Assembly: GCF_016865425.1 (NCBI RefSeq)
Contig: NZ_AP023355.1
Location: 5,020,198 to 5,084,197 of the forward strand
Direction: 5' to 3'
Length of the DNA stretch: 64,000 nt
Source: Actinocatenispora thailandica
GTDB taxonomy: Bacteria > Actinomycetota > Actinomycetes > Mycobacteriales > Micromonosporaceae
In this document: positions 1 through 64,000 of the stretch, in pieces
Numbering within the stretch: position 1 is the first letter of the stretch
How the letters are laid out: each line of letters starts with the position of its first letter
Notes under the pieces: generated by a model
The model's database searches: none
Seen by the model: the letters and a program-made list of their open reading frames with translations, nothing else
What the model was told of the DNA's origin: nothing
Position numbers and translations under genes: made by a program

Positions 1-1
1 G

Positions 2-139
2 GTCGGTGTGCTCGCCGCCGGCAAGCTCGCCGATCTGGTCGCGATGCCCGGCGACCCGTTCACCGACATCCAGGTCACCGGCCGGGTCGACTTCGTCATG
101 CGCTCCGGCGTCGTGCACAAGCGCCCCACCGCCGCCTGA
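2..139 (+). CDS. Amidohydrolase family protein, C-terminal end (partial)
   Basis: The frame is open from the left edge and ends at TGA 137-139, giving 45 residues. It contains a GKLADLVAMPGDPF motif and ends in the short VMRSGVVHK beta strands. This is the typical C-terminus of imidazolonepropionase-like amidohydrolases, where the chain returns to the small beta-sandwich next to the TIM barrel. The metal-binding part lies outside the window, so the substrate cannot be judged. Confidence 0.8.
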   Translation, partial: VGVLAAGKLADLVAMPGDPFTDIQVTGRVDFVMRSGVVHKRPTAA

Positions 140-223
140 CCGGCGAGCGCCTCGCACGCCCCGCGGTACCCGGCCGGCCGTCGACGCCACCGGGCCACGC
201 TGCCGTCCCGGCGACCGTGCAGG

Positions 224-1459
224 TCAGGGCTGGGGCAGTACGACGGTGGGTGGCGCGGTGCCGAGGCCGGTCAGGTAGGCGTCGGTCTCGGTGACGGCGA
301 GGGTCCCGGCGCCCGCGGCGGTCACGGTCGCGGTCAACGACCAGCGGAAGTCGGTGCGCTCGTCGCCCGACAGGTACGTCGGGACCACCACCGGTACGTC
401 CGCGCCGGCCACCGCCGCCCCGGTACGCGGGGCGTAGCAGGCCAGCCGCAGCCGCGCGGTGTGGTGCCCGGTGGCCGACCGCAGCATGACACAGACGTCG
501 TCGCCGTCCACGTACACCGGCGGCCCGGTGATCTCCTCGCCGGCCGGCACCGGACGCCGCCACAGCTGCCGGTCCGTGCTCGGATCCGTGGCGTAGACGC
601 CGTGCTGGTCGCTGCCGAACAGCAACCCGCCGCCAGCGCTGCCGTCGCGCCAGTGCCGCAGGGTGCGCAGTCGCCGGCCGGAGTCGGCGGACCACACCGT
701 GGCGTCCAGGTCGACCAGGGTGGTGTCGTCGACCGGGAGCACCCAGTCGGCCAGTCCTGCGCCGCTGTGCCGCCAGGCGACACGGCCGGAGTTCAGCCGG
801 TATCCGGTGACCCGCTCGTGGCAGGAGCCGGCGCCGTGCGACTCGGTGCCCGCGGCGACGACGCGGGCCGCCGGGGCCTCCCACCTGGTCACGAACGCGC
901 ACCCGGCGCCGGGGTGCGCCTGCCACCGCACCGCGCCGTCCGCCCGCGCCACCGCGACCAGCGCCTGCTCCGCCGCCACCAGCAGCGTGCCGCCGGCCGC
1001 CGGTGCCAGCCGGGGCGCCCGCTGCGGATCCAGCCGCCGGTGCCATCGGGGCCGCGCGGTCCTGCTGTCGAGCCGTACCAGCAGCCCGTCGTCCCACAGC
1101 ACGTACGTACTGGTCCTCGTCACCGTGTCCGCCGCGACGCCGTGCCCCGGACGCCGGTAGCTCCAGTAGAGCGAGCCGGTGTGCAGATCGATCGCGGCGA
1201 TGCCGTTGTCGAGGGTGCGGGTGCCACCGGCGGACCGAACCCGGTTACCCGCACCGATCACCGCCAGCCCGTCGACCAGCCGCACCGGCCCGGCGAAGCT
1301 GCCCAGCTCCGCCCTGGTACCGGCGGTACCGGGATAGCTGCCGTACGGCCCGGTCACCCGCTCGCCGTAGTGGTCGGCGAGAAGCCTCCAGGCGCCCACC
1401 GCACCGCCCAGCAACGCCACCACGACCACGGCCACGAGCACCGCATGTCCGCGTGTCAT
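224..1459 (-). CDS. Membrane-anchored PQQ-like beta-propeller protein
   Basis: A 411-residue protein. The chosen start is ATG 1459, because the hydrophobic segment HAVLVAVVVVALLGGAVGAW follows within a few residues; a GTG two codons upstream is an alternative, and the longer open frame upstream is proline/arginine-rich noise. After the single N-terminal membrane segment come repeated blade-like units such as AAIDLHTGSLYWSYR, VRLDSRTARPRWHR and AVARADGAVRWQA. These resemble PQQ/WD-type beta-propeller repeats used as outer-face scaffolds. No catalytic motif is visible. It is divergent from the DUF4232 lipoprotein gene, which also acts outside the cell. Function unknown. Confidence 0.7.
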   Translation of the reverse strand: MTRGHAVLVAVVVVALLGGAVGAWRLLADHYGERVTGPYGSYPGTAGTRAELGSFAGPVRLVDGLAVIGAGNRVRSAGGTRTLDNGIAAIDLHTGSLYWSYRRPGHGVAADTVTRTSTYVLWDDGLLVRLDSRTARPRWHRRLDPQRAPRLAPAAGGTLLVAAEQALVAVARADGAVRWQAHPGAGCAFVTRWEAPAARVVAAGTESHGAGSCHERVTGYRLNSGRVAWRHSGAGLADWVLPVDDTTLVDLDATVWSADSGRRLRTLRHWRDGSAGGGLLFGSDQHGVYATDPSTDRQLWRRPVPAGEEITGPPVYVDGDDVCVMLRSATGHHTARLRLACYAPRTGAAVAGADVPVVVPTYLSGDERTDFRWSLTATVTAAGAGTLAVTETDAYLTGLGTAPPTVVLPQP

Positions 1460-1765
1460 CCGCACCCTGGCGCCCAATCCGCAGCCTCCCGTTCGACCTC
1501 GCGGCGGATGGTATCCGGCCGGCTTCCGGGTCGCGGCGAAGCCCGCGTTCCGGGGCGACGGCCGCATCGAGGCCGGCCGCATCGGGGCCGGCCGCTTCGC
1601 CGGGCGGCGCAGCCCACCCAGCGGGCGAGCCGGGTGGCGCCGGTCGCCGGTCGCCGGCGACCAGGATGCATGGAATCCCGCCGGAACGGGCAGTACCGCG
1701 GGGAGAGGCAGCTACCGCTTCGGGCGGGTGCGCGATGGCCGCCCGGGCACCGGGGAGGCTCGACG
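1460..1765. promoter_or_regulatory. Divergent intergenic region
   Basis: This 306-bp spacer separates two genes for surface proteins and must hold both promoters. The only structure seen is a short direct repeat of GGCCGGCCGC around 1570-1600 and a Shine-Dalgarno sequence GGGGAGG (1752-1758) for the lipoprotein gene. No clear -10/-35 pair could be picked. Confidence 0.4.
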
Positions 1766-2458
1766 ATGACGATCTCGTACCGGACCAGGTTCGGCGGCGT
1801 TGCCTGCGCGGCGGCCGGCTGCGCGGCGTTGCTCGGGTTGGCCGGCTGCTCGGGCGGCGGTTCGCCGTCGCCCGGTGGGCAGCACACGGCGGCACCGACA
1901 CCGAGCACGACCACGCCGGCGGCCAGCACGTCGAGCGCGGCGAGCCCCGGCCCGGCACCGACGGGTACCGGCCGGTCCGCAGCCTCGGGCGGCGACGGTT
2001 CGGGCGGCAACGGCGCGCACGGCGTCGCCACCTGCACCACCAGCCAGTTGCGGGTGGCGACCGGCCAGCGCAACGGGGCGATGGGCGCCACGCAGGTGCA
2101 GCTGGTGTTCACCAACCGGGGCGGCCGGACGTGCGTCGAGGCGGGCTATCCGGGTGTCTCGTTCGTGACCGGCGACCAGGGTGACCAGGTCGGCAGCCCG
2201 GCCCGGCGGCAGGGCGGCGGCTACTCGAGCGTCACGCTGCGGCCCGGCGGTACGGCGCATGCCACGTTCCGCTACCCGCAGGTGGGCAACCTCCCCAGCG
2301 GCAGCTGCAAGCCGACCACGGTGCGGGGGCTGCGGGTGTACCCGCCGGATCAGAAGGCCGCCGTGTACGTGCCGCTCGCGGTGCGGGCCTGCACCGCCCG
2401 CGGCGTCGGCGTCGGCGAGATCACCGCGATGCGCACCGGCACCGGTACGGTGCGCTGA
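1766..2458 (+). CDS. DUF4232-type lipoprotein
   Basis: A 230-residue protein starting at ATG 1766 behind GGGGAGG. The N-terminus is a lipoprotein signal with lipobox LAGC (Cys about residue 28), followed by a Ser/Thr/Pro/Gly-rich linker to about residue 90. The folded domain starts at ATCTTSQLRVATG and carries TQVQLVFTNRGGRTC and conserved-looking cysteines. This is the pattern of actinobacterial DUF4232 lipoproteins, a beta-sandwich of unknown function on the outer face of the membrane. It is the only gene in its transcription unit. Confidence 0.8.
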   Translation: MTISYRTRFGGVACAAAGCAALLGLAGCSGGGSPSPGGQHTAAPTPSTTTPAASTSSAASPGPAPTGTGRSAASGGDGSGGNGAHGVATCTTSQLRVATGQRNGAMGATQVQLVFTNRGGRTCVEAGYPGVSFVTGDQGDQVGSPARRQGGGYSSVTLRPGGTAHATFRYPQVGNLPSGSCKPTTVRGLRVYPPDQKAAVYVPLAVRACTARGVGVGEITAMRTGTGTVR

Positions 2459-2702
2459 CCGGCGCCGGCACGACCTCCGACCGGCCGGGACAGGTGTCCG
2501 TCGTCTCGGCCAGTCGGGTTGACGGTGCCGGTTCCGCGTGCTGTACTCGACGTGTTCCACGGTTTTTGTGGTCGTTTTCTTGAGGGCGCTCGCAAAGATT
2601 GACAGCGGGCGCGGTCTCTTTTCCGGATTTTCTCCGTGAGCCGTGTGCGTTGCGCGGTGTATGTATCGATGCTGCACCGTACGACAATATCGAAGGAGAC
2701 AC

Positions 2703-2906
2703 ATGGCTCAGGGCACCGTGAAGTGGTTCAATGCCGACAAGGGTTTCGGGTTCATCAGCCCGGACGACGGCGGCGAGGACCTCTTCGTTCATTTCTCCGC
2801 CATTCAGGGTTCCGGTTACCGGAGCCTGGACGAGGCGGCCCGGGTCGAGTTCGACGTCGAACCCGGCAACCGCGGACCGCAGGCCGTGCGAGTCTCGGCC
2901 ATCTGA
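2703..2906 (+). CDS. Cold-shock protein, CspA family
   Basis: A 67-residue single cold-shock domain starting at ATG 2703 behind GAAGGAG. It shows both nucleic-acid binding motifs: RNP1 as KGFGFISP and RNP2 as LFVHF. It binds single-stranded RNA/DNA as an RNA chaperone. The leader between the previous gene and the start (2459-2702) is long and less GC-rich than its surroundings, as is usual for csp genes with temperature-sensitive leaders. A perfect terminator follows at once. Confidence 0.95.
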
Positions 2907-2914
2907 ATCGCGCC

Positions 2915-2947
2915 GAAAGGGGCGCCCATTCTCCGGGCGCCCCTTTC
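2915..2947 (+). terminator. Rho-independent-type terminator of the csp gene
   Basis: A perfect 13-bp stem (GAAAGGGGCGCCC at 2915-2927 with its complement at 2935-2947) closes a 7-nt loop nine bases after the csp stop codon. The 3' arm ends in TTTC. Confidence 0.9.
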
Positions 2948-3019
2948 GTGTATCGACCTGCCGGAGCACCGCCGGCCGACGGTTCCGGTGCCCGGCCCCG
3001 ACACGATCAGGGAGCGGCT

Positions 3020-4108
3020 ATCTCCATCACAGGTATCGGCACGGCCGACGCGTCGCAGCAGCGCCCGCGGAAGGCCGCCGAGTTCACCGGTTCTTATCAG
3101 GCGGTCGCACGGGTGGTGCGCGAGCTGGGGCTGCTACGGCGCGCGCGCTGGTTCTACGCGCTGGTGTTCGCGGTGCTGTGCTTGGTGGTCGCGGGCGCCG
3201 GGGTCGGCTTCGCGCTGCTCGGCGACACCTGGTGGCAGCTGCTGATCGCCGGGGTGCTCGGCGTGGCGTGCACCCAGTTCGCGTTCCTCGCGCACGAGGC
3301 ATCGCACCGCCAGATCTTCTCCTCCGGGCCGGCCAACGACCGGGCCGGGCGCCTGCTCGGTACCCTACTGGTCGGTATCAGCTACTCGTGGTGGATGGGC
3401 AAACACACCCGCCATCACGGAAATCCGAACCGGGTCGACAAGGATCCCGACATCGCGCCGGGCGTCATCTCTTTCCGACCCGAGGACGCCGCTACCAAAC
3501 GCGGCTTTCTTGCCTTGCTCAACCGGCGCCAGGGATACGCGTTCTTTCCACTGCTGACGCTGGAGGGGCTGAACCTGCACGTCAGTTCGCTGCGGTTTCT
3601 GTTCGGCCGCGGCAAGATCACCGGCCGGTGGACCGAAATCGGTTTGATCGCCGCCCATCTCGCGCTGATCGCGGTGCCTGCCTTCGTATTCCTTTCGCCC
3701 GGTGTCGCCGCCGCGTTCTGCGGCGTGCAACTTGCCGTTTTCGGCGTTTACATGGGCGCCACCTTCGCACCCAACCACAAGGGTATGCCGGTGGTCGGCA
3801 AGGACGAGAAACTCGACTTCTTCACCAAACAGGTCCGAACCTCGCGCAACATCCGCGGGCGCTTCTGGGCGAGCGCGCTGATGGGCGGGCTCAACTACCA
3901 GATCGAGCACCACCTGTTCCCGAGCATGCCGCGCCCGCACCTGGCCCGCGCCCGCACCATCGTGCGCGAGTACTGCCAGAGCCGGAACATCCCGTACACC
4001 GAGACGTCCCTGCCGCGCTCGTACGCGATCGTCGTCGGCTACCTCAACCAGGTCGGCCTGGCCGCCCGCGACCCGTTCGAGTGCCCGATGCTCGCCATGC
4101 GCCGCTGA
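3020..4108 (+). CDS. Membrane fatty-acid desaturase
   Basis: About 362 residues, the usual length for acyl desaturases of this family. Three histidine boxes are present: HEASH (92-96), HTRHH (129-133) and QIEHH (294-298). They bind the di-iron centre that inserts a double bond into membrane acyl chains. Hydrophobic spans lie at about 45-85, 215-235 and 240-260. Start choice is difficult. No in-frame ATG exists after the csp terminator; ATC 3020 sits five bases behind AGGGAG and keeps the expected N-terminus. GTG 2948 lies in the terminator tail, and GTG 3113 would remove about 31 residues. A desaturase after a cold-shock gene fits a role in membrane fluidity, but the terminator between them argues against co-transcription. 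Confidence 0.85.
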   Translation: MSITGIGTADASQQRPRKAAEFTGSYQAVARVVRELGLLRRARWFYALVFAVLCLVVAGAGVGFALLGDTWWQLLIAGVLGVACTQFAFLAHEASHRQIFSSGPANDRAGRLLGTLLVGISYSWWMGKHTRHHGNPNRVDKDPDIAPGVISFRPEDAATKRGFLALLNRRQGYAFFPLLTLEGLNLHVSSLRFLFGRGKITGRWTEIGLIAAHLALIAVPAFVFLSPGVAAAFCGVQLAVFGVYMGATFAPNHKGMPVVGKDEKLDFFTKQVRTSRNIRGRFWASALMGGLNYQIEHHLFPSMPRPHLARARTIVREYCQSRNIPYTETSLPRSYAIVVGYLNQVGLAARDPFECPMLAMRR

Positions 4109-4163
4109 TCGTGCGATCCGCCGCTGATCGTGCGACGCGGCGAGCCCGGGCAGCTCGCGGCGG

Positions 4164-4694
4164 TCAGTTCCGGTCGGCCGGGCGGCGGATGCCGTCGATG
4201 GCGTAGTCCCAGACACCGCCGTCGATGGCCTCGCGGGCCAGATCGAGGTGCCCGGTGTGCGCGGCATTGTCGTTGAGCAGGTGCACCAGCACCCCGCGTA
4301 CGGTGTCCTGCCGGTAGCCGCCCCAGGCGCCCTCCGGCCACCAGCCGGGCGCGTCGGTGCTGGCGGTCCGGGCGATCGCGGCACACCCGCGCGCCGTGTC
4401 CTCCCGCAGCCGGGCCACCAGCTGCGGGAACGGCAGGTCCGGGTCGTTGTCCCACCCGTCGTCGCCGCGGAACCGCATCGGGTTGCCGGCGATGACGTGG
4501 TGCAGCCAGAACCAGGTCGAGTCGTGTACGTGCCCGACCAGGCCGGCGATGGTCCAGCCGGACGGCGCCGCCGGGGTACGCACCTGGGCTTCGGTCAGGC
4601 CGGCGACCGAGCCGCAGATGCGTTCGGTGGCGCCCTGGATCCAGCCGAGCAGTTCGGTGGTGAACGGGTCGGGATCGCTTCGATGCTGTGTCAT
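4164..4694 (-). CDS. DinB/maleylpyruvate isomerase-like four-helix protein
   Basis: A 176-residue protein with the fold signature of DinB/DUF664-type proteins: GWTIAGLVGHVHDSTWFWLHHV at about 46-67 and VLVHLLNDNAAHTGHLDLAREA near residue 138-159. The spaced histidines are in the positions where this family holds a metal ion. Actinobacterial members are often thiol (mycothiol or bacillithiol) dependent enzymes, but the specific reaction cannot be told. It is transcribed away from the ECF42 module. Confidence 0.75.
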   Translation of the reverse strand: MTQHRSDPDPFTTELLGWIQGATERICGSVAGLTEAQVRTPAAPSGWTIAGLVGHVHDSTWFWLHHVIAGNPMRFRGDDGWDNDPDLPFPQLVARLREDTARGCAAIARTASTDAPGWWPEGAWGGYRQDTVRGVLVHLLNDNAAHTGHLDLAREAIDGGVWDYAIDGIRRPADRN

Positions 4695-4797
4695 ACCCGT
4701 AGGTCGAGGCTGGCGTGGCCCGCTTCGACATCACCGGTCGAGAGAATCTTCCCGATCGCCGGGCCGGCGCGCGCGATCGAGGTGGCGAGCCGGGCGA

Positions 4798-4826
4798 TGT
4801 CGAGAACCCGGCAGCCGGCCCCGACA
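4798..4826 (+). promoter_or_regulatory. ECF42-type promoter
   Basis: TGTCGA at 4798-4803 is followed 18 nt later by CGAC (4822-4825). This matches the known ECF42 target pattern (TGTCGA at -35, CGA/TC at -10). It lies about 55 bp before the DGPF gene and implies autoregulation of the module. Confidence 0.55.
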
Positions 4827-4880
4827 TGATGGTGGAGGCGATGCGCCTCCGGCCAGACCAGACGGCGGCAAGGAGCAGTC

Positions 4881-5270
4881 ATGAAGTACGTCATCCTGAT
4901 CCACTCGAACCCGCAGCCCTGGGGCCACCCCACGGCGGACTACCTGCCCGAGCACCAGGCGCTGCCGGCCGCCGAACGCAACCGGCTGAACAAGGACTTC
5001 GAGGACGGATTCGCCCAGGTTGTCGAGCGGGGCGAGTTCGTACACGCCGAGGCGCTCGGCGCGCCGTCCACCTCCCGGCTGTTCCGCTGGCGCGACGGCG
5101 ACCGGGTCGTTGCCGACGGGCCGTACGCGGAGGGCAAGGAGCACTTCGCCGGGTTCTTCCTGATCGACGTGGAGACCCAGGAACGCGCCGAGCAGATCGC
5201 CGGGCTGTTCTCCGGCCCCGGCGAGACCGTCGAGCTGCGCCCCGTGATGAGCGGCGGCCCGGAGGACTGA
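4881..5270 (+). CDS. YCII/DGPF-family protein, partner of ECF42 sigma
   Basis: A 129-residue YCII-related protein with the DGPYAEGKEHFAGFFLID stretch that defines the DGPF family. ATG 4881 follows AAGGAG. DGPF genes are regularly found beside group ECF42 sigma factors and are their main targets; their biochemical role is not known. The stop codon lies five bases before the start of the sigma gene, so the two are co-transcribed and probably translationally coupled. Confidence 0.88.
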   Translation: MKYVILIHSNPQPWGHPTADYLPEHQALPAAERNRLNKDFEDGFAQVVERGEFVHAEALGAPSTSRLFRWRDGDRVVADGPYAEGKEHFAGFFLIDVETQERAEQIAGLFSGPGETVELRPVMSGGPED

Positions 5271-5275
5271 GCGCG

Positions 5276-6481
5276 ATGGCCGGGGCGGGTTTCGAGGACG
5301 TGTGGCGGCGGGAGGCGCCGCACGTGCTCGCCGCGCTGTCCCGGCGGCACGGCACGTTCGCCGACTGCGAGGACGCGGTACAGCTGGCGCTGGTCGCCGC
5401 GGCCGAGCAGTGGCCACGCGACGGGGTACCGGCCAACCCGGCCGGCTGGCTGCTGCGGGTGGCGTCCCGGCGGCTGGTCGACCAGCTGCGCTCCGATGTG
5501 GCCCGCCGGGCGCGGGAGGAGAAGGCGGCCCGCCTCGACGCCGCGGCACCCGCCGAGATCCCGGCGGCCGGCGACGACATGCTCGACCTGCTCGTGCTGT
5601 GCGCGCACCCGGCGCTGACGCCCACCTCGCAACTGGCGCTGATGCTGCGCGCCGTCGCCGGGCTCACCACCGCCGAGATCGCAGCCGGCCTGTTCGTCCC
5701 GGAGTCGACGGTGGCGCAGCGCATCAGCCGGGCGAAGGCGACCCTGAAGCGGGCCGGCGCCCGGTTCGCACCCGCGTCGCCCACCGAGCTACCGGCCCGG
5801 TTGCTCGCCGTCCGGCACGCGATCTCGCTGCTGTACACGCGGGCGCACCTGGCGGCCGACGGCCCGCGCGCCACCGACCCGCTGCTGGCCGACACCGCCG
5901 TACGGCTGGCCCGGGCGCTGGTTCGCCGGGCACCGGCCGATCCGGAGAACGCCGGCCTGCTCGCGCTGCTGCTGCTCACCCACGCCCGCGGCCCGGCCCG
6001 GCTCGACCAGCAGGGCGACCTGGTGCCGCTGGAGCAGCAGGACCGCGGTCGCTGGCGGCAGGAGCTGATCACCGAGGGTGTCACCCTGCTGGAACGCACC
6101 CTGCCGGTCGGCTACGTCGGAGCCTTCCAACTGCGTGCCGCGATCGCCGCGGTACACGACGAGGCGCCCGACGTCGCCGCGACCGACTGGCCGCAGATCC
6201 TCGCCCTGTACCGGATGCTCGACCGGGTCGAGCCGTCCCCCGCCACGGCGCTCGGCCTCGCGGTGGCGACCGCGGAGGTCGACGGGCCGGCGGCCGGGCT
6301 CGCCCTGCTCGACGACCTGCCGTCGAGCGGCCACCGCGCGCACGCCGCGCGCGGGCACCTGCTGGCCCGCCTTGGCCGTACCGCCCAGGCGCGTGCCGAG
6401 TTCCGGCGCGCCGCGGAGCTGACTCGCAGCATCCCCGAACAGCGCTACCTCAACCGGCTCGCCGCCGGAGCGCCGGACTGA
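5276..6481 (+). CDS. RNA polymerase sigma factor, group ECF42
   Basis: A 401-residue protein. Region 2 covers about residues 10-80 (LSRRHGTFADCEDAVQLALV, then the helix ending in RRLVDQLRSD). Region 4 covers about 110-165 (LTTAEIAAGLFVPESTVAQRISRAKATLK). A C-terminal extension of about 215 residues made of paired helices (LARALVRRAPADPENAGLLALLLL and so on) matches the TPR-like extension that ECF42 members carry in place of a separate anti-sigma factor. The neighbouring DGPF gene and the TGTCGA promoter upstream support the assignment. Confidence 0.9.
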   Translation: MAGAGFEDVWRREAPHVLAALSRRHGTFADCEDAVQLALVAAAEQWPRDGVPANPAGWLLRVASRRLVDQLRSDVARRAREEKAARLDAAAPAEIPAAGDDMLDLLVLCAHPALTPTSQLALMLRAVAGLTTAEIAAGLFVPESTVAQRISRAKATLKRAGARFAPASPTELPARLLAVRHAISLLYTRAHLAADGPRATDPLLADTAVRLARALVRRAPADPENAGLLALLLLTHARGPARLDQQGDLVPLEQQDRGRWRQELITEGVTLLERTLPVGYVGAFQLRAAIAAVHDEAPDVAATDWPQILALYRMLDRVEPSPATALGLAVATAEVDGPAAGLALLDDLPSSGHRAHAARGHLLARLGRTAQARAEFRRAAELTRSIPEQRYLNRLAAGAPD

Positions 6482-6665
6482 CCGGCGCCGGCGCCGCCTC
6501 GCGCCAGTGCGGGCGGCGCCGGACACCGGCCGTACGGCGACGGGACCGGCACAGGACACGGGGCCGGAACAGGGCACCGGCCGTGCGGGGACGGGGCCGG
6601 GCCGGGACGGAGCCGGCGCAGGGGCCGGGCCGGAGCCGGCGCGGGTGCGGCTCCGGGCCGGGTGG

Positions 6666-6812
6666 TCACATGGGGCTGCCGCCGCGGAACCTGGTGTCGT
6701 ACTTGGCCAGCTGCTCCTTGCCCCGGGACCGGACCTCGCCGATCGTCGCCGCGTCGTGCTCCGGCCGCCGCCACCGGCGCCACAGCCGCTGCCACCATGC
6801 CCGTACGCCCAT
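6666..6812 (-). CDS. Small basic protein, 48 residues
   Basis: A short open frame with a strong ribosome binding site: GGGAAGGAG precedes ATG 6812. The protein starts MGVRAWWQRLWRRWRRPEHD and ends FRGGSPM. The first 16 residues form a Trp/Arg-rich amphipathic stretch that could lie on a membrane; the rest (IGEVRSRGKEQLAKYD) is helical and charged. I do not recognise a family. It stands alone between the ECF42 operon and an exporter. The good Shine-Dalgarno and codon use make it believable. Confidence 0.5.
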   Translation of the reverse strand: MGVRAWWQRLWRRWRRPEHDAATIGEVRSRGKEQLAKYDTRFRGGSPM

Positions 6813-6945
6813 CTCGCGCTCCTTCCCGTCACGAAGCAGGACACTGCCCCGTCACGGAGTAGGACACCGCGAGGACCGGCCGGGTTTACCTGGCTGGTGA
6901 TCCGGATCGCGGCGCTGCGGCGCGGCCGACGCGTAAGGTGCCCCG

Positions 6946-7902
6946 GTGGGCTCTGGTGCTTTCGGTACGCGGCGGGCAGGGTTGCTGCTCGCGCTCGTCT
7001 CGGCGGTGGCGTTCGGTGGCTCCGGGCCGGTCGCGAAGCCGCTGATCGACGCCGGGATCGACCCGCTGCAGGTGGCGTTCCTGCGGGTCGCGGGCGCCGC
7101 GCTGGTGCTGCTTCCGCTCGCCGTGCGGCACCTCGGCGCGCTGCGCCACCCCACCCGGATCGTCTCGTACGGGCTGTTCGCCGTCGCCGGTGTCCAGGCC
7201 TGCTACTTCGCCGCGATCTCGCGCATCCCGGTCGGCGTCGCCCTGCTGGTCGAGTACTTCGCGCCGGTGCTGGTGCTCGCGTTCGTCCGGGTGGTGCTGC
7301 GCCGCCGAGTGTCTCGTGCCGCCTTGGTCGGCGTGGTGTTCGCCGTGGTCGGCCTGGCCAACGTGGTCGAGGTGTGGTCCGGCGCCCGGTTCGACCCGCT
7401 CGGGCTGGCGCTGGCGTTCGGCGCCGCCTGCTGCCAGGTCGTCTACTTCGTGCTGTCCGAGGGCGGTGGCGCCCGGCCGGTGTCCCCCACCGCGATGCTC
7501 GCCGTCGGCCTGCTCGTCGGCGCCGCCGCGCTCACCGTGCTCGCCCGGCCGTGGACGCTGCCCTGGCACCTGCTCGGCACCGCCGCACCGGTACGCGGCA
7601 TCCCGGTGCCGGCCTGGCTGCTGGTGGCGTGGCTCGCCGTGGTCACCACCGTGGTCGCCTACCTGACCGGCATCGCCGCGGTACGGCGGCTGTCCGCCCC
7701 GGTCGGCAGCACGGTGGCGTGCCTGGAGGCGGTACTGGCCGCGCTGCTGGCCTGGCTGCTGCTGGGCCAGTCGATGACCGCGATCCAGGTCGCCGGCGGG
7801 CTGCTGGTGCTCGCCGGTGCCGCCATCGCCCAGCGCGCCACCCCGCCCGCGCCGGCCGCAGCGCCGGCTGGTACCTCCGACGAACTTCTCGCCCATCGCT
7901 GA
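6946..7902 (+). CDS. EamA-family (DMT superfamily) exporter
   Basis: A 318-residue protein from GTG 6946 with ten hydrophobic segments in two EamA repeats (about 10-140 and 155-290). It contains LVSAVAFGGSGPVAKPLIDAG at the start and VAYLTGIAAVRRLSAPVGSTVACLEAVLAALLAWLLLGQ in the second repeat. Both are typical of RhtA/YdcZ-like drug/metabolite transporters that export amino acids or metabolites. The substrate cannot be predicted. A hairpin overlaps its stop codon. Confidence 0.88.
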   Translation: MGSGAFGTRRAGLLLALVSAVAFGGSGPVAKPLIDAGIDPLQVAFLRVAGAALVLLPLAVRHLGALRHPTRIVSYGLFAVAGVQACYFAAISRIPVGVALLVEYFAPVLVLAFVRVVLRRRVSRAALVGVVFAVVGLANVVEVWSGARFDPLGLALAFGAACCQVVYFVLSEGGGARPVSPTAMLAVGLLVGAAALTVLARPWTLPWHLLGTAAPVRGIPVPAWLLVAWLAVVTTVVAYLTGIAAVRRLSAPVGSTVACLEAVLAALLAWLLLGQSMTAIQVAGGLLVLAGAAIAQRATPPAPAAAPAGTSDELLAHR

Positions 7903-7929
7903 TTCCCCTGCTGCGCAAGGGAATCAGCG
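7897..7929 (+). terminator. Hairpin terminator overlapping the eamA-like stop codon
   Basis: An 11-bp perfect stem (CGCTGATTCCC at 7897-7907, complement at 7919-7929) with an 11-nt loop. There is no T tract, as is common in high-GC actinobacteria. Confidence 0.6.
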
Positions 7930-8072
7930 CAGCATGACAGCGGGTTGCGCCGGCCCGGAACCGGTCCGCGGCGTTAAAACATTGCGTCCGCCGGAATAGC
8001 AGTCGTATCGTCTTCGTTGAAAGCAACACCGGCAAGAAGCAACGCCAACCGATCCGAAACGGAGCCAGCCAG

Positions 8073-8195
8073 ATGTTCGAGTGGTCGAAGCCCACGAACC
8101 CGCAGCGCCGCGCGCTGTGCGGTGGCTCGATCATGCCCTACCTGGGGATCATCGAACACGCCGGCACCGTCGAGGAGACGGGTAGGTGGGTGTAA
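8073..8195 (+). CDS. Small protein, 40 residues, unknown
   Basis: ATG 8073 follows GGAG (8061-8064). The predicted product begins MFEWSKPTNPQRRALCGG and ends in GTVEETGRWV. The upstream stretch 7970-8040 is AT-richer and looks like a promoter region. The unit ends in a strong terminator (8220-8252) just before the first tRNA gene. No family is recognised. Its own promoter, SD and terminator suggest a genuine small gene or a leader belonging to the tRNA-array element. Confidence 0.4.
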   Translation: MFEWSKPTNPQRRALCGGSIMPYLGIIEHAGTVEETGRWV

Positions 8196-8219
8196 CAGAC
8201 GCGATCCACGCGCCTCGCA

Positions 8220-8252
8220 GCCGCCCACCCGATCCGGGTAGGGCGGCTTTTT
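8220..8252 (+). terminator. Rho-independent terminator before the tRNA array
   Basis: GCCGCCCACCCG (8220-8231) pairs with 8235-8247, with one bulged T and a 3-nt loop, and is followed by TTTTT (8248-8252). This is the only terminator in the area with a real T run. Confidence 0.85.
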
Positions 8253-8271
8253 CGTTGCCGCACAACAGAAT

Positions 8272-8344
8272 ACGGGCGTAGCTCAACTGGATGAGCAGCG
8301 GTCTCCAACACCGCCGGTTGCAGGTTCGAGTCCTGCCGCCCGTG
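8272..8344 (+). tRNA. tRNA-Trp (CCA)
   Basis: Acceptor ACGGGCG/CGCCCGT, D arm GCTC...GAGC, anticodon loop CTCCAAC, T arm GCAGG-TTCGAGT-CCTGC. All stems pair. No CCA end is encoded. First gene of the array and the only intact one outside the 20-bp inverted repeats. Confidence 0.9.
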
Positions 8345-8385
8345 CGCGCCCCCAGCCACGGCTGGCGGGCACGACATTTGTCAAC

Positions 8386-8405
8386 TCCACAGTGGATGGC
8401 ATGGA
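8386..8405 (+). repeat. 20-bp inverted repeat, left copy
   Basis: TCCACAGTGGATGGCATGGA. The exact reverse complement occurs at 11068-11087, on the far side of the tRNA array. The first 11 bases are themselves palindromic. Confidence 0.85.
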
Positions 8406-8407
8406 AC

Positions 8408-8456
8408 GGTCGGCCCCGACCGGGACTCTCGCTACGAGATCCTGCGGGGCCGGCCA
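8408..8456 (+). ncRNA. Stem-loop between tRNA genes, possible tRNA remnant ending in CCA
   Basis: An 11-bp helix (GGTCGGCCCCG at 8408-8418 with 8445-8455) encloses a second hairpin (GGA-C-TCTCG, loop CTA). The outer strand runs into CCA (8454-8456) like a tRNA 3' end. There are no D, anticodon or T arms. It may be a collapsed tRNA gene or a processing signal. Confidence 0.35.
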
Positions 8457-8458
8457 AT

Positions 8459-8533
8459 CTGGTGCGAGGGAGACGGGAACCCGCTTGCCCTGGAAGCAAG
8501 AGACACCGCGTTCGACTCGCGGGCACCAGACCA
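8459..8533 (+). tRNA. tRNA-Pro (TGG), atypical, CCA encoded
   Basis: Acceptor CTGGTGC/GCACCAG, anticodon stem CTTGC/GCAAG, loop CCTGGAA, T arm CCGCG-TTCGACT-CGCGG, discriminator A then CCA. Position 33 is C instead of the near-universal U. The D stem is short. Identity is read from the anticodon only. Confidence 0.65.
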
Positions 8534-8554
8534 AGGGCTGTGACACAGCCCCGT

Positions 8555-8629
8555 GGCGGGTTCGGCTAGCGGTCAGGCCGCCGGATTCTCATTCCGGAAA
8601 CAGGGGTTCGACTCCCCTACTCGCTGCCA
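8555..8629 (+). tRNA. tRNA-Glu (CTC), CCA encoded
   Basis: Acceptor GGCGGGT/ACTCGCT (two G-U pairs), anticodon stem CCGGA/TCCGG with loop TTCTCAT, T arm AGGGG-TTCGACT-CCCCT, discriminator G followed by CCA. Confidence 0.88.
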
Positions 8630-8630
8630 T

Positions 8631-8703
8631 GCGGTCGTGGTGAACTCGGCGGACACGCCGGTCTTCCAAACCGGAACAGTGGGTTCGATGCCCACCGGCC
8701 GCT
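8631..8703 (+). tRNA. tRNA-Gly (TCC)
   Basis: Acceptor GCGGTCG/CGGCCGC, anticodon stem CCGGT/ACCGG with loop CTTCCAA, T arm GTGGG-TTCGATG-CCCAC, discriminator T. Starts two bases after the preceding tRNA's CCA. Confidence 0.9.
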
Positions 8704-8708
8704 CCGTT

Positions 8709-8783
8709 GCCCTGCTACCCCAACTGGAACGAGGGCGCCGGCTCAAACCCGGTGTGGTGAGGGTTCGACTCCCTCGCAGGGCA
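8709..8783 (+). tRNA. tRNA-Leu (CAA), short variable arm
   Basis: Acceptor GCCCTGC/GCAGGGC, anticodon stem GCCGG/CCGGT with loop CTCAAAC, T arm GAGGG-TTCGACT-CCCTC, discriminator A. The variable region is only GTGGT, although bacterial tRNA-Leu normally has a long variable arm. Confidence 0.75.
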
Positions 8784-8788
8784 CGCAT

Positions 8789-8861
8789 GCCGCCGTAGCT
8801 CGTCGGGTCGAGCACCGTCCCGGTACGACGGAGGTAGCCAGTTCGAGTCTGGCCGGCGGCT
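8789..8861 (+). tRNA. tRNA-Thr (GGT), atypical loop
   Basis: Acceptor GCCGCCG/CGGCGGC, D arm GCTC...GAGC, anticodon stem CCGTC/GACGG with loop CCGGTAC, T arm GCCAG-TTCGAGT-CTGGC. Stems are perfect but position 33 is C, not U. Confidence 0.75.
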
Positions 8862-8865
8862 TCAC

Positions 8866-8937
8866 GCGGTTGTAGCTCAGAGGTAGAGCGCGACGTTGCC
8901 ATCGTCGAGGTCGCGGGTTCGAATCCCGCCTGCCGCT
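8866..8937 (+). tRNA. tRNA-Gly (GCC)
   Basis: Acceptor GCGGTTG/CTGCCGC (one T-T mismatch), D arm GCTC-AGAGGTA-GAGC, anticodon stem CGACG/CGTCG with loop TTGCCAT, T arm GCGGG-TTCGAAT-CCCGC. Last tRNA before the HNH gene. Confidence 0.88.
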
Positions 8938-8980
8938 CGCACATCACATCGACCACGGGCCAACAGGAAGGAGGTGCCCG

Positions 8981-9424
8981 GTGGACGCGGTACTGGTACT
9001 CAACGCGGACCTGGGGCCGCTGCACCGGGTGCCGATCCAACACGCGATCCGGATGCTGTGCCGCAAGGTCGCCGTCGTACACGAGGCGGTGCCCGACCAG
9101 CTGCTCGGCATCTACCCGCTGCCCAAGGTGGTGCGGCTGGTTCGCTACGTCGTCACGCGTTGGCGGTTCTCCGCCGGACCCGCCTGGTCCCGTCGCGGAC
9201 TGATGGCCCGCGACGGCCACCGGTGCGGCTACTGCGGCGATCCGGCGAGCACCGTCGACCACATCCTGCCCCGCTCCCGCGGCGGCCGGAACACCTGGCG
9301 CAACACCGTGGCCGCCTGCGGCGGCTGCAACCAGCGCAAGGGTGACCGCACTCCCGAAGAGGCCGGCATGCGGCTGCGCGTCGTACCGCGCACCCCGGGC
9401 TGGGCGCAGGTCACCCGACGCTGA
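8981..9424 (+). CDS. HNH endonuclease encoded within the tRNA array
   Basis: A 147-residue protein from GTG 8981, preceded by AAGGAGGTG (8968-8976), an almost perfect Shine-Dalgarno. The N-terminal half (VLVLNADLGPLHRVPIQHAIRMLCRKVAVV) and the C-terminal zinc-ribbon HNH domain match the common actinobacterial HNH family. Zinc ligands are C82-x2-C85 and C113-x2-C116; the catalytic core is DH at 93-94 and N108. It nicks or cuts DNA, target unknown. HNH genes are known inside actinobacterial tRNA arrays and are commonly linked to mobility. A hairpin terminator follows at 9427. Confidence 0.9.
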   Translation: MDAVLVLNADLGPLHRVPIQHAIRMLCRKVAVVHEAVPDQLLGIYPLPKVVRLVRYVVTRWRFSAGPAWSRRGLMARDGHRCGYCGDPASTVDHILPRSRGGRNTWRNTVAACGGCNQRKGDRTPEEAGMRLRVVPRTPGWAQVTRR

Positions 9425-9426
9425 GT

Positions 9427-9459
9427 GCAGGGGTCGGTCCCTCCCGTACCGACACCTGC
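9427..9459 (+). terminator. Hairpin after the HNH gene
   Basis: GCAGG-G-GTCGGT (9427-9438) pairs with ACCGAC-A-CCTGC (9448-9459), 11 bp around one G/A mismatch with a 9-nt loop. It would stop HNH transcription or separate it from the next tRNAs. Confidence 0.6.
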
Positions 9460-9517
9460 GGCCGGCGATCCGCCAACGCCCGTTCGAGGGCCCTGGCAGG
9501 TACGGGGGTCGCCGGCC
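9460..9517 (+). ncRNA. Structured spacer with tRNA-like hairpins
   Basis: A perfect 9-bp helix, GGCCGGCGA (9460-9468) with TCGCCGGCC (9509-9517), encloses GCCC-GTTCGA-GGGC, which resembles a T arm in the wrong place. Not a foldable tRNA. Possibly a rearranged tRNA remnant. Confidence 0.25.
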
Positions 9518-9521
9518 CCGC

Positions 9522-9593
9522 TCCCCCGTCGTCTAGCCGGCAGGACACGGCGCTCTGAACGCCGAAGGCGTGGTTCGAATCCACGCGGGGGAT
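9522..9593 (+). tRNA. tRNA-Gln (CTG)
   Basis: Acceptor TCCCCCG/CGGGGGA, anticodon stem CGGCG/CGCCG with loop CTCTGAA, T arm CGTGG-TTCGAAT-CCACG. The second half of the array starts here. Confidence 0.9.
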
Positions 9594-9597
9594 CCCC

Positions 9598-9670
9598 GCC
9601 CTCGTAGCCCAACGGTAGAGGCCCGGTTTTGAGGAAACCGACAGTGCGCGTTCGAATCGCGCCGAGGGTA
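9598..9670 (+). tRNA. tRNA-Leu (GAG), short variable arm
   Basis: Acceptor GCCCTCG/CGAGGGT, anticodon stem CGGTT/AACCG with loop TTGAGGA, T arm GCGCG-TTCGAAT-CGCGC, discriminator A. Variable region is ACAGT only. Its body resembles the tRNA-Leu (CAG) gene at 9848. Confidence 0.8.
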
Positions 9671-9671
9671 C

Positions 9672-9742
9672 GCCGACGCAGCACGATGGCCGTGCAGCCG
9701 TTTCGTGAGCGGCCGGTCCAGGTTCGACTCCTGGCGTCGGCT
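9672..9742 (+). tRNA. tRNA-Thr (CGT)
   Basis: Acceptor GCCGACG/CGTCGGC, D stem GCAC/GTGC, anticodon stem GCCGT/GCGGC with loop TTCGTGA, T arm CCAGG-TTCGACT-CCTGG. One base separates it from the previous gene. Confidence 0.9.
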
Positions 9743-9774
9743 CGGCCCCACCGGTGGCGGTACGCCGCTGGTAA

Positions 9775-9846
9775 GGGCGACGCGCAGGTGCGCAGCGCTG
9801 TCTTGCACACAGCGCCTGCTCGGTTCGATACCGAGGTCGTCCACCA
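9775..9846 (+). tRNA. tRNA-Ala (TGC), shortened D loop, CCA encoded
   Basis: Acceptor GGGCGAC/GTCGTCC, anticodon stem GCTGT/ACAGC with loop CTTGCAC, T arm CTCGG-TTCGATA-CCGAG, discriminator A and CCA. The D arm is GCGC-AGGT-GCGC, a loop of only four bases. It lacks an obvious G3-U70 pair, but G3-T70 is possible in this register. Confidence 0.75.
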
Positions 9847-9847
9847 T

Positions 9848-9922
9848 GCCCGGGTAGCCCAACTGGCAGGAGGCACTTGGTTCAGGACCAGGACAGTGTG
9901 CGTTCGAATCGCACCCCGGGTA
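9848..9922 (+). tRNA. tRNA-Leu (CAG), short variable arm
   Basis: Acceptor GCCCGGG/CCCGGGT, anticodon stem CTTGG/CCAGG with loop TTCAGGA, T arm GTGCG-TTCGAAT-CGCAC, discriminator A. Variable region ACAGT, so again no class II arm. Confidence 0.8.
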
Positions 9923-9926
9923 CGCA

Positions 9927-9961
9927 GCAGCGTGCGCAGGTTCGATCCCTGCTCTCGCTGC
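9927..9961 (+). pseudogene. tRNA minihelix remnant (acceptor and T arm only)
   Basis: GCAGCG (9927-9932) pairs with CGCTGC (9956-9961) and encloses a normal T arm GCAGG-TTCGATC-CCTGC. D and anticodon arms are missing. This is what remains when the middle of a tRNA gene is deleted. Confidence 0.5.
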
Positions 9962-9965
9962 ACAT

Positions 9966-10043
9966 CCTGCCGCAGCTCGCCCCGGTTCGAGCGTCGCTCT
10001 GATACAGCGAAGGTCGCTGGTTCGAATCCAGCCGGCAGGACCA
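9966..10043 (+). tRNA. tRNA-Ile (GAT), CCA encoded
   Basis: Acceptor CCTGCCG/CGGCAGG, D arm GCTC...GAGC, anticodon stem TCGCT/AGCGA with loop CTGATAC, T arm GCTGG-TTCGAAT-CCAGC, discriminator A then CCA. Confidence 0.88.
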
Positions 10044-10044
10044 T

Positions 10045-10118
10045 GCCCCCGTAGCTCAGCGGATCAGAGTGCCTGGCTACGAACCAGGAGGTCGCGCGTT
10101 CGAATCGCGCCGGGGGTA
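10045..10118 (+). tRNA. tRNA-Arg (ACG)
   Basis: Acceptor GCCCCCG/CGGGGGT, anticodon stem CCTGG/CCAGG with loop CTACGAA, T arm GCGCG-TTCGAAT-CGCGC, discriminator A. A34 would be edited to inosine by TadA. Confidence 0.92.
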
Positions 10119-10123
10119 CGCAT

Positions 10124-10201
10124 CGGGTTGTGGTGCAGCTTGGTCAGCACGCTGCTTTCGGGAAGCAGAGGCCGCCGGTTCGAATCCGGCCAACCCGACC
10201 A
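10124..10201 (+). tRNA. tRNA-Pro (CGG), CCA encoded
   Basis: Acceptor CGGGTTG/CAACCCG, anticodon stem CTGCT/AGCAG with loop TTCGGGA, T arm GCCGG-TTCGAAT-CCGGC, discriminator A then CCA. The C1-G72 pair is typical of bacterial tRNA-Pro. Confidence 0.93.
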
Positions 10202-10202
10202 T

Positions 10203-10290
10203 GGTGAGGCCACCCGATCGGCGACGGGCGCGGTCCCGAGAACCGTTGGAGCCGCTGGCTTTGTGGGTTCGACTCCCACCCTCACCGCCA
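10203..10290 (+). tRNA. tRNA-Ser (CGA), class II, CCA encoded
   Basis: Acceptor GGTGAGG/CCTCACC, anticodon stem GCGGT/ACCGT with loop CCCGAGA, long variable arm built on AGCC-GCT-GGCT, T arm GTGGG-TTCGACT-CCCAC, discriminator G then CCA. Position 33 is C instead of U. Confidence 0.85.
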
Positions 10291-10291
10291 G

Positions 10292-10363
10292 GCGCCGTTA
10301 GCTGAGTTGGTTTAGCACCGGACTCTTAATCCGAGGACGCAGGTTCGAGCCCTGCACGGCGCA
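10292..10363 (+). tRNA. tRNA-Lys (CTT)
   Basis: Acceptor GCGCCGT/ACGGCGC, loop CTCTTAA on a CGGA/TCCG stem, T arm GCAGG-TTCGAGC-CCTGC, discriminator A. Confidence 0.9.
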
Positions 10364-10394
10364 CGACGTCAGGCCGAGTACCTGACGGAGCACT

Positions 10395-10463
10395 GCGGAT
10401 GTGGTGGAGTGGAACCACGCGGGAGTCATGATCCCGAGACGCCGTTCGAGTCGGACATCCGCA
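10395..10463 (+). tRNA. tRNA-Met-like (CAT), irregular T arm
   Basis: Acceptor GCGGATG/CATCCGC, D arm GTGG...CCAC, anticodon stem CGGGA/TCCCG with loop GTCATGA. The T stem is reduced to CCG-TTCGAGT-CGG and the gene is only 69 nt. CAT could also be a precursor of tRNA-Ile (lysidine). May be decaying. Confidence 0.6.
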
Positions 10464-10473
10464 ACCATGCCCA

Positions 10474-10545
10474 CGCGCGTTCGGCTACCGGTCAGGCCAC
10501 CGAGCTTTCACCTCGGAGGAACGGGTTCGACTCCCGTACGCGCGA
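10474..10545 (+). tRNA. tRNA-Glu (TTC)
   Basis: Acceptor CGCGCGT/ACGCGCG, anticodon stem CCGAG/CTCGG with loop CTTTCAC, T arm ACGGG-TTCGACT-CCCGT, discriminator A. Its D arm closely resembles that of tRNA-Glu (CTC) at 8555. Confidence 0.9.
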
Positions 10546-10549
10546 CCGT

Positions 10550-10625
10550 TCTGGAGTAGCTCAACGGGCAGAGCAGCCGGCTGTTAACCGGAAGACTGCA
10601 GGTTCGAACCCTGTCTCCAGAGCCA
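10550..10625 (+). tRNA. tRNA-Asn (GTT), CCA encoded
   Basis: Acceptor TCTGGAG/CTCCAGA, D arm GCTC...GAGC, loop CTGTTAA on a CCGG/CCGG stem, T arm GCAGG-TTCGAAC-CCTGT, discriminator G then CCA. Confidence 0.93.
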
Positions 10626-10635
10626 GTTCCATCCA

Positions 10636-10658
10636 GGCTCCCGGTACCACCGGGAGCC
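10636..10658 (+). terminator. Hairpin between tRNA-Asn and tRNA-Val
   Basis: A 10-bp perfect stem GGCTCCCGGT/ACCGGGAGCC with a 3-nt loop and no T run. It could be a terminator or an RNase processing signal within the array transcript. Confidence 0.45.
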
Positions 10659-10662
10659 GCAC

Positions 10663-10735
10663 GCCCGGGTAGCTCAGCGGCGAGAGCAGCTGCCTTACAA
10701 GCAGCGGAGCGGGGGTTCGAGTCCCTCCCCGGGCA
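10663..10735 (+). tRNA. tRNA-Val (TAC)
   Basis: Acceptor GCCCGGG/CCCGGGC, D arm GCTC...GAGC, anticodon stem GCTGC/GCAGC with loop CTTACAA, T arm on GGGGG-TTCGAGT-CCCTC, discriminator A. Confidence 0.92.
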
Positions 10736-10737
10736 CT

Positions 10738-10811
10738 GTGCCAGCAGCTCGACTGGTCCGAGCACCGGAACGTGGCTCCGGCGGTTGCGGGTTCGAATCC
10801 CGTCTGGCACC
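10738..10811 (+). tRNA. tRNA-His (GTG), atypical loop
   Basis: Acceptor GTGCCAG/CTGGCAC, D arm GCTC...GAGC, anticodon stem CCGGA/TCCGG with loop ACGTGGC, T arm GCGGG-TTCGAAT-CCCGT. Discriminator C73 is characteristic of tRNA-His. Position 33 is C, and the base at -1 is T rather than the usual encoded G. Confidence 0.8.
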
Positions 10812-10815
10812 CCGT

Positions 10816-10900
10816 GCGGCAGCGCCAACGCTGGAGGGTTGGGCCTGGCTGTAACCCAGGTGCTTCGGCCTAGGGGGTTCGAATCCCTCCTGCCGCACCA
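10816..10900 (+). tRNA. tRNA-Tyr (GTA), class II, CCA encoded
   Basis: Acceptor GCGGCAG/CTGCCGC, D stem CCAAC/GTTGG, anticodon stem CCTGG/CCAGG with loop CTGTAAC, long variable region TGCTTCGGCCTA, T arm GGGGG-TTCGAAT-CCCTC, discriminator A then CCA. Confidence 0.93.
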
Positions 10901-10901
10901 T

Positions 10902-10974
10902 GCGCCCGTAGCTCAGCGGACAGAGCATCCGGCTCCGACCCGGAAGGTCGCTGGTTCGATCCCAGCCGGGCGCA
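10902..10974 (+). tRNA. tRNA-Arg (CCG)
   Basis: Acceptor GCGCCCG/CGGGCGC, anticodon stem TCCGG/CCGGA with loop CTCCGAC, T arm GCTGG-TTCGATC-CCAGC, discriminator A. Confidence 0.92.
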
Positions 10975-10985
10975 CGCAGTTTCCA

Positions 10986-11064
10986 GGCCCCGCGGGCGTT
11001 CCCGGTGGAGCGGCTCGCCTGCAAAGCGAGTGGACACGTCTCGGTTCGACTCCGAGCGGGGCCT
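10986..11064 (+). tRNA. tRNA-Cys (GCA)
   Basis: Acceptor GGCCCCG/CGGGGCC, anticodon stem CTCGC/GCGAG with loop CTGCAAA, T arm CTCGG-TTCGACT-CCGAG. Discriminator T (U73) is a CysRS identity element. The variable region is slightly long. Last intact tRNA of the array. Confidence 0.9.
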
Positions 11065-11067
11065 CGA

Positions 11068-11087
11068 TCCATGCCATCCACTGTGGA
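11068..11087 (-). repeat. 20-bp inverted repeat, right copy
   Basis: Exact reverse complement of 8386-8405. It lies four bases after tRNA-Cys, so the two copies bracket 24 of the 25 intact tRNAs and the HNH gene. Confidence 0.85.
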
Positions 11088-11123
11088 CAGTTCGGCCGTA
11101 CCTGCCGGTACGGCGCGGGATGG

Positions 11124-11186
11124 GCCGGAGCGTTTCGGTTACCACTGTTAATGGAGAGGCTGCGGGTTCGAGTCCCGCCGCCGGCG
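11124..11186 (+). ncRNA. tRNA-Asn-like RNA lacking a D arm; candidate Y RNA repeat 1
   Basis: Ends GCCGGAG (11124) and CGCCGGC (11179-11185) pair with one mismatch; loop CTGTTAA sits on CCA/TGG; T arm GCGGG-TTCGAGT-CCCGC is perfect. The D arm is missing and only 63 nt remain. The first 18 nt fit GCCGGAG-N5-CGGTTA, a motif repeated at 11268 and 11411. Either a degenerate tRNA or a tRNA-mimicking Y RNA partner of the Ro60 gene downstream. Confidence 0.5.
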
Positions 11187-11189
11187 CGA

Positions 11190-11330
11190 GCCGGCGTAGC
11201 TCAACAGGCAGAGCACTAGCTCTCGGAGCGCACGACACGCCCATCCCGCACAACTTCATCGTGACGGGCCGGAGTCGATCGGTTATCTGGCAAAGCCCTC
11301 CGGGCTCGGGTTCAAGTCCCGCCGGCGCCT
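11190..11330 (+). ncRNA. Candidate tRNA-mimicking Y RNA (YrlA-like), repeat 2
   Basis: Starts like a tRNA: GCCGGCG, TA, D arm GCTC-AACAGGCA-GAGC. It ends with T arm CGGG-TTCAAGT-CCCG (11307-11321) followed by CCGGC, which can pair with the 5' GCCGG. In place of an anticodon arm there are about 90 nt containing the hairpins CACGA/TCGTG (11231/11259) and CCGGAG/CTCCGG (11269/11298) and the motif GCCGGAG-N5-CGGTTA at 11268. D and T arms without an anticodon arm, upstream of a Ro60 gene, is the known design of bacterial YrlA RNAs. A CCGGCGCC/GGCGCCGG hairpin at 11322-11339 could end it. Alternatively it is an interrupted tRNA. Confidence 0.5.
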
Positions 11331-11354
11331 CGGCGCCGGACGTCGGCCGCCCCG

Positions 11355-11389
11355 CGGACGGCGTACTGCCGGTCGGCACGCCATGTCCG
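11355..11389 (+). ncRNA. Strong nested hairpin upstream of Ro60 gene
   Basis: CGGAC (11355) pairs with GTCCG (11385), GGCG with CGCC, and TGCCG with CGGCA around a 2-nt loop. About 14 bp pair with small bulges. It may be part of a Y RNA or a leader structure of the Ro60 gene. Confidence 0.35.
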
Positions 11390-11405
11390 TCACCCACAGC
11401 TCTAC

Positions 11406-11471
11406 GGCGGGCCGGAGAGCGTCGGTTATCCCTCACCTGGAAACCGTCCGGCACTCGGTCCCACGCCCGCC
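11406..11471 (+). ncRNA. Candidate Y RNA repeat 3
   Basis: GCCGGA (11411-11416) pairs with TCCGGC (11447-11452), and CGGTT (11423-11427) with AACCG (11442-11446). The 5' side has a six-base bulge and the loop has 14 nt. An outer GGCGGGC/GCCCGCC helix (11406/11465) may enclose it. GCCGGAG-N5-CGGTTA occurs here for the third time, 143 nt after repeat 2. The T-arm region is degenerate. Confidence 0.45.
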
Positions 11472-11528
11472 GCCATCCGCCCGGCCCCGCTCCGGTGGGG
11501 TCGGGCGCCGCTTCGAAGGAGTACCGCG

Positions 11529-13136
11529 ATGGCCGACGCACTCGCCGCGATCAACCTGCGGCGCACCCGGCAGGATCGGCCGGCCGATCCTCGGCAGGCC
11601 GCGAACAACGCCGGTGGCTACGGGTTCACGGTCACCCCGGCCGCCCGGTTGCACCGGTTCCTGACGCTGGGCGTGGCCGAGGGTACCTACTACACCGGTG
11701 CGCCGGAGCTGGCCGCCGACAACGCGCAGGTCGTGCTGGACGCGGCCCGCGCCGACGCGGCCGAGCTGGTGCGTGCGGTGGTCGAGGTGTCGACGGCGGG
11801 ACGCGCCCCGCGGCAGCACCCCGCCGTCTTCGCGCTGGCGGCGGCGTCGGCGTTGGGCGATGTGGACGGCCGGCGGGCGGCGTTCGCGGCGCTGCCGCAG
11901 GTGTGCCGGACCGGCACGCACCTGTTCCTGTTCGCGCGCTACCGCGAGCAGTTCGCCGGCTGGGGTCGCGGCGCGCGTCGCGCGGTCGCCCGCTGGTACC
12001 TCGGTCAGGGCGTCGATCGGCTGGAGTACCAGCTGCTGAAGTACCGGCAGCGGGAGGGCTGGACGCATCGCGACCTGTTGCGGCTGGCGCATCCGGTCAG
12101 CGGCGAGCCGGCGCGGCGCGCCCTGTTCGATCTGGTCTGTGGCCGGGATGCGGAGCTGGCGGATCTGCCGCTGTACCGGGCGTACCTGGCGGCGAACTCG
12201 ACTGGTGACGTCGCCACCTGGGTACGGCTGATCGGCGATGCGGGCCTGTCCTGGGAGATGTTGCCGGATGCGGCGCTGACCGAGCCGGACGTGTGGGCCG
12301 CGCTGCTGGATCGTGGCCTGCCGCAGACGGCGCTGTTGCGGCAGCTGCCGCGGCTGACCCGGCTGGGGCTGTTGGCGCCGATGTCGGCGCGGGCCGCGGC
12401 GGTGGCGGCGCAGCTGGCCGATCCGCGGCGGCTGTCGGCGGCGCGGGTGCATCCGGTCAGCGTGCTGGTCGCCGCTCGGACCTACGCGGCGGGCGCGTCG
12501 GGGCGGTCGGACCGCACCTGGGTACCGTCGGCGCCGGTCGTCGACGGGTTGGATGCGGCGTTCTACGCGGCGTACGGTGCGGTCCGGCCGGCCGGCAAGC
12601 GCACCCTGCTCGCGCTGGACGTGTCCGGGTCGATGACGGTACCGGCCGGCGGGTTGCCGGTGTCGTGCCGGGAGGCGTCGGCGGCGCTGGCGCTGGTCAC
12701 CGCGGCGACCGAACCCGCGCATGCGATCGTCGGGTTCACCGGCGGCGGTCGCGGCTGGACTCGCGCCTCGCCGCTGACGCCGCTCGCGATCGGCCCGCGG
12801 CAGCGGCTCGACGACGTGGTCGCGGCGGTGTCGAACCTGCCGTTCGGCCGTACCGACTGCGCGCTGCCGATGGTGTGGGCGCGCGAGCGGGGTGTCGAGG
12901 TGGACACCTTCGTGGTGTTGACCGACAACGAGACGTGGGCGGGCGATGTGCATCCGCACCAGGCGTTGGCCGACTACCGTGCGGCGACCGGGATCGCGGC
13001 ACGGCTGGTGGTGGCGGCGCTGACGCCGACCCGGTTCACGATCGCGGACCCGTCCGATGCCGGGATGCTGGACGTGTCCGGCTTCGACTCCGCGGTACCG
13101 GGGTTGATCGCGGATTTCTCCCGCGGCGACCTGTGA
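11529..13136 (+). CDS. rsr: Ro60 orthologue, TROVE and vWA domains
   Basis: A 535-residue protein from ATG 11529 behind AAGGAG (11516). Residues about 20-340 form the HEAT-repeat TROVE ring, opening with NNAGGYGFTVTPAARLHRFLTLGVAEGTYY. Residues about 355-535 are a von Willebrand A domain with MIDAS motif DVSGSM (Asp about 364) and a later LTDNETW. Ro60 is a ring that binds Y RNAs and the 3' ends of misfolded RNAs. In Deinococcus a Y RNA tethers it to polynucleotide phosphorylase for structured-RNA decay. The gene follows directly on the tRNA array and the tRNA-like repeats, so tRNA-derived or Y RNAs are likely partners. A stem-loop terminator follows. Confidence 0.92.
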   Translation: MADALAAINLRRTRQDRPADPRQAANNAGGYGFTVTPAARLHRFLTLGVAEGTYYTGAPELAADNAQVVLDAARADAAELVRAVVEVSTAGRAPRQHPAVFALAAASALGDVDGRRAAFAALPQVCRTGTHLFLFARYREQFAGWGRGARRAVARWYLGQGVDRLEYQLLKYRQREGWTHRDLLRLAHPVSGEPARRALFDLVCGRDAELADLPLYRAYLAANSTGDVATWVRLIGDAGLSWEMLPDAALTEPDVWAALLDRGLPQTALLRQLPRLTRLGLLAPMSARAAAVAAQLADPRRLSAARVHPVSVLVAARTYAAGASGRSDRTWVPSAPVVDGLDAAFYAAYGAVRPAGKRTLLALDVSGSMTVPAGGLPVSCREASAALALVTAATEPAHAIVGFTGGGRGWTRASPLTPLAIGPRQRLDDVVAAVSNLPFGRTDCALPMVWARERGVEVDTFVVLTDNETWAGDVHPHQALADYRAATGIAARLVVAALTPTRFTIADPSDAGMLDVSGFDSAVPGLIADFSRGDL

Positions 13137-13141
13137 GCCGG

Positions 13142-13175
13142 CGGCGGCCGTCTCGCTCCTGCGGGACGGCCGCCG
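13142..13175. terminator. Bidirectional hairpin between convergent genes
   Basis: An 11-bp perfect stem (CGGCGGCCGTC at 13142-13152 with 13165-13175) and a 12-nt loop lie five bases after the Ro60 stop codon. The rest of the 142-bp gap is short GCCGCCGACCGACC-like repeats with no other signal. Confidence 0.65.
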
Positions 13176-13278
13176 GTCGGTGCCGCCGACCGACCGGCGG
13201 GTGCCGCCGCTCGGTGCCGCCGACCGACCGCCCGGTGTCGCCGCTCGGTACCGCCGGCTGGCCGCCCCGTGCCGCCGA

Positions 13279-13926
13279 TCAGCGTGCGGTGTCGTGGTCC
13301 GCCTGGGAGGCGGCGTGGGTGCGGGCGGCGACAGCCGCGGCGTCAGCGTCGTGGGCGCGCAGGGCGGTGACGATGGCGTCGTGTTCGGCGATCACACGCC
13401 GCCAGTTGTCCGCCTCCAGCGGGGCGGAGACGCGGTAGCGACGGACCGCGGTGAGCAGCCGTTCGGTGAATTCGACGAGGATCTCGAACCCGGTGGCCTG
13501 CGCCACGGTCTCGTGGAACGCGGAGTTCAGTGGGGAGATCTCGGCCAGGCGACCGGCGAGCAGGTGTTCACGCATGGACATCTGGAGCCGGTCGAGGCGG
13601 TCCAGCGCGGTGGCGTCGATGAGGGGTGCGGCGAGCCTGGCGGCGAGCGGTTCGATCTCCTGCCGGGCCAGGTAGACACCGCGCAGTTGGTGCGCGCTGA
13701 TCCGGGCGACGGTGGGGCCGGCGTGCTGCTGCTGGACGACCAGCCCGTGCGACTCCAGCCGCAGCATGGCTTCCCGGATCGGGATCTTGCTGACGCCGAG
13801 GGTGCGGGCCAGCGCGTCCATGCTCAGCCGCTGGCCAGGTTGCAGGGCGCCGTTGAGGATCTCGGCGCTGATGTGCTCGTACACCAGATCGGCCTTGCTC
13901 GGCACCGCCGGCAGGGGAGTCGACAT
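13279..13926 (-). CDS. GntR-family regulator, FadR/FCD subfamily
   Basis: A 215-residue protein. Winged HTH at about 15-75 (VYEHISAEILNGALQPGQRLSMDALARTLGVSKIPIREAMLRLESHGLV). An all-helical FCD effector domain at about 90-205 carries the metal/ligand pattern HETVAQATGF and EHDAIVTALRAHD. It is divergent from the transporter-SDR-dehydratase operon and most likely represses it, releasing DNA when a sugar acid or similar organic acid binds. Candidate operators lie between them. Confidence 0.9.
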   Translation of the reverse strand: MSTPLPAVPSKADLVYEHISAEILNGALQPGQRLSMDALARTLGVSKIPIREAMLRLESHGLVVQQQHAGPTVARISAHQLRGVYLARQEIEPLAARLAAPLIDATALDRLDRLQMSMREHLLAGRLAEISPLNSAFHETVAQATGFEILVEFTERLLTAVRRYRVSAPLEADNWRRVIAEHDAIVTALRAHDADAAAVAARTHAASQADHDTAR

Positions 13927-13934
13927 ACGGCAAG

Positions 13935-14004
13935 GATATACGGCTTCGCTCGTGTTTCGAGGAGATGTCGGCGCAGCCTAGCGCTCAGATCGTATATCGC
14001 ATAC
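13935..14004. promoter_or_regulatory. GntR operators in the divergent promoter
   Basis: GATATACG (13935-13942) is repeated in inverted form as CGTATATC (13991-13998). GTAT-ATCGC-ATAC (13992-14004) is a dyad of the size FadR-type dimers bind. Both lie between the regulator and the MHS transporter. Confidence 0.5.
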
Positions 14005-14041
14005 TCTTCGTGGGACTCGACGGAGAGGTGGTGAGCGCCCC

Positions 14042-15346
14042 ATGAACGTCACCGGAACAGCCGACGCGATCCCCGAGGCAGCGGCCCGGGTCGACCGGCG
14101 CACCATGATCGCGAGCACGGTGGGCACCGTGCTGGAGTGGTACGACTTCAACCTGTACGGGCTGGCCTCGGCGCTGGTGTTCGGCCCGCTGTTCTTCTCG
14201 TCCTCGTCGCTCGGCGGCACGCTGGCCTCGTTCGCCACCTTCGCGGTCGGCTTCGCCGCACGCCCGGTCGGCGGGCTGCTGTTCGGCCACCTCGGCGACC
14301 GACTCGGGCGCCGCCGCATCCTGCTCGTCACGATGCTCGTGATGGGGCTGTCCAGCGCGCTGCTCGGGATCCTGCCGACCTACGCCCAGGCAGGCATCTG
14401 GGCGCCGATCCTGCTGGTCGCGCTGCGCGTCTGCCAGGGCATCGGGGTCGGCGGCGAGTTCGGCGGGGCAACGCTGTTGACGGTGGAGAACGCGCCGGCC
14501 GGCCGCCGCGGGCTGCTCGGCGCGGTACCCGCGATGGGCACCGGCGCCGGGTTCGTGCTGGCCAGCGCGGTCTTCGGTACCGTCTCGCTGCTCCCCGACT
14601 CCGCGATGATGTCCTGGGGCTGGCGGGTTCCGTTCCTGGCGAGCATCGTGCTCGTCGGCTTCGGCTGGCTGGTGCGACGCGGCATCCAGGAGACACCGGT
14701 GTTCCGCGAGCTGGCCGCCCGCGGCGAGACCGCGCGCTTCCCGCTGCTGCTCACCCTGCGGCAGCAGCCCGGTGCCGTGCTGCGCACCATGGGCGTCACC
14801 GTCTCCGGTTTCGTCTGGGGGTACCTGATCCAGGCGTTCTCGCTGGCGTACGGGACGAGCCAGTTGCACCTGTCGCGCAGCACCATGCTGTGGGCAGTCG
14901 CGGTGGCCTCGGCGCTGGAGATCGTCACGATCCCGATGTGGGGCGCGCTGTCCGACCGGATCGGCCGCCGCCGGCTGGTCACCGCCGGCCTGGCGTTCAC
15001 CGTGCTGTATGCCTTCCCGTTCTTCTGGTTGCTGTCGACCCGCAACACGCTGCTGGTCTTCGTCGCGATGATCGTCGCGATCCCGATCGCGAAGGACGCC
15101 GTGTTCGGCCCGCAGGCGGCGCTGGTCGCCGAGATGTTCGACGCCCGTGGCCGGTACAGCGGGGTCAGCGCCGGGCGGGAGATCGGCGGCGCGATCTTCG
15201 GCGGAACCGCCCCGTTCATCGGTACCGCGCTGCTCGCACTGACCGGCTCGATCTGGCCGGTCGCCCTGTACGTCGTCCTCGGCTGCCTCGTCACGTTCGT
15301 CGCGGTGGTCGCCGGCCGCGAAACAGCCGGCGGGACGCTGCGCTGA
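14042..15346 (+). CDS. MFS transporter, metabolite:H+ symporter (MHS) family
   Basis: A 434-residue protein with twelve predicted membrane segments. It shows the MHS signature VGTVLEWYDFNLYG near residue 30, the MFS loop GHLGDRLGRRRILL near 85, and WGALSDRIGRRRLV in the second half. ShiA/KgtP/ProP-type carriers of this family take up organic or sugar acids with protons. It is the first gene of the GntR-controlled operon, so it probably imports the substrate of the dehydratase two genes downstream. Confidence 0.9.
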   Translation: MNVTGTADAIPEAAARVDRRTMIASTVGTVLEWYDFNLYGLASALVFGPLFFSSSSLGGTLASFATFAVGFAARPVGGLLFGHLGDRLGRRRILLVTMLVMGLSSALLGILPTYAQAGIWAPILLVALRVCQGIGVGGEFGGATLLTVENAPAGRRGLLGAVPAMGTGAGFVLASAVFGTVSLLPDSAMMSWGWRVPFLASIVLVGFGWLVRRGIQETPVFRELAARGETARFPLLLTLRQQPGAVLRTMGVTVSGFVWGYLIQAFSLAYGTSQLHLSRSTMLWAVAVASALEIVTIPMWGALSDRIGRRRLVTAGLAFTVLYAFPFFWLLSTRNTLLVFVAMIVAIPIAKDAVFGPQAALVAEMFDARGRYSGVSAGREIGGAIFGGTAPFIGTALLALTGSIWPVALYVVLGCLVTFVAVVAGRETAGGTLR

Positions 15347-15368
15347 CCACCCTCGACAAGGAGTACCC

Positions 15369-16118
15369 ATGCGGATAGATCTCACCGGCCGTACCGCGAT
15401 CGTGACCGGCGCGGCGCGCGGCATCGGCACGGCCATCGCGGGCAGCCTCGCCGGCGCGGGCGCGACCGTGGTGCTGGCCGACCGCGACCTCGAGCCGGCC
15501 CGCGCGCAGGCCGCGCGGATCGGGGCCGGCGCGCACGCCCTGGCCGTCGACGTGACCGACGAGGAGTCGGTCACCAACCTCGTCGGCGCGGTCACCCAGC
15601 GGCACGGCGGGCCGCACATCCTGGTCAACAACGCCGGGATCAGCCTGCCGGCGGCGACCCTGGACACCTCCGTGCGACGCTGGGAGCAGGTCGTCGGGGT
15701 GAACCTGACCGGCCCGTTCCTGTGCGCGCGGACCTGCCTGCCGGCGATGCAGGTCGCGGGGTGGGGGCGGATCGTCAACCTCTGCTCGTTCGCCGGCAAG
15801 TCGGCGCCGATCTACGCCGACAACGCCTCGTACGCCGCGGCAAAGGCCGGGCTGACCGGGCTGATCCACAACCTCGCGGTCGAGTTCGCCGCCGCAGGCG
15901 TCACCGTCAACGGCGTCGCGCCCGGCATCGTCGACACCGAACTGCTGCGCAGCGCGCACGACGAGGCCCGGCGGGCCGAACTCGCCGCGCGGATACCGGC
16001 CGGGCGGTTCACCACGCCCGAGGAAGTGGCCAGCCTGGTCACGTTCCTGTGCGCCCCGCAGGCGGCGGCGATCACCGGCGAGATCGTCGACATCAACGGC
16101 GGCCTGTACCTCGACTGA
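15369..16118 (+). CDS. Short-chain dehydrogenase/reductase
   Basis: A 249-residue classical SDR. TGAARGIG (about 13-20) binds the nicotinamide cofactor, NNAG sits near 87, the catalytic Ser is in NLCSFAG, and YAAAK holds the Tyr-Lys pair. VLADRD after beta-2 has an Asp that favours NAD(H). ATG 15369 follows AAGGAG. Located between a transporter and an acid-sugar dehydratase-like enzyme, it likely oxidises a hydroxyl of the same substrate. Confidence 0.92.
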   Translation: MRIDLTGRTAIVTGAARGIGTAIAGSLAGAGATVVLADRDLEPARAQAARIGAGAHALAVDVTDEESVTNLVGAVTQRHGGPHILVNNAGISLPAATLDTSVRRWEQVVGVNLTGPFLCARTCLPAMQVAGWGRIVNLCSFAGKSAPIYADNASYAAAKAGLTGLIHNLAVEFAAAGVTVNGVAPGIVDTELLRSAHDEARRAELAARIPAGRFTTPEEVASLVTFLCAPQAAAITGEIVDINGGLYLD

Positions 16119-16131
16119 ACCGGAGAACCAC

Positions 16132-17298
16132 GTGAGTCAGCAGACGTTACGGATCGCCAAGATCGAGTGCCTGGCGCTGGAGGCCCGCTTCGACGAGATG
16201 TTCGACGAGGTGCCGGACTGGTTGGTACATCCCGCATCGAGTCACCGCGTGCTGCCGCGGCGCGGTCAGTACGCCACGGTGGTCAGGGTGTACGCCGAGG
16301 ACGGCACCGTGGGTGTCGGCGAGGCGTACGGGCTGCCCGCACCGCAGGTGACCGCGACCTGTGTCGCCACCGTGCTCGCTCCGCTGCTGGTCGGCGCCGA
16401 CGCGCTGGCCACCACCGCGCTGTGGCAACGGATGTACCAGGCGCAGGCCGCCGGCGGGCACAACCGCGGCTTCTTCCTGGAGGCCGTCGCCGGGGTCGAC
16501 CAGGCACTGTGGGATCTGCGCGGCAAGGTACTCGGCCAGCCGGTGTACCGGCTGCTCGGCGGGCCGGTGCGGGAGCGCATCGACTGCTACGCGAGCCCGG
16601 TGCCGTTGCTGGCCGACCCGGCGGACTCGGCCCGCCGGGCGCAGGCATACGTCGCGGACGGCTTCCGCGCCGTCAAGGTCAAGATCGGCCGCGGGCAGCG
16701 GATCGACGGCGCCCACCTGCGGGCGGTGCGGGACGCCGTCGGTGCCGGCATCGACGTACTGGTGGACGCGAACTGCGCCTACCAGCTCGACGAGGCGACC
16801 CGGATCGGTTACCTGCTCCGGGATCTGGGCATCGACTGGTACGAGGAGCCGCTGCCGGTCGACGACCTCGCCGGGCTGGCCGAGCTGCGCCGCCGGACCG
16901 GCCTGACCATCGTCAACGGCGAGACCCACTTCACCCGCTTCGACGTACGCGACTCGCTGCGGCTCGGTGCGATCGACGTGGTGATGCCGAACCTGGCGCG
17001 TTGCGGTGGCATCACCGAGACCATCCGGATCGCCGCGCTCGCCTCGGCGTTCCACGTCGACATCGCCCCGCACGGAGTGGGCTCGGCGATCAACATGCAC
17101 GCCGCGCTCGCGGTCATGGCCGCCACCCCGAACCTGCGCGTCTACGAGTACAACCGGCTGCCCAACCCGTTGCGGGACGCGCTGAGCATCGACCGGCCGG
17201 CGTTCCGGGACGGGCAGCTGTCGGTACCCGACCGGCCGGGTCTGGGGCTGCGGCTGGACGACGGGGTCGTGGATCGCTACCTGATCGGCACCTACTGA
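16132..17298 (+). CDS. Enolase-superfamily sugar-acid dehydratase (mandelate racemase/MLE type)
   Basis: A 388-residue protein from GTG 16132. The enolase-superfamily active site is visible: the KVKIG base motif, metal ligands in DANCAY, YEEPL and NGET, and His in IAPHG. An N-terminal capping domain precedes the barrel. This set belongs to dehydratases of aldonic or uronic acids rather than cycloisomerases. It completes the operon of GntR, MHS transporter and SDR, which implies uptake and breakdown of an acid sugar. The exact sugar cannot be told. Confidence 0.85.
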   Translation: MSQQTLRIAKIECLALEARFDEMFDEVPDWLVHPASSHRVLPRRGQYATVVRVYAEDGTVGVGEAYGLPAPQVTATCVATVLAPLLVGADALATTALWQRMYQAQAAGGHNRGFFLEAVAGVDQALWDLRGKVLGQPVYRLLGGPVRERIDCYASPVPLLADPADSARRAQAYVADGFRAVKVKIGRGQRIDGAHLRAVRDAVGAGIDVLVDANCAYQLDEATRIGYLLRDLGIDWYEEPLPVDDLAGLAELRRRTGLTIVNGETHFTRFDVRDSLRLGAIDVVMPNLARCGGITETIRIAALASAFHVDIAPHGVGSAINMHAALAVMAATPNLRVYEYNRLPNPLRDALSIDRPAFRDGQLSVPDRPGLGLRLDDGVVDRYLIGTY

Positions 17299-17413
17299 CC
17301 GCCCCGGTGGGGTCGACGCCGCGGACCGCATCGACAGGGCTCCCGGCCGTGCAGCCGGGGCCCCGGTCGTTCGATCGACGGACGGCGGCTGGGCCACGCA
17401 CGCCGGCAGCCGC

Positions 17414-17936
17414 TCAACCGAGGAAGGCGGCGATGGCGGTGCGCAGTTCCGGCGCGGCCAGGGAGGTGAAGTGGTCGCCGGGCACCCGCAGGAAGCGGGC
17501 GTCGGGCAGCGCGGCGGCGAGCTCGTCGGCGGAGGCGTGGTCGTGGTCCTGCTCGCCGAGCGCCACCAGTGTCGGGCAGGCCAGCTCGCGCAGGGCGTCC
17601 CGCGCGGTGGCCACCCGGCTGTCCAGGACGTGCAGCAGCGCCTGCGGGTCGTTGCCGAGCCGGCCGACCCAGTACGCCAGGTTCGCCTCCGGTGTGCCGG
17701 GCGCGAGCGGTTGGCCGTCGATGATCGCGGTCATCGCGGCACGGTAGGTGCCGGTCCGGCCGGTCGCGGCGGTGATGGTGTCGATGCCCTGGCCGACCAG
17801 TACCGCGCGGCGGGGACGGGCGCCGCGCACCAGCATCCGCAGCACGACCTGGCCGCCGAGCGAGACGCCGCCGAGGTCGTACTCGTCGAGGCCGAGCCGG
17901 TCGATCAGGGCGAGCCCGTCGTCGGCCAACACGTCC
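17414..17936 (-). pseudogene. Alpha/beta hydrolase, N-terminus deleted
   Basis: Only the C-terminal two thirds remain, about 172 residues. It opens at PDVLADDGLALIDRLGLDEYDLGGVSLGG, which in full-length hydrolases lies about 70-90 residues in. The nucleophile elbow G-V-S-L-G-G, Asp in LGEQDHD and His in PGDHFT are intact, but the first beta strands and oxyanion region are gone. The reading frame stops matching at about 17936, where an MFS gene fragment begins on the other strand. Confidence 0.7.
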
Positions 17937-18295
17937 GGTGGATAGCCGGCATCGTGGTCGGCGCGGCCGGGATGGGCCTCACGGCCTCACCGGTGGCGGT
18001 ACTGACGATGCACGACCTGCCCCCGGACCGGGCCGGTACCGGTTCGGCGCTGTTCGGTACCACCAGCCAGCTCGGTGCCTCGATCGGGGTGGCCGCGATC
18101 GGGAGTGTGTTCTTCCGCCGGCTCGCGAGCGGCGCCGGGTCCGGCCCCGGCGCGTACGGTGCGGCGCTCGCGGCGGCGCTGTGGGTCGGCATCGCGATGC
18201 TCGCGCTCGCGTTCGCCGCGGCGTTCCTGCTGCCGGGCGGGCGGACGGCGCGCCGGACCGGCGAGCGGCGTACCGAGGCGGCGGCCGGCGCCTGA
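17937..18295 (+). pseudogene. MFS exporter, C-terminal fragment
   Basis: About 118 residues of the last membrane segments of a DHA2-type exporter: AGIVVGAAGMGLTASPVAV, then RAGTGSALFGTTSQLGASIGVAAIGSVFF, then a final span and tail. There is no start codon and no N-terminal ten or more segments. The coding frame abuts the beginning of the truncated hydrolase, and its stop is directly next to the stop codon of the MarR gene. Confidence 0.7.
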
Positions 18296-18745
18296 TCAAA
18301 CGTGCAGCGACTCCACCGCGCGGGCGAGCGGAGCGAGGTCGGGGTCGTCGAGCGCAGCGTCGAGCGCTTCGCGCAGCGCGGCGTCGTTGGTGGGGCGCGC
18401 GGCTTCCAGCAGGCTGGCGCCGGCGGGGGTGACGTCGGTGTAGATGCCGCGGCGGTCGTCCGGGCACAGGTAGCGGGAGAGCAGGCCGCGGTCCTCCAAC
18501 CGGCCGACGAGCCGGGTGGTGGCGCTCTGGCTGAGCACCACCGCCTCGGCGACCTGGCTCATCCGCAGGTGGCCGCCGGGCCCGTCGTGCTGCCGGCTGA
18601 GCACGTCGAGCAGCGAGAACTCGCGCACGCTGAGCTCGTGCCCGTCCTGCAGGGCGCGCTCGACGCGGGCGTCGATGCGGTCGTGCAGCAGCGACAGCGC
18701 GCACCAGCCCTGCGCCAGCCCGGTGCGCCGGGTACGTGTGCTCAT
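18296..18745 (-). CDS. MarR-family regulator
   Basis: A 149-residue protein. ATG 18745 is chosen because GGAGGTG precedes it. The winged HTH runs about 35-100 with LSVREFSLLDVLSRQHDG, VAEAVVLSQSATTRLVGRLEDRGLLSR and the wing DDRRGIYTDVTPAG. It is divergent from an intact MFS exporter, the usual arrangement for a repressor of drug or metabolite efflux. Confidence 0.9.
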   Translation of the reverse strand: MSTRTRRTGLAQGWCALSLLHDRIDARVERALQDGHELSVREFSLLDVLSRQHDGPGGHLRMSQVAEAVVLSQSATTRLVGRLEDRGLLSRYLCPDDRRGIYTDVTPAGASLLEAARPTNDAALREALDAALDDPDLAPLARAVESLHV

Positions 18746-18845
18746 CCCCCACCTCCGTGCTACCGCGCTCCCTGGCCAGGTGCGCGCCCGGGACGGGCGC
18801 CCGGCGATCATCGCCACATTACCCGCTCACGAATATAGCCCGCGC

Positions 18846-18871
18846 TTGCAATTATCAGGCGTGTGCAATTA
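18846..18871. promoter_or_regulatory. MarR operator candidate
   Basis: TTGCAATTA (18846-18854) is repeated as TGCAATTA (18864-18871), and TTGCA...TGCAA also forms a dyad. This AT-rich patch lies between the MarR and MFS genes. Confidence 0.55.
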
Positions 18872-18913
18872 CCTTCGTGGAGTCAATGAACGCTCCTGCA
18901 ACTGGAGGACGGC

Positions 18914-20164
18914 ATGCCACTCGCCCTGATCGCGCTCGCGATCGGCGCATTCGGCATCGGTACCACCGAATTCGCCCCGATGGGACTGCTTCCGGACATC
19001 GCCGGCAGCCTCCACACCTCGATCCCCACCGCCGGCCAGCTGGTCAGCGGGTACGCCCTGGGCGTGCTCATCGGCGCCCCCGTGATGACCGCACTGGGCA
19101 CCCGCGTCGCGCGGCGGCCGATGCTGATGCTGCTGATGGGGCTGTTCGTGGCCGGCAACGTGATCACCGCGCTCGCCCCGGTCTACGGACTGGTGCTCGG
19201 CGGTCGCCTCGTCACCTCGCTCACCCACGGCGCGTTCTTCGGCATCGGCGCCGTCGTCGCCGCCGAGTTGGTCGCGCCGGCCCGCCGCGCCGCGGCGATC
19301 TCGCTGATGTTCAGCGGCCTGACCCTCGCCAACGTCGTCGGCGTCCCCCTCGGTACGTTCGTCGGCCAGCAACTCGGCTGGCGCACCACGTTCCTGCTCA
19401 TCGCCGCGCTCGGCCTCGCCGGCCTCGCCGGCATCGCCACCCTGGTACCGCGGCTGCCGCGCCCGGCCGGCGTGCGGCTGCGGCACGAGACCCGCGCGCT
19501 GCGCAACCCGCAGGTACTGCTCGCCATGGGCATGACCGTGCTCGGCTTCGGCGGCGTGTTCACCGCCGTCACCTACCTCGCCCCGCTGATGACCACCGTC
19601 GCCGGGTACCCGCCGGGCGCCGTGATGTGGCTGCAGGTCCTGTTCGGCGCCGGCATGGTCGCCGGCAACCTGCTCGGCGGCCGGCTCGCCGACCGGCGAC
19701 TGATGCCCACGCTGCTGGTGGCGCTGGCCGCGCTCGCGGTGGTACTGGGCGCCTTCACCCTCACCGGGCACACCCGCATCGGTGCCGCCGTCACCGTCGC
19801 GCTGATCGGCGCGCTCGGGTTCACGACCGTACCGCCGCTGCAGAAGCGCATCATCGACACCGCGCCGGCAGCTCCGACGCTGGCCTCGGCGGTCAACATC
19901 GGCGCGTTCAACCTCGGCAACGCGATCGCCGCCGCACTCGGCGGCCTGGTCATCTCGGCGGGATTCGGCTACCCCGCCGCCACCGTGGTCGGCGCCGCGA
20001 TGGCCGCGGGCGCGCTGCTGCTCGCCGTCGTCTCGGTGCTGCTGGATCGCCGCTCCGGCCGGACCGAGCCGACCGGCAGCCGCGAACCCGAGCCCGCGAC
20101 CGCGGCGCTCCGCGCACCGAACCCGGACGCCGACCCGTCACCGCTCGGCCCGGCGAGCGCCTGA
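18914..20164 (+). CDS. MFS exporter (DHA1 type)
   Basis: A 416-residue protein with twelve hydrophobic spans. Motifs are FGIGTTEFAPMGLLPDIA at residues 13-30, TRVARRPMLMLLM in the loop 2-3 region and the repeated GGRLADRRLMP in the second half. These are typical of AraJ/NepI/Cml-like exporters. ATG 18914 follows GGAGG. A proline-rich tail of about 45 residues is probably cytoplasmic. It is likely repressed by the adjacent MarR protein. Confidence 0.88.
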   Translation: MPLALIALAIGAFGIGTTEFAPMGLLPDIAGSLHTSIPTAGQLVSGYALGVLIGAPVMTALGTRVARRPMLMLLMGLFVAGNVITALAPVYGLVLGGRLVTSLTHGAFFGIGAVVAAELVAPARRAAAISLMFSGLTLANVVGVPLGTFVGQQLGWRTTFLLIAALGLAGLAGIATLVPRLPRPAGVRLRHETRALRNPQVLLAMGMTVLGFGGVFTAVTYLAPLMTTVAGYPPGAVMWLQVLFGAGMVAGNLLGGRLADRRLMPTLLVALAALAVVLGAFTLTGHTRIGAAVTVALIGALGFTTVPPLQKRIIDTAPAAPTLASAVNIGAFNLGNAIAAALGGLVISAGFGYPAATVVGAAMAAGALLLAVVSVLLDRRSGRTEPTGSREPEPATAALRAPNPDADPSPLGPASA

Positions 20165-20327
20165 GCGGTTCTGCCCGGCGCGCCGGCCGCGACCAGCGGG
20201 CGGAGTCGGACCGCCCACGGACAGGCGTCGGTGGCCGTCCGTGGGCAGCTGGGCGCTGCCGCCGGAGGCCGGCAGCACCGCGGCGCCCGCTGGCGCCGGC
20301 CGCGACATGAGGGCGGCGCCGGCCGTC

Positions 20328-20711
20328 TCACTGCTCGACGATCTCCAGGCCGTTGCCGTCGGGATCGGTGACCGTGAACATCGGCGGGGCACCCTGCCAG
20401 CGCAGCAACTCGCCCACGCCGACACCCCGCCCGGCCAGCTCGGCGTGCTTCGCGGCGGCGTCGGCCACCGCGAGCCGGATGCCGGTCTCGACCCCGGCCG
20501 GCAGCCCGTCACCCGCCTGGACCAGGGCGATCCCGGTGGCGGCGGCGTCGGCGCCGGCCGGCGCGAGCACGATCCACCGGCTACCCAGCTGCGGCAGCGG
20601 CATGTCCATCCGGACGGTGAACCCGAAGGCGTCGGTGTAGAACTCGACCGCCTTGTCCTGATCTGCCACCGGGATGCCGACCACCGGCACCCCGACCACG
20701 GGATTGCTCAT
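20328..20711 (-). CDS. VOC-superfamily (glyoxalase-like) protein
   Basis: A 127-residue protein. ATG 20711 has GGAGGTACGTG before it. It has two beta-alpha-beta-beta-beta modules: VGIPVADQDKAVEFYTDAFGFTVRMDM at the start and FTVTDPDGNGLEIVEQ at the end. The C-terminal Glu is the usual metal ligand. Substrate unknown; such proteins include bleomycin-resistance-like and dioxygenase-like members. Confidence 0.85.
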   Translation of the reverse strand: MSNPVVGVPVVGIPVADQDKAVEFYTDAFGFTVRMDMPLPQLGSRWIVLAPAGADAAATGIALVQAGDGLPAGVETGIRLAVADAAAKHAELAGRGVGVGELLRWQGAPPMFTVTDPDGNGLEIVEQ

Positions 20712-21197
20712 CACGTACCTCCTCGACACGGGGGTCCTCACCGGTCAGACGATCGAACACCCCGATTCTCATCGCACCAGGCGTCCGGTCCCGCTGGCCG
20801 CAGCGACATGCGGGCAAGCGACGGCCGCACCCCCGTCACGCCGAGCGATGGCGAGAGGGGTGACCGCCGGATGGGTCGCCGCCGCGCGCCGACGCACCAT
20901 GGGGTAGCCGAACAGGCGGACACCGCCGCCCAGCAACACGCCACGGGGCCGCCGCACGGCGGGGCGCGCGCCCGGCGGTACGCCGTCGGGCTGCGCGTTT
21001 GCGCCCCTCCACAACAGCGTTGTTCGGTGCGTCCGGTCCCGCCTAGAATTCGACCGTTGATCCGATCCCCTGTCGCCAACGGTCGGCGCCACACACCCGC
21101 CGGCCCCACGGCTCGGCTGCCCGCGGCCTGCGGGACTGGCCACCGCCAGCGGAGCAGGGACGACACGCGCGACACCGCGGCGATGGAGGAACGCACC
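20712..21197. promoter_or_regulatory. 486-bp intergenic region with a sigma-70-like promoter
   Basis: TTGTTC (21020-21025) and TAGAAT (21044-21049) are separated by 18 bp and lie about 150 bp before the proline-rich membrane protein gene. Just upstream is a short dyad ACAAC-AGC-GTTGT (21011-21023). The remainder shows nothing recognisable. Confidence 0.5.
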
Positions 21198-22976
21198 ATG
21201 CAGGACGGGACGCCCACCGAACCGAGTCCCTGGAGCCGTCCCGCCGAACCCGGCGGCGAGACACCGACCGCGGATCCGCCGCCGAGCCCCGGGCAACCAC
21301 CGGCCCCCGGGCTCCCGCCGACGCCTGAGCTACCGCCGAACCCCGGGCTCCCGGCCACTCCCGAGCCGTCGCCAAGTTCCGGGCTGCCGCCAGGCCCCGA
21401 ACTGCCGCCGGCCGCCGGGCTGCCGCCGGGCCCCGAACTGCCGCCGGGCGATGCCGCGGGCCCGCCGCCGAGCCTGGGCGGGCTGCCACCCGGGGTGCCC
21501 GGATCCGCCGGCGCCACGGGCGGTTTCGGATCGCCGGCGACACCGCCGGGAGCACCGTCCTGGCCGGCGAAGCCACCGGCACCGCCCCGGTACCACGACC
21601 GGCTGGCGGCGGCGCTGGGCAACGCGTCGCTGCTCGGCGTCGGGTACGTGCTGCTGCACCGGCGCGGGCTGGCCGTCCTCGCCGACCTGATCACGCTGGT
21701 CCTCCTGCTGCTCGCGACCAGCGCGTTCCGTACCGGGTGGTTCGAGATCGTGATCGGCCTCTGGTGGCTCGCGCTGATCGCGCACGGCTGGTACCTCGGC
21801 GGCGGCACCGCGCCGCGCACCGGGGTGCTCCGGCAGCGGGTGACCGCACTGTGCTTCGTGGTACCGGTGCTGCTCGGGCTGGCGTTCCTGCGGTTCGATG
21901 CGCAGACCATCGACGGTGCGCTCAGCGCCGCGCGCCGCGACGGCGACTGCACGGCGGCCCGCGCCGCGCTGGCCCGCATCGGGTTCGGCGACGCGCTCGC
22001 CGACGCCCCGCTCACCGTGCGCGCCGACCACACCAGGGTGGCCTGCGACCGGGTCGCCGCGGCCGGTGCGAGCCTGCGCAGCGGGCTGCGGTCGGCCGAC
22101 ACCGACTCGCTGGCCAAGGGTTTCGACGGGCTGGCCGGCGTGCTGCACGACCTGCCCGGCCACGACAGGATGGTCGACCGGGCGCTGACCGCGTTCCTCG
22201 CCGGGCTGCCCACCCACGATGCCTGCCACACCGCGGCCATCACCGACTGGCTGCGTGCCCGGACACCCGACCACACGCTGCTCGACCGCGCCCGGAAGGT
22301 GGTACCGCGCACCGCGCCGGCCGCACTGCTCGGCTGCGGCGACAGCCTGATGTCCGACGGCAAGTGGGCGCCGGCGAAGAAGCGGTACCGGCAGTTGCTC
22401 ACCCAGTACCCGGACGATCCGCGGGACGGGAGGGCCCGCACCGGGGTCACCAGGGCGGACAAGAAGATCGAGCTGGACCACATCGACTCGCTGCTGTCCG
22501 GCCCGATGGAAGGCGGCTGGCCGCAGTACTGCCGGGCGCCGGAGAAGTACCCGGACGCCACGCATTACCGCAAGGGCACCAACCGCGCGATGTTCTTCGG
22601 CGGCGACGATTACACCGGCAAGCTACCGTCGTCCTGGCGGACCGACGACACCACCAAGGCGGCGCTGATCGCCTGCGTCGGCGACGAGAAGCGCGGCAGC
22701 GCGACCCGCACCTGCCCATACCAGAGCAATGCGCATCCCGGCTCGCCGATCGACGTGACGTTCTACAAGATCGCGCTGCCGGTGCAGGTGTACGAGCTGC
22801 GCACCGGCCGCAAGGTCGCCGACCGGACGATCCAGATCGGCGGCTCCAGTTGCCCGCAGGTGCTCGACTACACCACCACGGAGCCCTACTACAACTCCGA
22901 TCCGTCCACCAAGCAGTCGGTCGACCCCTCCACCGGCGACATCCGCGCCGCGTTCCGGTCCCTCGTCGTCCACTGA
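21198..22976 (+). CDS. Proline-rich membrane protein with extracellular domain
   Basis: A 592-residue protein from ATG 21198 behind GGAGG. Residues 1-125 are low complexity, built of (P)GLPP/ELPP units of about ten residues. Three hydrophobic spans follow (about 155-220). The remaining 370 residues look soluble: helices with paired cysteines (RDGDCTAARAALARIGFGDA, THDACHTAAITDWLRA) read like TPR-type repeats, and a beta-rich end holds more cysteines. The proline-rich cytoplasmic N-terminus plus TMs suggests a surface sensor or assembly factor. Family not recognised. Confidence 0.7.
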   Translation: MQDGTPTEPSPWSRPAEPGGETPTADPPPSPGQPPAPGLPPTPELPPNPGLPATPEPSPSSGLPPGPELPPAAGLPPGPELPPGDAAGPPPSLGGLPPGVPGSAGATGGFGSPATPPGAPSWPAKPPAPPRYHDRLAAALGNASLLGVGYVLLHRRGLAVLADLITLVLLLLATSAFRTGWFEIVIGLWWLALIAHGWYLGGGTAPRTGVLRQRVTALCFVVPVLLGLAFLRFDAQTIDGALSAARRDGDCTAARAALARIGFGDALADAPLTVRADHTRVACDRVAAAGASLRSGLRSADTDSLAKGFDGLAGVLHDLPGHDRMVDRALTAFLAGLPTHDACHTAAITDWLRARTPDHTLLDRARKVVPRTAPAALLGCGDSLMSDGKWAPAKKRYRQLLTQYPDDPRDGRARTGVTRADKKIELDHIDSLLSGPMEGGWPQYCRAPEKYPDATHYRKGTNRAMFFGGDDYTGKLPSSWRTDDTTKAALIACVGDEKRGSATRTCPYQSNAHPGSPIDVTFYKIALPVQVYELRTGRKVADRTIQIGGSSCPQVLDYTTTEPYYNSDPSTKQSVDPSTGDIRAAFRSLVVH

Positions 22977-22989
22977 GGACAGCGCAGCG

Positions 22990-23505
22990 TCAGCGGCCGC
23001 CACCGTGCCGGACGGCCGCGGCGATCGCGCGGATCCGGTCCGGTCCGATCCCGGTACGCTGCTCGACGGCGAGCGGGTGGTCGGTGGGTTCCAGTTCGAC
23101 GAACGGGCGCTCACCGACCGGCCGGGTGTGCACGTTCGTCGCCAGGTTGGTGGTGCCGGGCGAGTAGACCGCCAGCTCGGTGCTCAACCAGCCGAAGTAC
23201 GGCCGCTCCCGCTCCCGCCCCGGCTCTTCCCACCGGTCGACGGCGCGGGAGTAGCTGTCCCGGCTCAGCGACACCCACACGCCCCAGCAGAACACCTCGT
23301 CGCTGCCGACGACCGGGATCTCGATCAGGCCCTTGATGAAGAAGTGCTGGTCTCGCACGACGCACAGGTCGTCCGAGAGCATGCTGTCGGCCCGGCTCTC
23401 GAGGCTCGCATCCCAGACATCCGGCGCGGCGGTGCCGTAGCTCGTGGGTAGTTCCGCGTGCTGGACGCCGCAGCGGGAGCAGAGGTAACCGAGCTCGCTC
23501 GTCAT
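22990..23505 (-). CDS. DUF2199-family protein
   Basis: A 171-residue protein. ATG 23505 is the first Met before the conserved YLCSRCGVQHAELP, whose CxxC is probably a zinc knuckle. It continues LCVVRDQHFFIKGLIEIPVVGSDEVFCWGVWVSLS and a WEEPGRERERPYFGWLSTEL stretch, both hallmarks of DUF2199. Function unknown. It is divergent from the MBL hydrolase. Confidence 0.85.
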   Translation of the reverse strand: MTSELGYLCSRCGVQHAELPTSYGTAAPDVWDASLESRADSMLSDDLCVVRDQHFFIKGLIEIPVVGSDEVFCWGVWVSLSRDSYSRAVDRWEEPGRERERPYFGWLSTELAVYSPGTTNLATNVHTRPVGERPFVELEPTDHPLAVEQRTGIGPDRIRAIAAAVRHGGGR

Positions 23506-23689
23506 CCGTAGCAGCCTAACGAGTTTCGCTTCCGGCGCCCCGCGGTGGGGCTCGCTGGCCACGGTGACGTGTCCGGCGGGCGCCCGGTGCGTGATGCGTT
23601 CGGACACCGGCCGGGTACCGATCGCCCGGCGGCTCTGCCCTGAGCGAAGACGAGTGCCGGTACCGGCATCGGCGGATACGGTGGGGCGC

Positions 23690-24400
23690 ATGGAGATCGT
23701 CGAGCTGCGTCCGGACCTGCGGATGGTGGTCGGCGCTCCCGGGCAGGCCTACCTGTTGCGTCACTCCGGTGGGGTGTTGCTGGTCGACACCGGCCGAATG
23801 GGCACCGGCGACGCGATCGCCGGGGCGCTGCGGGAGTGGGGTCTGGGCCGTGATGCCGTCACCCATCTCGTGCTGACGCACTGGCACGCCGACCATGCCG
23901 GGTCCGCCGCGGAGATCGCCGGCTGGCCGAACGTCCGGGTGTTCGCGCACCGCGCCGACGCCCCGGTCGTCCGCGGCGAGCGGGCCGGCGCGGAGGCGAT
24001 GCTCACCCCCGCCGAGCGCACGCTGCACGCACAGGTGTCCGATGGCCTGCCGGACGCGCCGCCCGCGCGGGTGGACCACGAACTCGACGACGCACAGACC
24101 CTCGCCGACCTCGGCGCACACGTCGTCGCCACGCCGGGCCACACGCCCGGCAGCATCGCGCTGCACCTGCCGGCGGCCGGTGTGCTGTTCACCGGGGACA
24201 TCGCCGCCGAGCACGACGGGGCCGTGCTGCTCGGCCCGTTCAACTGCGACCGGGAGCTGGCCAAGCGCTCGTTCCGGCGGCTGGGCGAGCTTGCCGCCGA
24301 CGTGGTCTGCTTCGGCCACGGCCGACCGCTGCTCGGCGCGGCGACCAGTGCGCTGCGGCTGGCCGCCACCGCACGAACCGTGCCCGACCCGCTCGGCTGA
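23690..24400 (+). CDS. Metallo-beta-lactamase-fold hydrolase
   Basis: A 236-residue protein with the complete metal site: THWHADH (His64, His66, Asp68, His69), His in TPGHTPGS, Asp in FTGDIAAEHDG and His in FGHGRPL. This is the arrangement of two-zinc glyoxalase II-like or lactonase-like hydrolases. ATG 23690 has GTGGGG before it. A single gene with no informative partner. Confidence 0.88.
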   Translation: MEIVELRPDLRMVVGAPGQAYLLRHSGGVLLVDTGRMGTGDAIAGALREWGLGRDAVTHLVLTHWHADHAGSAAEIAGWPNVRVFAHRADAPVVRGERAGAEAMLTPAERTLHAQVSDGLPDAPPARVDHELDDAQTLADLGAHVVATPGHTPGSIALHLPAAGVLFTGDIAAEHDGAVLLGPFNCDRELAKRSFRRLGELAADVVCFGHGRPLLGAATSALRLAATARTVPDPLG

Positions 24401-24566
24401 CCAGCATCACGACCCCACCTCGCCTGCGGTCCGGCCGATGCCATGGCACCGGCCGGGATCCGGCGAGCACCCGGTCTCTTGGTGTCACGCACCCGCCGGG
24501 CATGGTCGATCGATCCGGTGTCCCGGGGCCTGCCGGCCCGACGGGTTCCGGCACCCGGTTCGGCGG

Positions 24567-25901
24567 TCAGGTGGCCGGCAGCGGGACCCGAACGGTGTCG
24601 AGGTGGGATTGGAAGGTGAGGTTCGCCGACCAGCCGTCGACCTGCGGCGGGTCGGCGCCGAGCCAGACCGGTTCGTCGGCGGGATAGGCGGCGAGCTGGT
24701 CGGCGACACCGGCGCGGGAGACCACCACGCAGGCGTGCCGGTGCCGGGAGGCCAGCACGCACAACCGGCCGGCCTCCAGGTGGAACGCCGACGCATCGCG
24801 CCGACCGGACAGCGGATGCCAGGCCACGACCAGCTCGTACTGCCGTCCCTGCAGGCGGTTCGCGGTGTCGACGGTGACCGTGCCGGGGGCGATGCCGCGC
24901 TCGGCGAGCGCTGCGGTGACGAACGCGCGCTGGTCGCGGTGGGTCACCCCGACGGCGAGCTGCTCGGCGGTCAGCGTGCCGGAGCCCGACTCGTCCACTG
25001 TGGACACCTCGGTGCCGAGCAGCCGGGTCACCAGGGTCGCGATGGCGGCGACGGCGGCCGGGTCGGTGCGCGGCAGGTACGCCTCGGGCAGCTCCAGCAG
25101 GCCCCAGCCGGTGTCGGCCGCCGTCGCCAGCACCTCCCCGTACGCGTCGGTGCCCGGTGCCGCGATCCGCAACGAGCGCTGCCCGGGCTCGGTACCGGCG
25201 CGAAACGCCCTGGTGTAGAAGGAATCCGAGACCAGCGAAGCGGCGCTGGGCGGCAGCCGCCAGGACACCGGCAGCGGCACCACCGGGGTGTCCGGATGGT
25301 TGCGCAGGATGGTGCCGGCCGCGGTGTCCAGCGGCCACGTCGCGTACGAGCGGAGCACGTGCTCGTCGGCGACCGTGAACGGTGACAACTGGCCCGGATC
25401 GCCGACCAGCAGCAACCGGTCGAACAGCTCGGCCACCCGCACCAGCGCGGCCGACGACATCTGGTACGCCTCGTCGACGATGCCCAGACCGAAGTGCTGG
25501 TCGGCCGCGTCGACGAACGCCCACTTCGCCGCGGTGGCCACCAGCACGGCGCAACCGCTCAGCTCGGCCGCCTTCGTCGCGTACGCCACCGGCGCCGCGC
25601 CGGCGTCCGCCGTCGGGGGGACGTAGCCGCCGGCGTGCAGCCGGCCGACCCGGGCCGGCGCGACCGCGGCGGCGATCGCCGCGGCCAGGTCGTCGGCCTG
25701 GTCGTTGGTCTGGGTGATGACCGGCACCTGGACGCCGGTGTCGACCAGCCGGGCGGTCAGCTGCCGCACCAGCGTCGACTTCCCGGCGCCCGGCGGCGAG
25801 TCGACGACCACGGTGCGCGCGCCGCCGGTCAGGTAGGACCAGGTGCGTTCGGCGGCCGCAGCGTGCGCGGCGCCCGGCGATTCGGTGCGCAGCCCGGTCA
25901 T
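24567..25901 (-). CDS. Superfamily 1 helicase-like ATPase, last gene of a three-gene operon
   Basis: A 444-residue AAA/SF1 protein of Dna2/Upf1 type. Walker A PPGAGKST is at 36-43 (Lys41), Walker B VDEAY at 142-146, motif III GDPGQLSP at 167-174, and a motif near ANRLQGRQYELVVAW in the second RecA lobe, followed by LCVLASRHRHACVVVSR. It is short for a full helicase and lacks a visible nuclease domain. That activity may come from the partner at the head of the operon. Its ATG overlaps the stop of the preceding gene (ATGA). Confidence 0.85.
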   Translation of the reverse strand: MTGLRTESPGAAHAAAAERTWSYLTGGARTVVVDSPPGAGKSTLVRQLTARLVDTGVQVPVITQTNDQADDLAAAIAAAVAPARVGRLHAGGYVPPTADAGAAPVAYATKAAELSGCAVLVATAAKWAFVDAADQHFGLGIVDEAYQMSSAALVRVAELFDRLLLVGDPGQLSPFTVADEHVLRSYATWPLDTAAGTILRNHPDTPVVPLPVSWRLPPSAASLVSDSFYTRAFRAGTEPGQRSLRIAAPGTDAYGEVLATAADTGWGLLELPEAYLPRTDPAAVAAIATLVTRLLGTEVSTVDESGSGTLTAEQLAVGVTHRDQRAFVTAALAERGIAPGTVTVDTANRLQGRQYELVVAWHPLSGRRDASAFHLEAGRLCVLASRHRHACVVVSRAGVADQLAAYPADEPVWLGADPPQVDGWSANLTFQSHLDTVRVPLPAT

Positions 25902-27601
25902 CGCCCGCCCTCCCGGCGATCGTCGAGGCCGTCCCGATCCGGGGCCGAACCGAGCGGTTCCGGGCCAGCGACCGCCTCCGGGCCGGCGACCGGCTCGGGG
26001 CCAGCGACGGGTTTCGGGCCGACGGCCGGCTCGGGGCCAGCGACCGGCTCGGGACCGGGGACGGGTTCCGGGCCGGCGACCGGCTCGGGGCCGACGGCCG
26101 GTCCGTCGCCGTCGTCGGTCTCGCGGGCCCGGTGCGTCCAGGGCAGGTCGTCGGGCAGGGTGTCGCCGAAGACCGGTTGCGGACCGAACGGGGCGAGGGT
26201 CACGTCGGCGCCGACCGCCGGCAGCGCCGCATCCGCCTGCTGCGGGGTGCGTCCCATCCCCTTGACCACGATGCAGTCGATGGCGCCGTCCGCGCCGATC
26301 CGGCCCGTCCGCACCTGGACGCCGGGGCGGTCGACCAACCACAGCTCGGTACCGGCCGGGCGGTCGAACGCGAGGTGCGGCCGGATCCGCAGCAGCGGGC
26401 GCAGCACCTTGCTGCCGCGGGCGTTGAGCTCGCGGCGTTCGTGGTCGCGGGCCACGAGCTGCCCGGACAGCGCCTCGCCGGACGCGACGTAGCCGGCGAG
26501 CACCAGCGGATCGTCCAGCGCCATCTGGCGTTCCAGCGCCGCGGTACGCGACTCCAGCTCGCCGAGGAACCGGAACGCGCGCAGCTGGTCGAGTCGGGCG
26601 CTGAAGTGCGCGGTACCGGCGGCGACCCGGTCGAGGTGGTGGGTCCAGGCGCGGCGGTCGGAATCCCAGCGCGGTTCGGCGTGCGCGGCCGGCGGCAGGG
26701 CCGCGACCAGCTCCCGGACCCGCCAGGTGGCTCGCCAGGCCGGGTCGAGCGCCTCGTCCAGCAGGGCGGTGAGGGTGGCCTCGTCGCCGTCGGCGTGGTA
26801 CCGCTCGATCACCGGGGCCAGCCGTGTCGCGTCGAAGTGCGGGTCGGGCACCGGCCCGGCCGGCGGCAGCGACTCGGCCGCCAGCGCCGCCGAGACCCCG
26901 TCGGGCCGCTGTTCGCCGGCGGCCGCATCGGGCTCGCGACCAGCCGGTACCGCGGCGGCCGGGGCGGTGTGGTGCTGCGGGTCGACCCAGGCGAGGGCGG
27001 CGTGCAGGTTGGCGTCCTCGGCCGGCAGCTGCCCGGTGACCCAGTGGGTGGTCAGCAGGTCGCCGGCGGCGAGCACCAGCGCGGAGCCGGGCAGCACCCG
27101 CCGGGTGGCGAAGAAGCTCAGGTCCCCGCCGACGGCCGGCAGTACCGGATCGACCGGGTGCTCGCCGTCGGTGCGCAGGTAGCGCAGCGAGCGGCCGAGG
27201 GTGTCGCACAGCCAGCCGGCGGTCGTCGCGTTGGGCACCAACAGCTGTGGGGCACGCCGGCAGATCTGCTCGGTGTCGGTCGCCACGCCGCGGCGGTCCA
27301 GCACCGGCACTTCGTCGCGGTCGGCGAACCCGGCGAGGTGGTCGCGCAGGTCGGCGCCGAAGGTGGCGAGCGCGGCGAAGCGCAGCGTGCGGTCGCGCGG
27401 TTCGGGCACCACGACGGTGCGCCACCGGCCGGGCGCCGTCCCGTACCGCAGGGCGAGCGGCGCGGCGGGCTCCCCCGCCAGGTGGTATCCGACGATCACC
27501 AGCGGTTCGCCGGCCAGGTAGGGGTGGCAGCGGGCGGCGGCCGGCACCGCGCGCCGCTGCCGGCGGGCGAGCAGCCGCCGGTAGGTGGCGAGGTCGCTCA
27601 T
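25898..27601 (-). CDS. Large protein of unknown function, middle gene of the helicase operon
   Basis: A 567-residue protein. The first 230 residues are mixed alpha/beta (YLAGEPLVIVGYHLAGEPAAPLALRYG, ALVLAAGDLLTTHWVTGQLPAEDANLHAALAWVDP). Residues about 260-400 are helical with coiled-coil character, followed by a beta-rich stretch with ELWLVDRPGVQVRTGRIG. The last 70 residues are repeats of the hexapeptide GPEPVA. No nucleotide-binding or nuclease motif is visible. Strict co-transcription with a helicase and an Fe-S protein suggests a DNA- or RNA-processing complex. Confidence 0.75.
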   Translation of the reverse strand: MSDLATYRRLLARRQRRAVPAAARCHPYLAGEPLVIVGYHLAGEPAAPLALRYGTAPGRWRTVVVPEPRDRTLRFAALATFGADLRDHLAGFADRDEVPVLDRRGVATDTEQICRRAPQLLVPNATTAGWLCDTLGRSLRYLRTDGEHPVDPVLPAVGGDLSFFATRRVLPGSALVLAAGDLLTTHWVTGQLPAEDANLHAALAWVDPQHHTAPAAAVPAGREPDAAAGEQRPDGVSAALAAESLPPAGPVPDPHFDATRLAPVIERYHADGDEATLTALLDEALDPAWRATWRVRELVAALPPAAHAEPRWDSDRRAWTHHLDRVAAGTAHFSARLDQLRAFRFLGELESRTAALERQMALDDPLVLAGYVASGEALSGQLVARDHERRELNARGSKVLRPLLRIRPHLAFDRPAGTELWLVDRPGVQVRTGRIGADGAIDCIVVKGMGRTPQQADAALPAVGADVTLAPFGPQPVFGDTLPDDLPWTHRARETDDGDGPAVGPEPVAGPEPVPGPEPVAGPEPAVGPKPVAGPEPVAGPEAVAGPEPLGSAPDRDGLDDRREGGR

Positions 27602-27668
27602 CGCGGCACCGCCGCCGGCCGGTCGGGCGGGGCGCTGTTCGGTCGGCGGGCGAGGGGCCGGGTCGCGG

Positions 27669-28727
27669 TCATCGGGCGGCGGCCAGTTCGAGGGCGCGGG
27701 CGGCGCGGGACAGCCCGTCGGCGAGCGCGGTCTCGGCGGCGCCGGCCGGGGCGCGGCTGCCGTCGGCGAGCGCGAGCGCGGCGTCGACGGTGGGCACCGA
27801 GGCGCAGGCGTTGCCCACCGCGGTACCGAGCCGGCCGATGGCCTGGGCAGTCTCCTGCTCGCCACGGCAGAAGGTGAACAGGTCACAACGCAGGCAGCCG
27901 TCGCCGAACCGGTGCGGCAGCGCGGTGACCGCGGCGGCGGTTCGGGCCGGTGCGTCGCCGGCAACCGGGTCGGGCAGCGCGGGGGCGTCGGTGAGCAGCT
28001 CCGCGAGCCGGGCGCTGTCACCGGCGGTACGCACCAGCGCGGTGAGCCGGGCCAGCTGCGGGGTGACGGTCAGCGGCGCGGCGACCGGTCGCAGCGACGC
28101 GTTCTCCGGCAGCACCAGCAGGGCGCGCCCGGACACCTCGCTGAGTGCGCGCAGCGCCAGCACGCTCGCGGCGATCTCCCGGGCGGCGGCCGCCACCTGC
28201 GCCGGATCTGCCACGCCGTCCTGGCGCGGGAAGGTGCGCAGAGCAACGACGTGCCGCGGTCGCGAGCCGGTGACCAGCAGGGCGTCCAGCGTCAGCCACT
28301 GCTCGCGGTCGCCCAGCCGCAGCGGCAGCACCGGATCGCGCAGCAGTAGCAGAGTGTGCTCGGGTTGCTCGGCGAGCAGCCGCCGGGTGGCCGCGGCCCG
28401 CTCGGCGACCTCCGCGCCGGGCACCTGGTGCACCCGGCCGCGGTCGATCGGCAGGTCGAGTCCGTCACGGACCAGCGGCAGCAGCACCGCCAGCTCGTCG
28501 TCGGTGCACACCGCGTCGAACCGGCGCCGCCGCGCGTGCACGAACGGGCTCAGCCGCGGCGGCGGGCAACCCAGCAGGCCGGCCACCTCGGGCAGCGGCA
28601 GTTCGGCGGCGTCGAGCACCTCGCGCCGGGCACACCCGGGCACCTCCAGCAGCCCGGCGACCCGCCGCGCGGTCAGCTCCGCCCGCCCGAAGCCGCCGCG
28701 CCACGCCGCCAACGCCGGTGAACTCAC
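27669..28727 (-). CDS. Cas4/AddB-like Fe-S protein with degenerate PD-(D/E)XK core
   Basis: A 352-residue protein. Cys32 near the N-terminus and C278-x2-C281-x5-C287 (GDGCLRCDLFTFC) reproduce the split 4Fe-4S pattern of Cas4, AddB and Dna2 nucleases. Between them, LRLGDREQWLTLDALLVTGSRPRHVVALRTF resembles the PD-(D/E)XK strand pair, but the E-x-K motif is replaced by A-L-R, so cutting activity may be lost. First gene of the operon with the unknown protein and the SF1 helicase. A role in DNA repair, DNA uptake or defence would fit. Confidence 0.65.
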   Translation of the reverse strand: MSSPALAAWRGGFGRAELTARRVAGLLEVPGCARREVLDAAELPLPEVAGLLGCPPPRLSPFVHARRRRFDAVCTDDELAVLLPLVRDGLDLPIDRGRVHQVPGAEVAERAAATRRLLAEQPEHTLLLLRDPVLPLRLGDREQWLTLDALLVTGSRPRHVVALRTFPRQDGVADPAQVAAAAREIAASVLALRALSEVSGRALLVLPENASLRPVAAPLTVTPQLARLTALVRTAGDSARLAELLTDAPALPDPVAGDAPARTAAAVTALPHRFGDGCLRCDLFTFCRGEQETAQAIGRLGTAVGNACASVPTVDAALALADGSRAPAGAAETALADGLSRAARALELAAAR

Positions 28728-28797
28728 GATCCCCCCTCACGCATGACCCACGACGCTACCGCGCACCCCCGACAGCCCCGTTCGCACGTGCCGGGCC

Positions 28798-28847
28798 GGC
28801 CACGCGAGCCGGCGCGGCCACGCGAGCCGGCCCGGCCACGCGAGCCA
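28798..28847. repeat. 18-bp tandem repeat, about 2.8 copies
   Basis: GGCCACGCGAGCCGGCGC is repeated at 28798, 28816 and 28834 (the last copy truncated) in the 212-bp gap after the operon's upstream end. Nothing else is recognisable in this gap. Confidence 0.7.
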
Positions 28848-28939
28848 GGTCGGCGCCGAGCCCGGCCACCCGTCCCGGCAGGTACGCGGGGCCCGATGGA
28901 TCCGGCGAGTTGCCGGCAGCTGCCGTCCGGGTGGTCGCC

Positions 28940-29935
28940 TCAGGCCCGGGCGAAGACCCGGTCGGCGGTGCGGTGCGCGATGGCGGTGCGCTGGTCGTCG
29001 GTCAGCGGCGCGGTACGCAGGAACGACAGCGCGGCCCGCGGGTCCTCGTACGGCGTGTCGATGGCGAACATGATGCGGTCGGCGCCGACGGTACGCAGTG
29101 CGAGGGTGAGGACGTCCGGGTCGTCGATGCCGCTGGTGGTGATGACGAAGTTGCGCCGGAAGTACTCGCTCGGGGTCAGCGACAGGTGCGGCATCGGCGT
29201 CGCGGCACCCGCGGTGCGCGCCGCGAATGCGTGCCGGTTGTCGATGCGGCGCAGCCAGTACGGGATGCCTTCGCCGAGGTGGCCCAGCACGATGGTCAGC
29301 TCCGGGTACCGGTCGAGGGTGCCGCTGAGGATGAGCCGCATCGCGTGCAGGCCGGCCTCGGCCTGGTAGCCCCAGATCGCGCCGGGCAGTCCGTGGTCGC
29401 GGTAGGCGTCGAGCATGCTCGGCGCGCGCGGGTGCAGGTAGATCGGCGCCCGGTGCTCCTCGGCCGCGGCCAGCAGCGGCGCGAACCGCGGATCGTCGAG
29501 GTAGTGCCCTCCGGTGTGCGAGTTGATCATGATGCCGAGCAGCCCCAGCGCTCCCATCGCCCGTTCGATCTCGGCGGCCGCGGCGGCCGGGTCCTGCGGC
29601 GCGACGGTGGCGAGCGCACCGAACCGGCCGGGATGTTGGCCCACGATGGCGGCCAGTTCGTCGTTGAGGTCCCGGGCCAGCGGTACCGCGTCGGCTGCCG
29701 GGTACGGCTGCACGCCGGGCGGGTTGATGCTCAGTACCGCCATGTCCTGGCCGAGGGCGTCCATCGTCTGCAGCCGGGCGTCGAGGTCGACGAGCGAGCT
29801 GCGTAGCGCGGGGTCACGCTCCACCGCCCGCATCAGCGTCATCTCCGTCTCGTCTCCCGGCACCACCGCCAGGCCGTGCGCGATCCGGAGGAACCGCTCG
29901 GAGGCGACGTGTTCCTCGACGGCGACGACCCTCAT
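28940..29935 (-). CDS. Amidohydrolase-superfamily metal enzyme (ACMSD/resorcylate decarboxylase-like)
   Basis: A 331-residue TIM-barrel protein. It begins MRVVAVEEH, where the E-x-H-like metal pair is expected in decarboxylases of this group. Further ligands are His in IYLHPRAPS, the conserved LGHLGEGIPYWLRRID and Asp in FAIDTPYED. This matches the gamma-resorcylate decarboxylase/ACMSD branch of aromatic acid (de)carboxylases or hydrolases. Its ATG overlaps the stop codon of the SDR gene. The operon (small protein, SDR, this enzyme) is divergent from a LysR regulator. Confidence 0.82.
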   Translation of the reverse strand: MRVVAVEEHVASERFLRIAHGLAVVPGDETEMTLMRAVERDPALRSSLVDLDARLQTMDALGQDMAVLSINPPGVQPYPAADAVPLARDLNDELAAIVGQHPGRFGALATVAPQDPAAAAAEIERAMGALGLLGIMINSHTGGHYLDDPRFAPLLAAAEEHRAPIYLHPRAPSMLDAYRDHGLPGAIWGYQAEAGLHAMRLILSGTLDRYPELTIVLGHLGEGIPYWLRRIDNRHAFAARTAGAATPMPHLSLTPSEYFRRNFVITTSGIDDPDVLTLALRTVGADRIMFAIDTPYEDPRAALSFLRTAPLTDDQRTAIAHRTADRVFARA

Positions 29936-30714
29936 GCCCGACGCCCGCCGTCGACCGACAGCGCGACCCCGGTCACGAACGACGCGGCGTCCGAGCACAG
30001 CCAGACCGCCGCGGCGGCGGCCTCGGCCGGGGTGGCGAGCCGGCCGAGCGGGGTGCTCGCCTCCAGTTGGGCGACCATGCCGGTACCGCCGGCCACCTGC
30101 TCGAAGCCGGGCGTGCGGGTCGGGCCGGGACACACCGCGTTGACCCGGATGTGCCCGTCGGCGTAGTCGACGGCGGCGGCCCTGGTCAGCCCGACGATGC
30201 CGTGCTTGGCGGCGACGTAGGCGGGCGCGTGCGGGATCGCGGACAGGCCGCCGTTGGAGGCCACGTTGACGATCGCGCCGCCGCCGTGTTGCCGCAGCTC
30301 GGGCAGCTGGTACTTCAGGCACAGGTAGGTGCCGACCAGGTTGACCTGGACCACCCGTTCGAACTCGGCGCGCGTCATCTCGTCGAGTTGCCGGTGGTGC
30401 GAGGCCAGGCCGGCGTTGTTGACGGCGAAGTCGAGGGGGCCGAGGGTGTCGACCGTGCGCCGCACCGCCGCGCGGACCGAATCCTCGTCGGCGATGTCGA
30501 CGGGCACCGCGCTTGCCGTGCCGCCGGCGCTGGTGATCATGTCGGTGGTCTCGGCCGCGGTGTCCTGGTCGAGGTCGAGCACGGCGACGGCGGCGCCCTG
30601 CCGGGCGAACTCGATCGCCGCGGCCCGGCCGATGCCGCTGCCGGCGCCGGTGACCAGGCCGACCCGGCCGGCGAAGGCGCGGCCGGGCGCGGCCGGTGCG
30701 TCGCGGCCGGTCAT
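29932..30714 (-). CDS. Short-chain dehydrogenase/reductase
   Basis: A 260-residue SDR with TGAGSGIG (about 23-30), VLDLDQD (NAD preference), NNAG, catalytic Ser in NVASNGG, YVAAK and PGPTRTPG. It overlaps by four bases with both the upstream small gene and the downstream amidohydrolase, so all three are translationally coupled. Probably oxidises or reduces an intermediate shared with the amidohydrolase. Confidence 0.92.
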   Translation of the reverse strand: MTGRDAPAAPGRAFAGRVGLVTGAGSGIGRAAAIEFARQGAAVAVLDLDQDTAAETTDMITSAGGTASAVPVDIADEDSVRAAVRRTVDTLGPLDFAVNNAGLASHHRQLDEMTRAEFERVVQVNLVGTYLCLKYQLPELRQHGGGAIVNVASNGGLSAIPHAPAYVAAKHGIVGLTRAAAVDYADGHIRVNAVCPGPTRTPGFEQVAGGTGMVAQLEASTPLGRLATPAEAAAAAVWLCSDAASFVTGVALSVDGGRRA

Positions 30715-31028
30715 GCCAGCGGCTCGTGGTTGGCCCAGGCGACCTGGTACGGGTGGCGCGCCTGCCAGCGGTCGATGAGCTCGTGCAGGCCCGGTGCGCG
30801 GAACGCCGCGGCCAGCGCGTCGCGGTCGACGACGGTGACCTGGACGATGGCGGTGGCGATCAGCGCCGGGATGGCCTCCTCGCCCGGTACCGGCAGGTGC
30901 CGCCGGGTCACGACCGACCGGACGAGGCCGGTGTCGATCATGGCCTTTTCGATGTCTGCGAGGTACTGATCGAGGTCGGCGTCGGGCAGTGGTTGATCGA
31001 ACGAGACGATCATCGTGTGGTTGACCAT
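30711..31028 (-). CDS. Small dimeric alpha/beta-barrel-like protein, unknown
   Basis: A 105-residue protein starting MVNHTMIVSFDQPLPDADLDQYLADIEKAM and ending HPYQVAWANHEPLA. The beta-alpha-beta pattern and length resemble ferredoxin-like EthD/Dabb/muconolactone isomerase-type proteins, but no diagnostic residue was found. First gene of the operon facing the LysR gene. Confidence 0.6.
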   Translation of the reverse strand: MVNHTMIVSFDQPLPDADLDQYLADIEKAMIDTGLVRSVVTRRHLPVPGEEAIPALIATAIVQVTVVDRDALAAAFRAPGLHELIDRWQARHPYQVAWANHEPLA

Positions 31029-31063
31029 GCCTCGATTCTGGCCATGATCAGCGGCACGTGTCC

Positions 31064-31080
31064 AAGACGGATCCGGTCTT
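31064..31080. promoter_or_regulatory. LysR-type operator candidate
   Basis: The dyad AAGAC-N7-GTCTT lies between the divergent operon and the LysR gene, about 20 bp before the regulator start. Confidence 0.45.
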
Positions 31081-31098
31081 CGGCGATAACCTGCAGGC

Positions 31099-31974
31099 AT
31101 GATTGAGCTGGAGACGCGCGAGCTGGAGTACTTCCTGGCCGTCGCCGACGAGCTGCATTTCGGCCGCGCCGCGGTACGGCTGTCGATCGCTCAGCCGGCG
31201 CTGTCGAAGGCGATCCGGCGCATCGAGAGCCGGCTCGGCGTCGCGCTGTTCGTCCGGTCCAGCCGGCGCGTCGAGCTCACCGCGGCCGGCACCGCGCTGC
31301 AGGAGTACGGGCGGCATGCGGTCAACGCGGTCGCCGCCGCGGTGCGCAACGCCCGGCGCGCCGGCGACCGGCAGGCCCCGCTGCGGCTGGTACTCAAGCC
31401 CGGCGGCGACGCGGGGCTGCTGTCCGGGCTGCTCGCCGCCTACTCCCACCAGCCCGACGCCCGCCGGGTCGACATCCTGTTCAGCGGCCCGGCCGACCGC
31501 AGCGACTTCCTGCGCGACGGCCGGGCCGATGTCGGCCTGCTCTACGTGCCGTTCGACGACCTGGACGGCCTGGCGCACGTGACGCTGCTGACCGAGGAAC
31601 GCGTCGCGATCGTCGCCGCCGGGCATCGGCTCGCCGAGCGCACCTCGGTACGGATGGCCGACCTGGCCGACGAGACGCGGCCGAGCTGGCAGGGCGTCCC
31701 GGGCGGCGACGGTACCGGCCCGCAGGTCGCCGACGTGTTGCAGCTGGCGCAGCTGATCCGGGTGAACCGGATGGTCGGGGTGCTGCCCCGCTCGCTGATC
31801 GAGCCGGTGCCGCCCGGGCTGGTGTGCGTTCCGGTGACCGACGCTCCGCCGAGCAGCCTCGCCCTCGCCTGGAACGACCACGACCACCGCCGCCCGGTCG
31901 CCTCCTTCGTCGCCGCCGCCCGCGGTCTGCCCGGCGCAGCCCTCCGCGACGCCGAAGCCACCTCCGCCGGATAG
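31099..31974 (+). CDS. LysR-family regulator
   Basis: A 291-residue protein. The N-terminal winged HTH (ELEYFLAVADELHFGRAAVRLSIAQPALSKAIRRIESRLGVALFVRSSRRVELTAAG) is followed by a linker helix and a substrate-binding fold. It is divergent from the SDR/amidohydrolase operon and probably controls it in response to an aromatic or organic acid. Confidence 0.92.
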   Translation: MIELETRELEYFLAVADELHFGRAAVRLSIAQPALSKAIRRIESRLGVALFVRSSRRVELTAAGTALQEYGRHAVNAVAAAVRNARRAGDRQAPLRLVLKPGGDAGLLSGLLAAYSHQPDARRVDILFSGPADRSDFLRDGRADVGLLYVPFDDLDGLAHVTLLTEERVAIVAAGHRLAERTSVRMADLADETRPSWQGVPGGDGTGPQVADVLQLAQLIRVNRMVGVLPRSLIEPVPPGLVCVPVTDAPPSSLALAWNDHDHRRPVASFVAAARGLPGAALRDAEATSAG

Positions 31975-32095
31975 GACACACCGCCGCGCCCGGTTCCGTC
32001 CGTCCCCACCGTCCACCGTGGACGCGGAACCAGGAACCGGGCGCGCTTTCCGACGGGCGGGCCGGCACCCCGGTGCGGGGTGCCGGCCCGCGCGA

Positions 32096-32758
32096 TCAGC
32101 GGCTGCGGGCGGTGATGTTGCCGTACGAGGTGGTGGCGTGGATGGTCAGCGCGATGGTGCCGTCGTTGCGCAGCGCCTCGTGGATCACGCCGTAGCGGGT
32201 GCCGCCCTTGAACTCGGCGGACACGCCCGGCGCGGCGGTCACCGACAGGTCTCCGGCGTCGGTGCGCACGATCACCGTGCCGCGGACCGCCTCGTCGATC
32301 CGGATGTCGCCCTTGCTGGTGCTGATCTCGGCGGCCCCGTTGAGCCGGCCGACGACCACGTCACCGGCGAGTGTGGACAGGTGCGCGCTGTCCGCCTCGT
32401 CGATCTTGATCGGGCCGTGCTTGCTGTCGTAGACGATGTCGCCGAGCCGGCCGACGCCGCGGAACTCCGCGCTGGCGGTCTTGGCCTCGATCCGCGAACC
32501 GGTGGGCAGTTGCACCGTGACCTCGATCGACCCGGACGGCCCGAAGTACTGGTTGCGGGTGGGCGCCTCGATCCGCAGCGTGCCGTCGCGGTACTCGATC
32601 GTGGTCTCCTCGGCCAGCGCCACGTCGCGCTTCTTCGTGGCGTTGGCGGGACGGACCTCCACGGTGGTGTCGGCGCGGTCGGCGGCGATGAACTGCACGC
32701 GCCCGGCCGGGATGTCCAGCGTCGCGGTGATCGGTGCGGTGGTGTCGAACTTCTGCAT
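32096..32758 (-). CDS. DUF4097-type beta-helix protein
   Basis: A 220-residue protein made of repeating short beta strands, for example EFRGVGRLGDIVYDSKHGPIKIDEADSAHLSTLAGDVVVGRLNG and ISTSKGDIRIDEAVRG. This is the single-stranded beta-helix pattern of DUF4097/DUF4098. It starts MQKFDTTAPITATLDIPAGRVQFIAADR and has no signal peptide, so it is cytoplasmic. Its role is not known; family members often sit beside regulators. Here it is divergent from a MarR-like regulator with many shared operator-like sites between. Confidence 0.85.
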   Translation of the reverse strand: MQKFDTTAPITATLDIPAGRVQFIAADRADTTVEVRPANATKKRDVALAEETTIEYRDGTLRIEAPTRNQYFGPSGSIEVTVQLPTGSRIEAKTASAEFRGVGRLGDIVYDSKHGPIKIDEADSAHLSTLAGDVVVGRLNGAAEISTSKGDIRIDEAVRGTVIVRTDAGDLSVTAAPGVSAEFKGGTRYGVIHEALRNDGTIALTIHATTSYGNITARSR

Positions 32759-32813
32759 CGTGTGCTCCCGTGAATCGGTGTCGCCCTCTGTTTTCCAACA
32801 CCAGAAACGCTAC

Positions 32814-32936
32814 GTTGCCTTTCCATATTTGGCAACATGCCTGTTGCGTTGGTTGAGCATTCATGCAGGTGAACGCCGCATAATCGTTGCAACAGATGAG
32901 GATCTAACGCAACATCTGGTCACCTCCGTGTTGCAA
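32814..32936. promoter_or_regulatory. Cluster of GTTGC/GCAAC operator-like sites
   Basis: GTTGCC-N11-GGCAAC (32814-32836), TGTTGCG (32842), CGTTGCAACA (32885-32894), CGCAACA (32908) and TGTTGCAA (32929). The segment is clearly AT-richer than its flanks. It fills the gap between the DUF4097 gene and the IS30-HTH/MarR regulator. Confidence 0.6.
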
Positions 32937-32989
32937 TGAATGAGGAGTGAACGCTATGCTCGCGGGCACCAGCAGACGAGGAGGCGGCG

Positions 32990-33709
32990 GTGCCCGGAGG
33001 CAGGCTCACCCAACAGGAACGCCAACAGATCGCACTGGGGCTCGGCGACGGCCTCGCCTACGCGGAGATCGCCCGCCGGCTCGACCGGCCGACCTCGACG
33101 ATCACCCGGGAGGTGCTGCGCAACGGCGGCCCCACCGGCTACCGCGCCGACCTCGCCCACCGCGCCACCGAACGCCGGGCACACCGGCGCCGTCCGGCCG
33201 CGCCCCGCAGCGTCCAGACCGTCCGGCCGGTCGACGGCCGGGACCCCGAGGCGATCCGCGAGTACGAGGAGGCGTTCACCACCCTGCTCATGCAGCAGGG
33301 CCTGCCGAAGATGACCGCGCGGGTGCTGACCTGCCTGTTCACCACCGAAGCGGGCAGCCTCACCGCCGCCGAACTCGCCCGGCACCTGCAGATCAGCGCG
33401 GCGTCGGTGTCCAAGGCGGTGTCGTTCCTGGAGAGCCAGAAGCTGGTGCGCCGGGAACGCGACGAGCGCCGGCGGGAACACTACGTCGTCGACAACGACG
33501 TCTGGTACCAGTCGATGATCGCCAGTGCCCGCTCGCACGCCGAGTTCGCCGAGACCGCCCGCCGCGGCGTCGACGTCCTCGGCGGCGCCGCGGCGGTCCG
33601 GTTGGAGAACATCGCCCGGTTCATGGACTTCGTCGGTGAGAACATCACCCGGGCCGCCAACCAGGCTCGCGAGGTGCTCACCACCGAAGACCCCGGACGC
33701 CACGGCTGA
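32990..33709 (+). CDS. Regulator with IS30-type HTH fused to a MarR/GbsR-like winged helix
   Basis: A 239-residue protein from GTG 32990 with GAGGAGG upstream. Residues about 1-50 (GGRLTQQERQQIALGLGDGLAYAEIARRLDRPTSTITREVLRNGG) are an HTH_38 domain as in IS30 transposases. Residues about 85-215 are MarR/GbsR-like (MTARVLTCLFTTEAGSLTAAELARHLQISAASVSKAVSFLESQKLVRRERDERRREHYVVD). There is no transposase catalytic domain, so this is a transcription factor. It probably binds the GTTGC sites upstream and controls itself and the DUF4097 gene. Confidence 0.85.
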   Translation: MPGGRLTQQERQQIALGLGDGLAYAEIARRLDRPTSTITREVLRNGGPTGYRADLAHRATERRAHRRRPAAPRSVQTVRPVDGRDPEAIREYEEAFTTLLMQQGLPKMTARVLTCLFTTEAGSLTAAELARHLQISAASVSKAVSFLESQKLVRRERDERRREHYVVDNDVWYQSMIASARSHAEFAETARRGVDVLGGAAAVRLENIARFMDFVGENITRAANQAREVLTTEDPGRHG

Positions 33710-33759
33710 CCGGAGCGCATCGCCGACCTGCCCGAACCCGGCGTCGGCGGGAACCCGGG

Positions 33760-34944
33760 CTACCGCGGTCCGCGCCCGGCGCCGCCGGTACCGGAGACCG
33801 AGCGACGACACGGCGCGGCGATCAGCAACGCGACCAGCACCAGCAGCCCGCTTGTCCACAGTGGACCGAGCTCGCCCAGCCGGGTGGTGAGAGCGATCGC
33901 GGCGACCAGCGGCCCGACGGCGGCGCCGAGGTTGAGCGCTGCGGTGGCGTACCCGCCGGCCATCGTGGCCGCACCGGTCGCCTCGTACAGCACCCGCGCG
34001 ATCAGCGTGCTGCCCAGCGCGAACGACAGCATCGCCTGGGCGAACACCAGGACCGGCAGGGCGACCGGCTCCCACGCCAGCAGCGCCAGCGCCGGCCAGC
34101 CGACCAGCAGCAGCGGGCCGGCGATCGCGACCACCAGGCCGGGACGGGCGTCGGAGAGCCGACCCGCCACCGTGATGCCGGCGAACGACCCGGCGCCGAA
34201 CAGCACCAGTACGACCGGGACCCACAACCGATCCAGGCCCGCGGTACCGGTCACGACCGGGGCGAGGAAGGTGAAACTGGCGAAGGTCGCGGCGTTGACC
34301 AGCGCTCCGAGCAGCATCACCAGCAACAGTCGCCGCCGCCTGAGCACGCCCAGCTCCGTACGCAACGACGGCCCGGCCGACTCCGCGGCACGCGGCCTCG
34401 GCGACCTGGGGATCCCGTGCAGGACACCGGCGACCGCCGGCAGGCACACCGCGGCCACCGCCCAGAACGTGGCGCGCCAACCGAAGGCCGCACCGAGCAG
34501 CGAGCCAGCCGGGACACCGGCGATCGTGGCCATCGTGGTACCGGACAGCAGGACGCCGAGCGCGCGTCCCTTCCGGTCCGGCGGTACCAGGGTCGCGGCG
34601 GTGGTCAGTGCGACCGCGAGAAACCCCGCGTTCGCCAGCGCGGCCACCACGCGGGTACCGAACAGGACCGGAAAGCTGGGCACCGTCGCGCCGACGACGT
34701 GCGCCGCCGCGAACACCAGCAGGAACCCGGCCAGGCTGGAACGCCGCGGCCAGGACCGGGCGAGCCCGGCCACCAGCGGCGCGCCGACGACCATGCCGAC
34801 CGCGAACGCCGAGCCGAGCGTGCCGGCCGTACCGACAGGTACGCCCAGATCGGCGGCGATGGCCGGCAGCAGGCCGGCGAGCATGAACTCCGAGGTACCC
34901 ATGGCGAAGACCGCCAGGGCAAGCAGGTAGAGCGGAAGAGGCAT
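33760..34944 (-). CDS. MFS exporter, Cmx/Cml chloramphenicol-exporter-like
   Basis: A 394-residue protein with twelve spans. The N-terminus MPLPLYLLALAVFAMGTSEFMLAG and the following AFAVGMVVGAPLVAGLARSWPRRSS are characteristic of actinobacterial chloramphenicol exporters (Cmx, CmlR). ATG 34944. The 179-bp upstream gap shows no convincing attenuator. Substrate range beyond phenicols is unknown, so resistance is only probable. Confidence 0.85.
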   Translation of the reverse strand: MPLPLYLLALAVFAMGTSEFMLAGLLPAIAADLGVPVGTAGTLGSAFAVGMVVGAPLVAGLARSWPRRSSLAGFLLVFAAAHVVGATVPSFPVLFGTRVVAALANAGFLAVALTTAATLVPPDRKGRALGVLLSGTTMATIAGVPAGSLLGAAFGWRATFWAVAAVCLPAVAGVLHGIPRSPRPRAAESAGPSLRTELGVLRRRRLLLVMLLGALVNAATFASFTFLAPVVTGTAGLDRLWVPVVLVLFGAGSFAGITVAGRLSDARPGLVVAIAGPLLLVGWPALALLAWEPVALPVLVFAQAMLSFALGSTLIARVLYEATGAATMAGGYATAALNLGAAVGPLVAAIALTTRLGELGPLWTSGLLVLVALLIAAPCRRSVSGTGGAGRGPR

Positions 34945-35123
34945 CGAACGGCTCCGGGATGAGGAGAGGCAACCGACGGCATCTCGTCACCAGGGCCAGC
35001 GCCCGAGCCCACCGGCGCATGCAGCGACCCGGTGGTACCGGTGGATCAGCGGCTCAGGGGGCTGACGGGTGGTGACCGAAAGCCCCCACCTCATCCGACT
35101 CCGGACTCACCATGCGCCGGACG

Positions 35124-35534
35124 CTACCGGCCCCGGCCCGCCACCGCACCCACTTTGTTCGCCCGCCCCGCACCGGCCGGCCGCTGCGGGGCAAGCGCCG
35201 ACCACAGCACGGCGGATCGCGCCGTGCCGAACCGGGCCGAATCGTCGGGTGGATACCGGCCGACGGCATGGGGCTGCTTCTCCTGCTGCCTGTCCGAACG
35301 CTGTTGCTTGGCGAAGGCGCCGGCGACCGCGATGGCCGCGACGATGACCGCGACCGCCACGGCACCGGCGATGGCCGCCGGCCAGATGCGACGACGGTCC
35401 CGCCAGGTACGAGACGAGCCGTGCAGCAGCGCCGCCCGCAGTTGCCGGCGCCGCAGCACGTCCGCCTCGATCGCGGAGCGCTCCGAGTCGGGTCGCACCG
35501 GCGGTGCCGGACGCACCGGATCAGGTGCCGTCAT
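35124..35534 (-). CDS. Type VII secretion locus membrane protein, single span
   Basis: A 136-residue protein. The cytoplasmic N-terminus is basic and proline-rich (MTAPDPVRPAPPVRPDSERS, then RRRQLRAALLHGSSRTWRDRRR). One membrane segment, IWPAAIAGAVAVAVIVAAIAVAGAFA, follows at about 49-74, and the C-terminus is outside and disordered. Its ATG overlaps the stop codon of the EspI/MinD-like gene, so it belongs to the EccD operon. Not homologous by eye to EccB or EccE, which are longer. Function unknown. Confidence 0.7.
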   Translation of the reverse strand: MTAPDPVRPAPPVRPDSERSAIEADVLRRRQLRAALLHGSSRTWRDRRRIWPAAIAGAVAVAVIVAAIAVAGAFAKQQRSDRQQEKQPHAVGRYPPDDSARFGTARSAVLWSALAPQRPAGAGRANKVGAVAGRGR

Positions 35535-36871
35535 GATGCCCTCGGTGTCGTGTCCACCGCGCCGCGGGCGGGTGGGGTCGTGATCGACGCGGCGATCGTC
35601 AGGTAGGCCTCGCGGGTGGCAGGCCGTACCGCGTCGAGATCGATCCGCTCGCCCCGGGCTAGCCGCCGGTCGTACGGAACGGGCAACAGGGCGGCGGGCC
35701 GGGCGTCGAGCTTTCGGCGCAACGCCCGCGCGGTCTGCCGGTACGAGCGGGCCGTCAGGCACACGATCGCGATGACGAGCCGCTCGAGATTCATCGGGTG
35801 CGTCTGGTAGATGCGGCCGAGAGCGAGCCTGGTCGCGTCGACCGCATCCGGCGTGGCCGACGTGACCAGCACGACCTGATCCGCCCGACCCACCGCGGCC
35901 TGCGTGGCGTCGCTGGCGTCGTTGCCGCCGTCCAGGATGGTGAACGGATACCCGTCGCGGAGGTCCCCCAACAGGTTCATCAACTCGCCGCGGCTCACCG
36001 GGGCGTGCCACGCGGCACCGTCCACAAGGTACAGCCGGGAGGTGGCCGGCAGCGGCGTGCCCAGCGGCTGGCCGTCGCCCCCGGCCAGGTCGGCGACCGA
36101 CGGCGCCGGGCGGCCGGCCAGGCGCCGGCCGAGCGATTCGGTACCGGTCCGGACGTCGACCAGCACGGTGCGATCACCGCGGATCGCGGCGAGGGTCAGC
36201 GCCACGCCAGCGGCCGTGGCGGTCACCCCGACCCCGCCCTTGCTGGAGACGAACGCCACCATCCGGGGCTGCCGCTGCCGGGCCTGCAGGCCGGCCAGCA
36301 GCCGACGCTCGCGTTGCACCGCCGCCGCGCCATCAAGGGTGACCAGTCCGAAGCTGGCTGCGCGGACGGCACGCCGCCACGCGGCGGGCACCGCGACGCC
36401 CGGCCCCGGTGCCGCGGCGATCTCGCGGGCCGCACGGTACGTGCCGTCCGGGACGGCGAGTGCGGCCGGATTCAGCGGTCGGCTCAGCATCGTGCCGTAC
36501 GCAGGCGGCGGTTCGCGCGGCGGAGGGGTCGGACTGATCGACCTCGCCGCCGGCGAGGGTTCCGGCGGCCACGGCGGGCCGTGCCGCCCGGGTAAACCAC
36601 CGAGCATCGGCCGCGCCGCGACCTGGCTCGTTGCCGGCCGCGATGCGCCCGCCGGGACCGCGGCGGGCGGTGCCGCGGCAGGGCTCGTCCCCGGCACCGG
36701 AAGCGAAGCCACGCCGCGAATCCGGCCCGTCGGAGCCTCGCCGTACCGCGGTGCGGCGAGGCCGACGGCGGTGGGATCGATACCCATCCGAGCCAACTCC
36801 CCCGCGGCGTCCTGGGCTTGCCGGCGCTGCGCCACCTCGACCTCGCGGCGCCCGTCGTCGTCCTCGGTCAT
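35531..36871 (-). CDS. EspI/MinD-like ATPase of the type VII secretion locus
   Basis: A 446-residue protein. Residues 1-160 are Pro/Ala-rich and disordered, as in mycobacterial EspI. The MinD/ParA-like domain starts at about 203 with MVAFVSSKGGVGVTATAAGVALTLA. The deviant Walker A keeps the signature Lys211 but has Val in place of the P-loop lysine (KGGVGV, not KGGVGK). FTILDGGNDAS and QVVLVTSATPDAV follow the family pattern. It probably regulates or positions the ESX machine. AGGGAGA precedes ATG 36871. Confidence 0.82.
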   Translation of the reverse strand: MTEDDDGRREVEVAQRRQAQDAAGELARMGIDPTAVGLAAPRYGEAPTGRIRGVASLPVPGTSPAAAPPAAVPAGASRPATSQVAARPMLGGLPGRHGPPWPPEPSPAARSISPTPPPREPPPAYGTMLSRPLNPAALAVPDGTYRAAREIAAAPGPGVAVPAAWRRAVRAASFGLVTLDGAAAVQRERRLLAGLQARQRQPRMVAFVSSKGGVGVTATAAGVALTLAAIRGDRTVLVDVRTGTESLGRRLAGRPAPSVADLAGGDGQPLGTPLPATSRLYLVDGAAWHAPVSRGELMNLLGDLRDGYPFTILDGGNDASDATQAAVGRADQVVLVTSATPDAVDATRLALGRIYQTHPMNLERLVIAIVCLTARSYRQTARALRRKLDARPAALLPVPYDRRLARGERIDLDAVRPATREAYLTIAASITTPPARGAVDTTPRAS

Positions 36872-36888
36872 CGAAATCTCCCTGTCGG

Positions 36889-38232
36889 TCAGCCGATACC
36901 GGCGATCGTGGCCACCCGGTCGAACACACCGGCCGCTGCCGCGGTCACCAGCACCAGGCAGCCGATGGTGGGGATCTCGGCCCAGTTCAGCAGTTGCCGG
37001 ACCCGGGTCCGGGTGATCTCGGACAGCGGGATCGCGGTGACCGCGGCGACGAGCACGCCGGCCACCGCCACCATCGCGACCAGCCACCGAGCCGCATCGG
37101 GCTCCCCCAGCGCCCACTCGACCAGCAGGCAGACCAATGCGGCCAGGCCCGCCGTGCGTAGGGCGATCACGTGTCGCAACTGCGAGAACAGCCGGGAACG
37201 CAGCAGCATCGCGACGCCGAGGCCGAGTGCGAGCCACCGATCCCAACCACCGCCGGAGCGAGACAGTACGGCGGCCGAGGCCACCGCCACCATCGCCAGT
37301 CCGGCCAGGCCGCCGGTGATCAGCGCCGAGCTGCGTTCGACGAGCCGGCCGAGTTGGTCGTGATCGACCAGTTCGGCGTGGCGGATCCGGTAGTCCGCGA
37401 CGGCCAGCCCGCCGACTGCGAGCGACAGCCGCGGCACCACCCCGATGGCGAGCGGAACCAGCAGGCTGGCCAGCCGTACGGCCGTGATCGGATCGGCCGA
37501 CCAACCGGCGGTGACGCCGACACCGACCCCGGCCAGGAAGAGCGGTACCGCAGCGCCGACGTGACCGGTGGCGCGCGAGGTCAGGACCCGCGCGATCGCC
37601 ACCGACACCGCGAGTCCGACTGCAGCGCCGGCATACCGGGCGGCGGGCGGCCAGTGCGGCCACCCCGCGGCGAGCCAGCCGGCCGCGGCGCCCCACGAGG
37701 CCGCCGCCGCCAGCAACGCCTCGGGCAGCAGCCGGTACCGGCGGCGTGCGGCGAACCAGCCGGCAACGGCCAGGATCGCCGCCGCGAGGGCCGCACCGGC
37801 CAGGCTGCCGAGCTGCCGGGTCGACCAGCTCGCCGGCAGCAACAGCATGGCGCACAACGACACCAACAGCGTCGCGAGCGCGCACCCGATGCTGGCCCGG
37901 GTCCCCCAGTGCGGACCGACCTCGTCGACCGCATCCTCGACCGCGTCCCGCGCGTCCGCCACGTAGGCCGGCCGCGTCTCGCTGGGCAGGTCGACCAGTT
38001 CCAGCAGGTCACCGTCCGCGACGCCGGCGTCGTCCAGGCTCTGGTCCAGCCTTAACGGTCGCCCGCCGGTCGGCAGCAACGACCAGGATGCCGGCTCTTT
38101 CGGTTGCTGCGCCGGCGCGCACAACCGAAGGACTTGCGGGATCAGCGTCGACATCGGCACTGTGGAAGGCAGGGCGAGGTCGACGCGCCTGGTGTCGCTG
38201 ACCAAGGTGATGCGACTGTAGGCGGTGGACAC
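36889..38232 (-). CDS. eccD: EccD, type VII secretion core membrane protein
   Basis: A 447-residue protein from GTG 38232 with AAAGGAG before it. Residues 1-85 are the ubiquitin-like YukD domain (YSRITLVSDTRRVDLALPSTVPMSTLIPQVLRL...LDQSLDDAGVADGDLLELVD). Eleven hydrophobic segments follow. In ESX systems EccD dimers line the inner-membrane pore around EccC. Divergent from eccC, with 135 bp between them that must hold both promoters. Confidence 0.9.
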   Translation of the reverse strand: MSTAYSRITLVSDTRRVDLALPSTVPMSTLIPQVLRLCAPAQQPKEPASWSLLPTGGRPLRLDQSLDDAGVADGDLLELVDLPSETRPAYVADARDAVEDAVDEVGPHWGTRASIGCALATLLVSLCAMLLLPASWSTRQLGSLAGAALAAAILAVAGWFAARRRYRLLPEALLAAAASWGAAAGWLAAGWPHWPPAARYAGAAVGLAVSVAIARVLTSRATGHVGAAVPLFLAGVGVGVTAGWSADPITAVRLASLLVPLAIGVVPRLSLAVGGLAVADYRIRHAELVDHDQLGRLVERSSALITGGLAGLAMVAVASAAVLSRSGGGWDRWLALGLGVAMLLRSRLFSQLRHVIALRTAGLAALVCLLVEWALGEPDAARWLVAMVAVAGVLVAAVTAIPLSEITRTRVRQLLNWAEIPTIGCLVLVTAAAAGVFDRVATIAGIG

Positions 38233-38367
38233 GCTACTCTCCTTTGACAGAGCCGGATACGTTCGGTTCGGACGGTAAACGCGTTGTCCAGCACCGAGTC
38301 TTCGATGCTGGCAGCGGCACCCGCGCACGCGACATTCGAGCAGGCGAATCTCAGGCGGTGAGCAGAA

Positions 38368-41300
38368 GTGGCTGTGGCACTGGTGCGCAGACCGGCGCGG
38401 ATCGCGCCGCCCCGCGTTCCGACCGAGCCGGTGACGATCAGCGACCCGCCGGGCCAGCACCGTCCGATGTCGACGGCGATGAGCATCTCGATGATCATCA
38501 TGCCGGTGGTCAGCGGTGCCGGTTCGCTGCTGGTGACGCTGACCAACCGCGGCAAGCCGCTGTACGCGGTGGCCGGGCTGCTGTTCCTCGTCGCATCCGT
38601 TGCGGTGGGGGCGATCATGCTGATCAGCCAGCGCAGCGGTCCGCGCCGGGAGACCCGGGAGGCGCGGGAACGCTACCTCGACTACATCGAGCACGTTCGC
38701 ACCGGTGCCCGGGCGACGATCGGCGTGCAGCGGCGAGCCGGCCGATGGTCGCATCCGGACACCGCCCGGCTGCTGGACATCGCCCGGCTCGACGCGCGCC
38801 GCTGGGAGCGGCGACGGACCGACGACGATTTCCTGCAGTTGCGGTTCGGTGTCGGCGACCAGCCGCTCGCCACCCCGCTGCGGATGGCCAGTGCCGAGAC
38901 GCCGCTGGCGGCGGTCGATCCGGTCTGCCAACAGGTCGCGCACGACCTGCGCGGGCGATACTCCGTGCTGCACGATCAGCCGGTCTGGTTGGGGCTGCGC
39001 GAACTGGGCGTGCTGAGCGTGGTCGGTGACCGGGCGGGCGCCCGGGCGGTGGCCGGATCGCTGATCGCGCAGCTGCTGACCTTCCATTCGCCGGAGGACG
39101 TGCAGCTGGCCGTGGTGCGCGACGAACGCCATGCACCGCCATGGGACTGGGCCAAGTGGGCACCGCACTGCCAGGAGCCCGCGATCGCCGACGGCGCACT
39201 GGCCGGCCGCCTGGTGGCGGCCAGCGTACCGGCGCTGGCCGAGTTGCTCGATGCGGAGATCCAGAATCGGTTGGATGCCTTGCAGCGCAGGCGGGGGCAG
39301 CGTTCGACCAACCAGCGCCAGCTGGTCGTGGTCGTCGACGGCGAGCACCTGTCCAGCGTGTGGGGCCTGCACTCGCCGGACCCCACGGTGTCGCTGGCGG
39401 ATCTCGGTGTTCATCTGGTGCTGCTGCTCGGGCATCGGCGGGAGGAGCCGGAAACCGTCGACGACCGGATCCTCGTCGGACCCGACGCTACCGCCGTACT
39501 GGAGTCGACCGGCCGCCGCGTCTCGGTCGACCGGCCTGAACCCGGCCTGTTGCCCGCGCTGGCACGGCTGCTCGCGCCGCTGCGGGCCGCCAGCGAGGAC
39601 ACCGCGGACGCGCTGAGCGACACGGTGGGTCTGCCGGAGATCCTCGGCGTCCCGGACGCCGGCACCCTCGATCCGGGCACGACCTGGCAGCCCCGCCCGC
39701 CGCGGGACTTCCTGCGGGTACCGATCGGTGTCGACGGTGAGCGCCGGCTCGTGATGCTGGACCTCAAGGAGTCGGCGCACGGCGGCATGGGCCCGCACGG
39801 GCTGATCGTCGGTGCCACCGGTTCCGGCAAGTCCGAGCTGCTGCGTACCCTGGTTTCCTCGCTGGCGATCAACCATTCGCCCGATCGGCTGGCGATGTTG
39901 CTGGTCGACTTCAAGGGCGGCGCCACCTTCGCCAGCATGGACCGGTTGCCGCATCTGGCCGGGATGATCACCAACCTGCAGGACGACCTGAGCCTCGTCG
40001 ACCGGATGCGCGACGCGCTGTACGGCGAGATGCAGCGCCGGCAGGAGCTGCTCAAGCAGGCCGGCAACCTGCCCAACGCGGTCGCCTACCAGGCGCTGCG
40101 GGACCGTGGTGCGCCGCTGGAACCCCTGCCCGAGCTGCTCGTGATCATCGACGAGTTCAGCGAGCTGCTGACCGCGCGGCCCGACTTCGCCGAGATGTTC
40201 GTGGCCGTCGGCCGGATCGGCCGGTCGATCGGGGTGCACCTGCTGCTCGCCACCCAACGGCTGGAGATGGGCAAGATCCGCGGCCTGGAGTCGCACCTGT
40301 CCTACCGGATCGGGCTGCGCACCTTCTCCGATGCCGAGAGCCGAGAAGCCATCGGCGTCCCGGACGCGTACCAGCTGCCACCCGAGCCGGGCTCCGGCTA
40401 CCTGAAGGTCGACACCACGGTGTTCACCCGGTTCAAGGCCGCGCTGGTCTCCGCGCCGTACCAGCCGCCGGCCCAGGCCATCACCCGGCCCGCACCGGTC
40501 GTGCCGTACGTGTCGACCAACGGTCTGGGCGCTTGGCTCTCGACCGACCGGTCGGCCGACCAGGGCACCGACGCCGCGGTCGGGGCGCCCAGCGAGCCGG
40601 ACCGGCCGTCGGTCCTCGACGTGCTGGTCGACCGGATCGCCGGCGCGGGCACCTCGGTACGCTCGGTGTGGCTCGACCCGCTGCCGGCCGCCCTGCCGCT
40701 GGACCGGGTGCAGCAACCGACCGCCCGGGCCGCGGCCGGTACCGTCGCAGCAGCCCTCGGGCTCGTCGACGACCCGACCAGGCAGGCGCAGTTCCCGCTG
40801 GAGTGGGACTTCGGTGGCGCGAGCGGGAACCTGGTCGTCAACGGCGCCCCGCAGTCCGGCAAGAGCACGGTGCTGCGCACCCTGCTCTGCTCGCTGGCGC
40901 TGCGCTACGCGCCCGGTGACGTGGTCGCCTACTGCATCGACTTCGGCGGCGGCGGGCTGCAACCGCTCGCCGAGCTGCCGCACGTGGCGGGCGTGGCCAC
41001 CCGCAGCGACCCGGAACGGCTGCGTCGCATCATCGGCGAGGTTTCCACCCTGGTCGACCGGCGTGAGGACCTGTTCCGCGAGCAGCACATCAGCTCCGCC
41101 AGCGACCTGCGCGCGGCCCGCGCCGACGGCCGGCTGCCGGCCGACACCCCCGGGGACGTCTTCCTGGTGATCGACGGCTGGGCGTCGTTCCGCGACGAGT
41201 ACGAACTGCTGGAGGACGTGGTCGGCGACATCGCCGCCCGGGGCCTCAACTACGGCGTGCACGTCGTGCTGGCGGTCACCCAGAGCATGCAGCTCCGGAT

Positions 41301-42309
41301 GCGGATGCAGTCGTCGTTCAGCGGCCACATCGACCTGCGCCTCAACGACGCCTTCGACACCCAGTTCGACCGCACCGTGATGCAACAGATCGACAAACAG
41401 ACACCGGGACGTGCACTGATCGAGGGCAACCTGATCGTGCAGTTCGCGCTGCCACGCATCGACGGAGAGGCCACCGTCGACGGTCTGGCCGCGGCGCAGC
41501 GAGCGCTCGTTCGGGCCGTCACCGAACGCTGGCCGCGGGGCGTGGCCCGGGTGCACGTGCTGCCGACGCTGCTTCCCGCGGCGCAGCTGCCACCGGCATC
41601 GCCGGACGACATCGGCGTCCCGATCGGCGTCTCCGAACGCGATCTCGAACCGGTCGGCGTGGACCTGGAGAGCGGCGACCCGCACCTGCTCGTGTACGGC
41701 GACGGTGAGACCGGCAAGACCAATCTGCTTCGGGTGCTGATCGACGGGTACCTGGCCCGCCGCTCGCCCGCGCAGCTCGGCATCGTGCTGGTCGACTACC
41801 GGCGCACCCTGCTCGACGTGGTGCCGCCGGAGTACCTGCTGGCCTACTGCACCGCACAGCAGCAGACCACCCAGGTGGCCCAGGAGATCGCCGGTTCGCT
41901 GGCACAGCGCCTGCCCGGACCCGACGTCACCTCCGAACAGCTGCGCACCCGTAGCTGGTGGAAGGGCCTGGAGGTGCTGTACGTGGTGGACGACTACGAC
42001 CTGGTGGCCACCGGTTCCGGCAACCCGCTGCTGCCGCTGGTCGACTACCTCCCGCAGGCCCGCGACCTCGGCTTCCACCTGGTCGTGGCCCGCCGCACCG
42101 GCGGCGCCTCCCGAGTGCTGTTCGAGCCGCTGCTGCAGTCGCTCAACGACCTGAGCACCCCGGGGCTGCTGTTCTCCGGAGACCGGATGGAAGGGCGGCT
42201 CGTCAACGGGGCGGCCTCGCAGCGACTGCCGCAGGGCCGGGCCCTGTATGCCAGCCGCAGCGGGGCCGTCACCCAGGTGCAGACCGCGTGGGCGGCGCCC
42301 GACCAGTGA
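38368..42309 (+). CDS. eccC: EccC, FtsK/SpoIIIE-type ATPase of type VII secretion
   Basis: A 1313-residue fused EccCa/EccCb protein from GTG 38368. Two membrane segments lie at about 40-90. Three ATPase domains have P-loops GATGSGKSE (about 482), GAPQSGKST (about 826) and GDGETGKTN (about 1111). Walker B is IIDEFSEL in the first domain, VIDGWASF in the second (Glu missing) and VVDDYDLV in the third. EccC recognises WXG100 substrates and powers secretion. Convergent with the WXG100-like pair 108 bp downstream. Confidence 0.94.
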   Translation: MAVALVRRPARIAPPRVPTEPVTISDPPGQHRPMSTAMSISMIIMPVVSGAGSLLVTLTNRGKPLYAVAGLLFLVASVAVGAIMLISQRSGPRRETREARERYLDYIEHVRTGARATIGVQRRAGRWSHPDTARLLDIARLDARRWERRRTDDDFLQLRFGVGDQPLATPLRMASAETPLAAVDPVCQQVAHDLRGRYSVLHDQPVWLGLRELGVLSVVGDRAGARAVAGSLIAQLLTFHSPEDVQLAVVRDERHAPPWDWAKWAPHCQEPAIADGALAGRLVAASVPALAELLDAEIQNRLDALQRRRGQRSTNQRQLVVVVDGEHLSSVWGLHSPDPTVSLADLGVHLVLLLGHRREEPETVDDRILVGPDATAVLESTGRRVSVDRPEPGLLPALARLLAPLRAASEDTADALSDTVGLPEILGVPDAGTLDPGTTWQPRPPRDFLRVPIGVDGERRLVMLDLKESAHGGMGPHGLIVGATGSGKSELLRTLVSSLAINHSPDRLAMLLVDFKGGATFASMDRLPHLAGMITNLQDDLSLVDRMRDALYGEMQRRQELLKQAGNLPNAVAYQALRDRGAPLEPLPELLVIIDEFSELLTARPDFAEMFVAVGRIGRSIGVHLLLATQRLEMGKIRGLESHLSYRIGLRTFSDAESREAIGVPDAYQLPPEPGSGYLKVDTTVFTRFKAALVSAPYQPPAQAITRPAPVVPYVSTNGLGAWLSTDRSADQGTDAAVGAPSEPDRPSVLDVLVDRIAGAGTSVRSVWLDPLPAALPLDRVQQPTARAAAGTVAAALGLVDDPTRQAQFPLEWDFGGASGNLVVNGAPQSGKSTVLRTLLCSLALRYAPGDVVAYCIDFGGGGLQPLAELPHVAGVATRSDPERLRRIIGEVSTLVDRREDLFREQHISSASDLRAARADGRLPADTPGDVFLVIDGWASFRDEYELLEDVVGDIAARGLNYGVHVVLAVTQSMQLRMRMQSSFSGHIDLRLNDAFDTQFDRTVMQQIDKQTPGRALIEGNLIVQFALPRIDGEATVDGLAAAQRALVRAVTERWPRGVARVHVLPTLLPAAQLPPASPDDIGVPIGVSERDLEPVGVDLESGDPHLLVYGDGETGKTNLLRVLIDGYLARRSPAQLGIVLVDYRRTLLDVVPPEYLLAYCTAQQQTTQVAQEIAGSLAQRLPGPDVTSEQLRTRSWWKGLEVLYVVDDYDLVATGSGNPLLPLVDYLPQARDLGFHLVVARRTGGASRVLFEPLLQSLNDLSTPGLLFSGDRMEGRLVNGAASQRLPQGRALYASRSGAVTQVQTAWAAPDQ

Positions 42310-42417
42310 GTCGCGCCCCGGCTGGCTCATCACGAACGCACTCCTTGGTGGAGGTACAGCCGCCGGCACGGCCAGGCTCCCCGTGGCCGCCTGGCCGTGC
42401 CGATGGACCGTGCCAGC

Positions 42418-42720
42418 TCAGCCGCCGGACGAAAGCATGTTGACCGCCCGCGTCGCGTACTGCAGGTGCGTGTCACCGACCTGCGTGGTGGTTCGCTGGA
42501 ACTGGTGTGTGTTGTTGATGTACTCGTCGATCAGCTCGTCGGCCTTGCGCATGCAGGCCTGGTGCTCGTCGGTACCCATGCCGCCGTCCAGCGTGTTGAG
42601 CGCCTTGGAGACGTGCGACTTGAGCGTCGCCCGCAGCCCCTCGATGTTGCCCGCGTGCCCGCTCTGGTCGGCCGCGAGCTGGTCGATGGTGCCGAACTCG
42701 GCCCGGATCTGGTGTCCCAC
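42418..42720 (-). CDS. WXG100-like secreted protein, second of a pair
   Basis: A 100-residue all-helical protein (MGHQIRAEFGTIDQLAADQSGHAGNIEGLRATLKSHV, then GGMGTDEHQACMRKADELIDEYINNTHQFQRTT). The W-x-G turn is replaced by M-G-T, but the helix-turn-helix length and position match. It lies 14 bp after its partner, like esxB/esxA pairs. It should form a heterodimer and be exported by the adjacent EccC. Confidence 0.8.
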   Translation of the reverse strand: MGHQIRAEFGTIDQLAADQSGHAGNIEGLRATLKSHVSKALNTLDGGMGTDEHQACMRKADELIDEYINNTHQFQRTTTQVGDTHLQYATRAVNMLSSGG

Positions 42721-42734
42721 GGTGCTGCCCTTCC

Positions 42735-43088
42735 TCAGACGTTGATGTCGCGGGCGACCTGCGGCGCCAGCGACTCGTGTGCGGACACGGCCGGATGCTG
42801 GTCACTGTCGGCCTGCTCGTCCCCGGTCTGGATGTGCCGGTCGGCGTGCACCGCGCGGTAGGCCTGGTTGGCGATCCGGCTCGCCAGTTGGGTCAGGTTC
42901 GCCCGGCTCAGATCGGACACGCCGTAGAAGGTGTTGCCCGCCGAGCCCTTGAGCCCGTGCTTGGCGGCCTCCATCTTGCTGCCGAAGCTCTTCGCCTCGG
43001 AGTGCTGGTCCTCGGCGTTCCCCTCGTACCCCTGACCGGCATGAGCCAGCCCGCCGGCCTCGTTCAGGTTCACGTACCTTGCGCCCAT
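42735..43088 (-). CDS. WXG100-like secreted protein, first of a pair
   Basis: A 117-residue protein. ATG 43088 has GAGGGAGC before it; the open frame continues upstream without a better start. Two helices flank GSAGNTFYG, and YGVSDLSRANLTQLASRIANQAYRAV follows. The N-terminal LNEAGGLAHAGQGYEGNAEDQHSEAKSFGSKM has the heptad pattern of WXG100 helices. The polar C-terminal tail of about 30 residues may carry the secretion signal. Confidence 0.75.
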   Translation of the reverse strand: MGARYVNLNEAGGLAHAGQGYEGNAEDQHSEAKSFGSKMEAAKHGLKGSAGNTFYGVSDLSRANLTQLASRIANQAYRAVHADRHIQTGDEQADSDQHPAVSAHESLAPQVARDINV

Positions 43089-43509
43089 CGGGCTGCTCCC
43101 TCCGCTGTGACCACGACGTTCGACGAATGCGCCCGAGCTGACCGGACAATGCGCGGGGCTCGCCGAACGCAGTCGTGGGTCCTCGCTTCCGATGCCACCA
43201 TAAACCCAACCGACAATGGCCCCGAAGACCCAATCATGAAGCATCCGACCGGCAACCGCCAGAAGAGCATCTGCCCAGCTCAACTGCCATGTACGAGACT
43301 GTCTAATACTGTCTAAAACAGTGCGAGCACTTGCCACGAACAGCTCCGTCGGCTAACAGCTATAGCGGCGTGTGATGGTTTCATGAATTGATCACCAAAT
43401 CGTGCCAGCCACCTACCCGACAAGGCGGCTCAAGCATTTCTCTTCTATTCTTCTAGCCAGCCGGGGCGCCACGGCGATGCGTTCCGGGTGAGGGAAGAAG
43501 GGGGTCCAC
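43089..43509. promoter_or_regulatory. 421-bp divergent regulatory region of the WXG and substrate operons
   Basis: The region is AT-richer than almost anywhere else in the window. ACTGTCTAA occurs at 43298 and again exactly ten bases later at 43308, and ACTGT-CTAAA-ACAGT (43308-43322) is a perfect dyad. This looks like a regulator binding site spaced by one helical turn. A clear promoter could not be assigned. Confidence 0.5.
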
Positions 43510-43857
43510 GTGACGTTCGTCGACATCCACCCCGACGTGGTGTTCGGTGCCGGTCGGGCCACCGCAGCGACGTCGTCGGAGTGGGACGCCTGGGCCGGGC
43601 GAGCCGAGTCCCTGCTCCGCGACGTCGCCGGCGCCACCGGCGACCCGATCGTCGGCGGAGCCTTCGAGGACTACCTCTCGATGTGGAACCCGACCATGAA
43701 GGCCGCGGGTCGTCAGGCCACCGCGCTCGGGAACGGCGCTTCGAGGGCTGCCGGTTCGGTCGCTGAAGGCGACAGCGTGGGAGCCAGCCACCTTCGCCAG
43801 ACCGGCGCCCGCTTGGACGGCCTGACCTCCCAACTGCGCCGCCCCATCAACGACTGA
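43510..43857 (+). CDS. EspC/WXG-like helical protein
   Basis: A 115-residue protein from GTG 43510, with an A/G-rich stretch as Shine-Dalgarno. It begins FVDIHPDVVFGAGRATAATSSEWDAWAGRAESLL and continues in a second amphipathic helix with SHLRQTGARLDGLTSQLR. Length and heptads resemble ESX-secreted EspC/WXG100-type proteins. It is 15 bp upstream of a larger candidate substrate, so the two may be secreted as a complex. Confidence 0.7.
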   Translation: MTFVDIHPDVVFGAGRATAATSSEWDAWAGRAESLLRDVAGATGDPIVGGAFEDYLSMWNPTMKAAGRQATALGNGASRAAGSVAEGDSVGASHLRQTGARLDGLTSQLRRPIND

Positions 43858-43872
43858 CGTCGGAGCGAGGCG

Positions 43873-45075
43873 ATGGAACCGTTCGAGAAGTTCAAGAACG
43901 CAGGCAACCTGGAAAACTACATGGAACCCATGGTCTCGAACGCGACCGACGCGTTGCGCAAGGGCGGGATCACCATCCGCCAGTACCGCCCGGTGGCCAC
44001 GAACTGGAAGGGGTTCGGCAACCACGAGGCGGAGGGAGCGCCGGTCGCCATCAAGCAAACCGCGCGGACCACGCACACGATGATGGTGTGGGCTGCCGTG
44101 GTCACCCAGTACTGGGGCGTTCAACTACACAAGTTCAACGACCGGGTCGACGAGATCGTGTTGAACTTCAACAACTTCCGACCGCCCGCTCCGTCGACCC
44201 CCTCGCACGCCCTGGGACCCCAGCCGAGTCCAACCACCCATCCGACACCTCATTCCACGGGCGGTCCGGGCGCTCGCGCTCAGTCCGGAGAGAGCGCACC
44301 AGCTTCGTCGACGGTCGGCCCGGCGTACCGGGCCGCCCTCAACCATGCGGTGTCGCAGTGGCACAGTGCGTACAACGAGTTCGTCGTCGCCGGCCGCAAC
44401 CTGGCGAAGAGAATGCTCAGCCAGGGGCCTACAAGAAGAAACGTCCAGCTCGCTATCGGCTCCGGCGCCATACCCGACCCGCTGGACGAGTGGTACGACC
44501 CGGTGAAGAACCTCTGGACTGGCGCCCGCAACTTCGTCGATCCGTTCCTCGGTGATCCGAGCCCCAGCAACTTCCTGGGGGTGTTCGGCTGGATGGGCGG
44601 TGCGCCCGGCCTCATGGCGACAGCCTGGTACATGCACACGTACGGAATCGACATCCCGGGTTTCGGCAAGACCGCACGCCCCGGATCGGACCCCGACGCC
44701 TTTGCTCGGTTCAAGAGCCTCTCGAAGTGGCTCGGTCCCGTGTCGGCCGGCGCGGCCGCCGCGACCGGCGCATGGACGCAGTGGTCGGACGACAGCAAGT
44801 ACCAGCCCCACATGCCGTGGACCGAGAAGGCGATGCGCTCCATCGTGCGCGGCGGCGCCGATGCGGGCGCTGGCTTCGCTGGCGGCTTGGCCGGCGAGGC
44901 GGTGGGCGGGCCGGTCGCCGGGGCCGCGGTGGGCGGGGCCGCGACAAGCGTTACCGACAAGGTGATCGACCACTTCTTCGATCGTGGCCCGGAGTACCAG
45001 GGTGCGCCCAGCGAGCCGCATCCGACACCGACTCCGACCACTCCAAAGACGCCCAGCCCGGTAGGGCCCCCGTGA
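43873..45075 (+). CDS. Putative type VII secretion substrate, 400 residues
   Basis: N-terminal 100 residues are helical, with a W-x-G-like turn (NWKGFGNHEAEG). A Pro/Ser/Thr linker covers about 105-150. A second helical domain carries HAVSQWHSAYNEFVVAGRNLAKRM. A Trp-rich middle (FLGVFGWMGGAPGLMATAWYMHTYG) follows, and a glycine/alanine-rich segment at about 335-370 resembles membrane-inserting regions of LXG-type toxins. No catalytic motif is recognised. The gene codes are less GC-rich than neighbours. Likely an exported effector; the next two genes may be its chaperone and immunity factors. Confidence 0.6.
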   Translation: MEPFEKFKNAGNLENYMEPMVSNATDALRKGGITIRQYRPVATNWKGFGNHEAEGAPVAIKQTARTTHTMMVWAAVVTQYWGVQLHKFNDRVDEIVLNFNNFRPPAPSTPSHALGPQPSPTTHPTPHSTGGPGARAQSGESAPASSTVGPAYRAALNHAVSQWHSAYNEFVVAGRNLAKRMLSQGPTRRNVQLAIGSGAIPDPLDEWYDPVKNLWTGARNFVDPFLGDPSPSNFLGVFGWMGGAPGLMATAWYMHTYGIDIPGFGKTARPGSDPDAFARFKSLSKWLGPVSAGAAAATGAWTQWSDDSKYQPHMPWTEKAMRSIVRGGADAGAGFAGGLAGEAVGGPVAGAAVGGAATSVTDKVIDHFFDRGPEYQGAPSEPHPTPTPTTPKTPSPVGPP

Positions 45076-45584
45076 CTGCGTCGGAGGCGGAAGAGCCGGG
45101 CGGGGTCACGGGGAACGGCCTGGTGGACTTTAGGCATCCACGTCTTCCGTTCCGGCTCGACCTGCCTGACGACTGGACGCTGCTGGTGGATCGGTGGCCC
45201 GGGATCGCCCTACTCGCCAGGGAACCAGCCGGGCACTGGCCCCGCACCAATCTCGTCGTGATCACGGACCGCATCCCGGTGAACATGGCCGAAAGCCGTT
45301 GGCACCAAGAGACCGAAGCGAGTTTGGGTGCACACCTGCAACGATTCCGGCTGCTGGACCGCGAGGTCGAAACGGTCGGCGAGGTGTCGACGCTGCGACG
45401 ACTGGCCACCCACAGGCTGTGGGACAGCGAAGAACCACTGACGTTCGACCAGTGTGTGCTCGTGGCAGAGGGGGTTGCCTATACCCTCACCTTGACCGGC
45501 CACACCCTGCTGTATCCCGAGCTGTCCGGCTTGTTCGATCGGATCCGTGCGTCGTTCCGAGTCGGCCGATCGGAGCCCGAATGA
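45072..45584 (+). CDS. DcrB/PsbP-like small protein in the substrate operon
   Basis: A 170-residue protein whose GTG 45072 overlaps the previous stop (GTGA). The sequence DFRHPRLPFRLDLPDDWTLLVDRWPGIALLARE...LVVITDRIP and DQCVLVAEGVAYTLTLTGHTLLYPELSGLFDRIRASFRV follows the alternating strand pattern of Mog1/PsbP/DcrB-like folds. There is no signal peptide, so it stays in the cytoplasm unless exported by type VII secretion. It could be a chaperone or an immunity-like partner. Confidence 0.65.
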   Translation: MTASEAEEPGGVTGNGLVDFRHPRLPFRLDLPDDWTLLVDRWPGIALLAREPAGHWPRTNLVVITDRIPVNMAESRWHQETEASLGAHLQRFRLLDREVETVGEVSTLRRLATHRLWDSEEPLTFDQCVLVAEGVAYTLTLTGHTLLYPELSGLFDRIRASFRVGRSEPE

Positions 45585-46360
45585 CGATCCGGTTCGATGC
45601 CGAGCTCGGGCGCGCTCTGCTGCCCGCAGATCAGCTGGATGCGCTGATCTCGGCGTCTGCGCGGGCGGACTGGCATGCGCCGGCGCTCACAGAGCTCCAC
45701 CCGAGCGGGATGGTGACACCCGACGGGCCACACGATTCGATCGCGGCGGCGCTTCGTGTCGTCACGGAACCACTGTGCCGAGTGCGTTTCGTCGAACGGG
45801 GCTCCGAGTCGGTGAAGCCCACCTGCGTCGCGGAGGCGTGGCTGGGAATTCCCAGCACGGCGCTGAGGGTTCGTCGTGATGGTGAGCAGGACGAGTTCGC
45901 CGCGATCCGCACTGCATACCTGCCTGACGAACTGGCCGACTTGGTCTCACTGCGTCCACGACCGCGGACGCCGCAGCTCCCCTTCGAGGTATCCGCCGTC
46001 TGCTTCGCAGATCTACTGTCGACCAGCCCGGCGCTGCACGCCGATGCGGCCCGCCACCTGATGTCCGCAGTGGAAGACGGCGAAGTGGGTAAGGCTCTGC
46101 AGTCCGTGTCGGGGCGCCTGCGCCGTTGGTGGACGGTACTCGTGGGATGGCGACAGGAGGGGCGAATCACGGCGTCGCAGCGGCTCACCGTCCTCGACAC
46201 CGAAGACGGCCTGTGGTTGGCACTCCCGAGCGAAGACCTGATCGCCGTCCTGCCCGCCTCCTCCGGCGACATCTGGCGGGTTCTGACGATGCTGATGGTC
46301 GAGCCGGATCCATCGACAGCTGACTCGACCCGAACGACCCGCTGGGTCGGCCGCGAGTGA
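45581..46360 (+). CDS. EspG-like protein, possible secretion chaperone
   Basis: A 259-residue protein overlapping the previous gene by four bases (ATGA). Alternating strands and helices (ALRVVTEPLCRVRFVERGSESVKPTCVAEAWLGIPSTALRVRRDGEQDEFAAIRTAYLPDELADLV, then a helical second half ending in WRVLTMLMVEPD) resemble EspG-family chaperones, which bind ESX substrates. The resemblance is by pattern and context only. Confidence 0.5.
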   Translation: MTIRFDAELGRALLPADQLDALISASARADWHAPALTELHPSGMVTPDGPHDSIAAALRVVTEPLCRVRFVERGSESVKPTCVAEAWLGIPSTALRVRRDGEQDEFAAIRTAYLPDELADLVSLRPRPRTPQLPFEVSAVCFADLLSTSPALHADAARHLMSAVEDGEVGKALQSVSGRLRRWWTVLVGWRQEGRITASQRLTVLDTEDGLWLALPSEDLIAVLPASSGDIWRVLTMLMVEPDPSTADSTRTTRWVGRE

Positions 46361-46403
46361 CGTGCCAGCCTTCCCGCCGATAGACTCGGGTCCGGGGAGG
46401 TGG

Positions 46404-48878
46404 ATGATCTTGGTTGGGCGGGTCGAGGCGCCGGATCCGATGAGCGCTGCGACGCCCGCGGAGTTCGTGGATCGGCTGGTCGAACTGCGGTTGTGGTCGG
46501 GGCAACCGTCGATGCGGATGTTGCGCCAGCTCGGCGGCTCGCGACGGACGCCGCGCGGCGACGAGATCGCGGCCCTGGCGCCGTCGACGGTGTCCTGGAT
46601 GCTGTCCGGCAAGGGGCTGCCGAAGCTGCCCCGGCTGGAGTTCATCGAGTCGTACGTGACCGCCTGCGCGGCGTTCTGCGGGCGCCAGGAGTCGGAGATC
46701 GCCAGCTACCTCGACCGGTGGCGGCAGGCGTGGCGGGCACTCGCCGGCGCCACGAAGTCCCCGGCGGACGCGCCGCCCGACTCCGCCGCCCCTGGCCCGG
46801 AGGCCGAGGCCGCGCCCCGCGAGTACTCCCGGGCGGCGGTGCGGCGTCCGGCGCTGTTGCCTGCCGACGGTCCGTTCGTCGCCCGCCGAAACCAGCTTCG
46901 GATCCTCGACTCGTTGCTGCCCAACGGATCTGCTGACAGAGCAAGCGGGCCGCTGACGATCGCGACGATCTCCGGTATGGCCGGGATCGGCAAGACGGCG
47001 CTCGCGGTGCACTGGGCGCACCGGGTGGCGGCCCGGTTCCCGGACGGCCAGCTGTACGTGAACCTGCGCGGGTTCGCGCCGTCCGGTGCGCCGATGCCCG
47101 CGGCCGAGGCGGTTCGCGACTTCATCGAGGCACTCTGCCCACCGACCGAGCGCATCCCGACCGATCCGGCCGCACAGGTCGCGCGCTACCGCAGCCTGCT
47201 CGCCGGCCGCCGGGTCCTGCTGGTGCTCGACAACGCGCGCGACGCCGAGCAGGTCCGCCCGCTGCTGCCCGGCAGTGCCAGCTGCCTTGTGCTGGTCACC
47301 AGCCGCAACCGGCTCACCGGCCTGGTCGCCGAGCACGGCGCCCGGCCCGTCCCGCTCGACCTGTTCACCAGGGCCGAAGCCGACGAGCTGCTGCGTGACC
47401 GGCTCGGCCCCGAGCGGGTCCTCGCCGACCGCGCCGGGCTCGATGATCTCGCCCGGCACTGCGCTCGGCTGCCGCTCGCCACCGCGATCGCCGCGGCCCG
47501 GGCCGCGGTCGATCCGCACCGTTCGTTGACCGGCCTTGCGGCCGAGCTGGCCGACGTGCCGGCCCGGCTCACCGCACTGGACACCGGCGACCCGAACACC
47601 ACGTTGCGCTCGGTGTTCTCCTGGTCGTACCGGGCGCTGTCGACGGAGGCGCAACGGCTGTTCCGGTTGCTCGGGCTGTATCCCGGGCCGGGCGTCTCGG
47701 TGCCTGTCGCGGCGAGCCTGCTCGGCCTGCCCGTGGCCGATGCTCGCCGCATGCTGTCTGAACTGACCGAGGTCAACCTGCTGACCGAGGACACGCCCGG
47801 TCGGTTCACGCTGCACGACCTGCTGGGCGCGTACGCGGCGGAGCTGGCCGAGGCGCACGAGGCCGGAGCGGAGCGCCGCACCGCTCAGCGCCGGGTACTC
47901 GATCACTTCCTGCACACCGCACAACGCGCCGACCTGCGGCTGAATCCACAGCGGGATCGAGCACCGCTCGCACCGGCGCTTCCCGGCGTCACGGTGGCCG
48001 AGCTGGCTGACGCCGACGCAGCGGTCGGCTGGTTCACCGCCGAGGCTGCGGCGGCGTTGGCGCTGATCGAGTTCGCCGGCCGGCACGGCTTCCACTCGCA
48101 GGCCCATCAGCTCGCCTGGCTGCTGGCCACCTTCCTCGACCAGCGAGGCAGGTGGGACGACGAGGTCGCCAGCCAGCTGCACGCGGTGGCCGCGGCGCAG
48201 CGTGTCGGCGACCGGGTCGCCGAGACGCGGGCGCAGCGGACGCTCGCGCACGCGTACGGCAGGCTGCGACGGTTCGAGGAGGCGCACACCCACGCCCGGC
48301 GCTCCCTCGACCTCGCCACCGAGGCCGGGGACGACGCCGGCCGGGCGAACGCGTACATCAGGATCGCCTATCTGTACGAGGACGAGAACCGCCCGGCGGA
48401 CACGATCGATGCGGCGGAGCGTGCCCTGGAGCTGTTCCGCCGCACCGGGAACCGCAGCGGTCAGGCCGACACCCTCAACCTGATCGGGTGGTGCCACGCA
48501 CTGCTGGCTCGCTACGACGAGGCGCTCAGCCGGTGCAGCGCCGCATACCAGCTGCACCGGGAGATCGGCAGCGTCCGGGGCGAGGCAGCCGCGCTCGACA
48601 GCCTGGGGTACAGCCGTCACCAGCTCGGCGAGTACGCGCAGGCCGTCGACTGTTTCCAGGACGCCCTGCAGCGGTACGAGGCGCTCGGCGGGTTCCGGCC
48701 CGAGGAGGTCGACGTGCTCGTGCACCTGGGCGACAGCTACCGGGCGCTCGGCACCGAGGACCGCGCCCGCGGTGCCTGGCAACGGGCGGTCGACCTGCTT
48801 GCCGAGACCGACACGCCCGATCACCCGTACGCCGAACGGCTCCGGATCGAGCTCGGACACGCCAGCGCCACCGGCTGA
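46404..48878 (+). CDS. NB-ARC/TPR regulator with XRE-type HTH
   Basis: An 824-residue protein. ATG 46404 is chosen because GGGGAGG lies three bases before it; GTG 46362 and ATG 46440 are alternatives. Residues about 25-75 form an HTH (PSTVSWMLSGKGLPKLPRLEFIESYVTAC). The NB-ARC ATPase runs about 150-440 with P-loop GMAGIGKT (about 191) and LVLVTSRNRL. TPR repeats follow from about 560 to the end (RAYIRIAYLYEDENRPADTIDAAERALELFRRTG and so on). Such STAND proteins act as signalling switches. Transcribed after the type VII substrate operon and may control it. Confidence 0.88.
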   Translation: MILVGRVEAPDPMSAATPAEFVDRLVELRLWSGQPSMRMLRQLGGSRRTPRGDEIAALAPSTVSWMLSGKGLPKLPRLEFIESYVTACAAFCGRQESEIASYLDRWRQAWRALAGATKSPADAPPDSAAPGPEAEAAPREYSRAAVRRPALLPADGPFVARRNQLRILDSLLPNGSADRASGPLTIATISGMAGIGKTALAVHWAHRVAARFPDGQLYVNLRGFAPSGAPMPAAEAVRDFIEALCPPTERIPTDPAAQVARYRSLLAGRRVLLVLDNARDAEQVRPLLPGSASCLVLVTSRNRLTGLVAEHGARPVPLDLFTRAEADELLRDRLGPERVLADRAGLDDLARHCARLPLATAIAAARAAVDPHRSLTGLAAELADVPARLTALDTGDPNTTLRSVFSWSYRALSTEAQRLFRLLGLYPGPGVSVPVAASLLGLPVADARRMLSELTEVNLLTEDTPGRFTLHDLLGAYAAELAEAHEAGAERRTAQRRVLDHFLHTAQRADLRLNPQRDRAPLAPALPGVTVAELADADAAVGWFTAEAAAALALIEFAGRHGFHSQAHQLAWLLATFLDQRGRWDDEVASQLHAVAAAQRVGDRVAETRAQRTLAHAYGRLRRFEEAHTHARRSLDLATEAGDDAGRANAYIRIAYLYEDENRPADTIDAAERALELFRRTGNRSGQADTLNLIGWCHALLARYDEALSRCSAAYQLHREIGSVRGEAAALDSLGYSRHQLGEYAQAVDCFQDALQRYEALGGFRPEEVDVLVHLGDSYRALGTEDRARGAWQRAVDLLAETDTPDHPYAERLRIELGHASATG

Positions 48879-49150
48879 CGCCGCTCCGATCACCCTGGGC
48901 GCGCGCACGATGCGGGTCACCGACGGCGTCGTGGACGGGACGAGGCGCTCCCGTGCTCGGGCGACAGCTGGTTGGAGAAAGACTCCGATCCTGCCGGTAA
49001 CCTGACCGGAAGCGCTCGACACCTCGCTTCCCGCGGGCCACACTCTCGTACGGGTCTGCCTCCCGACGCCGGCGCGGGGGCAGTCGCGGTGCGCAGTTCG
49101 AGTGTGTCCCCGGGCCGGCGGTCCGATCGGAGCGAGGGCCCGTGCCGTCC
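48879..49150. other. Intergenic region without recognised signal
   Basis: A 272-bp gap between convergent genes. No open frame with a ribosome binding site, repeat or strong hairpin was found. Confidence 0.5.
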
Positions 49151-49705
49151 TCAGCCGCGCTCGGGGCGCCAGTCCGCGCAGCTGGTGACCTCGATGCCGC
49201 GGCTCGGGAAGACGGTGTCCATGAAGAAGTCGTGCACGGCCGCGTCACCGTCGCCGCAGCCGTCGCGCAGGACGGTCAGCCGGTAGCCGCGGTCGGCCGC
49301 GTCGTAGCACGTGGCGGCCACCATCGCGCTGGTGGCGACGCCGGCGATCGCCAGCGTGCCGATGCCGCGCGCGCGCAGTACCAGGTCGAGGTCGGTGCCG
49401 GCGAACGCGCTGGCGCGGCGCTTGAGGACCACGACGTCCTCGGCGGCCACCGGCAGATCGATCTCGGGCCCGTCCGACTCCTCGTGGAAGGCGTTCCCGG
49501 CGTCGTAGAACGACCGGTACAGCGGGTTGTCCGCCGGCAGATCGGCACCGTTGGCCCGGAAGCCGAAGTGGACGAACACGATCAGCGCACCGGCGGCTCG
49601 AGCGCGCGGCAGCAGTTCGGCGATCGGCGGTACGACCCGCGCGGCGAACGGATAGCTGCCCGTGATGCCCCGCTGGACGTCACCGACGATCAGTGCGGTG
49701 CGCAT
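49151..49705 (-). CDS. Isochorismatase-like protein without the catalytic cysteine
   Basis: A 184-residue protein from ATG 49705 behind GGGAG. Asp9 (LIVGDVQRGI) and a Lys in VVLKRRASAF occupy the catalytic positions of the cysteine hydrolase family. In the conserved GVATSxCV loop, however, Met takes the place of the nucleophilic Cys (GVATSAMVAATCYDAAD). Nicotinamidase/carbamoylase chemistry is therefore unlikely. It may act as an isochorismatase-type vinyl ether hydrolase or be non-catalytic. Confidence 0.82.
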   Translation of the reverse strand: MRTALIVGDVQRGITGSYPFAARVVPPIAELLPRARAAGALIVFVHFGFRANGADLPADNPLYRSFYDAGNAFHEESDGPEIDLPVAAEDVVVLKRRASAFAGTDLDLVLRARGIGTLAIAGVATSAMVAATCYDAADRGYRLTVLRDGCGDGDAAVHDFFMDTVFPSRGIEVTSCADWRPERG

Positions 49706-49835
49706 GTGGTGCTCCCGTTCGTCTCGTCGTGCCCGCGCCGCGCGGGCCGTGCCGTGCCGGCGGTTACCGACGTCTCGTCGTGGCCGGGTGCCACCCCGGA
49801 GACCGTCACGGTAGCTGGGGCACGTGGCCACCGCC

Positions 49836-49925
49836 GCGGCGGTGCCGCGCGGGAGGGTCCGCGGCGGTGCCGCGCGGGAGGGCCCGCCGCGGTGCCGCGG
49901 GAGGGGCGGCGGTGCCGCGCGGGCC
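49836..49925. repeat. 25-bp tandem repeat, about 3.5 copies
   Basis: Units of GCGGCGGTGCCGCGCGGGAG-type sequence start at 49836, 49861, 49886 (shortened) and 49907. Each contains a small dyad. They fill the gap upstream of the isochorismatase-like gene and downstream of the LysE gene. Confidence 0.7.
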
Positions 49926-49937
49926 GGGCCGCGCAGC

Positions 49938-50573
49938 TTACCGGTGGGCGGTGACGACGTCGACGACCAGCAACACGGCCAACACCGCGAAGGTGGCGCC
50001 GGCCAGTACGGTGAGAGTCCGGCCGGCCCGGGATCCCGGCGCGAGCGCGGTGCGCAGTTGCCCGGCGGCGAGCCCGATCACGCTGTCCACCAGCAGCCCG
50101 ACGAGCAGGAACATCGCGCCGAGCGCGAGTAGCTGTGCGGTGACCGAGCCGCGGTCGAGCCGGACGAAGTGCGGCAGGAACGCGGCGAAGAACAGGATCA
50201 CCTTGGGGTTGGCCAGGTTGGTCATGGTGGCTCGACGCAGCAGCTGGCCGCGGGTGGGCGTGGCACGGCCGGCCAGCCCGCCACCGGTGGCCGAGCGCAG
50301 CGTGTCCACGGCGAGCCAGCCCAGATAGGCCGCGCCGGCCAGCCGGATCAGGTCGAGCGCGACCGGCACGGCCGTCAGCAGCGCGGCGAGCCCCACGGCG
50401 GTGGCCGTGACGTGCACGACCATGCCTGCCGCCATGCCGGCCGCGGACAGCACACCGGCCCGCGGCCCGTGCGCCGTCGCGGCGGCCACGATGTACGCCA
50501 TGTCGGGCCCGGGCGCGATGGCGATCAGCAGCACGGCCACCAGGTAGCCGGGAAGCAAGGCCGGATCGATCAT
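49938..50573 (-). CDS. LysE/RhtB-family exporter
   Basis: A 211-residue protein with six hydrophobic spans. The family motif AIAPGPDMAYIVAAATAHGPRAGVLSAAGMAAG is at 18-50 and TNLANPKVILFFAAFLP is in the middle. These carriers export basic or other amino acids. ATG 50573. Divergent from a CGNR zinc-finger regulator. Confidence 0.92.
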   Translation of the reverse strand: MIDPALLPGYLVAVLLIAIAPGPDMAYIVAAATAHGPRAGVLSAAGMAAGMVVHVTATAVGLAALLTAVPVALDLIRLAGAAYLGWLAVDTLRSATGGGLAGRATPTRGQLLRRATMTNLANPKVILFFAAFLPHFVRLDRGSVTAQLLALGAMFLLVGLLVDSVIGLAAGQLRTALAPGSRAGRTLTVLAGATFAVLAVLLVVDVVTAHR

Positions 50574-50583
50574 GACCGGTTCT

Positions 50584-50648
50584 GTAACGCACTGAGCATG
50601 GGTAGTACCGTACGCCATGCTACGCGCATATGGAAGCCTGCGCGTTAC
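50584..50648. promoter_or_regulatory. Divergent promoter with inverted GTAACGC/GCGTTAC
   Basis: GTAACGC (50584-50590) is matched in inverted form at 50642-50648, close to the start of each gene. A smaller dyad GCATG...CATGC lies between. Likely operator pair for the CGNR regulator. Confidence 0.4.
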
Positions 50649-50657
50649 ACTAGTGCT

Positions 50658-51188
50658 GTGCCGATCACGATCGAGCCGATGCCGGCGACCGCCCTGGTCG
50701 AGCTGGTGAACGAGTGGGGGGCGGTGCCGCGCGACGTCGCCGGCGAGGCCGACCAGCCGTTCCCGCCCCGGCCACCGGCCGGCCTCGGTGCACCCGACGG
50801 GAACATCGACGACCGGGCGATGTGCCGTGCCGCCGACCTGCTGCACCCGGTCTTCGCGACCACCGACCCGGCCGACCGCGTCACCCTGGTCGCCGGGCTG
50901 CTCGCCGCCACCGGCGTACGCCCGGCCATCGTCCAGGCTGCGGACGGGGCAGCCGCCACCTGGTCGGTCGACGCGCCGGAGCACGCGCTGGTCGCCGCGG
51001 CGGCGCTGACCCTGCGCGACCACCTCGACCGGTACGGCGGAGACCGGCTTGGCGTGTGCACCGGCCGGGCCTGCGCCGACGTGTTCGTCGACGCCTCGCC
51101 CACGCACGACCGGCGGTACTGCTCGGTCAGCTGCCAGAACCGGACCCGGGTCGCCGCCTACCGCCGGCGCCGCCGGGCGGCGACCTGA
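50658..51188 (+). CDS. ABATE/CGNR zinc-finger regulator
   Basis: A 176-residue protein from GTG 50658. The N-terminal ABATE domain (ALVELVNEWGAVPRD) is followed by a C-terminal zinc finger GVCTGRACADVFVDASPTHDRRYCSVSCQNRTRVAAYRRR, with four cysteines and the CxNR-like motif. Such proteins are transcription factors of stress or transport genes in actinobacteria. Its partner is probably the divergent LysE exporter. Confidence 0.88.
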   Translation: MPITIEPMPATALVELVNEWGAVPRDVAGEADQPFPPRPPAGLGAPDGNIDDRAMCRAADLLHPVFATTDPADRVTLVAGLLAATGVRPAIVQAADGAAATWSVDAPEHALVAAAALTLRDHLDRYGGDRLGVCTGRACADVFVDASPTHDRRYCSVSCQNRTRVAAYRRRRRAAT

Positions 51189-51268
51189 GCCCGATCCGCC
51201 AGTCGGCACGGCCCCGCCGACTTCCCCGAACGTCGGTCGACCCGCGACCACCCCGTTGGCTCGCGACC

Positions 51269-51408
51269 GTCGGTTGGCAGGTCACCGCCCCGTCGACTCG
51301 CGGGGCCCCGGTCGGCCCGCGACCGCCCGTTGGCTCCCGAAAGTCGGTTGGCTGGTCACCGCCCCGTTGACTCGCGGGCCCGGTCGGCCCGCGACCGCCC
51401 GGTTTGCT
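51269..51408. repeat. 74-bp direct repeat, about 1.9 copies
   Basis: GTCGGTTGGC(A/T)GGTCACCG begins copies at 51269 and 51343. Both continue with CCCCGT(C/T)GACTCGCGGG and GGTCGGCCCGCGACCGCCCG. A weaker third relative precedes them. Non-coding. Confidence 0.7.
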
Positions 51409-51409
51409 C

Positions 51410-52305
51410 TCAGTCCTCGGGGATGACCCGGTCGAACATCTCCGGGCGCGGCACGTCGGGGTCCGGGCCGTTGCGGACGCCGGTGTCCAGGGCGTCGATG
51501 CGGGCGAGCTGATCGCCGGTCAGCTCGAAGTCGAGCACGTCGAAGTTCTCGGCGATACGCCCGGGGTTGGTGGACTTCGGGATGGCCGACCGGCCGTGCT
51601 GCAGCTGCCAGCGCAGCATCACCTGGGCCGCGGTCTTGTCGTGCGCGGCGGCGATCCCGGCGATGGTGGCGTCCTGCAGGACGTTGCGGCGGCGCTCCCC
51701 CAGCCGGGGTAGAACGTGATGCCGCCGATCGGCGACCACGCCTGAGTGAGGATGCCGTGCTCGGCGTCGGCGCGCTGCACGTCCTGCTGGGCGAAGTACG
51801 GGTGCAGTTCGATCTGGTTGACCGCCGGCACGGTCGTCGCCTGCTTCATCAGCTCGTCGAGGTGATGGCGCATGAAGTTGCTGACCCCGATCGCGCGCAC
51901 CTTCCCGTCGGCCAGCAACGTCTCCAGCGCCCGGTAGGCGGCGACGGTCTGGTCGAACCGGTCCGGGGCGGGCTGGTGCAGGATGAGCAGATCCAGCGTC
52001 TCGACGCCGAGCTTGCCAGCCGCCTTGTCGAAGGCGTGCAGTGTCTGGTCGTAGCCGTAGTCGCTGACCCACACCTTCGTCTCGATGAACACGTCGCCGC
52101 GGTCCAGCCCGGAGCGGCGGATGCCCTCGCCGACCTGCCGCTCGTTGCCGTACGCGGCGGCGGTGTCGATGTGCCGGTATCCGAGCCGCAGCGCCGTCTC
52201 GACCGCGGCGGCGGTCTCCTCCGGCGGGCTCTGGAACACGCCGAGCCCGAGTGCCGGCATCGTGACGCCGTTGTTCAGTTGCAGTTCTGGAGTCGTTGCA
52301 GTCAT
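51410..52305 (-). pseudogene. Aldo/keto reductase with a frameshift
   Basis: The first part, from ATG 52305, reads MTATTPELQLNNGVTMPALG, with Asp and Tyr in HIDTAAAYGNE and Lys in FIETKVW, up to ITFYPGW. The last 95 residues (NVLQDATIAGIAAAHDKTAAQVMLRW, then IPKSTNPGRIAENF, the NADPH site) continue in another frame. The switch falls at a run of five C on the + strand (51697-51701). One extra base would restore a normal protein of about 298 residues. Sequencing error or real inactivation. Confidence 0.8.
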
Positions 52306-52392
52306 ACGTCCGAGGCTAGGAGCGGTCCCGCCGATCCGAGGGGTAACACTGGTACCTCTCAGGCCGGCGCGGGCGCGCCTACCGTGGAGGGC

Positions 52393-53307
52393 GTGCCCAC
52401 CCCAGAGCAGCGCGCCCAGGTCCGGGACTTCCTGATCTCCCGGCGTGCGCGGATCACGCCCGAACAGGCCGGGTTGCCCGCTTACGGCGGGACCCGGCGG
52501 GTGCCGGGGCTGCGCCGGGAGGAGGTCGCGTTGCTCGCCGGGGTCAGCATCGACTACTACGTCCGGTTGGAGCGGGGCAACCTCGCCGGCGCTTCGGACG
52601 CCGTGCTCGACAGCGTGGCCAACGCGCTCCAGCTCGACGAGGCCGAACGCGAGCACCTGTTCGCCCTGGCCCGTACCGCGGGTCCCGCGACCCACCGTCG
52701 CCGCCGGCCGCCGGCGACCACGGTACGGCCGGTGATCCAGCAGATCCTCGACGCGATCGGCGACGCGCCGGCCTGGGTGCGCAACGCCCGGCACGACATC
52801 CTCGCGATGAACCCGCTGGCGCGGGCGCTGTACGCACCGGTCCTCGAATCGTCCGCGGCCGGCGCGACGAGCAGGCGACCGGCGAACACCACCCGATTCG
52901 TCTACCTCGATCCGGCCGCCCGCGAGTTCTTCGTCGACTACGACCGGATCGCGCAGGACGCCGCCGCGATGCTGCGGCTGGAGGCCGGCCGCAACCCGCA
53001 CGACCGGGACCTGATCGCACTCATCGGTGATCTCTCCACCCAGAGCGAACTGTTCCGCCGGCACTGGGCGGCGCAGGACGTCAAGTTCCACCGCAGTGGC
53101 CGCAAGCGGCTGCGGCACCCTGCCGTCGGCCTGCTCGACCTCAACTTCGAGTCGATGCCGCTGGCCTCCGAACCGGAGCTGCGGCTCAACGTCTACACCG
53201 CCGACCCCGGCACCCGCACCGCCGACAACCTGAAGCTGCTGGCCACCTGGGCCGCCACCCTCCGCGCCGCCGAGCCCGCCGACGCCGGCGGCCCCGCATC
53301 GAAGTAG
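52393..53307 (+). CDS. XRE-family regulator with MmyB-like ligand domain
   Basis: A 304-residue protein from GTG 52393. HTH at about 25-80 contains RRVPGLRREEVALLAGVSIDYYVRLERGNLAGAS, the signature of the actinobacterial MmyB-type family. A PAS-like domain (WVRNARHDILAMNPLARALYAPV, then FVYLDPAAREFFVDYDRIAQDAAAMLR) follows. Divergent from the aldo/keto reductase, which it probably controls; this arrangement is common. Confidence 0.9.
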   Translation: MPTPEQRAQVRDFLISRRARITPEQAGLPAYGGTRRVPGLRREEVALLAGVSIDYYVRLERGNLAGASDAVLDSVANALQLDEAEREHLFALARTAGPATHRRRRPPATTVRPVIQQILDAIGDAPAWVRNARHDILAMNPLARALYAPVLESSAAGATSRRPANTTRFVYLDPAAREFFVDYDRIAQDAAAMLRLEAGRNPHDRDLIALIGDLSTQSELFRRHWAAQDVKFHRSGRKRLRHPAVGLLDLNFESMPLASEPELRLNVYTADPGTRTADNLKLLATWAATLRAAEPADAGGPASK

Positions 53308-53345
53308 CTGCATCGGGGAGATGTGCGTGCGGCTAGATTCTGCGC

Positions 53346-53990
53346 ATGGATGATGCCGCACCGGTCGCGGTGACCCGGCCGAGCCTGGCCGAGGTCCGCC
53401 AGTACCACCTGCGCCAGCTGAACGAAGCACTGCGCCGGCCGGGCATGTGGGGCGGCGAGGTCACCATTCTGGTGCTGATGGACGCGATGGCCTTCGTCGA
53501 CGGCCTCGACAAGATCGTACGAGAAGAGACTCGGGCGCTCCGCGCACGGCAGGCGTTCAACTCGCTCGGTGTGCGGGGTGGGTTTCAGGACGCCCTTCCT
53601 GGATACCAGGGCGAGCAGGAAGCGGCCGCCTCGGTCTACGCCGAGATCGCCTGGCGGTACGACTGGCTCGTCGTCGATCGGGTGATTCCGGACGAAGTCC
53701 ACGAGCGGCTGCGTACCCACCCTGCCGAGTGGTGCGCCCACGATCGGCGCCTGGACGACGTACTGAGCGAGTTGGGGCCGCCTTCGGTGCTGTGTGGCGG
53801 TTACAGTCCGTGCTGGCCGAAGACGTTGGTCTATGCGGCCGAGGCCGGTCCGGGGCTGGTCAGCCTGCATTTCAGCGGCAGCCCCGACGAGCCGGAGCCG
53901 ATCCTGTCCGCGCTCCGGTACGGTGACGGTCGCTTCCCGGAGTCGTTCGTGTTCACCCCGTTCGGCCGAGCGCAGCACGTTGCCGGGTGA
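53346..53990 (+). CDS. Protein of unknown function, 214 residues
   Basis: Starts MDDAAPVAVTRPSLAEVRQYHLRQLNEALRRPGMWGGEVTILVLMDAMAFVDG. It contains a charged helical middle with EIAWRYDWLVVDRVIPDEVHERLR and a cysteine pair near SVLCGGYSPCWPKTLVY. No family recognised and no signal peptide. A single gene between the XRE regulator and a convergent VOC gene. Confidence 0.65.
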   Translation: MDDAAPVAVTRPSLAEVRQYHLRQLNEALRRPGMWGGEVTILVLMDAMAFVDGLDKIVREETRALRARQAFNSLGVRGGFQDALPGYQGEQEAAASVYAEIAWRYDWLVVDRVIPDEVHERLRTHPAEWCAHDRRLDDVLSELGPPSVLCGGYSPCWPKTLVYAAEAGPGLVSLHFSGSPDEPEPILSALRYGDGRFPESFVFTPFGRAQHVAG

Positions 53991-54020
53991 CCCCGTGCCG
54001 GCACAACACCCAACGACCGC

Positions 54021-54419
54021 TCAGCTGGCTTGGACCGGGGCGATGCGGGAGCGCAGCAGGCAGAACTCGTTGCCTTCCGGGTCGACCAGCACGTGCCACG
54101 GCTCCTCGCCGGTCTGGCCGATGTCGGCGGGCCGGGCACCGAGCTTGAGCAGCCGTTCCAGCTCCGCGTCCTGGTCGCGGTCGGTGGGGTTGAGGTCGAT
54201 GTGCAGCCGGGACTTGCCCGGCTCCGGCTCGTCCCGGTAGCTGAGGATGATCGTGGCCTGCGGGCCGCCCCACCCCTCGCGGGGCCCGATCTCCAGGGTG
54301 CCGTCGTCCTCCTGGTCGAGCACGACGAAGTCGAGCACCTCGCACCAGAACCGGGCCAGCAGCTGGGGGTCGCGGCAACCGAGCACCAGCTCACCGATCC
54401 GAGCCGCCATGAACGCCAC
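54021..54419 (-). CDS. VOC-superfamily (glyoxalase-like) protein
   Basis: A 132-residue protein. GTG 54419 follows GAGGTGAG; ATG 54410 is possible. IGELVLGCRDPQLLARFWCEVLDFVVLDQEDDGTLEIG and LHIDLNPTDRDQDAELERLLKLGARPADIG...WHVLVDPEGNEFCLLR give both modules and His/Glu metal positions. Substrate unknown. Confidence 0.87.
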   Translation of the reverse strand: MAFMAARIGELVLGCRDPQLLARFWCEVLDFVVLDQEDDGTLEIGPREGWGGPQATIILSYRDEPEPGKSRLHIDLNPTDRDQDAELERLLKLGARPADIGQTGEEPWHVLVDPEGNEFCLLRSRIAPVQAS

Positions 54420-54519
54420 CCACTCTCACCTCGGGGACCGGCCGTCCGCGCCCCAGCGAACCGCGATCGTACCGAACGGGGCGCGCGCCGGCGACCGGAT
54501 TCGACTGGTACCGCGGGAT

Positions 54520-55398
54520 TCAGGCCTGGGCGAGCGCGTAGAGCAGCGGACGCAGCCGGCTGGTCGCCTCCTCGTCGTGGCGCCAGACCAGCCGCAGTTG
54601 CAGGGGTGGCGCGGGTACGTCGAGCGCGGCGAGGCGGCCGGAGTCGAGATCGGCGTGCACCGCGAACTCCGGCAGCAACGCGATGCCGCGGCCGGCGGCG
54701 GTCCAGTCGCGTACCTGCGCCAGGCCGCCGACGGCGGTCAGGTCGACGTCGGGGCCGAGCCACCGTCGGGTGGCCATCCAGAACGAGCAGCGCGGCTCGC
54801 GTCCGATCAGACCGCCGGTGCGCTGGATCTCGCCCATCGTCACGGGGCGCCCGAGCAGCGGGTGCCGGGGCGAGACGACGACGGTCATGGCGACCGGACG
54901 GATGTCGAGATGCTCCAGCGCCGAATCCGGTGGCGGGAAACCGAGATCGCCGAGATGTTCCCCGGCGTCGAGCAGGACTGCCGCGTCGATGTCGCCGCGT
55001 TCGAGGGCGGCCAGCAGCAGGCCGCGGTCCGGCTCCGGCCGCAGCCGCACCCGCAGGTCCGGGCGGGCGCTGCCCAGCTCGTCGAGTACCGCGGGGAGCA
55101 GTTCGTCGGCGACCGAGGCCTGCGCGCCGACGACCAGCCCCGGCCCGGCGTGTAGCTGTCCGGCCGCGTCGTCGAGGGTGTGCAGCGCCGCGGCGGCGGC
55201 ACGCAGGTACTGCTGGCCGGCGGAGGTCGGCTGCATGCCGGTGTGGTCGCGGGCGAACAGCGGCGCGCCGAGTTCGGTCTCCAGCCGGCGGATGCGGTCG
55301 GAGACCGACGACGGCGCCAGGCCCTGCGCGGCGGCGGTGCGATTGATCGTCCGGTGCCGTAACAGCGCGAGGGCTGTTCGCAGTTGGTCCAGGTCCAC
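54520..55398 (-). CDS. LysR-family regulator
   Basis: A 292-residue protein from GTG 55398. HTH: LDQLRTALALLRHRTINRTAAAQGLAPSSVSDRIRRLETELGAPLFARDHTGMQPTSAG. The effector domain follows with LVVGAQASVADELLPAVLDELGSARPDLRVRL. No adjacent target is obvious; the gene upstream is a GNAT acetyltransferase in the opposite direction. Confidence 0.92.
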   Translation of the reverse strand: MDLDQLRTALALLRHRTINRTAAAQGLAPSSVSDRIRRLETELGAPLFARDHTGMQPTSAGQQYLRAAAAALHTLDDAAGQLHAGPGLVVGAQASVADELLPAVLDELGSARPDLRVRLRPEPDRGLLLAALERGDIDAAVLLDAGEHLGDLGFPPPDSALEHLDIRPVAMTVVVSPRHPLLGRPVTMGEIQRTGGLIGREPRCSFWMATRRWLGPDVDLTAVGGLAQVRDWTAAGRGIALLPEFAVHADLDSGRLAALDVPAPPLQLRLVWRHDEEATSRLRPLLYALAQA

Positions 55399-55644
55399 GC
55401 CGCCAAGCCTAGGCGGGCCGCCGAGGCGGGGAGGTGGCCGCGCCCGGCGCAGGGGCACCCCTCGACCGAGCGAGCCGGCGCTCGCTGCTACTGTCCCCGA
55501 CGGACCGTGAAACCGGCATTGGGAGGTGAGACCCGTGAACACAGACACCCATGGGTGCTCCCTCGATCCGTCACGGTCCGGCGGCTGACGTTCGGTGTCA
55601 CCCGGGAGCGCCAGAGATCGTGGCACTTCCGGACGGAGACTCCG

Positions 55645-56439
55645 ATGGACACCAAACCCCGAATATCCGGTCCAAGCGAACGCGCGGTAGTGATCACCCG
55701 CGTCGGCGAGGGCCAATGGCATGCCCTGGAAGACGACCTGGTGGTCGGCCGCGGGCACGCGGCACGCCGGCCCGACGGACGCCTGTTCGTCAGCATCGAC
55801 GCCTGGCACGACGCCACCTTCGACCGCCTCGCCGAGGCGATGCTCGCCGCGCTGCCCGCGCCGCTGTACACGGTGGTCGACGAGGCCGACGCCGACCTGA
55901 CGGCCGGCTGGCAGCGGGCCGGGTTCACCATCCGGCGCCGCGAGTGGGAGTACGTCGTCCCGACCGACCCGCGCAGCACCGGGCTCGGTGAGATCCTGCC
56001 GCCCCCGGGCGTGACGATCGTGCCCGCCGGCCAGGCCGACGAAGGTCTGCTGCGGGCGCTGGACCGGGCGATCCGGGCCGAGGTCGAGGCGAGCGTCGGG
56101 TGGTGGCAGTCGATGCCCGCCGAGGTGCTTCCGCACCGCGACGGTGACACCATCGTCGACCCGTCGAAGTACGCGGTGGCCGCCGCACCGGACCGCTACC
56201 TGGGGCTGATCCGGGTCGTGACGGTGATCCGGCCGCGCGTCGGGCTGCTCGCGGTGCGCTCCGGCGAGCAGCGCCGGGGCATCGCGCGGGCGCTGCTTGC
56301 GCACGCGCTGGGGAGCCTGCACCGGTCCGGGTACACCGTGGCCTCGGCCGAGGTGCACGAGTCCAACCGGGCGGCCACCGCGCTGTTCGAGGGCGCCGGA
56401 GCCCGACCGGCGAGCAGCAACCTGGAGCTGGTGCGATGA
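55645..56439 (+). CDS. GNAT N-acetyltransferase
   Basis: A 264-residue protein from ATG 55645 behind GGACGGAG. The acetyl-CoA motif A is [28 protein letters not shown] and motif B is [18 protein letters not shown] first half (residues 20-110, [38 protein letters not shown]) looks like a second degenerate GNAT copy. The stop overlaps the start of an infA paralogue (ATGA), so the two proteins are made together. Confidence 0.87.
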
Positions 56440-56660
56440 CCGCGCACAAGAACGTCATCGAGGTCGAGGGCCGGGTGGTCGCCTGCCTGCGCAGCGCGAT
56501 GTTCACCGTGGAGCTGGAGAACGGCCACCAGGTGCTCGCCCACGTCAGCGGGAAGATCCGCAAGCACTACATCAGGATCATGCTGGAGGACCGGGTACTG
56601 GTGGAGCTGCCGCCCTACGACCTGAGCCGCGGCCGGATCGTGTTCCGCTACCGCAACTAG
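56436..56660 (+). CDS. infA: Translation initiation factor IF-1 paralogue
   Basis: A 74-residue S1/OB-fold protein with the IF-1 core [53 protein letters not shown]. It is not in a ribosomal protein cluster, where the housekeeping copy sits, and it differs from typical actinobacterial IF-1 in the first 20 residues and in LEDRV. Translationally coupled to a GNAT acetyltransferase. Probably an accessory or stress IF-1. Confidence 0.9.
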
Positions 56661-56846
56661 CCCGGGTCCGGTGACGCGGGATCCTGCACCCGGTCCGGGC
56701 GGTGTCGGGGATCCCGCGTGCCGGCCGGCCGCGCTCCAGGGTGTTCGGAGATTCCGAACGGGGATGCGGCGGCGCCGGTCGAGCCGCATCGGTCGCGGGC
56801 GGAACGTGGTGGGGACCGTACCGCCCGCGTCGGATCGAGGAGATTC

Positions 56847-58220
56847 GTGTCCGCAGCAACCGTCCCCGCTTCGCGTTCCCGGACCGCGCAACTCGTGGGG
56901 ATCTCCCTGGCCTACTTCATGGTGTTGCTGGACACCACGGTGCTCGCCGTGGCCGAACGCAGCATCATGGACTCGCTGCACACCGGCGTCGTCGGCGTCG
57001 GGTGGGCGACCACGACCTACACGATGGCGCTCGCCGCCGCGCTGGTGCTCGGCGGCAGCCTCGCCGACCGGTTCGGCGGCTACCCGGTGTTCGTGCTCGG
57101 GGTGGTCGGCTTCGGCGCCGCGTCGCTCGGCTGCGCGTTGTCCCCGACCCTCGGCGTACTGCTCGGGTTCCGGGCGCTGCTGGGGCTGTTCGCGGCGGCG
57201 ATCATCCCGAGCTCGCTCGGCCTGATCGCGAGCCTGTACCCGGAGCCGCGTTCCCGGGGGCGCGCGATCAGCGCCTGGGCGGCGATCAGCGGTGCCGCCA
57301 TGGCCGCCGGGCCGGTACTCGGCGGCTGGCTGATCGCCGTGGCCGGCTGGCGCGCGGTGTTCGTCCTCAACGTTCCGCTGGCGCTGGTCGTGGTGCTGCT
57401 GTGCCGGTCGCGGATCGCGAGTGCCCGGCGGGCCCGGGCGATCTCGTGGCTGCCGCACCTCGGGCTGGCCGCCACGCTGGCCACCGCGACGCTCGCGATC
57501 ACCCGGGCGGGTCAACGCTCCTGGCCGGAAGCCGCCGTGTTCGGGCTCGTCGCGCTGGCGCTCGGGTACGGCACGACGGTGGTGGATCGCGCTTCGCGGG
57601 CGCCGTTGATCCCCGGCTCGCTGCGCCGCAACCGTCCGGTGTGGACGGCGTTCGGCTGGGGCGCCGCCGTCAACTTCGCGCTGACCACGGTGATCTTCTC
57701 GATCCCGCTGCTGCTCAACGCGAGCCCGGCGCGGGCCGGCGCGACGCTTCTGCCCATGACGCTGCTGATGGCCGTCAACCCGCTGGTCACCGGGCGCCTC
57801 GTCGCCGCCTACGGTCCGGTACTGCCGATCCGGATGGGTTTCGTGGCGTTCCCGATCGGCCTGTGCCTGGCGGCCGTCGCGGTGACCGGTCAGCACCACG
57901 CCGTCGTGCTCGGCGTCGGGCTGCTGCTGTGTGGCCTCGGCGTCTCGTGGACGTTGCCCGCGCTGGTCGGGTTCGCCGTGAACCATGCCGCACCGGAGGT
58001 CGCCGGCTCGGTCGGCGGCATCCTCAACGCCACCCGCCAGGTCGGCGCCACCGTCGCCGCCGCGGTCGCCGCCGCCGTCCTGACCCCCCGCACGCCGGCG
58101 CTACCGCTGCTGATCGCGGCGGCGGTCTGCGTGCTCGGCCTGGCCAGCACGGTGGTACGACACCGTACCCGCGGCCGGGAACGCGCGCCCGAGCTGCCCG
58201 CAGAGCGGGTCTCGAACTGA
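56847..58220 (+). CDS. MFS exporter (DHA2-like)
   Basis: A 457-residue protein from GTG 56847 behind GAGGAG. It has fourteen hydrophobic spans by eye. Motifs include FMVLLDTTVLAVAERSIMDSLHTG in the first span, GGSLADRFGGYPVFVLG in loop 2-3 and ISAWAAISGAAMAAGPVLGGWLI (antiporter motif C) in span 5. Drug or metabolite efflux by proton antiport is likely. Confidence 0.9.
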   Translation: MSAATVPASRSRTAQLVGISLAYFMVLLDTTVLAVAERSIMDSLHTGVVGVGWATTTYTMALAAALVLGGSLADRFGGYPVFVLGVVGFGAASLGCALSPTLGVLLGFRALLGLFAAAIIPSSLGLIASLYPEPRSRGRAISAWAAISGAAMAAGPVLGGWLIAVAGWRAVFVLNVPLALVVVLLCRSRIASARRARAISWLPHLGLAATLATATLAITRAGQRSWPEAAVFGLVALALGYGTTVVDRASRAPLIPGSLRRNRPVWTAFGWGAAVNFALTTVIFSIPLLLNASPARAGATLLPMTLLMAVNPLVTGRLVAAYGPVLPIRMGFVAFPIGLCLAAVAVTGQHHAVVLGVGLLLCGLGVSWTLPALVGFAVNHAAPEVAGSVGGILNATRQVGATVAAAVAAAVLTPRTPALPLLIAAAVCVLGLASTVVRHRTRGRERAPELPAERVSN

Positions 58221-58531
58221 GCGCCGTCCCCGGTGCCCGGCCGCTGCTGCGGGGCCGGCGCGAAGGTTCGAAAACCGGTTGCCGGCAGTGGGCGAGTCTG
58301 GCAGCCTGACCGGCGCGCTGCCACCACGCAGACGCGCTCACGGTGAGGAACGAAGCCAATGAACTCGGCGGGCCCCAGCGGCCGCCGCCGGCGCTGAACG
58401 GCTGCCCCGCGCAGCCGCACTGCCACGCCCTTCCGCGGCGGCCCCACGATGCGGTGTCACACACACCGCCGTTCTCCCCTGCCCCGCACCGTCGGGGCTT
58501 CGTTCGAGACTTCGTGAGGTTCTCAACCACC
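58221..58531. other. 311-bp intergenic region
   Basis: Contains a GC-rich imperfect hairpin near 58225-58262, probably the terminator of the exporter, and a 12-codon frame MNSAGPSGRRRR starting at 58360 that could be a leader. Nothing else is recognisable. Confidence 0.35.
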
Positions 58532-59296
58532 ATGGACACCCAGATTCAACGCTTCGCCGTGGCCAACCTTCGGCGCCGCCCGCTGGTCGTCGAGACCGGC
58601 GGGTTCGTCGCCGGTTTCAGCCCGGACACCGACAGCCCCTACCTCAACTACGCCACCCCGCTGCCCGGCGCCGCGCCGACCGCGGCCGACGTGGCCGGCC
58701 TGGTCGCCCAGTTCCGCGACCGCGATCTGCTGCCCCGGCTGGAGTTCGCGCCGCAGGCCGCACCCGAGGTCGAGCCGGCCCTGCGCGCGGCGGGCTTCAC
58801 CACCGAGGCGGTGCACGAGTACCTCGTGTGCGACCCGGCCACCTTGACGGTGCCGGCTGCCGGGTCGGTTCCCCGGGTGGCGACACCCGTCACCGACGAG
58901 CAGTACGCGGCGCTGGACGCCGCGCTCGGTGAGGCGTTCGGCGACGACTTCACCTCCTCCCCGGCGGGCGTGGCCCGGTTGCGGCGCACGCAGGACGGCG
59001 GCGGGGCGGTGCGTTTCGTACCGGCGGCCGACGGCGGCTGTGCCGGCGGGGCGGCCTGCTCGCCGCCGGCCGAGGACACCGCCGAGCTGGGCGGGGTCGG
59101 TACCCGGCCCGCGCATCGCGGGCGGGGCGTCGCGACCGCGGTGACCGCCGCGCTGGCCGGGGCGATGTTCGCCCAGGGAGCCGGATCGGTGTGGCTGGAG
59201 TACTCCGGTGACGGGTCGCGCCGGGTCTACGAGCGGGTCGGGTTCCGCCCGCGCGGCACCCGCCTCTACCTCTCGCTGCCCGCACAGCGGCCGTAG
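58532..59296 (+). CDS. GNAT-like acetyltransferase
   Basis: A 254-residue protein from ATG 58532. The second half has the acetyl-CoA loop TAELGGVGTRPAHRGRGVATAVTAALAGAMFAQGAGSVWLEYSGDGSRRVYERVGFRPRGTRLYLSL. The N-terminal half (PYLNYATPLPGAAPTAADVAGLVAQFRDRDLLPRLEFAP) is typical of two-domain GNATs. Substrate unknown. Confidence 0.85.
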   Translation: MDTQIQRFAVANLRRRPLVVETGGFVAGFSPDTDSPYLNYATPLPGAAPTAADVAGLVAQFRDRDLLPRLEFAPQAAPEVEPALRAAGFTTEAVHEYLVCDPATLTVPAAGSVPRVATPVTDEQYAALDAALGEAFGDDFTSSPAGVARLRRTQDGGGAVRFVPAADGGCAGGAACSPPAEDTAELGGVGTRPAHRGRGVATAVTAALAGAMFAQGAGSVWLEYSGDGSRRVYERVGFRPRGTRLYLSLPAQRP

Positions 59297-59355
59297 CGTC
59301 CGCCCGGGGAACCGCCGGCCTTGTCCGGCGGTCCCCCGCGCCTGAGGAGTCCTGC

Positions 59356-61005
59356 CTAGTCGAGGTGGCGGAGGCTGGACCAGATCTGCACCCAGCCGCC
59401 GCGCGGCCGGGAGCACTCGTAGATGGCGGCGTGTTGCGCGGTCTCCTCGGTGACGATGCCGCCGGGCAGGGTGATCGGCGCGATCTCGCGCACGCTCGAC
59501 CAGGCCCGGTGCAGGTAGCGGGTGTCGAACTCGCCGACGCACAGCACGTGGTCCGGGGTGGTACCGGGCGGTGGTCCCCACAGCAGGTATCCGTTGTGAC
59601 CGCTGGAGACCGGCAGTCGCAGCCCGTCGGCCGGGCCGAGCATGGTCAGCGCCCCGGCCTCCCCGTAGTTGCTGGTGAAGACGGTGGTACCGGGCGGCAT
59701 CGTCTTGGCGACCGCGGTGACCTGCCGGACGAACGAGGGCCAGCCGTAGGTCTCGACCGGCTGCGGGTTGACCGCGCGCAGCACGTTCTCCGCCCGGACC
59801 GGCAGTACGGGCAGGCCGAAGACGACGGCGAAGATCCCGCAGGTGACGATCGCGACCGGGTACCGCCAGCGCCGCCGCGGCGCCGTCGGTGCGCTGCGGG
59901 CCTCGAACCACACGCTGCCGGCGGCGAACAGCCCGATCAGCGCCGGCGCCGGGTAGTAGCTCTTGCCGCCGCTGGCGGTGAACACCACGATCGCGGTCGC
60001 CGCCACCACCAGGATCCACCGGTGGTGGCGGCCGGGCGCCGAGGCCAGCCAGCGGATCCCGAAGAACCACAGGGTGACCAGCGGCGGGCCGGCCAGCAGC
60101 AGGGCGAGTTCGGGCAGCTGGGCCAGCGAGCCGAGCGGGCCGCCCTGCTGCGCGGCCAGTACCGCGCTCATCTGCAGCTGCGGCCAGCCGTGCCCGGCGT
60201 CCCAGACCAGGTTGGGTACGGTCAGCAACACTGTCAGGCTGCCACCCAGCCACGGCTCGGCGGTACGCAGTGCGGCGCGGTGAAACAGCAGCACGCCCAC
60301 CGTGACGCCGAGCAGCAGCACGCCGATGGTGTCCTTGTTCTCCAACCCGATCCCGGCGACCGCACCGGCGACAAGCCAGGCCCGTACGGTGCCGGTACGC
60401 AGCGCCCGGGCCACGGTGAGGAACACGGCGGCCCAGGCCAGCTGGTCGAGCACGGTGGTACCGAACAGCATCGAGGCGGCGACGAACACCGGGCAGGCGG
60501 CGACGGCGCCGGCCGCGATCGTCTGTGCCCGGGTCCGCCCGCCGAGCTCGGCGGCCAGCGCGGCGACCAGCAGTACGCAGCCGAGCTGGGCGGCGATCGC
60601 GAGCAATCGCAGCGGCAGGACCCCGCCGGGCAGGTCGGCGGCGAGCCGGGCGAGCAGCGGCGCCAGCGGCGGCTGGTCGGGGTATCCCCAGGCGAGGTGG
60701 CGACCGGAGATCACGTAGTAGAACTCGTCGCGATGCCAGCCGAACCGGGTCGCCACCGCCAGGTGCACCAGGCCGGCGACGGCCACGACCGCCAGCACCG
60801 GCCGCCACGCGAGCGGCGCGCGACCGGACCTGGCCGCGCCATCGGAGGCGGGATCGTCCGCCCCAGGCCCGGTGCCGAGGTGCCCACCAGCGGCGGGGGC
60901 CTCCGGGCCAGGCGCGGAGGCGGAGTGCTCGCCGGGGGCTGGGGTGTCCGGGCGCTGCCGGGCGCCGGCGGGCTGGCCGGCCGGGGGTACTTCGAGGTCG
61001 GACAC
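59356..61005 (-). CDS. GT39/ArnT-like integral membrane glycosyltransferase
   Basis: A 549-residue protein from GTG 61005. After a disordered 70-residue N-terminus come about ten membrane spans. FGWHRDEFYYVISGRHLAWGYPDQPPLAPLLARL in the first outer loop carries the Asp-Glu pair of GT-C enzymes that use polyprenyl-phosphate sugars. The last 150 residues form an outer domain. Members include mannosyl and arabinose transferases; the sugar is not predictable. Transcribed with the TetR gene upstream of it, 25 bp apart. Confidence 0.87.
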   Translation of the reverse strand: MSDLEVPPAGQPAGARQRPDTPAPGEHSASAPGPEAPAAGGHLGTGPGADDPASDGAARSGRAPLAWRPVLAVVAVAGLVHLAVATRFGWHRDEFYYVISGRHLAWGYPDQPPLAPLLARLAADLPGGVLPLRLLAIAAQLGCVLLVAALAAELGGRTRAQTIAAGAVAACPVFVAASMLFGTTVLDQLAWAAVFLTVARALRTGTVRAWLVAGAVAGIGLENKDTIGVLLLGVTVGVLLFHRAALRTAEPWLGGSLTVLLTVPNLVWDAGHGWPQLQMSAVLAAQQGGPLGSLAQLPELALLLAGPPLVTLWFFGIRWLASAPGRHHRWILVVAATAIVVFTASGGKSYYPAPALIGLFAAGSVWFEARSAPTAPRRRWRYPVAIVTCGIFAVVFGLPVLPVRAENVLRAVNPQPVETYGWPSFVRQVTAVAKTMPPGTTVFTSNYGEAGALTMLGPADGLRLPVSSGHNGYLLWGPPPGTTPDHVLCVGEFDTRYLHRAWSSVREIAPITLPGGIVTEETAQHAAIYECSRPRGGWVQIWSSLRHLD

Positions 61006-61030
61006 GATGCTGCGGTCTCCGTTCGGGCGG

Positions 61031-61732
61031 TCAGCTTCCTGGGGTGGGCTCGGGCAGCAGCGCCGCGAGCAGCAGGTGGCGCACGGTGCGGCGGCAGGCG
61101 TCGTCGTCCAGGTCGGTGGAGTCGGGGTCGTCGAGCCGGTGCCAGGCGAACCAGGTGATCGTCTCGACGACGAACCGAGCCGCCGCCGGCACGTCGGGTA
61201 CCGGGCGCAGCGCACCGGACCGCAGGTGGCGCCGCAGCAGTTCGGCGAGCGCGGCAAGCAGCGTGCGCCGGCGCTGCACGAAGTAGTACTGCGCCAGCTC
61301 GGGCAGGTCGGGGGCGCACCGTTCGACCAGCGCGAGCAGGTGCCGGTTGCGTTCGACGAACGCGTACAGCTCGTCGATGACGGCGGCGAGTTCGTCGGCG
61401 ACCGCGACGTGCGGCCGGTGGCGGCCGGTCGCGGCGGTCAGTTCCGGCAGCGGGTCGTCGCCGGTCTCGACCGCGGCGGCGAACTGTTCGGCGGTCGGGG
61501 TCGGGACCGGGATGTCCAGCCGGGCCAGGGCATCGGGCCGGGCGAGCCGCAGCAGTGCCAGGTAGAGCAGCGCCGCCTTGCTCTTCGCGTAGGTGTAGAC
61601 GGCGCCGTGGCTGAGTTGCAGCTCCGTGGCCACGTCGGAGATCCCGGCCGCCCGGTAGCCGCTGGCCAGGAACACCCGTGCCGCGGCCTCGGCGATCTCC
61701 GCCACCGGTCGCGCCGGTACCCGTCCCCGCAT
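61031..61732 (-). CDS. TetR-family regulator
   Basis: A 233-residue protein. HTH at about 10-60: AEIAEAAARVFLASGYRAAGISDVATELQLSHGAVYTYAKSKAALLYLAL. A ligand-binding helical domain follows. A perfect dyad lies in its own promoter, so it is autoregulated and probably also controls the membrane glycosyltransferase downstream. Confidence 0.92.
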   Translation of the reverse strand: MRGRVPARPVAEIAEAAARVFLASGYRAAGISDVATELQLSHGAVYTYAKSKAALLYLALLRLARPDALARLDIPVPTPTAEQFAAAVETGDDPLPELTAATGRHRPHVAVADELAAVIDELYAFVERNRHLLALVERCAPDLPELAQYYFVQRRRTLLAALAELLRRHLRSGALRPVPDVPAAARFVVETITWFAWHRLDDPDSTDLDDDACRRTVRHLLLAALLPEPTPGS

Positions 61733-61744
61733 GGCCTCGATTAT

Positions 61745-61763
61745 TGACTGACTCAGTCAGTCA
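61745..61763. promoter_or_regulatory. TetR operator
   Basis: TGACTGACTCAGTCAGTCA is a perfect 9-1-9 palindrome, 13 bp before the TetR start codon. A further AGTCAA extends the right half. Confidence 0.85.
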
Positions 61764-62031
61764 GTCAATTCCCGAGCCGTCGACGTCTCGGTCGAGGCGC
61801 AGTACGGAACCGCATTCACCTCAATCACACACAATTCATCAGACTCGAACGAACCGACCCCTACCTGGCGCGGTGGCACCCCTGACGCTGTACGGACCGG
61901 GCGTGATCCAGGGCGTCCCGGAGAAACTGTCGGACAACTATTGACAGGTTCACTCGCGAACGATCAAACTCCAACGCGATCCACCGTTGTGCACCGGTGA
62001 GCCTCTACTGGGATGAACCAGGAGCCGCACG

Positions 62032-64000
62032 ATGTTGCGTTCGATCCCCCGCCTCGCCCCCACCCGCACCCGCCGGCCACGCCGGCGCACCCTGCTTCGT
62101 ACCGTCGCCGCCTGCGCGCTCGCGATGGCACTGCTCGTGACCGGCTTCGACGCCACCGCCGGCAGCGCCGCCCCGGCCCCCGATCCGGCGTCGACCACGG
62201 CGCACACCGTCACGTTCGACCAGTACTCGCTGCTGCTCGACGGCAAGCGGACCTACATCTGGTCCGGCGAGTTCCACTACTTCCGGCTGCCCAGCCCGGA
62301 CCTGTGGCGCGACGTGCTGCAGAAGATCAAGGCCGAGGGCTACAACGCGGTCTCGCTGTACTTCGACTGGGCCTACCACTCCCCCGAGCCCGGGGTGTAC
62401 GACTTCAGCGGCGTGCGCAACGTCGACCGGCTGCTCGACATCGCGCAGCAGGAGGGGCTGTACGTGATCGCCCGCCCGGGCCCCTACATCAACGGCGAGA
62501 CCAACGGTGGCGGGTTCCCGGGCTGGCTGACCACCCAGTCCGGCCGGGCGCGCAGTGACGCGCCGGACTACCTCGCCGCCGCCGACGAGTGGATGCACCG
62601 CATCGACGCGATCCTGGCCCGCCACCAGTACACCAACGGCACCGGGCCGGTGATCCTCTACCAGATCGAGAACGAGCTCGCCTCGACCGGTACGTCGCAG
62701 AAGAACTACCTGCAGCACCTGTACGACACCGTTCGGCACGACGGCATCACGGTGCCGATCTTCCACAACGACAAGGGCCGCAACGGCATCTGGGTGCCCA
62801 GCGGCAGCGACGTACCGGGTACGGTCCCCGGCCCGACGGACCTGTACGCGTTCGACGGCTACGGCGGCGGCTCCTGCCACAGCAACAACACCCCCGGCTC
62901 CCCCACCGTCGCGCCGGACTGGGGCATCTGGGGATCCGGCGGCGCCAAGGGCGGATCTACCGCCTCACCCGACACCCCCGGCTTCGTCGCCGAACGCGGC
63001 GGCGGCTGGTTCGACTACTGGGGCGGGCCCGGCAGCTACGACTGCCTGTCCCAGCAGCAGGGCTCCGGCTACGAGCGCGTCACCTACGGCACCGACATCG
63101 CCAACCGGCTGAGCATCCACAACGTCTACATGACCTACGGCGGCACCTCCTGGGGCTGGCTGCCCGCACCGGTGGTCTACAGCTCGTACGACTACGGCGC
63201 CGCGATCAGCGAGGCCCGGCAGATCCGGCCGAAGGCCACCACGATGAAGGAACTCGGCCTGTTCCTGCAGAGCGTCGAGCCGGTGACCAAGGTCGACAAG
63301 GGCGATCCGATCACCCCGTCGAGCTCCGAGATCAAGGTCTACCACGACGTCAACCCGGACACCGGAACGCACTTCTACGTCGCGATGCACGACCCGTCGA
63401 ACAGCACGTCCAACCGCACGTTCAGCTTCCCGGTCCGTACCGCGGACGGCAGCTACACCGTGCCGCAGCAGGGCGAGCTGCGCATCGACGGGCAGGACTC
63501 CAAGATCCTGACCGCCGACTACGACCTGGACTCCGCCGCCGGCGCCGCCAGCCCGCACCTGGTGTACTCCACCTCGCAGCTCATGACCCACCTGAACACC
63601 GCCAGCGGCCAGCTGGCCCTGCTGTACGCGCCGCACGGCGAGGACGGTGAGACCGTGCTGCGCTACGACGCGAAGCCGACGGTACGGGTGCTGTCCGGGT
63701 CGGTGGCCAGCAGCTACGACGCGGCCAGCGGCGACCTGCGGCTCGACTACGTACACGACGGTCTCGCCCGGGTCCGGATCACCCGCGGCGGACGGGATCC
63801 GCTGACGCTGCTGCTCGCCGACACCGACACCGCCGGTACCTTCTGGCGGCAGGACACCGCGGCCGGCCCGGTCCTGGAACGTGGCCCGGAACTGGTGCGC
63901 ACGGCCACCGCGCACGGCGCCAGCCTGCACCTGACCGGCGACACCACCGACCCCGCGCCGCTGGAGGTGTGGGGGCCGGCCAAGATCCGGTCGATCGTGT
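62032..64000 (+). CDS. Secreted GH35 beta-galactosidase (3' end outside the window)
   Basis: Open from ATG 62032 (AGGAGC upstream) to the window edge, 656 codons. The N-terminus RRPRRRTLLRTVAACALAMALLVTG is a signal peptide with a twin-arginine-like charge region. Catalytic domain: FDQYSLLLDGKRTYIWSGEFHYFRLP, ARPGPYINGETNGGGFPGWL, acid/base Glu215 in YQIENEL, and nucleophile Glu321 in VAERGGGWFDYWGG. It hydrolyses beta-galactosides outside the cell. The downstream beta domains are cut off. Confidence 0.92.
   Translation, partial: MLRSIPRLAPTRTRRPRRRTLLRTVAACALAMALLVTGFDATAGSAAPAPDPASTTAHTVTFDQYSLLLDGKRTYIWSGEFHYFRLPSPDLWRDVLQKIKAEGYNAVSLYFDWAYHSPEPGVYDFSGVRNVDRLLDIAQQEGLYVIARPGPYINGETNGGGFPGWLTTQSGRARSDAPDYLAAADEWMHRIDAILARHQYTNGTGPVILYQIENELASTGTSQKNYLQHLYDTVRHDGITVPIFHNDKGRNGIWVPSGSDVPGTVPGPTDLYAFDGYGGGSCHSNNTPGSPTVAPDWGIWGSGGAKGGSTASPDTPGFVAERGGGWFDYWGGPGSYDCLSQQQGSGYERVTYGTDIANRLSIHNVYMTYGGTSWGWLPAPVVYSSYDYGAAISEARQIRPKATTMKELGLFLQSVEPVTKVDKGDPITPSSSEIKVYHDVNPDTGTHFYVAMHDPSNSTSNRTFSFPVRTADGSYTVPQQGELRIDGQDSKILTADYDLDSAAGAASPHLVYSTSQLMTHLNTASGQLALLYAPHGEDGETVLRYDAKPTVRVLSGSVASSYDAASGDLRLDYVHDGLARVRITRGGRDPLTLLLADTDTAGTFWRQDTAAGPVLERGPELVRTATAHGASLHLTGDTTDPAPLEVWGPAKIRSIV

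What the first reader, a model, noticed from the sequence alone, without database searches (positions are those of the whole stretch)
11124..11471. Three tRNA-like repeats at about 143-nt spacing lead into a Ro60 gene: candidate Y RNAs
GCCGGAG-N5-CGGTTA occurs at 11124, 11268 and 11411 (spacing 144 and 143). After each copy comes an intact or degenerate T arm about 40 nt on. The middle unit also has a tRNA D arm upstream but about 90 nt of other hairpins where the anticodon arm should be. Known biology: bacterial Y RNAs are encoded next to Ro60 orthologues, and the YrlA class carries a tRNA-like domain. The 11529 gene is a clear Ro60 orthologue. That these repeats are its Y RNAs is inference; they could also be decayed tRNA genes at the array end.
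Basis: partly seen in the sequence, partly recalled or inferred. Interest (0 to 1): 0.85.

Follow-up and report, generated by a model that had tools for sequence, protein, structure and literature searches.

The report
Three Y RNA genes beside Ro60
A bacterial chromosome carries three small RNA genes, one of them built like a tRNA cut open and rejoined, lined up between an array of tRNA genes and the gene for the Ro60 protein that such RNAs are known to partner.

Summary
GCCGGAG-N5-CGGTTA occurs three times and nowhere else in the window. It is one strand of the stem that Y RNAs offer to Ro60, not a tRNA arm: a relaxed form occurs 52 times in 36 of 80 Ro60 loci, always on the Ro60 strand 115-827 nt upstream, never on the other strand. 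Three tandem units: Y-A (11112-11252) holds a full circularly permuted tRNA like YrlA; Y-B (11256-11398) has T arm and closed acceptor but another hairpin where the D arm should be; Y-C (11399-11478) has no tRNA part. The D arm given to the middle unit belongs to Y-A. Stems covary; a Y-A model hits 78 of 80 Ro60 loci. Expression and Ro60 binding are untested; Rfam's YrlA model gives 36.6 bits (cut-off 69). The model also exposed a second, Ro60-independent system: permuted tRNA-like RNAs behind DUF7873, a protein of unknown function (42 of 42 loci; 24 of 25 genomes with the gene, nothing above 50 bits in 271 without).

The parts
11112..11252 (+). Y-A: YrlA-like Y RNA with a full permuted tRNA module; outer stem 11115-11125 with 11239-11249
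   Evidence: R1 model 139.1 bits, E 3.1e-25 (the unit is itself in the training set of R1); folds with z -3.6; stem places
11123..11141 (+). GGCCGGAG-N5-CGGTTA, 5' strand of the Ro60-type stem of Y-A
   Evidence: mostly invariant columns in alignment A1
11162..11178 (+). T arm of Y-A
11179..11196 (+). acceptor stem of Y-A, closed into a hairpin by GCGA
   Evidence: 5 of 6 pairs with compensatory changes in 21 sequences (helix 4)
11199..11214 (+).
11256..11398 (+). Y-B: Y RNA with a reduced tRNA module; stems 11261-11267/11387-11393 and 11274-11282/11369-11377
   Evidence: R1 67.8 bits, R2 39.1 bits (not in either training set); fold z -3.3
11267..11285 (+). Ro60-type motif strand of Y-B, followed by TC (UUAUC)
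   Evidence: 23 of 28 positions equal to the nematode sbRNA consensus in the alignment, by my count
11307..11321 (+). T arm of Y-B
11322..11339 (+). closed acceptor hairpin of Y-B (CCGGCGCC-TC-GGCGCCGG as written); a longer hairpin without D-arm letters follows
   Evidence: a loose script rule takes that hairpin for a D arm
11399..11478 (+). Y-C: short Y RNA without tRNA module; stems 11406-11412/11465-11471 and 11421-11425/11448-11452
   Evidence: R2 58.0 bits, E 6.4e-7 (in the training set of R2); fold z -2.2
11478..11507 (+). 13-bp hairpin between Y-C and the Ro60 start; role unknown
11529..13136 (+). Ro60 orthologue, 535 aa
8272..11065 (+). tRNA array that runs into the Y RNA genes (24 ARAGORN genes, the false call at 11109 not counted)
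   Evidence: 20 of the 67 RF00005 matches of the genome lie here, 47 elsewhere
8981..9424 (+). HNH endonuclease inside the array
   Evidence: HNH_5 3.1e-14

Best explanation
11112-11478 encodes three tandem Y RNAs, made with and working with the Ro60 protein encoded 50 nt downstream. Shown by sequence: each unit closes on itself through an outer stem, an asymmetric internal loop and an inner stem, the form of the Ro60-binding stem; the first unit carries a circularly permuted tRNA (T arm, acceptor closed by a loop, D arm), the second T arm plus closed acceptor with a different hairpin in the place of the D arm, the third none of these. Inferred: the outer stems are 11 and 12 nt apart, with no promoter- or terminator-like site found between, so the RNAs are probably cut from one transcript, perhaps shared with the tRNA array or the Ro60 messenger. 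Ro60 binds each stem on its outside; the tRNA-like head of Y-A then works as in YrlA, holding an effector such as PNPase next to Ro60 or covering its RNA entry, while Y-B and Y-C would bring a different partner or none, giving one Ro60 three settings. The setting beside a tRNA array with an HNH gene resembles phage tRNA clusters that also carry Ro60 and Y RNAs, so the block may have been delivered by a phage or similar element.
For: Motif exact and unique in the window. In the 80 Ro60 loci (861,202 bases) the relaxed motif occurs 52 times in 36 loci, 52 on the Ro60 strand, 0 on the other, all 115-827 nt before the Ro60 match. Model R1 (21 Y-A sequences; 19 of the 80 loci are in its training set) gives 173 matches with E up to 0.05 over window plus 80 loci, all on the + strand; 78 of 80 loci have one. 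In 24 further TROVE loci of related genomes 21 have R1 matches, on the TROVE strand (one of them, L099, is in the training set). Covariation: Y-A 35 pairs, 95.0% of cells paired, 99 cells with changes on both sides against 35.4 shuffled, score 0.415 against 0.173 shuffled and at most 0.106 slid; Y-C 20 pairs, 39 such cells against 12.8, 0.542 against 0.206 shuffled and at most 0.121 slid. YrlA 36.6 bits. The nematode Y-homologue model RF01656 lands on Y units, below its cut-off, in the window and in 6 of 8 related loci. Own genome: the three units are the only R2 matches with E up to 10 (150 of 24,005 first-look candidates scored). Phage Ro60 loci: Y units beside Ro60 in 3 of 3 opened, of 340 records, tRNA genes in the stretch in 2 of 3. 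Same block in the other Ro60-bearing genome of the genus. Mechanism of YrlA and PNPase: PMC8394870, PMC7790460 (passages).
Against: No expression or binding data. Rfam's curated YrlA cut-off of 69 is missed (36.6). Two of the four genomes of the genus show no TROVE match. Two of 80 Ro60 loci (L067, L069) and 3 of 24 TROVE loci (L088, L105, L107) have no R1 match; some matches are weak or lie downstream of Ro60 (both in L065, one of two in L061 and in L062) or over its start (L060, L077). The count of pairs changed on both sides is only a little above shuffles: 15 against 12.9, reached by 15 of 500, and 10 against 7.4, reached by 8 of 500. Y-B aligned poorly, so its class rests on folds and scripts, not on a covariation test. 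PNPase as partner is carried over from D. radiodurans.
Confidence: 0.9

Rival explanations
1. Decayed tRNA genes at the end of the array that keep scraps of D and T arms.
For: They adjoin the array; ARAGORN calls a tRNA-Asn at 11109-11187; three boundaries between window tRNA neighbours give weak R1 matches.
Against: tRNA model 23.4 and 22.7 bits, cut-off 29. Units with covarying stems lie at Ro60 loci without arrays: 68 of the 80 Ro60 loci (flanks up to 5 kb) have no ARAGORN tRNA at all, and in three others (L010, L032, L038) the only ARAGORN tRNA overlaps a Y-A match. The 'anticodon loop' of the tRNA-Asn call is the loop of a hairpin common in Y-A (CCACT...ATGG) whose letters vary.
Confidence: 0.03
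2. The tRNA heads are decoys: in a phage-derived tRNA block, Y-A and Y-B draw off tRNA-cutting or tRNA-modifying enzymes, and Ro60 only keeps them stable.
For: Array plus HNH plus Ro60 plus Y RNAs resembles phage tRNA clusters with Ro; the discussion of PMC7790460 names competitive inhibition of an anticodon nuclease as an option (passage); PMC8394870 says YrlA is modified by two tRNA enzymes (passage).
Against: The anticodon arm is the part that is missing, so an anticodon nuclease would lack its site (inference); Y-C has no tRNA part. PMC7790460 saw no YrlA fragments when tRNAs were cut (passage).
Confidence: 0.2
3. The units are leader elements that control translation or stability of the Ro60 messenger in cis, for example by Ro60 binding its own leader.
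For: Strand, nearness and tandem order upstream of Ro60; a strong hairpin precedes the Ro60 start.
Against: A few loci carry units downstream of Ro60 (both in L065, one of two in L061 and L062); a permuted tRNA head is not needed for cis control; known relatives are described as separate RNAs (PMC4726728, PMC8394870, passages).
Confidence: 0.1

Closest known systems
YrlA RNAs (Rfam RF02553; Salmonella, Mycobacterium smegmatis)
   Same: End-to-end stem for the Ro60 orthologue plus a tRNA-like domain with T, acceptor and D arms; found with Ro60 genes (PMC8394870, PMC7790460, PMC4726728, passages)
   Different: Y-A scores 36.6 bits against a cut-off of 69; of 8 related loci 7 match below the cut-off and 1 (L036) not at all; tandem with two other units; beside a tRNA array, not rtcBA
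Deinococcus radiodurans Rsr / Y RNA / PNPase particle (RYPER)
   Same: Ro60 orthologue (2nvo, 2.9e-102) with a Y RNA that ties it to an effector (PMC8394870, passage)
   Different: Effector not known here; three RNAs of three head types
Nematode stem-bulge RNAs and vertebrate Y RNAs
   Same: 5' strand like the RF01656 consensus; RF01656 matches Y units below cut-off; UUAUC loop motif named in PMC4726728 (passage) is in Y-B and Y-C
   Different: No tRNA part there (recalled); common descent not shown, and PMC4726728 calls bacterial Y RNAs not homologous to the vertebrate ones
Mycobacterial tRNA array units
   Same: Dense tRNA set with an HNH gene (PMC5966550, PMC9569102, passages)
   Different: Neither paper holds the words Ro60 or TROVE, though PMC9569102 lists yrlA among acquired RNAs; here Y RNAs and Ro60 follow the array
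Phage Ro-like genes (Mycobacterium phages Sparky and Ava3, Gordonia phage Cashline)
   Same: Y units just upstream of Ro in 3 of 3 opened; tRNA genes in the stretch in 2 of 3
   Different: No Y unit is annotated in the stretches shown

Membership tests
Y RNA | gene beside a Ro60 orthologue | tested here: met
Y RNA | stem formed by both ends, with internal loop, kept by compensatory change | tested here: met
   Y-A; Y-C; Y-B by fold only
Y RNA | stable RNA bound by Ro60 | not testable with these tools
   needs RNA sequencing and pull-down
YrlA class | T arm, acceptor and D arm in permuted order, Y-A | tested here: met
YrlA class | the same module in Y-B | tested here: inconclusive
   T arm and closed acceptor present; no D-arm letters, but a hairpin in its place that a loose rule accepts; not filed as YrlA
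YrlA class | the same module in Y-C | tested here: not met
   no T or D arm; not filed as YrlA
YrlA as curated in Rfam RF02553 | gathering score 69 | tested here: not met
   36.6 bits; absent from the gathering search. Y-A is therefore called YrlA-like
canonical tRNA (RF00005) | gathering score 29 and unpermuted cloverleaf | tested here: not met
   23.4 and 22.7 bits
nematode sbRNA RF01656 | gathering score 38 | tested here: not met
   23.6 bits in the window, at most 28.7 in relatives
RYPER-like particle | PNPase held by the tRNA head | not testable with these tools
   needs pull-down

The most novel reading that the evidence does not exclude
Permuted-tRNA RNAs are a general protein-docking platform, and Ro60 Y RNAs are only one branch. 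A second branch in the same genome (G000:C1:5916380-5916833, outside the window) has three permuted tRNA-like RNAs directly behind a DUF7873 gene, without the Ro60 stem. Such modules lie behind 42 of 42 DUF7873 loci and behind 6 of 6 phage DUF7873 genes opened, of 73 records, 5 of the 6 with tRNA genes around; the outer stem of the second RNA type covaries; the loop that closes the acceptor begins N-CCA in 30 of 75 modules against 4 of 58 in Ro60 loci, as in a true permuted tRNA precursor. DUF7873 would be a partner like Ro60 with no PDB fold match below E 1e-3. Within the Ro60 branch, Y RNAs with only a T-arm-plus-acceptor 'minihelix' (26 of 170 or 42 of 169 units, by two crude rules) would be a half-tRNA class.
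Probability: 0.65. Interest if true: 0.87.

Novelty: new member of a known kind. Interest (0 to 1): 0.62.

Why it matters
It gives a compact test case of one Ro60 with three Y RNAs that differ mainly in how much of a tRNA they carry, so the role of the tRNA head can be read by comparison. The Rfam YrlA model, at its curated cut-off, misses these Y RNAs and those of the 8 related loci tried, and a tRNA finder mislabels one as tRNA-Asn. Following it also uncovered a second protein, DUF7873, that travels with permuted tRNA-like RNAs in bacteria and phages; if that is a new RNA-protein particle, tRNA mimicry by permutation is a broader strategy than Ro60 biology suggests.

Tried and rejected
Decayed tRNA genes: rejected. 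A general tie between bacterial Ro60/Y loci and tRNA arrays: not seen; of 80 Ro60 loci only L061 has more than two ARAGORN tRNAs (6), 68 have none. More Y RNAs of the Ro60 type elsewhere in the genome: none found with R2. The first two regular expressions were faulty (neither finds the window's own units); replace them. The alignments of Y-B did not line up the heads, so no Y-B model was built. Head types were counted twice with crude rules that disagree: 74 full, 42 without D, 8 T arm only, 45 none, of 169; it left out four rows and calls the Y-A of L005 a half head; 95, 26, 2, 47, of 170; it calls the window's Y-B full. In the DUF7873 cluster of the own genome unit 2 folds well (z -3.9), unit 1 only weakly (z -1.2) and unit 3 no better than shuffles (z +0.6); R2 finds no Ro60 stem there. 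Structure search of DUF7873: best Foldseek matches are Cascade subunits, E 2.5e-3, TM 0.14, which I do not believe.

Full report
What was checked. The pattern GCCGGAG-N5-CGGTTA occurs at 11124, 11268 and 11411 and nowhere else on either strand of the window; 100 dinucleotide shuffles gave none. Downstream at 11529-13136 lies a Ro60 orthologue with TROVE and Ro60-type vWA domains, closest in the PDB to D. radiodurans Rsr. Upstream lies a tRNA array of 24 ARAGORN genes with an HNH gene inside it. Twenty of the genome's 67 RF00005 matches lie in the array, 47 elsewhere; I did not compare isoacceptors.

So the first unit is a circularly permuted tRNA framed by a stem, whose outer strands are 11115-11125 and 11239-11249. 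The second unit has stems 11261-11267/11387-11393 and 11274-11282/11369-11377, a T arm and a closed acceptor; in the place of a D arm stands a longer hairpin without D-arm letters. The third has stems 11406-11412/11465-11471 and 11421-11425/11448-11452 and a short loop. Single-sequence folds have z -3.6, -3.3 and -2.2. The outer stems of neighbours are 11 and 12 nt apart; a sigma-70-type promoter scan and a terminator scan of 10980-11560 found nothing, which says little for an organism with other promoters.

The repeated motif is the Ro60 strand. In 80 Ro60 loci found from the protein (mostly Actinobacteria, 861,202 bases) the relaxed motif occurs 52 times in 36 loci, all on the Ro60 strand and 115-827 nt upstream of the Ro60 match, and never on the opposite strand. 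In the alignment the 5' strand of unit 2 agrees with the nematode stem-bulge RNA consensus (RF01656) at 23 of 28 positions by my count; the match is below that family's cut-off. Of 8 related loci searched with Rfam, 6 (L099, L005, L009, L033, L035, L050) have RF01656 on a Y unit, below its cut-off; L076 and L036 do not. PMC4726728 (passages) describes stem-bulge RNAs as homologues of vertebrate Y RNAs and names a UUAUC loop motif; Y-B and Y-C have UUAUC, Y-A has UUACC. The same paper says bacterial Y RNAs are not homologous to the vertebrate ones, so I claim likeness, not descent.

Comparative support. From 21 Y-A sequences (19 of the 80 loci, the window and L099) I built model R1 and from 11 Y-C sequences model R2. 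R1 gave 173 matches with E up to 0.05 in the window plus 80 loci, all on the + strand; six are in the window, three of those at boundaries between neighbouring tRNA genes. Of the 80 loci 78 have a match, some weak; L067 and L069 have none. Most matches lie upstream of Ro60; both in L065 and one of two in L061 and in L062 lie downstream, and one each in L060 and L077 overlaps its start. In 24 TROVE loci from related genomes 21 had a match on the TROVE strand (L088, L105 and L107 had none; these loci have only 1.5 kb flanks). Pair counts for Y-A: 35 pairs, 95.0% of cells paired, 99 cells with changes on both sides against 35.4 in shuffles, score 0.415 against 0.173 shuffled and at most 0.106 when slid; the number of pairs with such a change, 15 against 12.9, is less clear. 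For Y-C: 20 pairs, 39 such cells against 12.8, score 0.542 against 0.206; 10 pairs against 7.4. The structures came from the same alignments, which favours them over slid versions.

Three head types. Folds show units with T arm, closed acceptor and D arm, units with T arm and closed acceptor only (for example the second unit of L047, L050 and L053) and units with neither. Two crude scripts put the middle class at 42 of 169 units and 26 of 170; they disagree on the window's Y-B, which the second calls full because of the hairpin in the D-arm place. By the fold the motif-bearing units of L035 run full, half, none before Ro60; L053 and L054 do so in both scripts. Whether Chen et al. 2014 already describe half heads I could not check; the paper is not held.

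Setting. The other Ro60-bearing genome of the genus (G003) has the same block: 28 ARAGORN tRNAs, an ORF nearly identical to the window's HNH, three R1 matches and Ro60. Two of the four genomes of the genus searched show no TROVE match. Arrays are not usual at bacterial Ro60 loci. Ro60 relatives are in 340 phage records; in the three that I opened, Y units lie just upstream of Ro, with tRNA genes in the stretch in Sparky and Ava3 but not Cashline. Delivery of the whole block by a phage-like element is inference.

How it works. Known from passages of PMC8394870, PMC7790460 and PMC4726728: Rsr binds the stem, and the Y RNA links it to PNPase in D. radiodurans. I take the same for Y-A. For Y-B and Y-C the lack of part or all of the head predicts other partners or none. 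This is the step that needs an experiment.

A second system. Searching the genome with R1 (150 of 12,784 first-look candidates scored) gave three further matches at 5916392-5916833, far from the window. They follow a DUF7873 gene (E 1.2e-119), carry T arm, acceptor and D arm in permuted order, and lack the Ro60 stem. Rfam YrlA gives 46.3 and 27.6 bits there, below cut-off. DUF7873 occurs in 19 of 61 related genomes, all four of the genus included, and in 25 of 296 of the class. A script that demands T arm, acceptor with 6 of 7 pairs, T, and D arm found such modules downstream on the same strand in 42 of 42 loci (19 plus 23; the duplicate L140 and the partial L155 left out; modules upstream of the gene were not counted), 75 modules, with one on the opposite strand of those loci; the spacer begins N-CCA in 30 of 75, against 4 of 58 modules that the same script found in the Ro60 loci plus window, a few of which lie away from Y units. 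A model of the first RNA type (R3, 26 sequences) searched over 296 genomes of the class matched within 280 nt downstream of DUF7873 in 24 of the 25 genomes that have it (23 above 55 bits, G185 at 37.8; 13 of the 24 are in the training set; G291, with a partial match, has none). In the 271 genomes without DUF7873 nothing exceeds 50 bits, and several of the weaker matches lie beside TROVE genes; only about 10 first-look candidates per genome were scored, with strict filters. The second RNA type has changes on both sides at 19 of 22 pairs, five of six outer-stem pairs included, against 11.9 in shuffles; the first type at 11 of 20. In phages DUF7873 is found in 73 records; six that I opened all have modules behind it, five with tRNA genes around (not). 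The name DUF7873 occurs in no paper of the held library. The predicted structure is confident (pLDDT 89) and has no PDB match below E 1e-3. That DUF7873 binds these RNAs is inference from this linkage.

Verdict. The finding is a real set of Y RNA genes by all sequence tests available, a new member of a known kind with a graded set of heads, and it led to what may be a new kind of partner for permuted tRNA-like RNAs.

Noticed in passing
G000:C1:5915529-5916833 (L111 4530-5834), outside the window: DUF7873 gene followed by three permuted tRNA-like RNAs without a Ro60 stem; such modules behind 42 of 42 DUF7873 loci and 6 of 6 phage loci opened. Looks like a second RNA-protein system.
   Followed up: partly
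window 11109-11187: ARAGORN calls tRNA-Asn(gtt) here; it is part of Y-A, and the 'anticodon' is the loop of a Y-A hairpin. In L010, L032 and L038 ARAGORN tRNAs also overlap Y-A matches.
   Followed up: yes
L110 (G003:C1:3031000-3040000): Sister genome with the same array, HNH-like ORF, Y RNAs and Ro60; its Ro60 reads in two frames, a broken gene or a sequencing error. ARAGORN finds 28 tRNAs where the window has 24.
   Followed up: no
window 10986-11063: The tRNA-Cys of the array scores as tRNA-Sec in Rfam (49.3 bits, cut-off 47).
   Followed up: no
window 11478-11507: Strong 13-bp hairpin just before the Ro60 start, without a T run.
   Followed up: no
L159 about 2600-2680: A further motif-like stretch upstream of the two R1 matches in phage Ava3, perhaps a third Y unit (by eye).
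   Followed up: no
L061 (Sorangium) 1882-4978: Ro60 with three ARAGORN tRNAs on each side and weak R1 matches on both sides.
   Followed up: no
for example G258:C2:445561-445632: A class of about 70-nt partial R3 matches (model positions 47-119), many in genomes of one genus, some away from the TROVE and DUF7873 matches; perhaps neighbouring tRNA genes.
   Followed up: no
control genomes: Of 14 control genomes only Deinobacterium chartae has TROVE, and only it has DUF7873.
   Followed up: no
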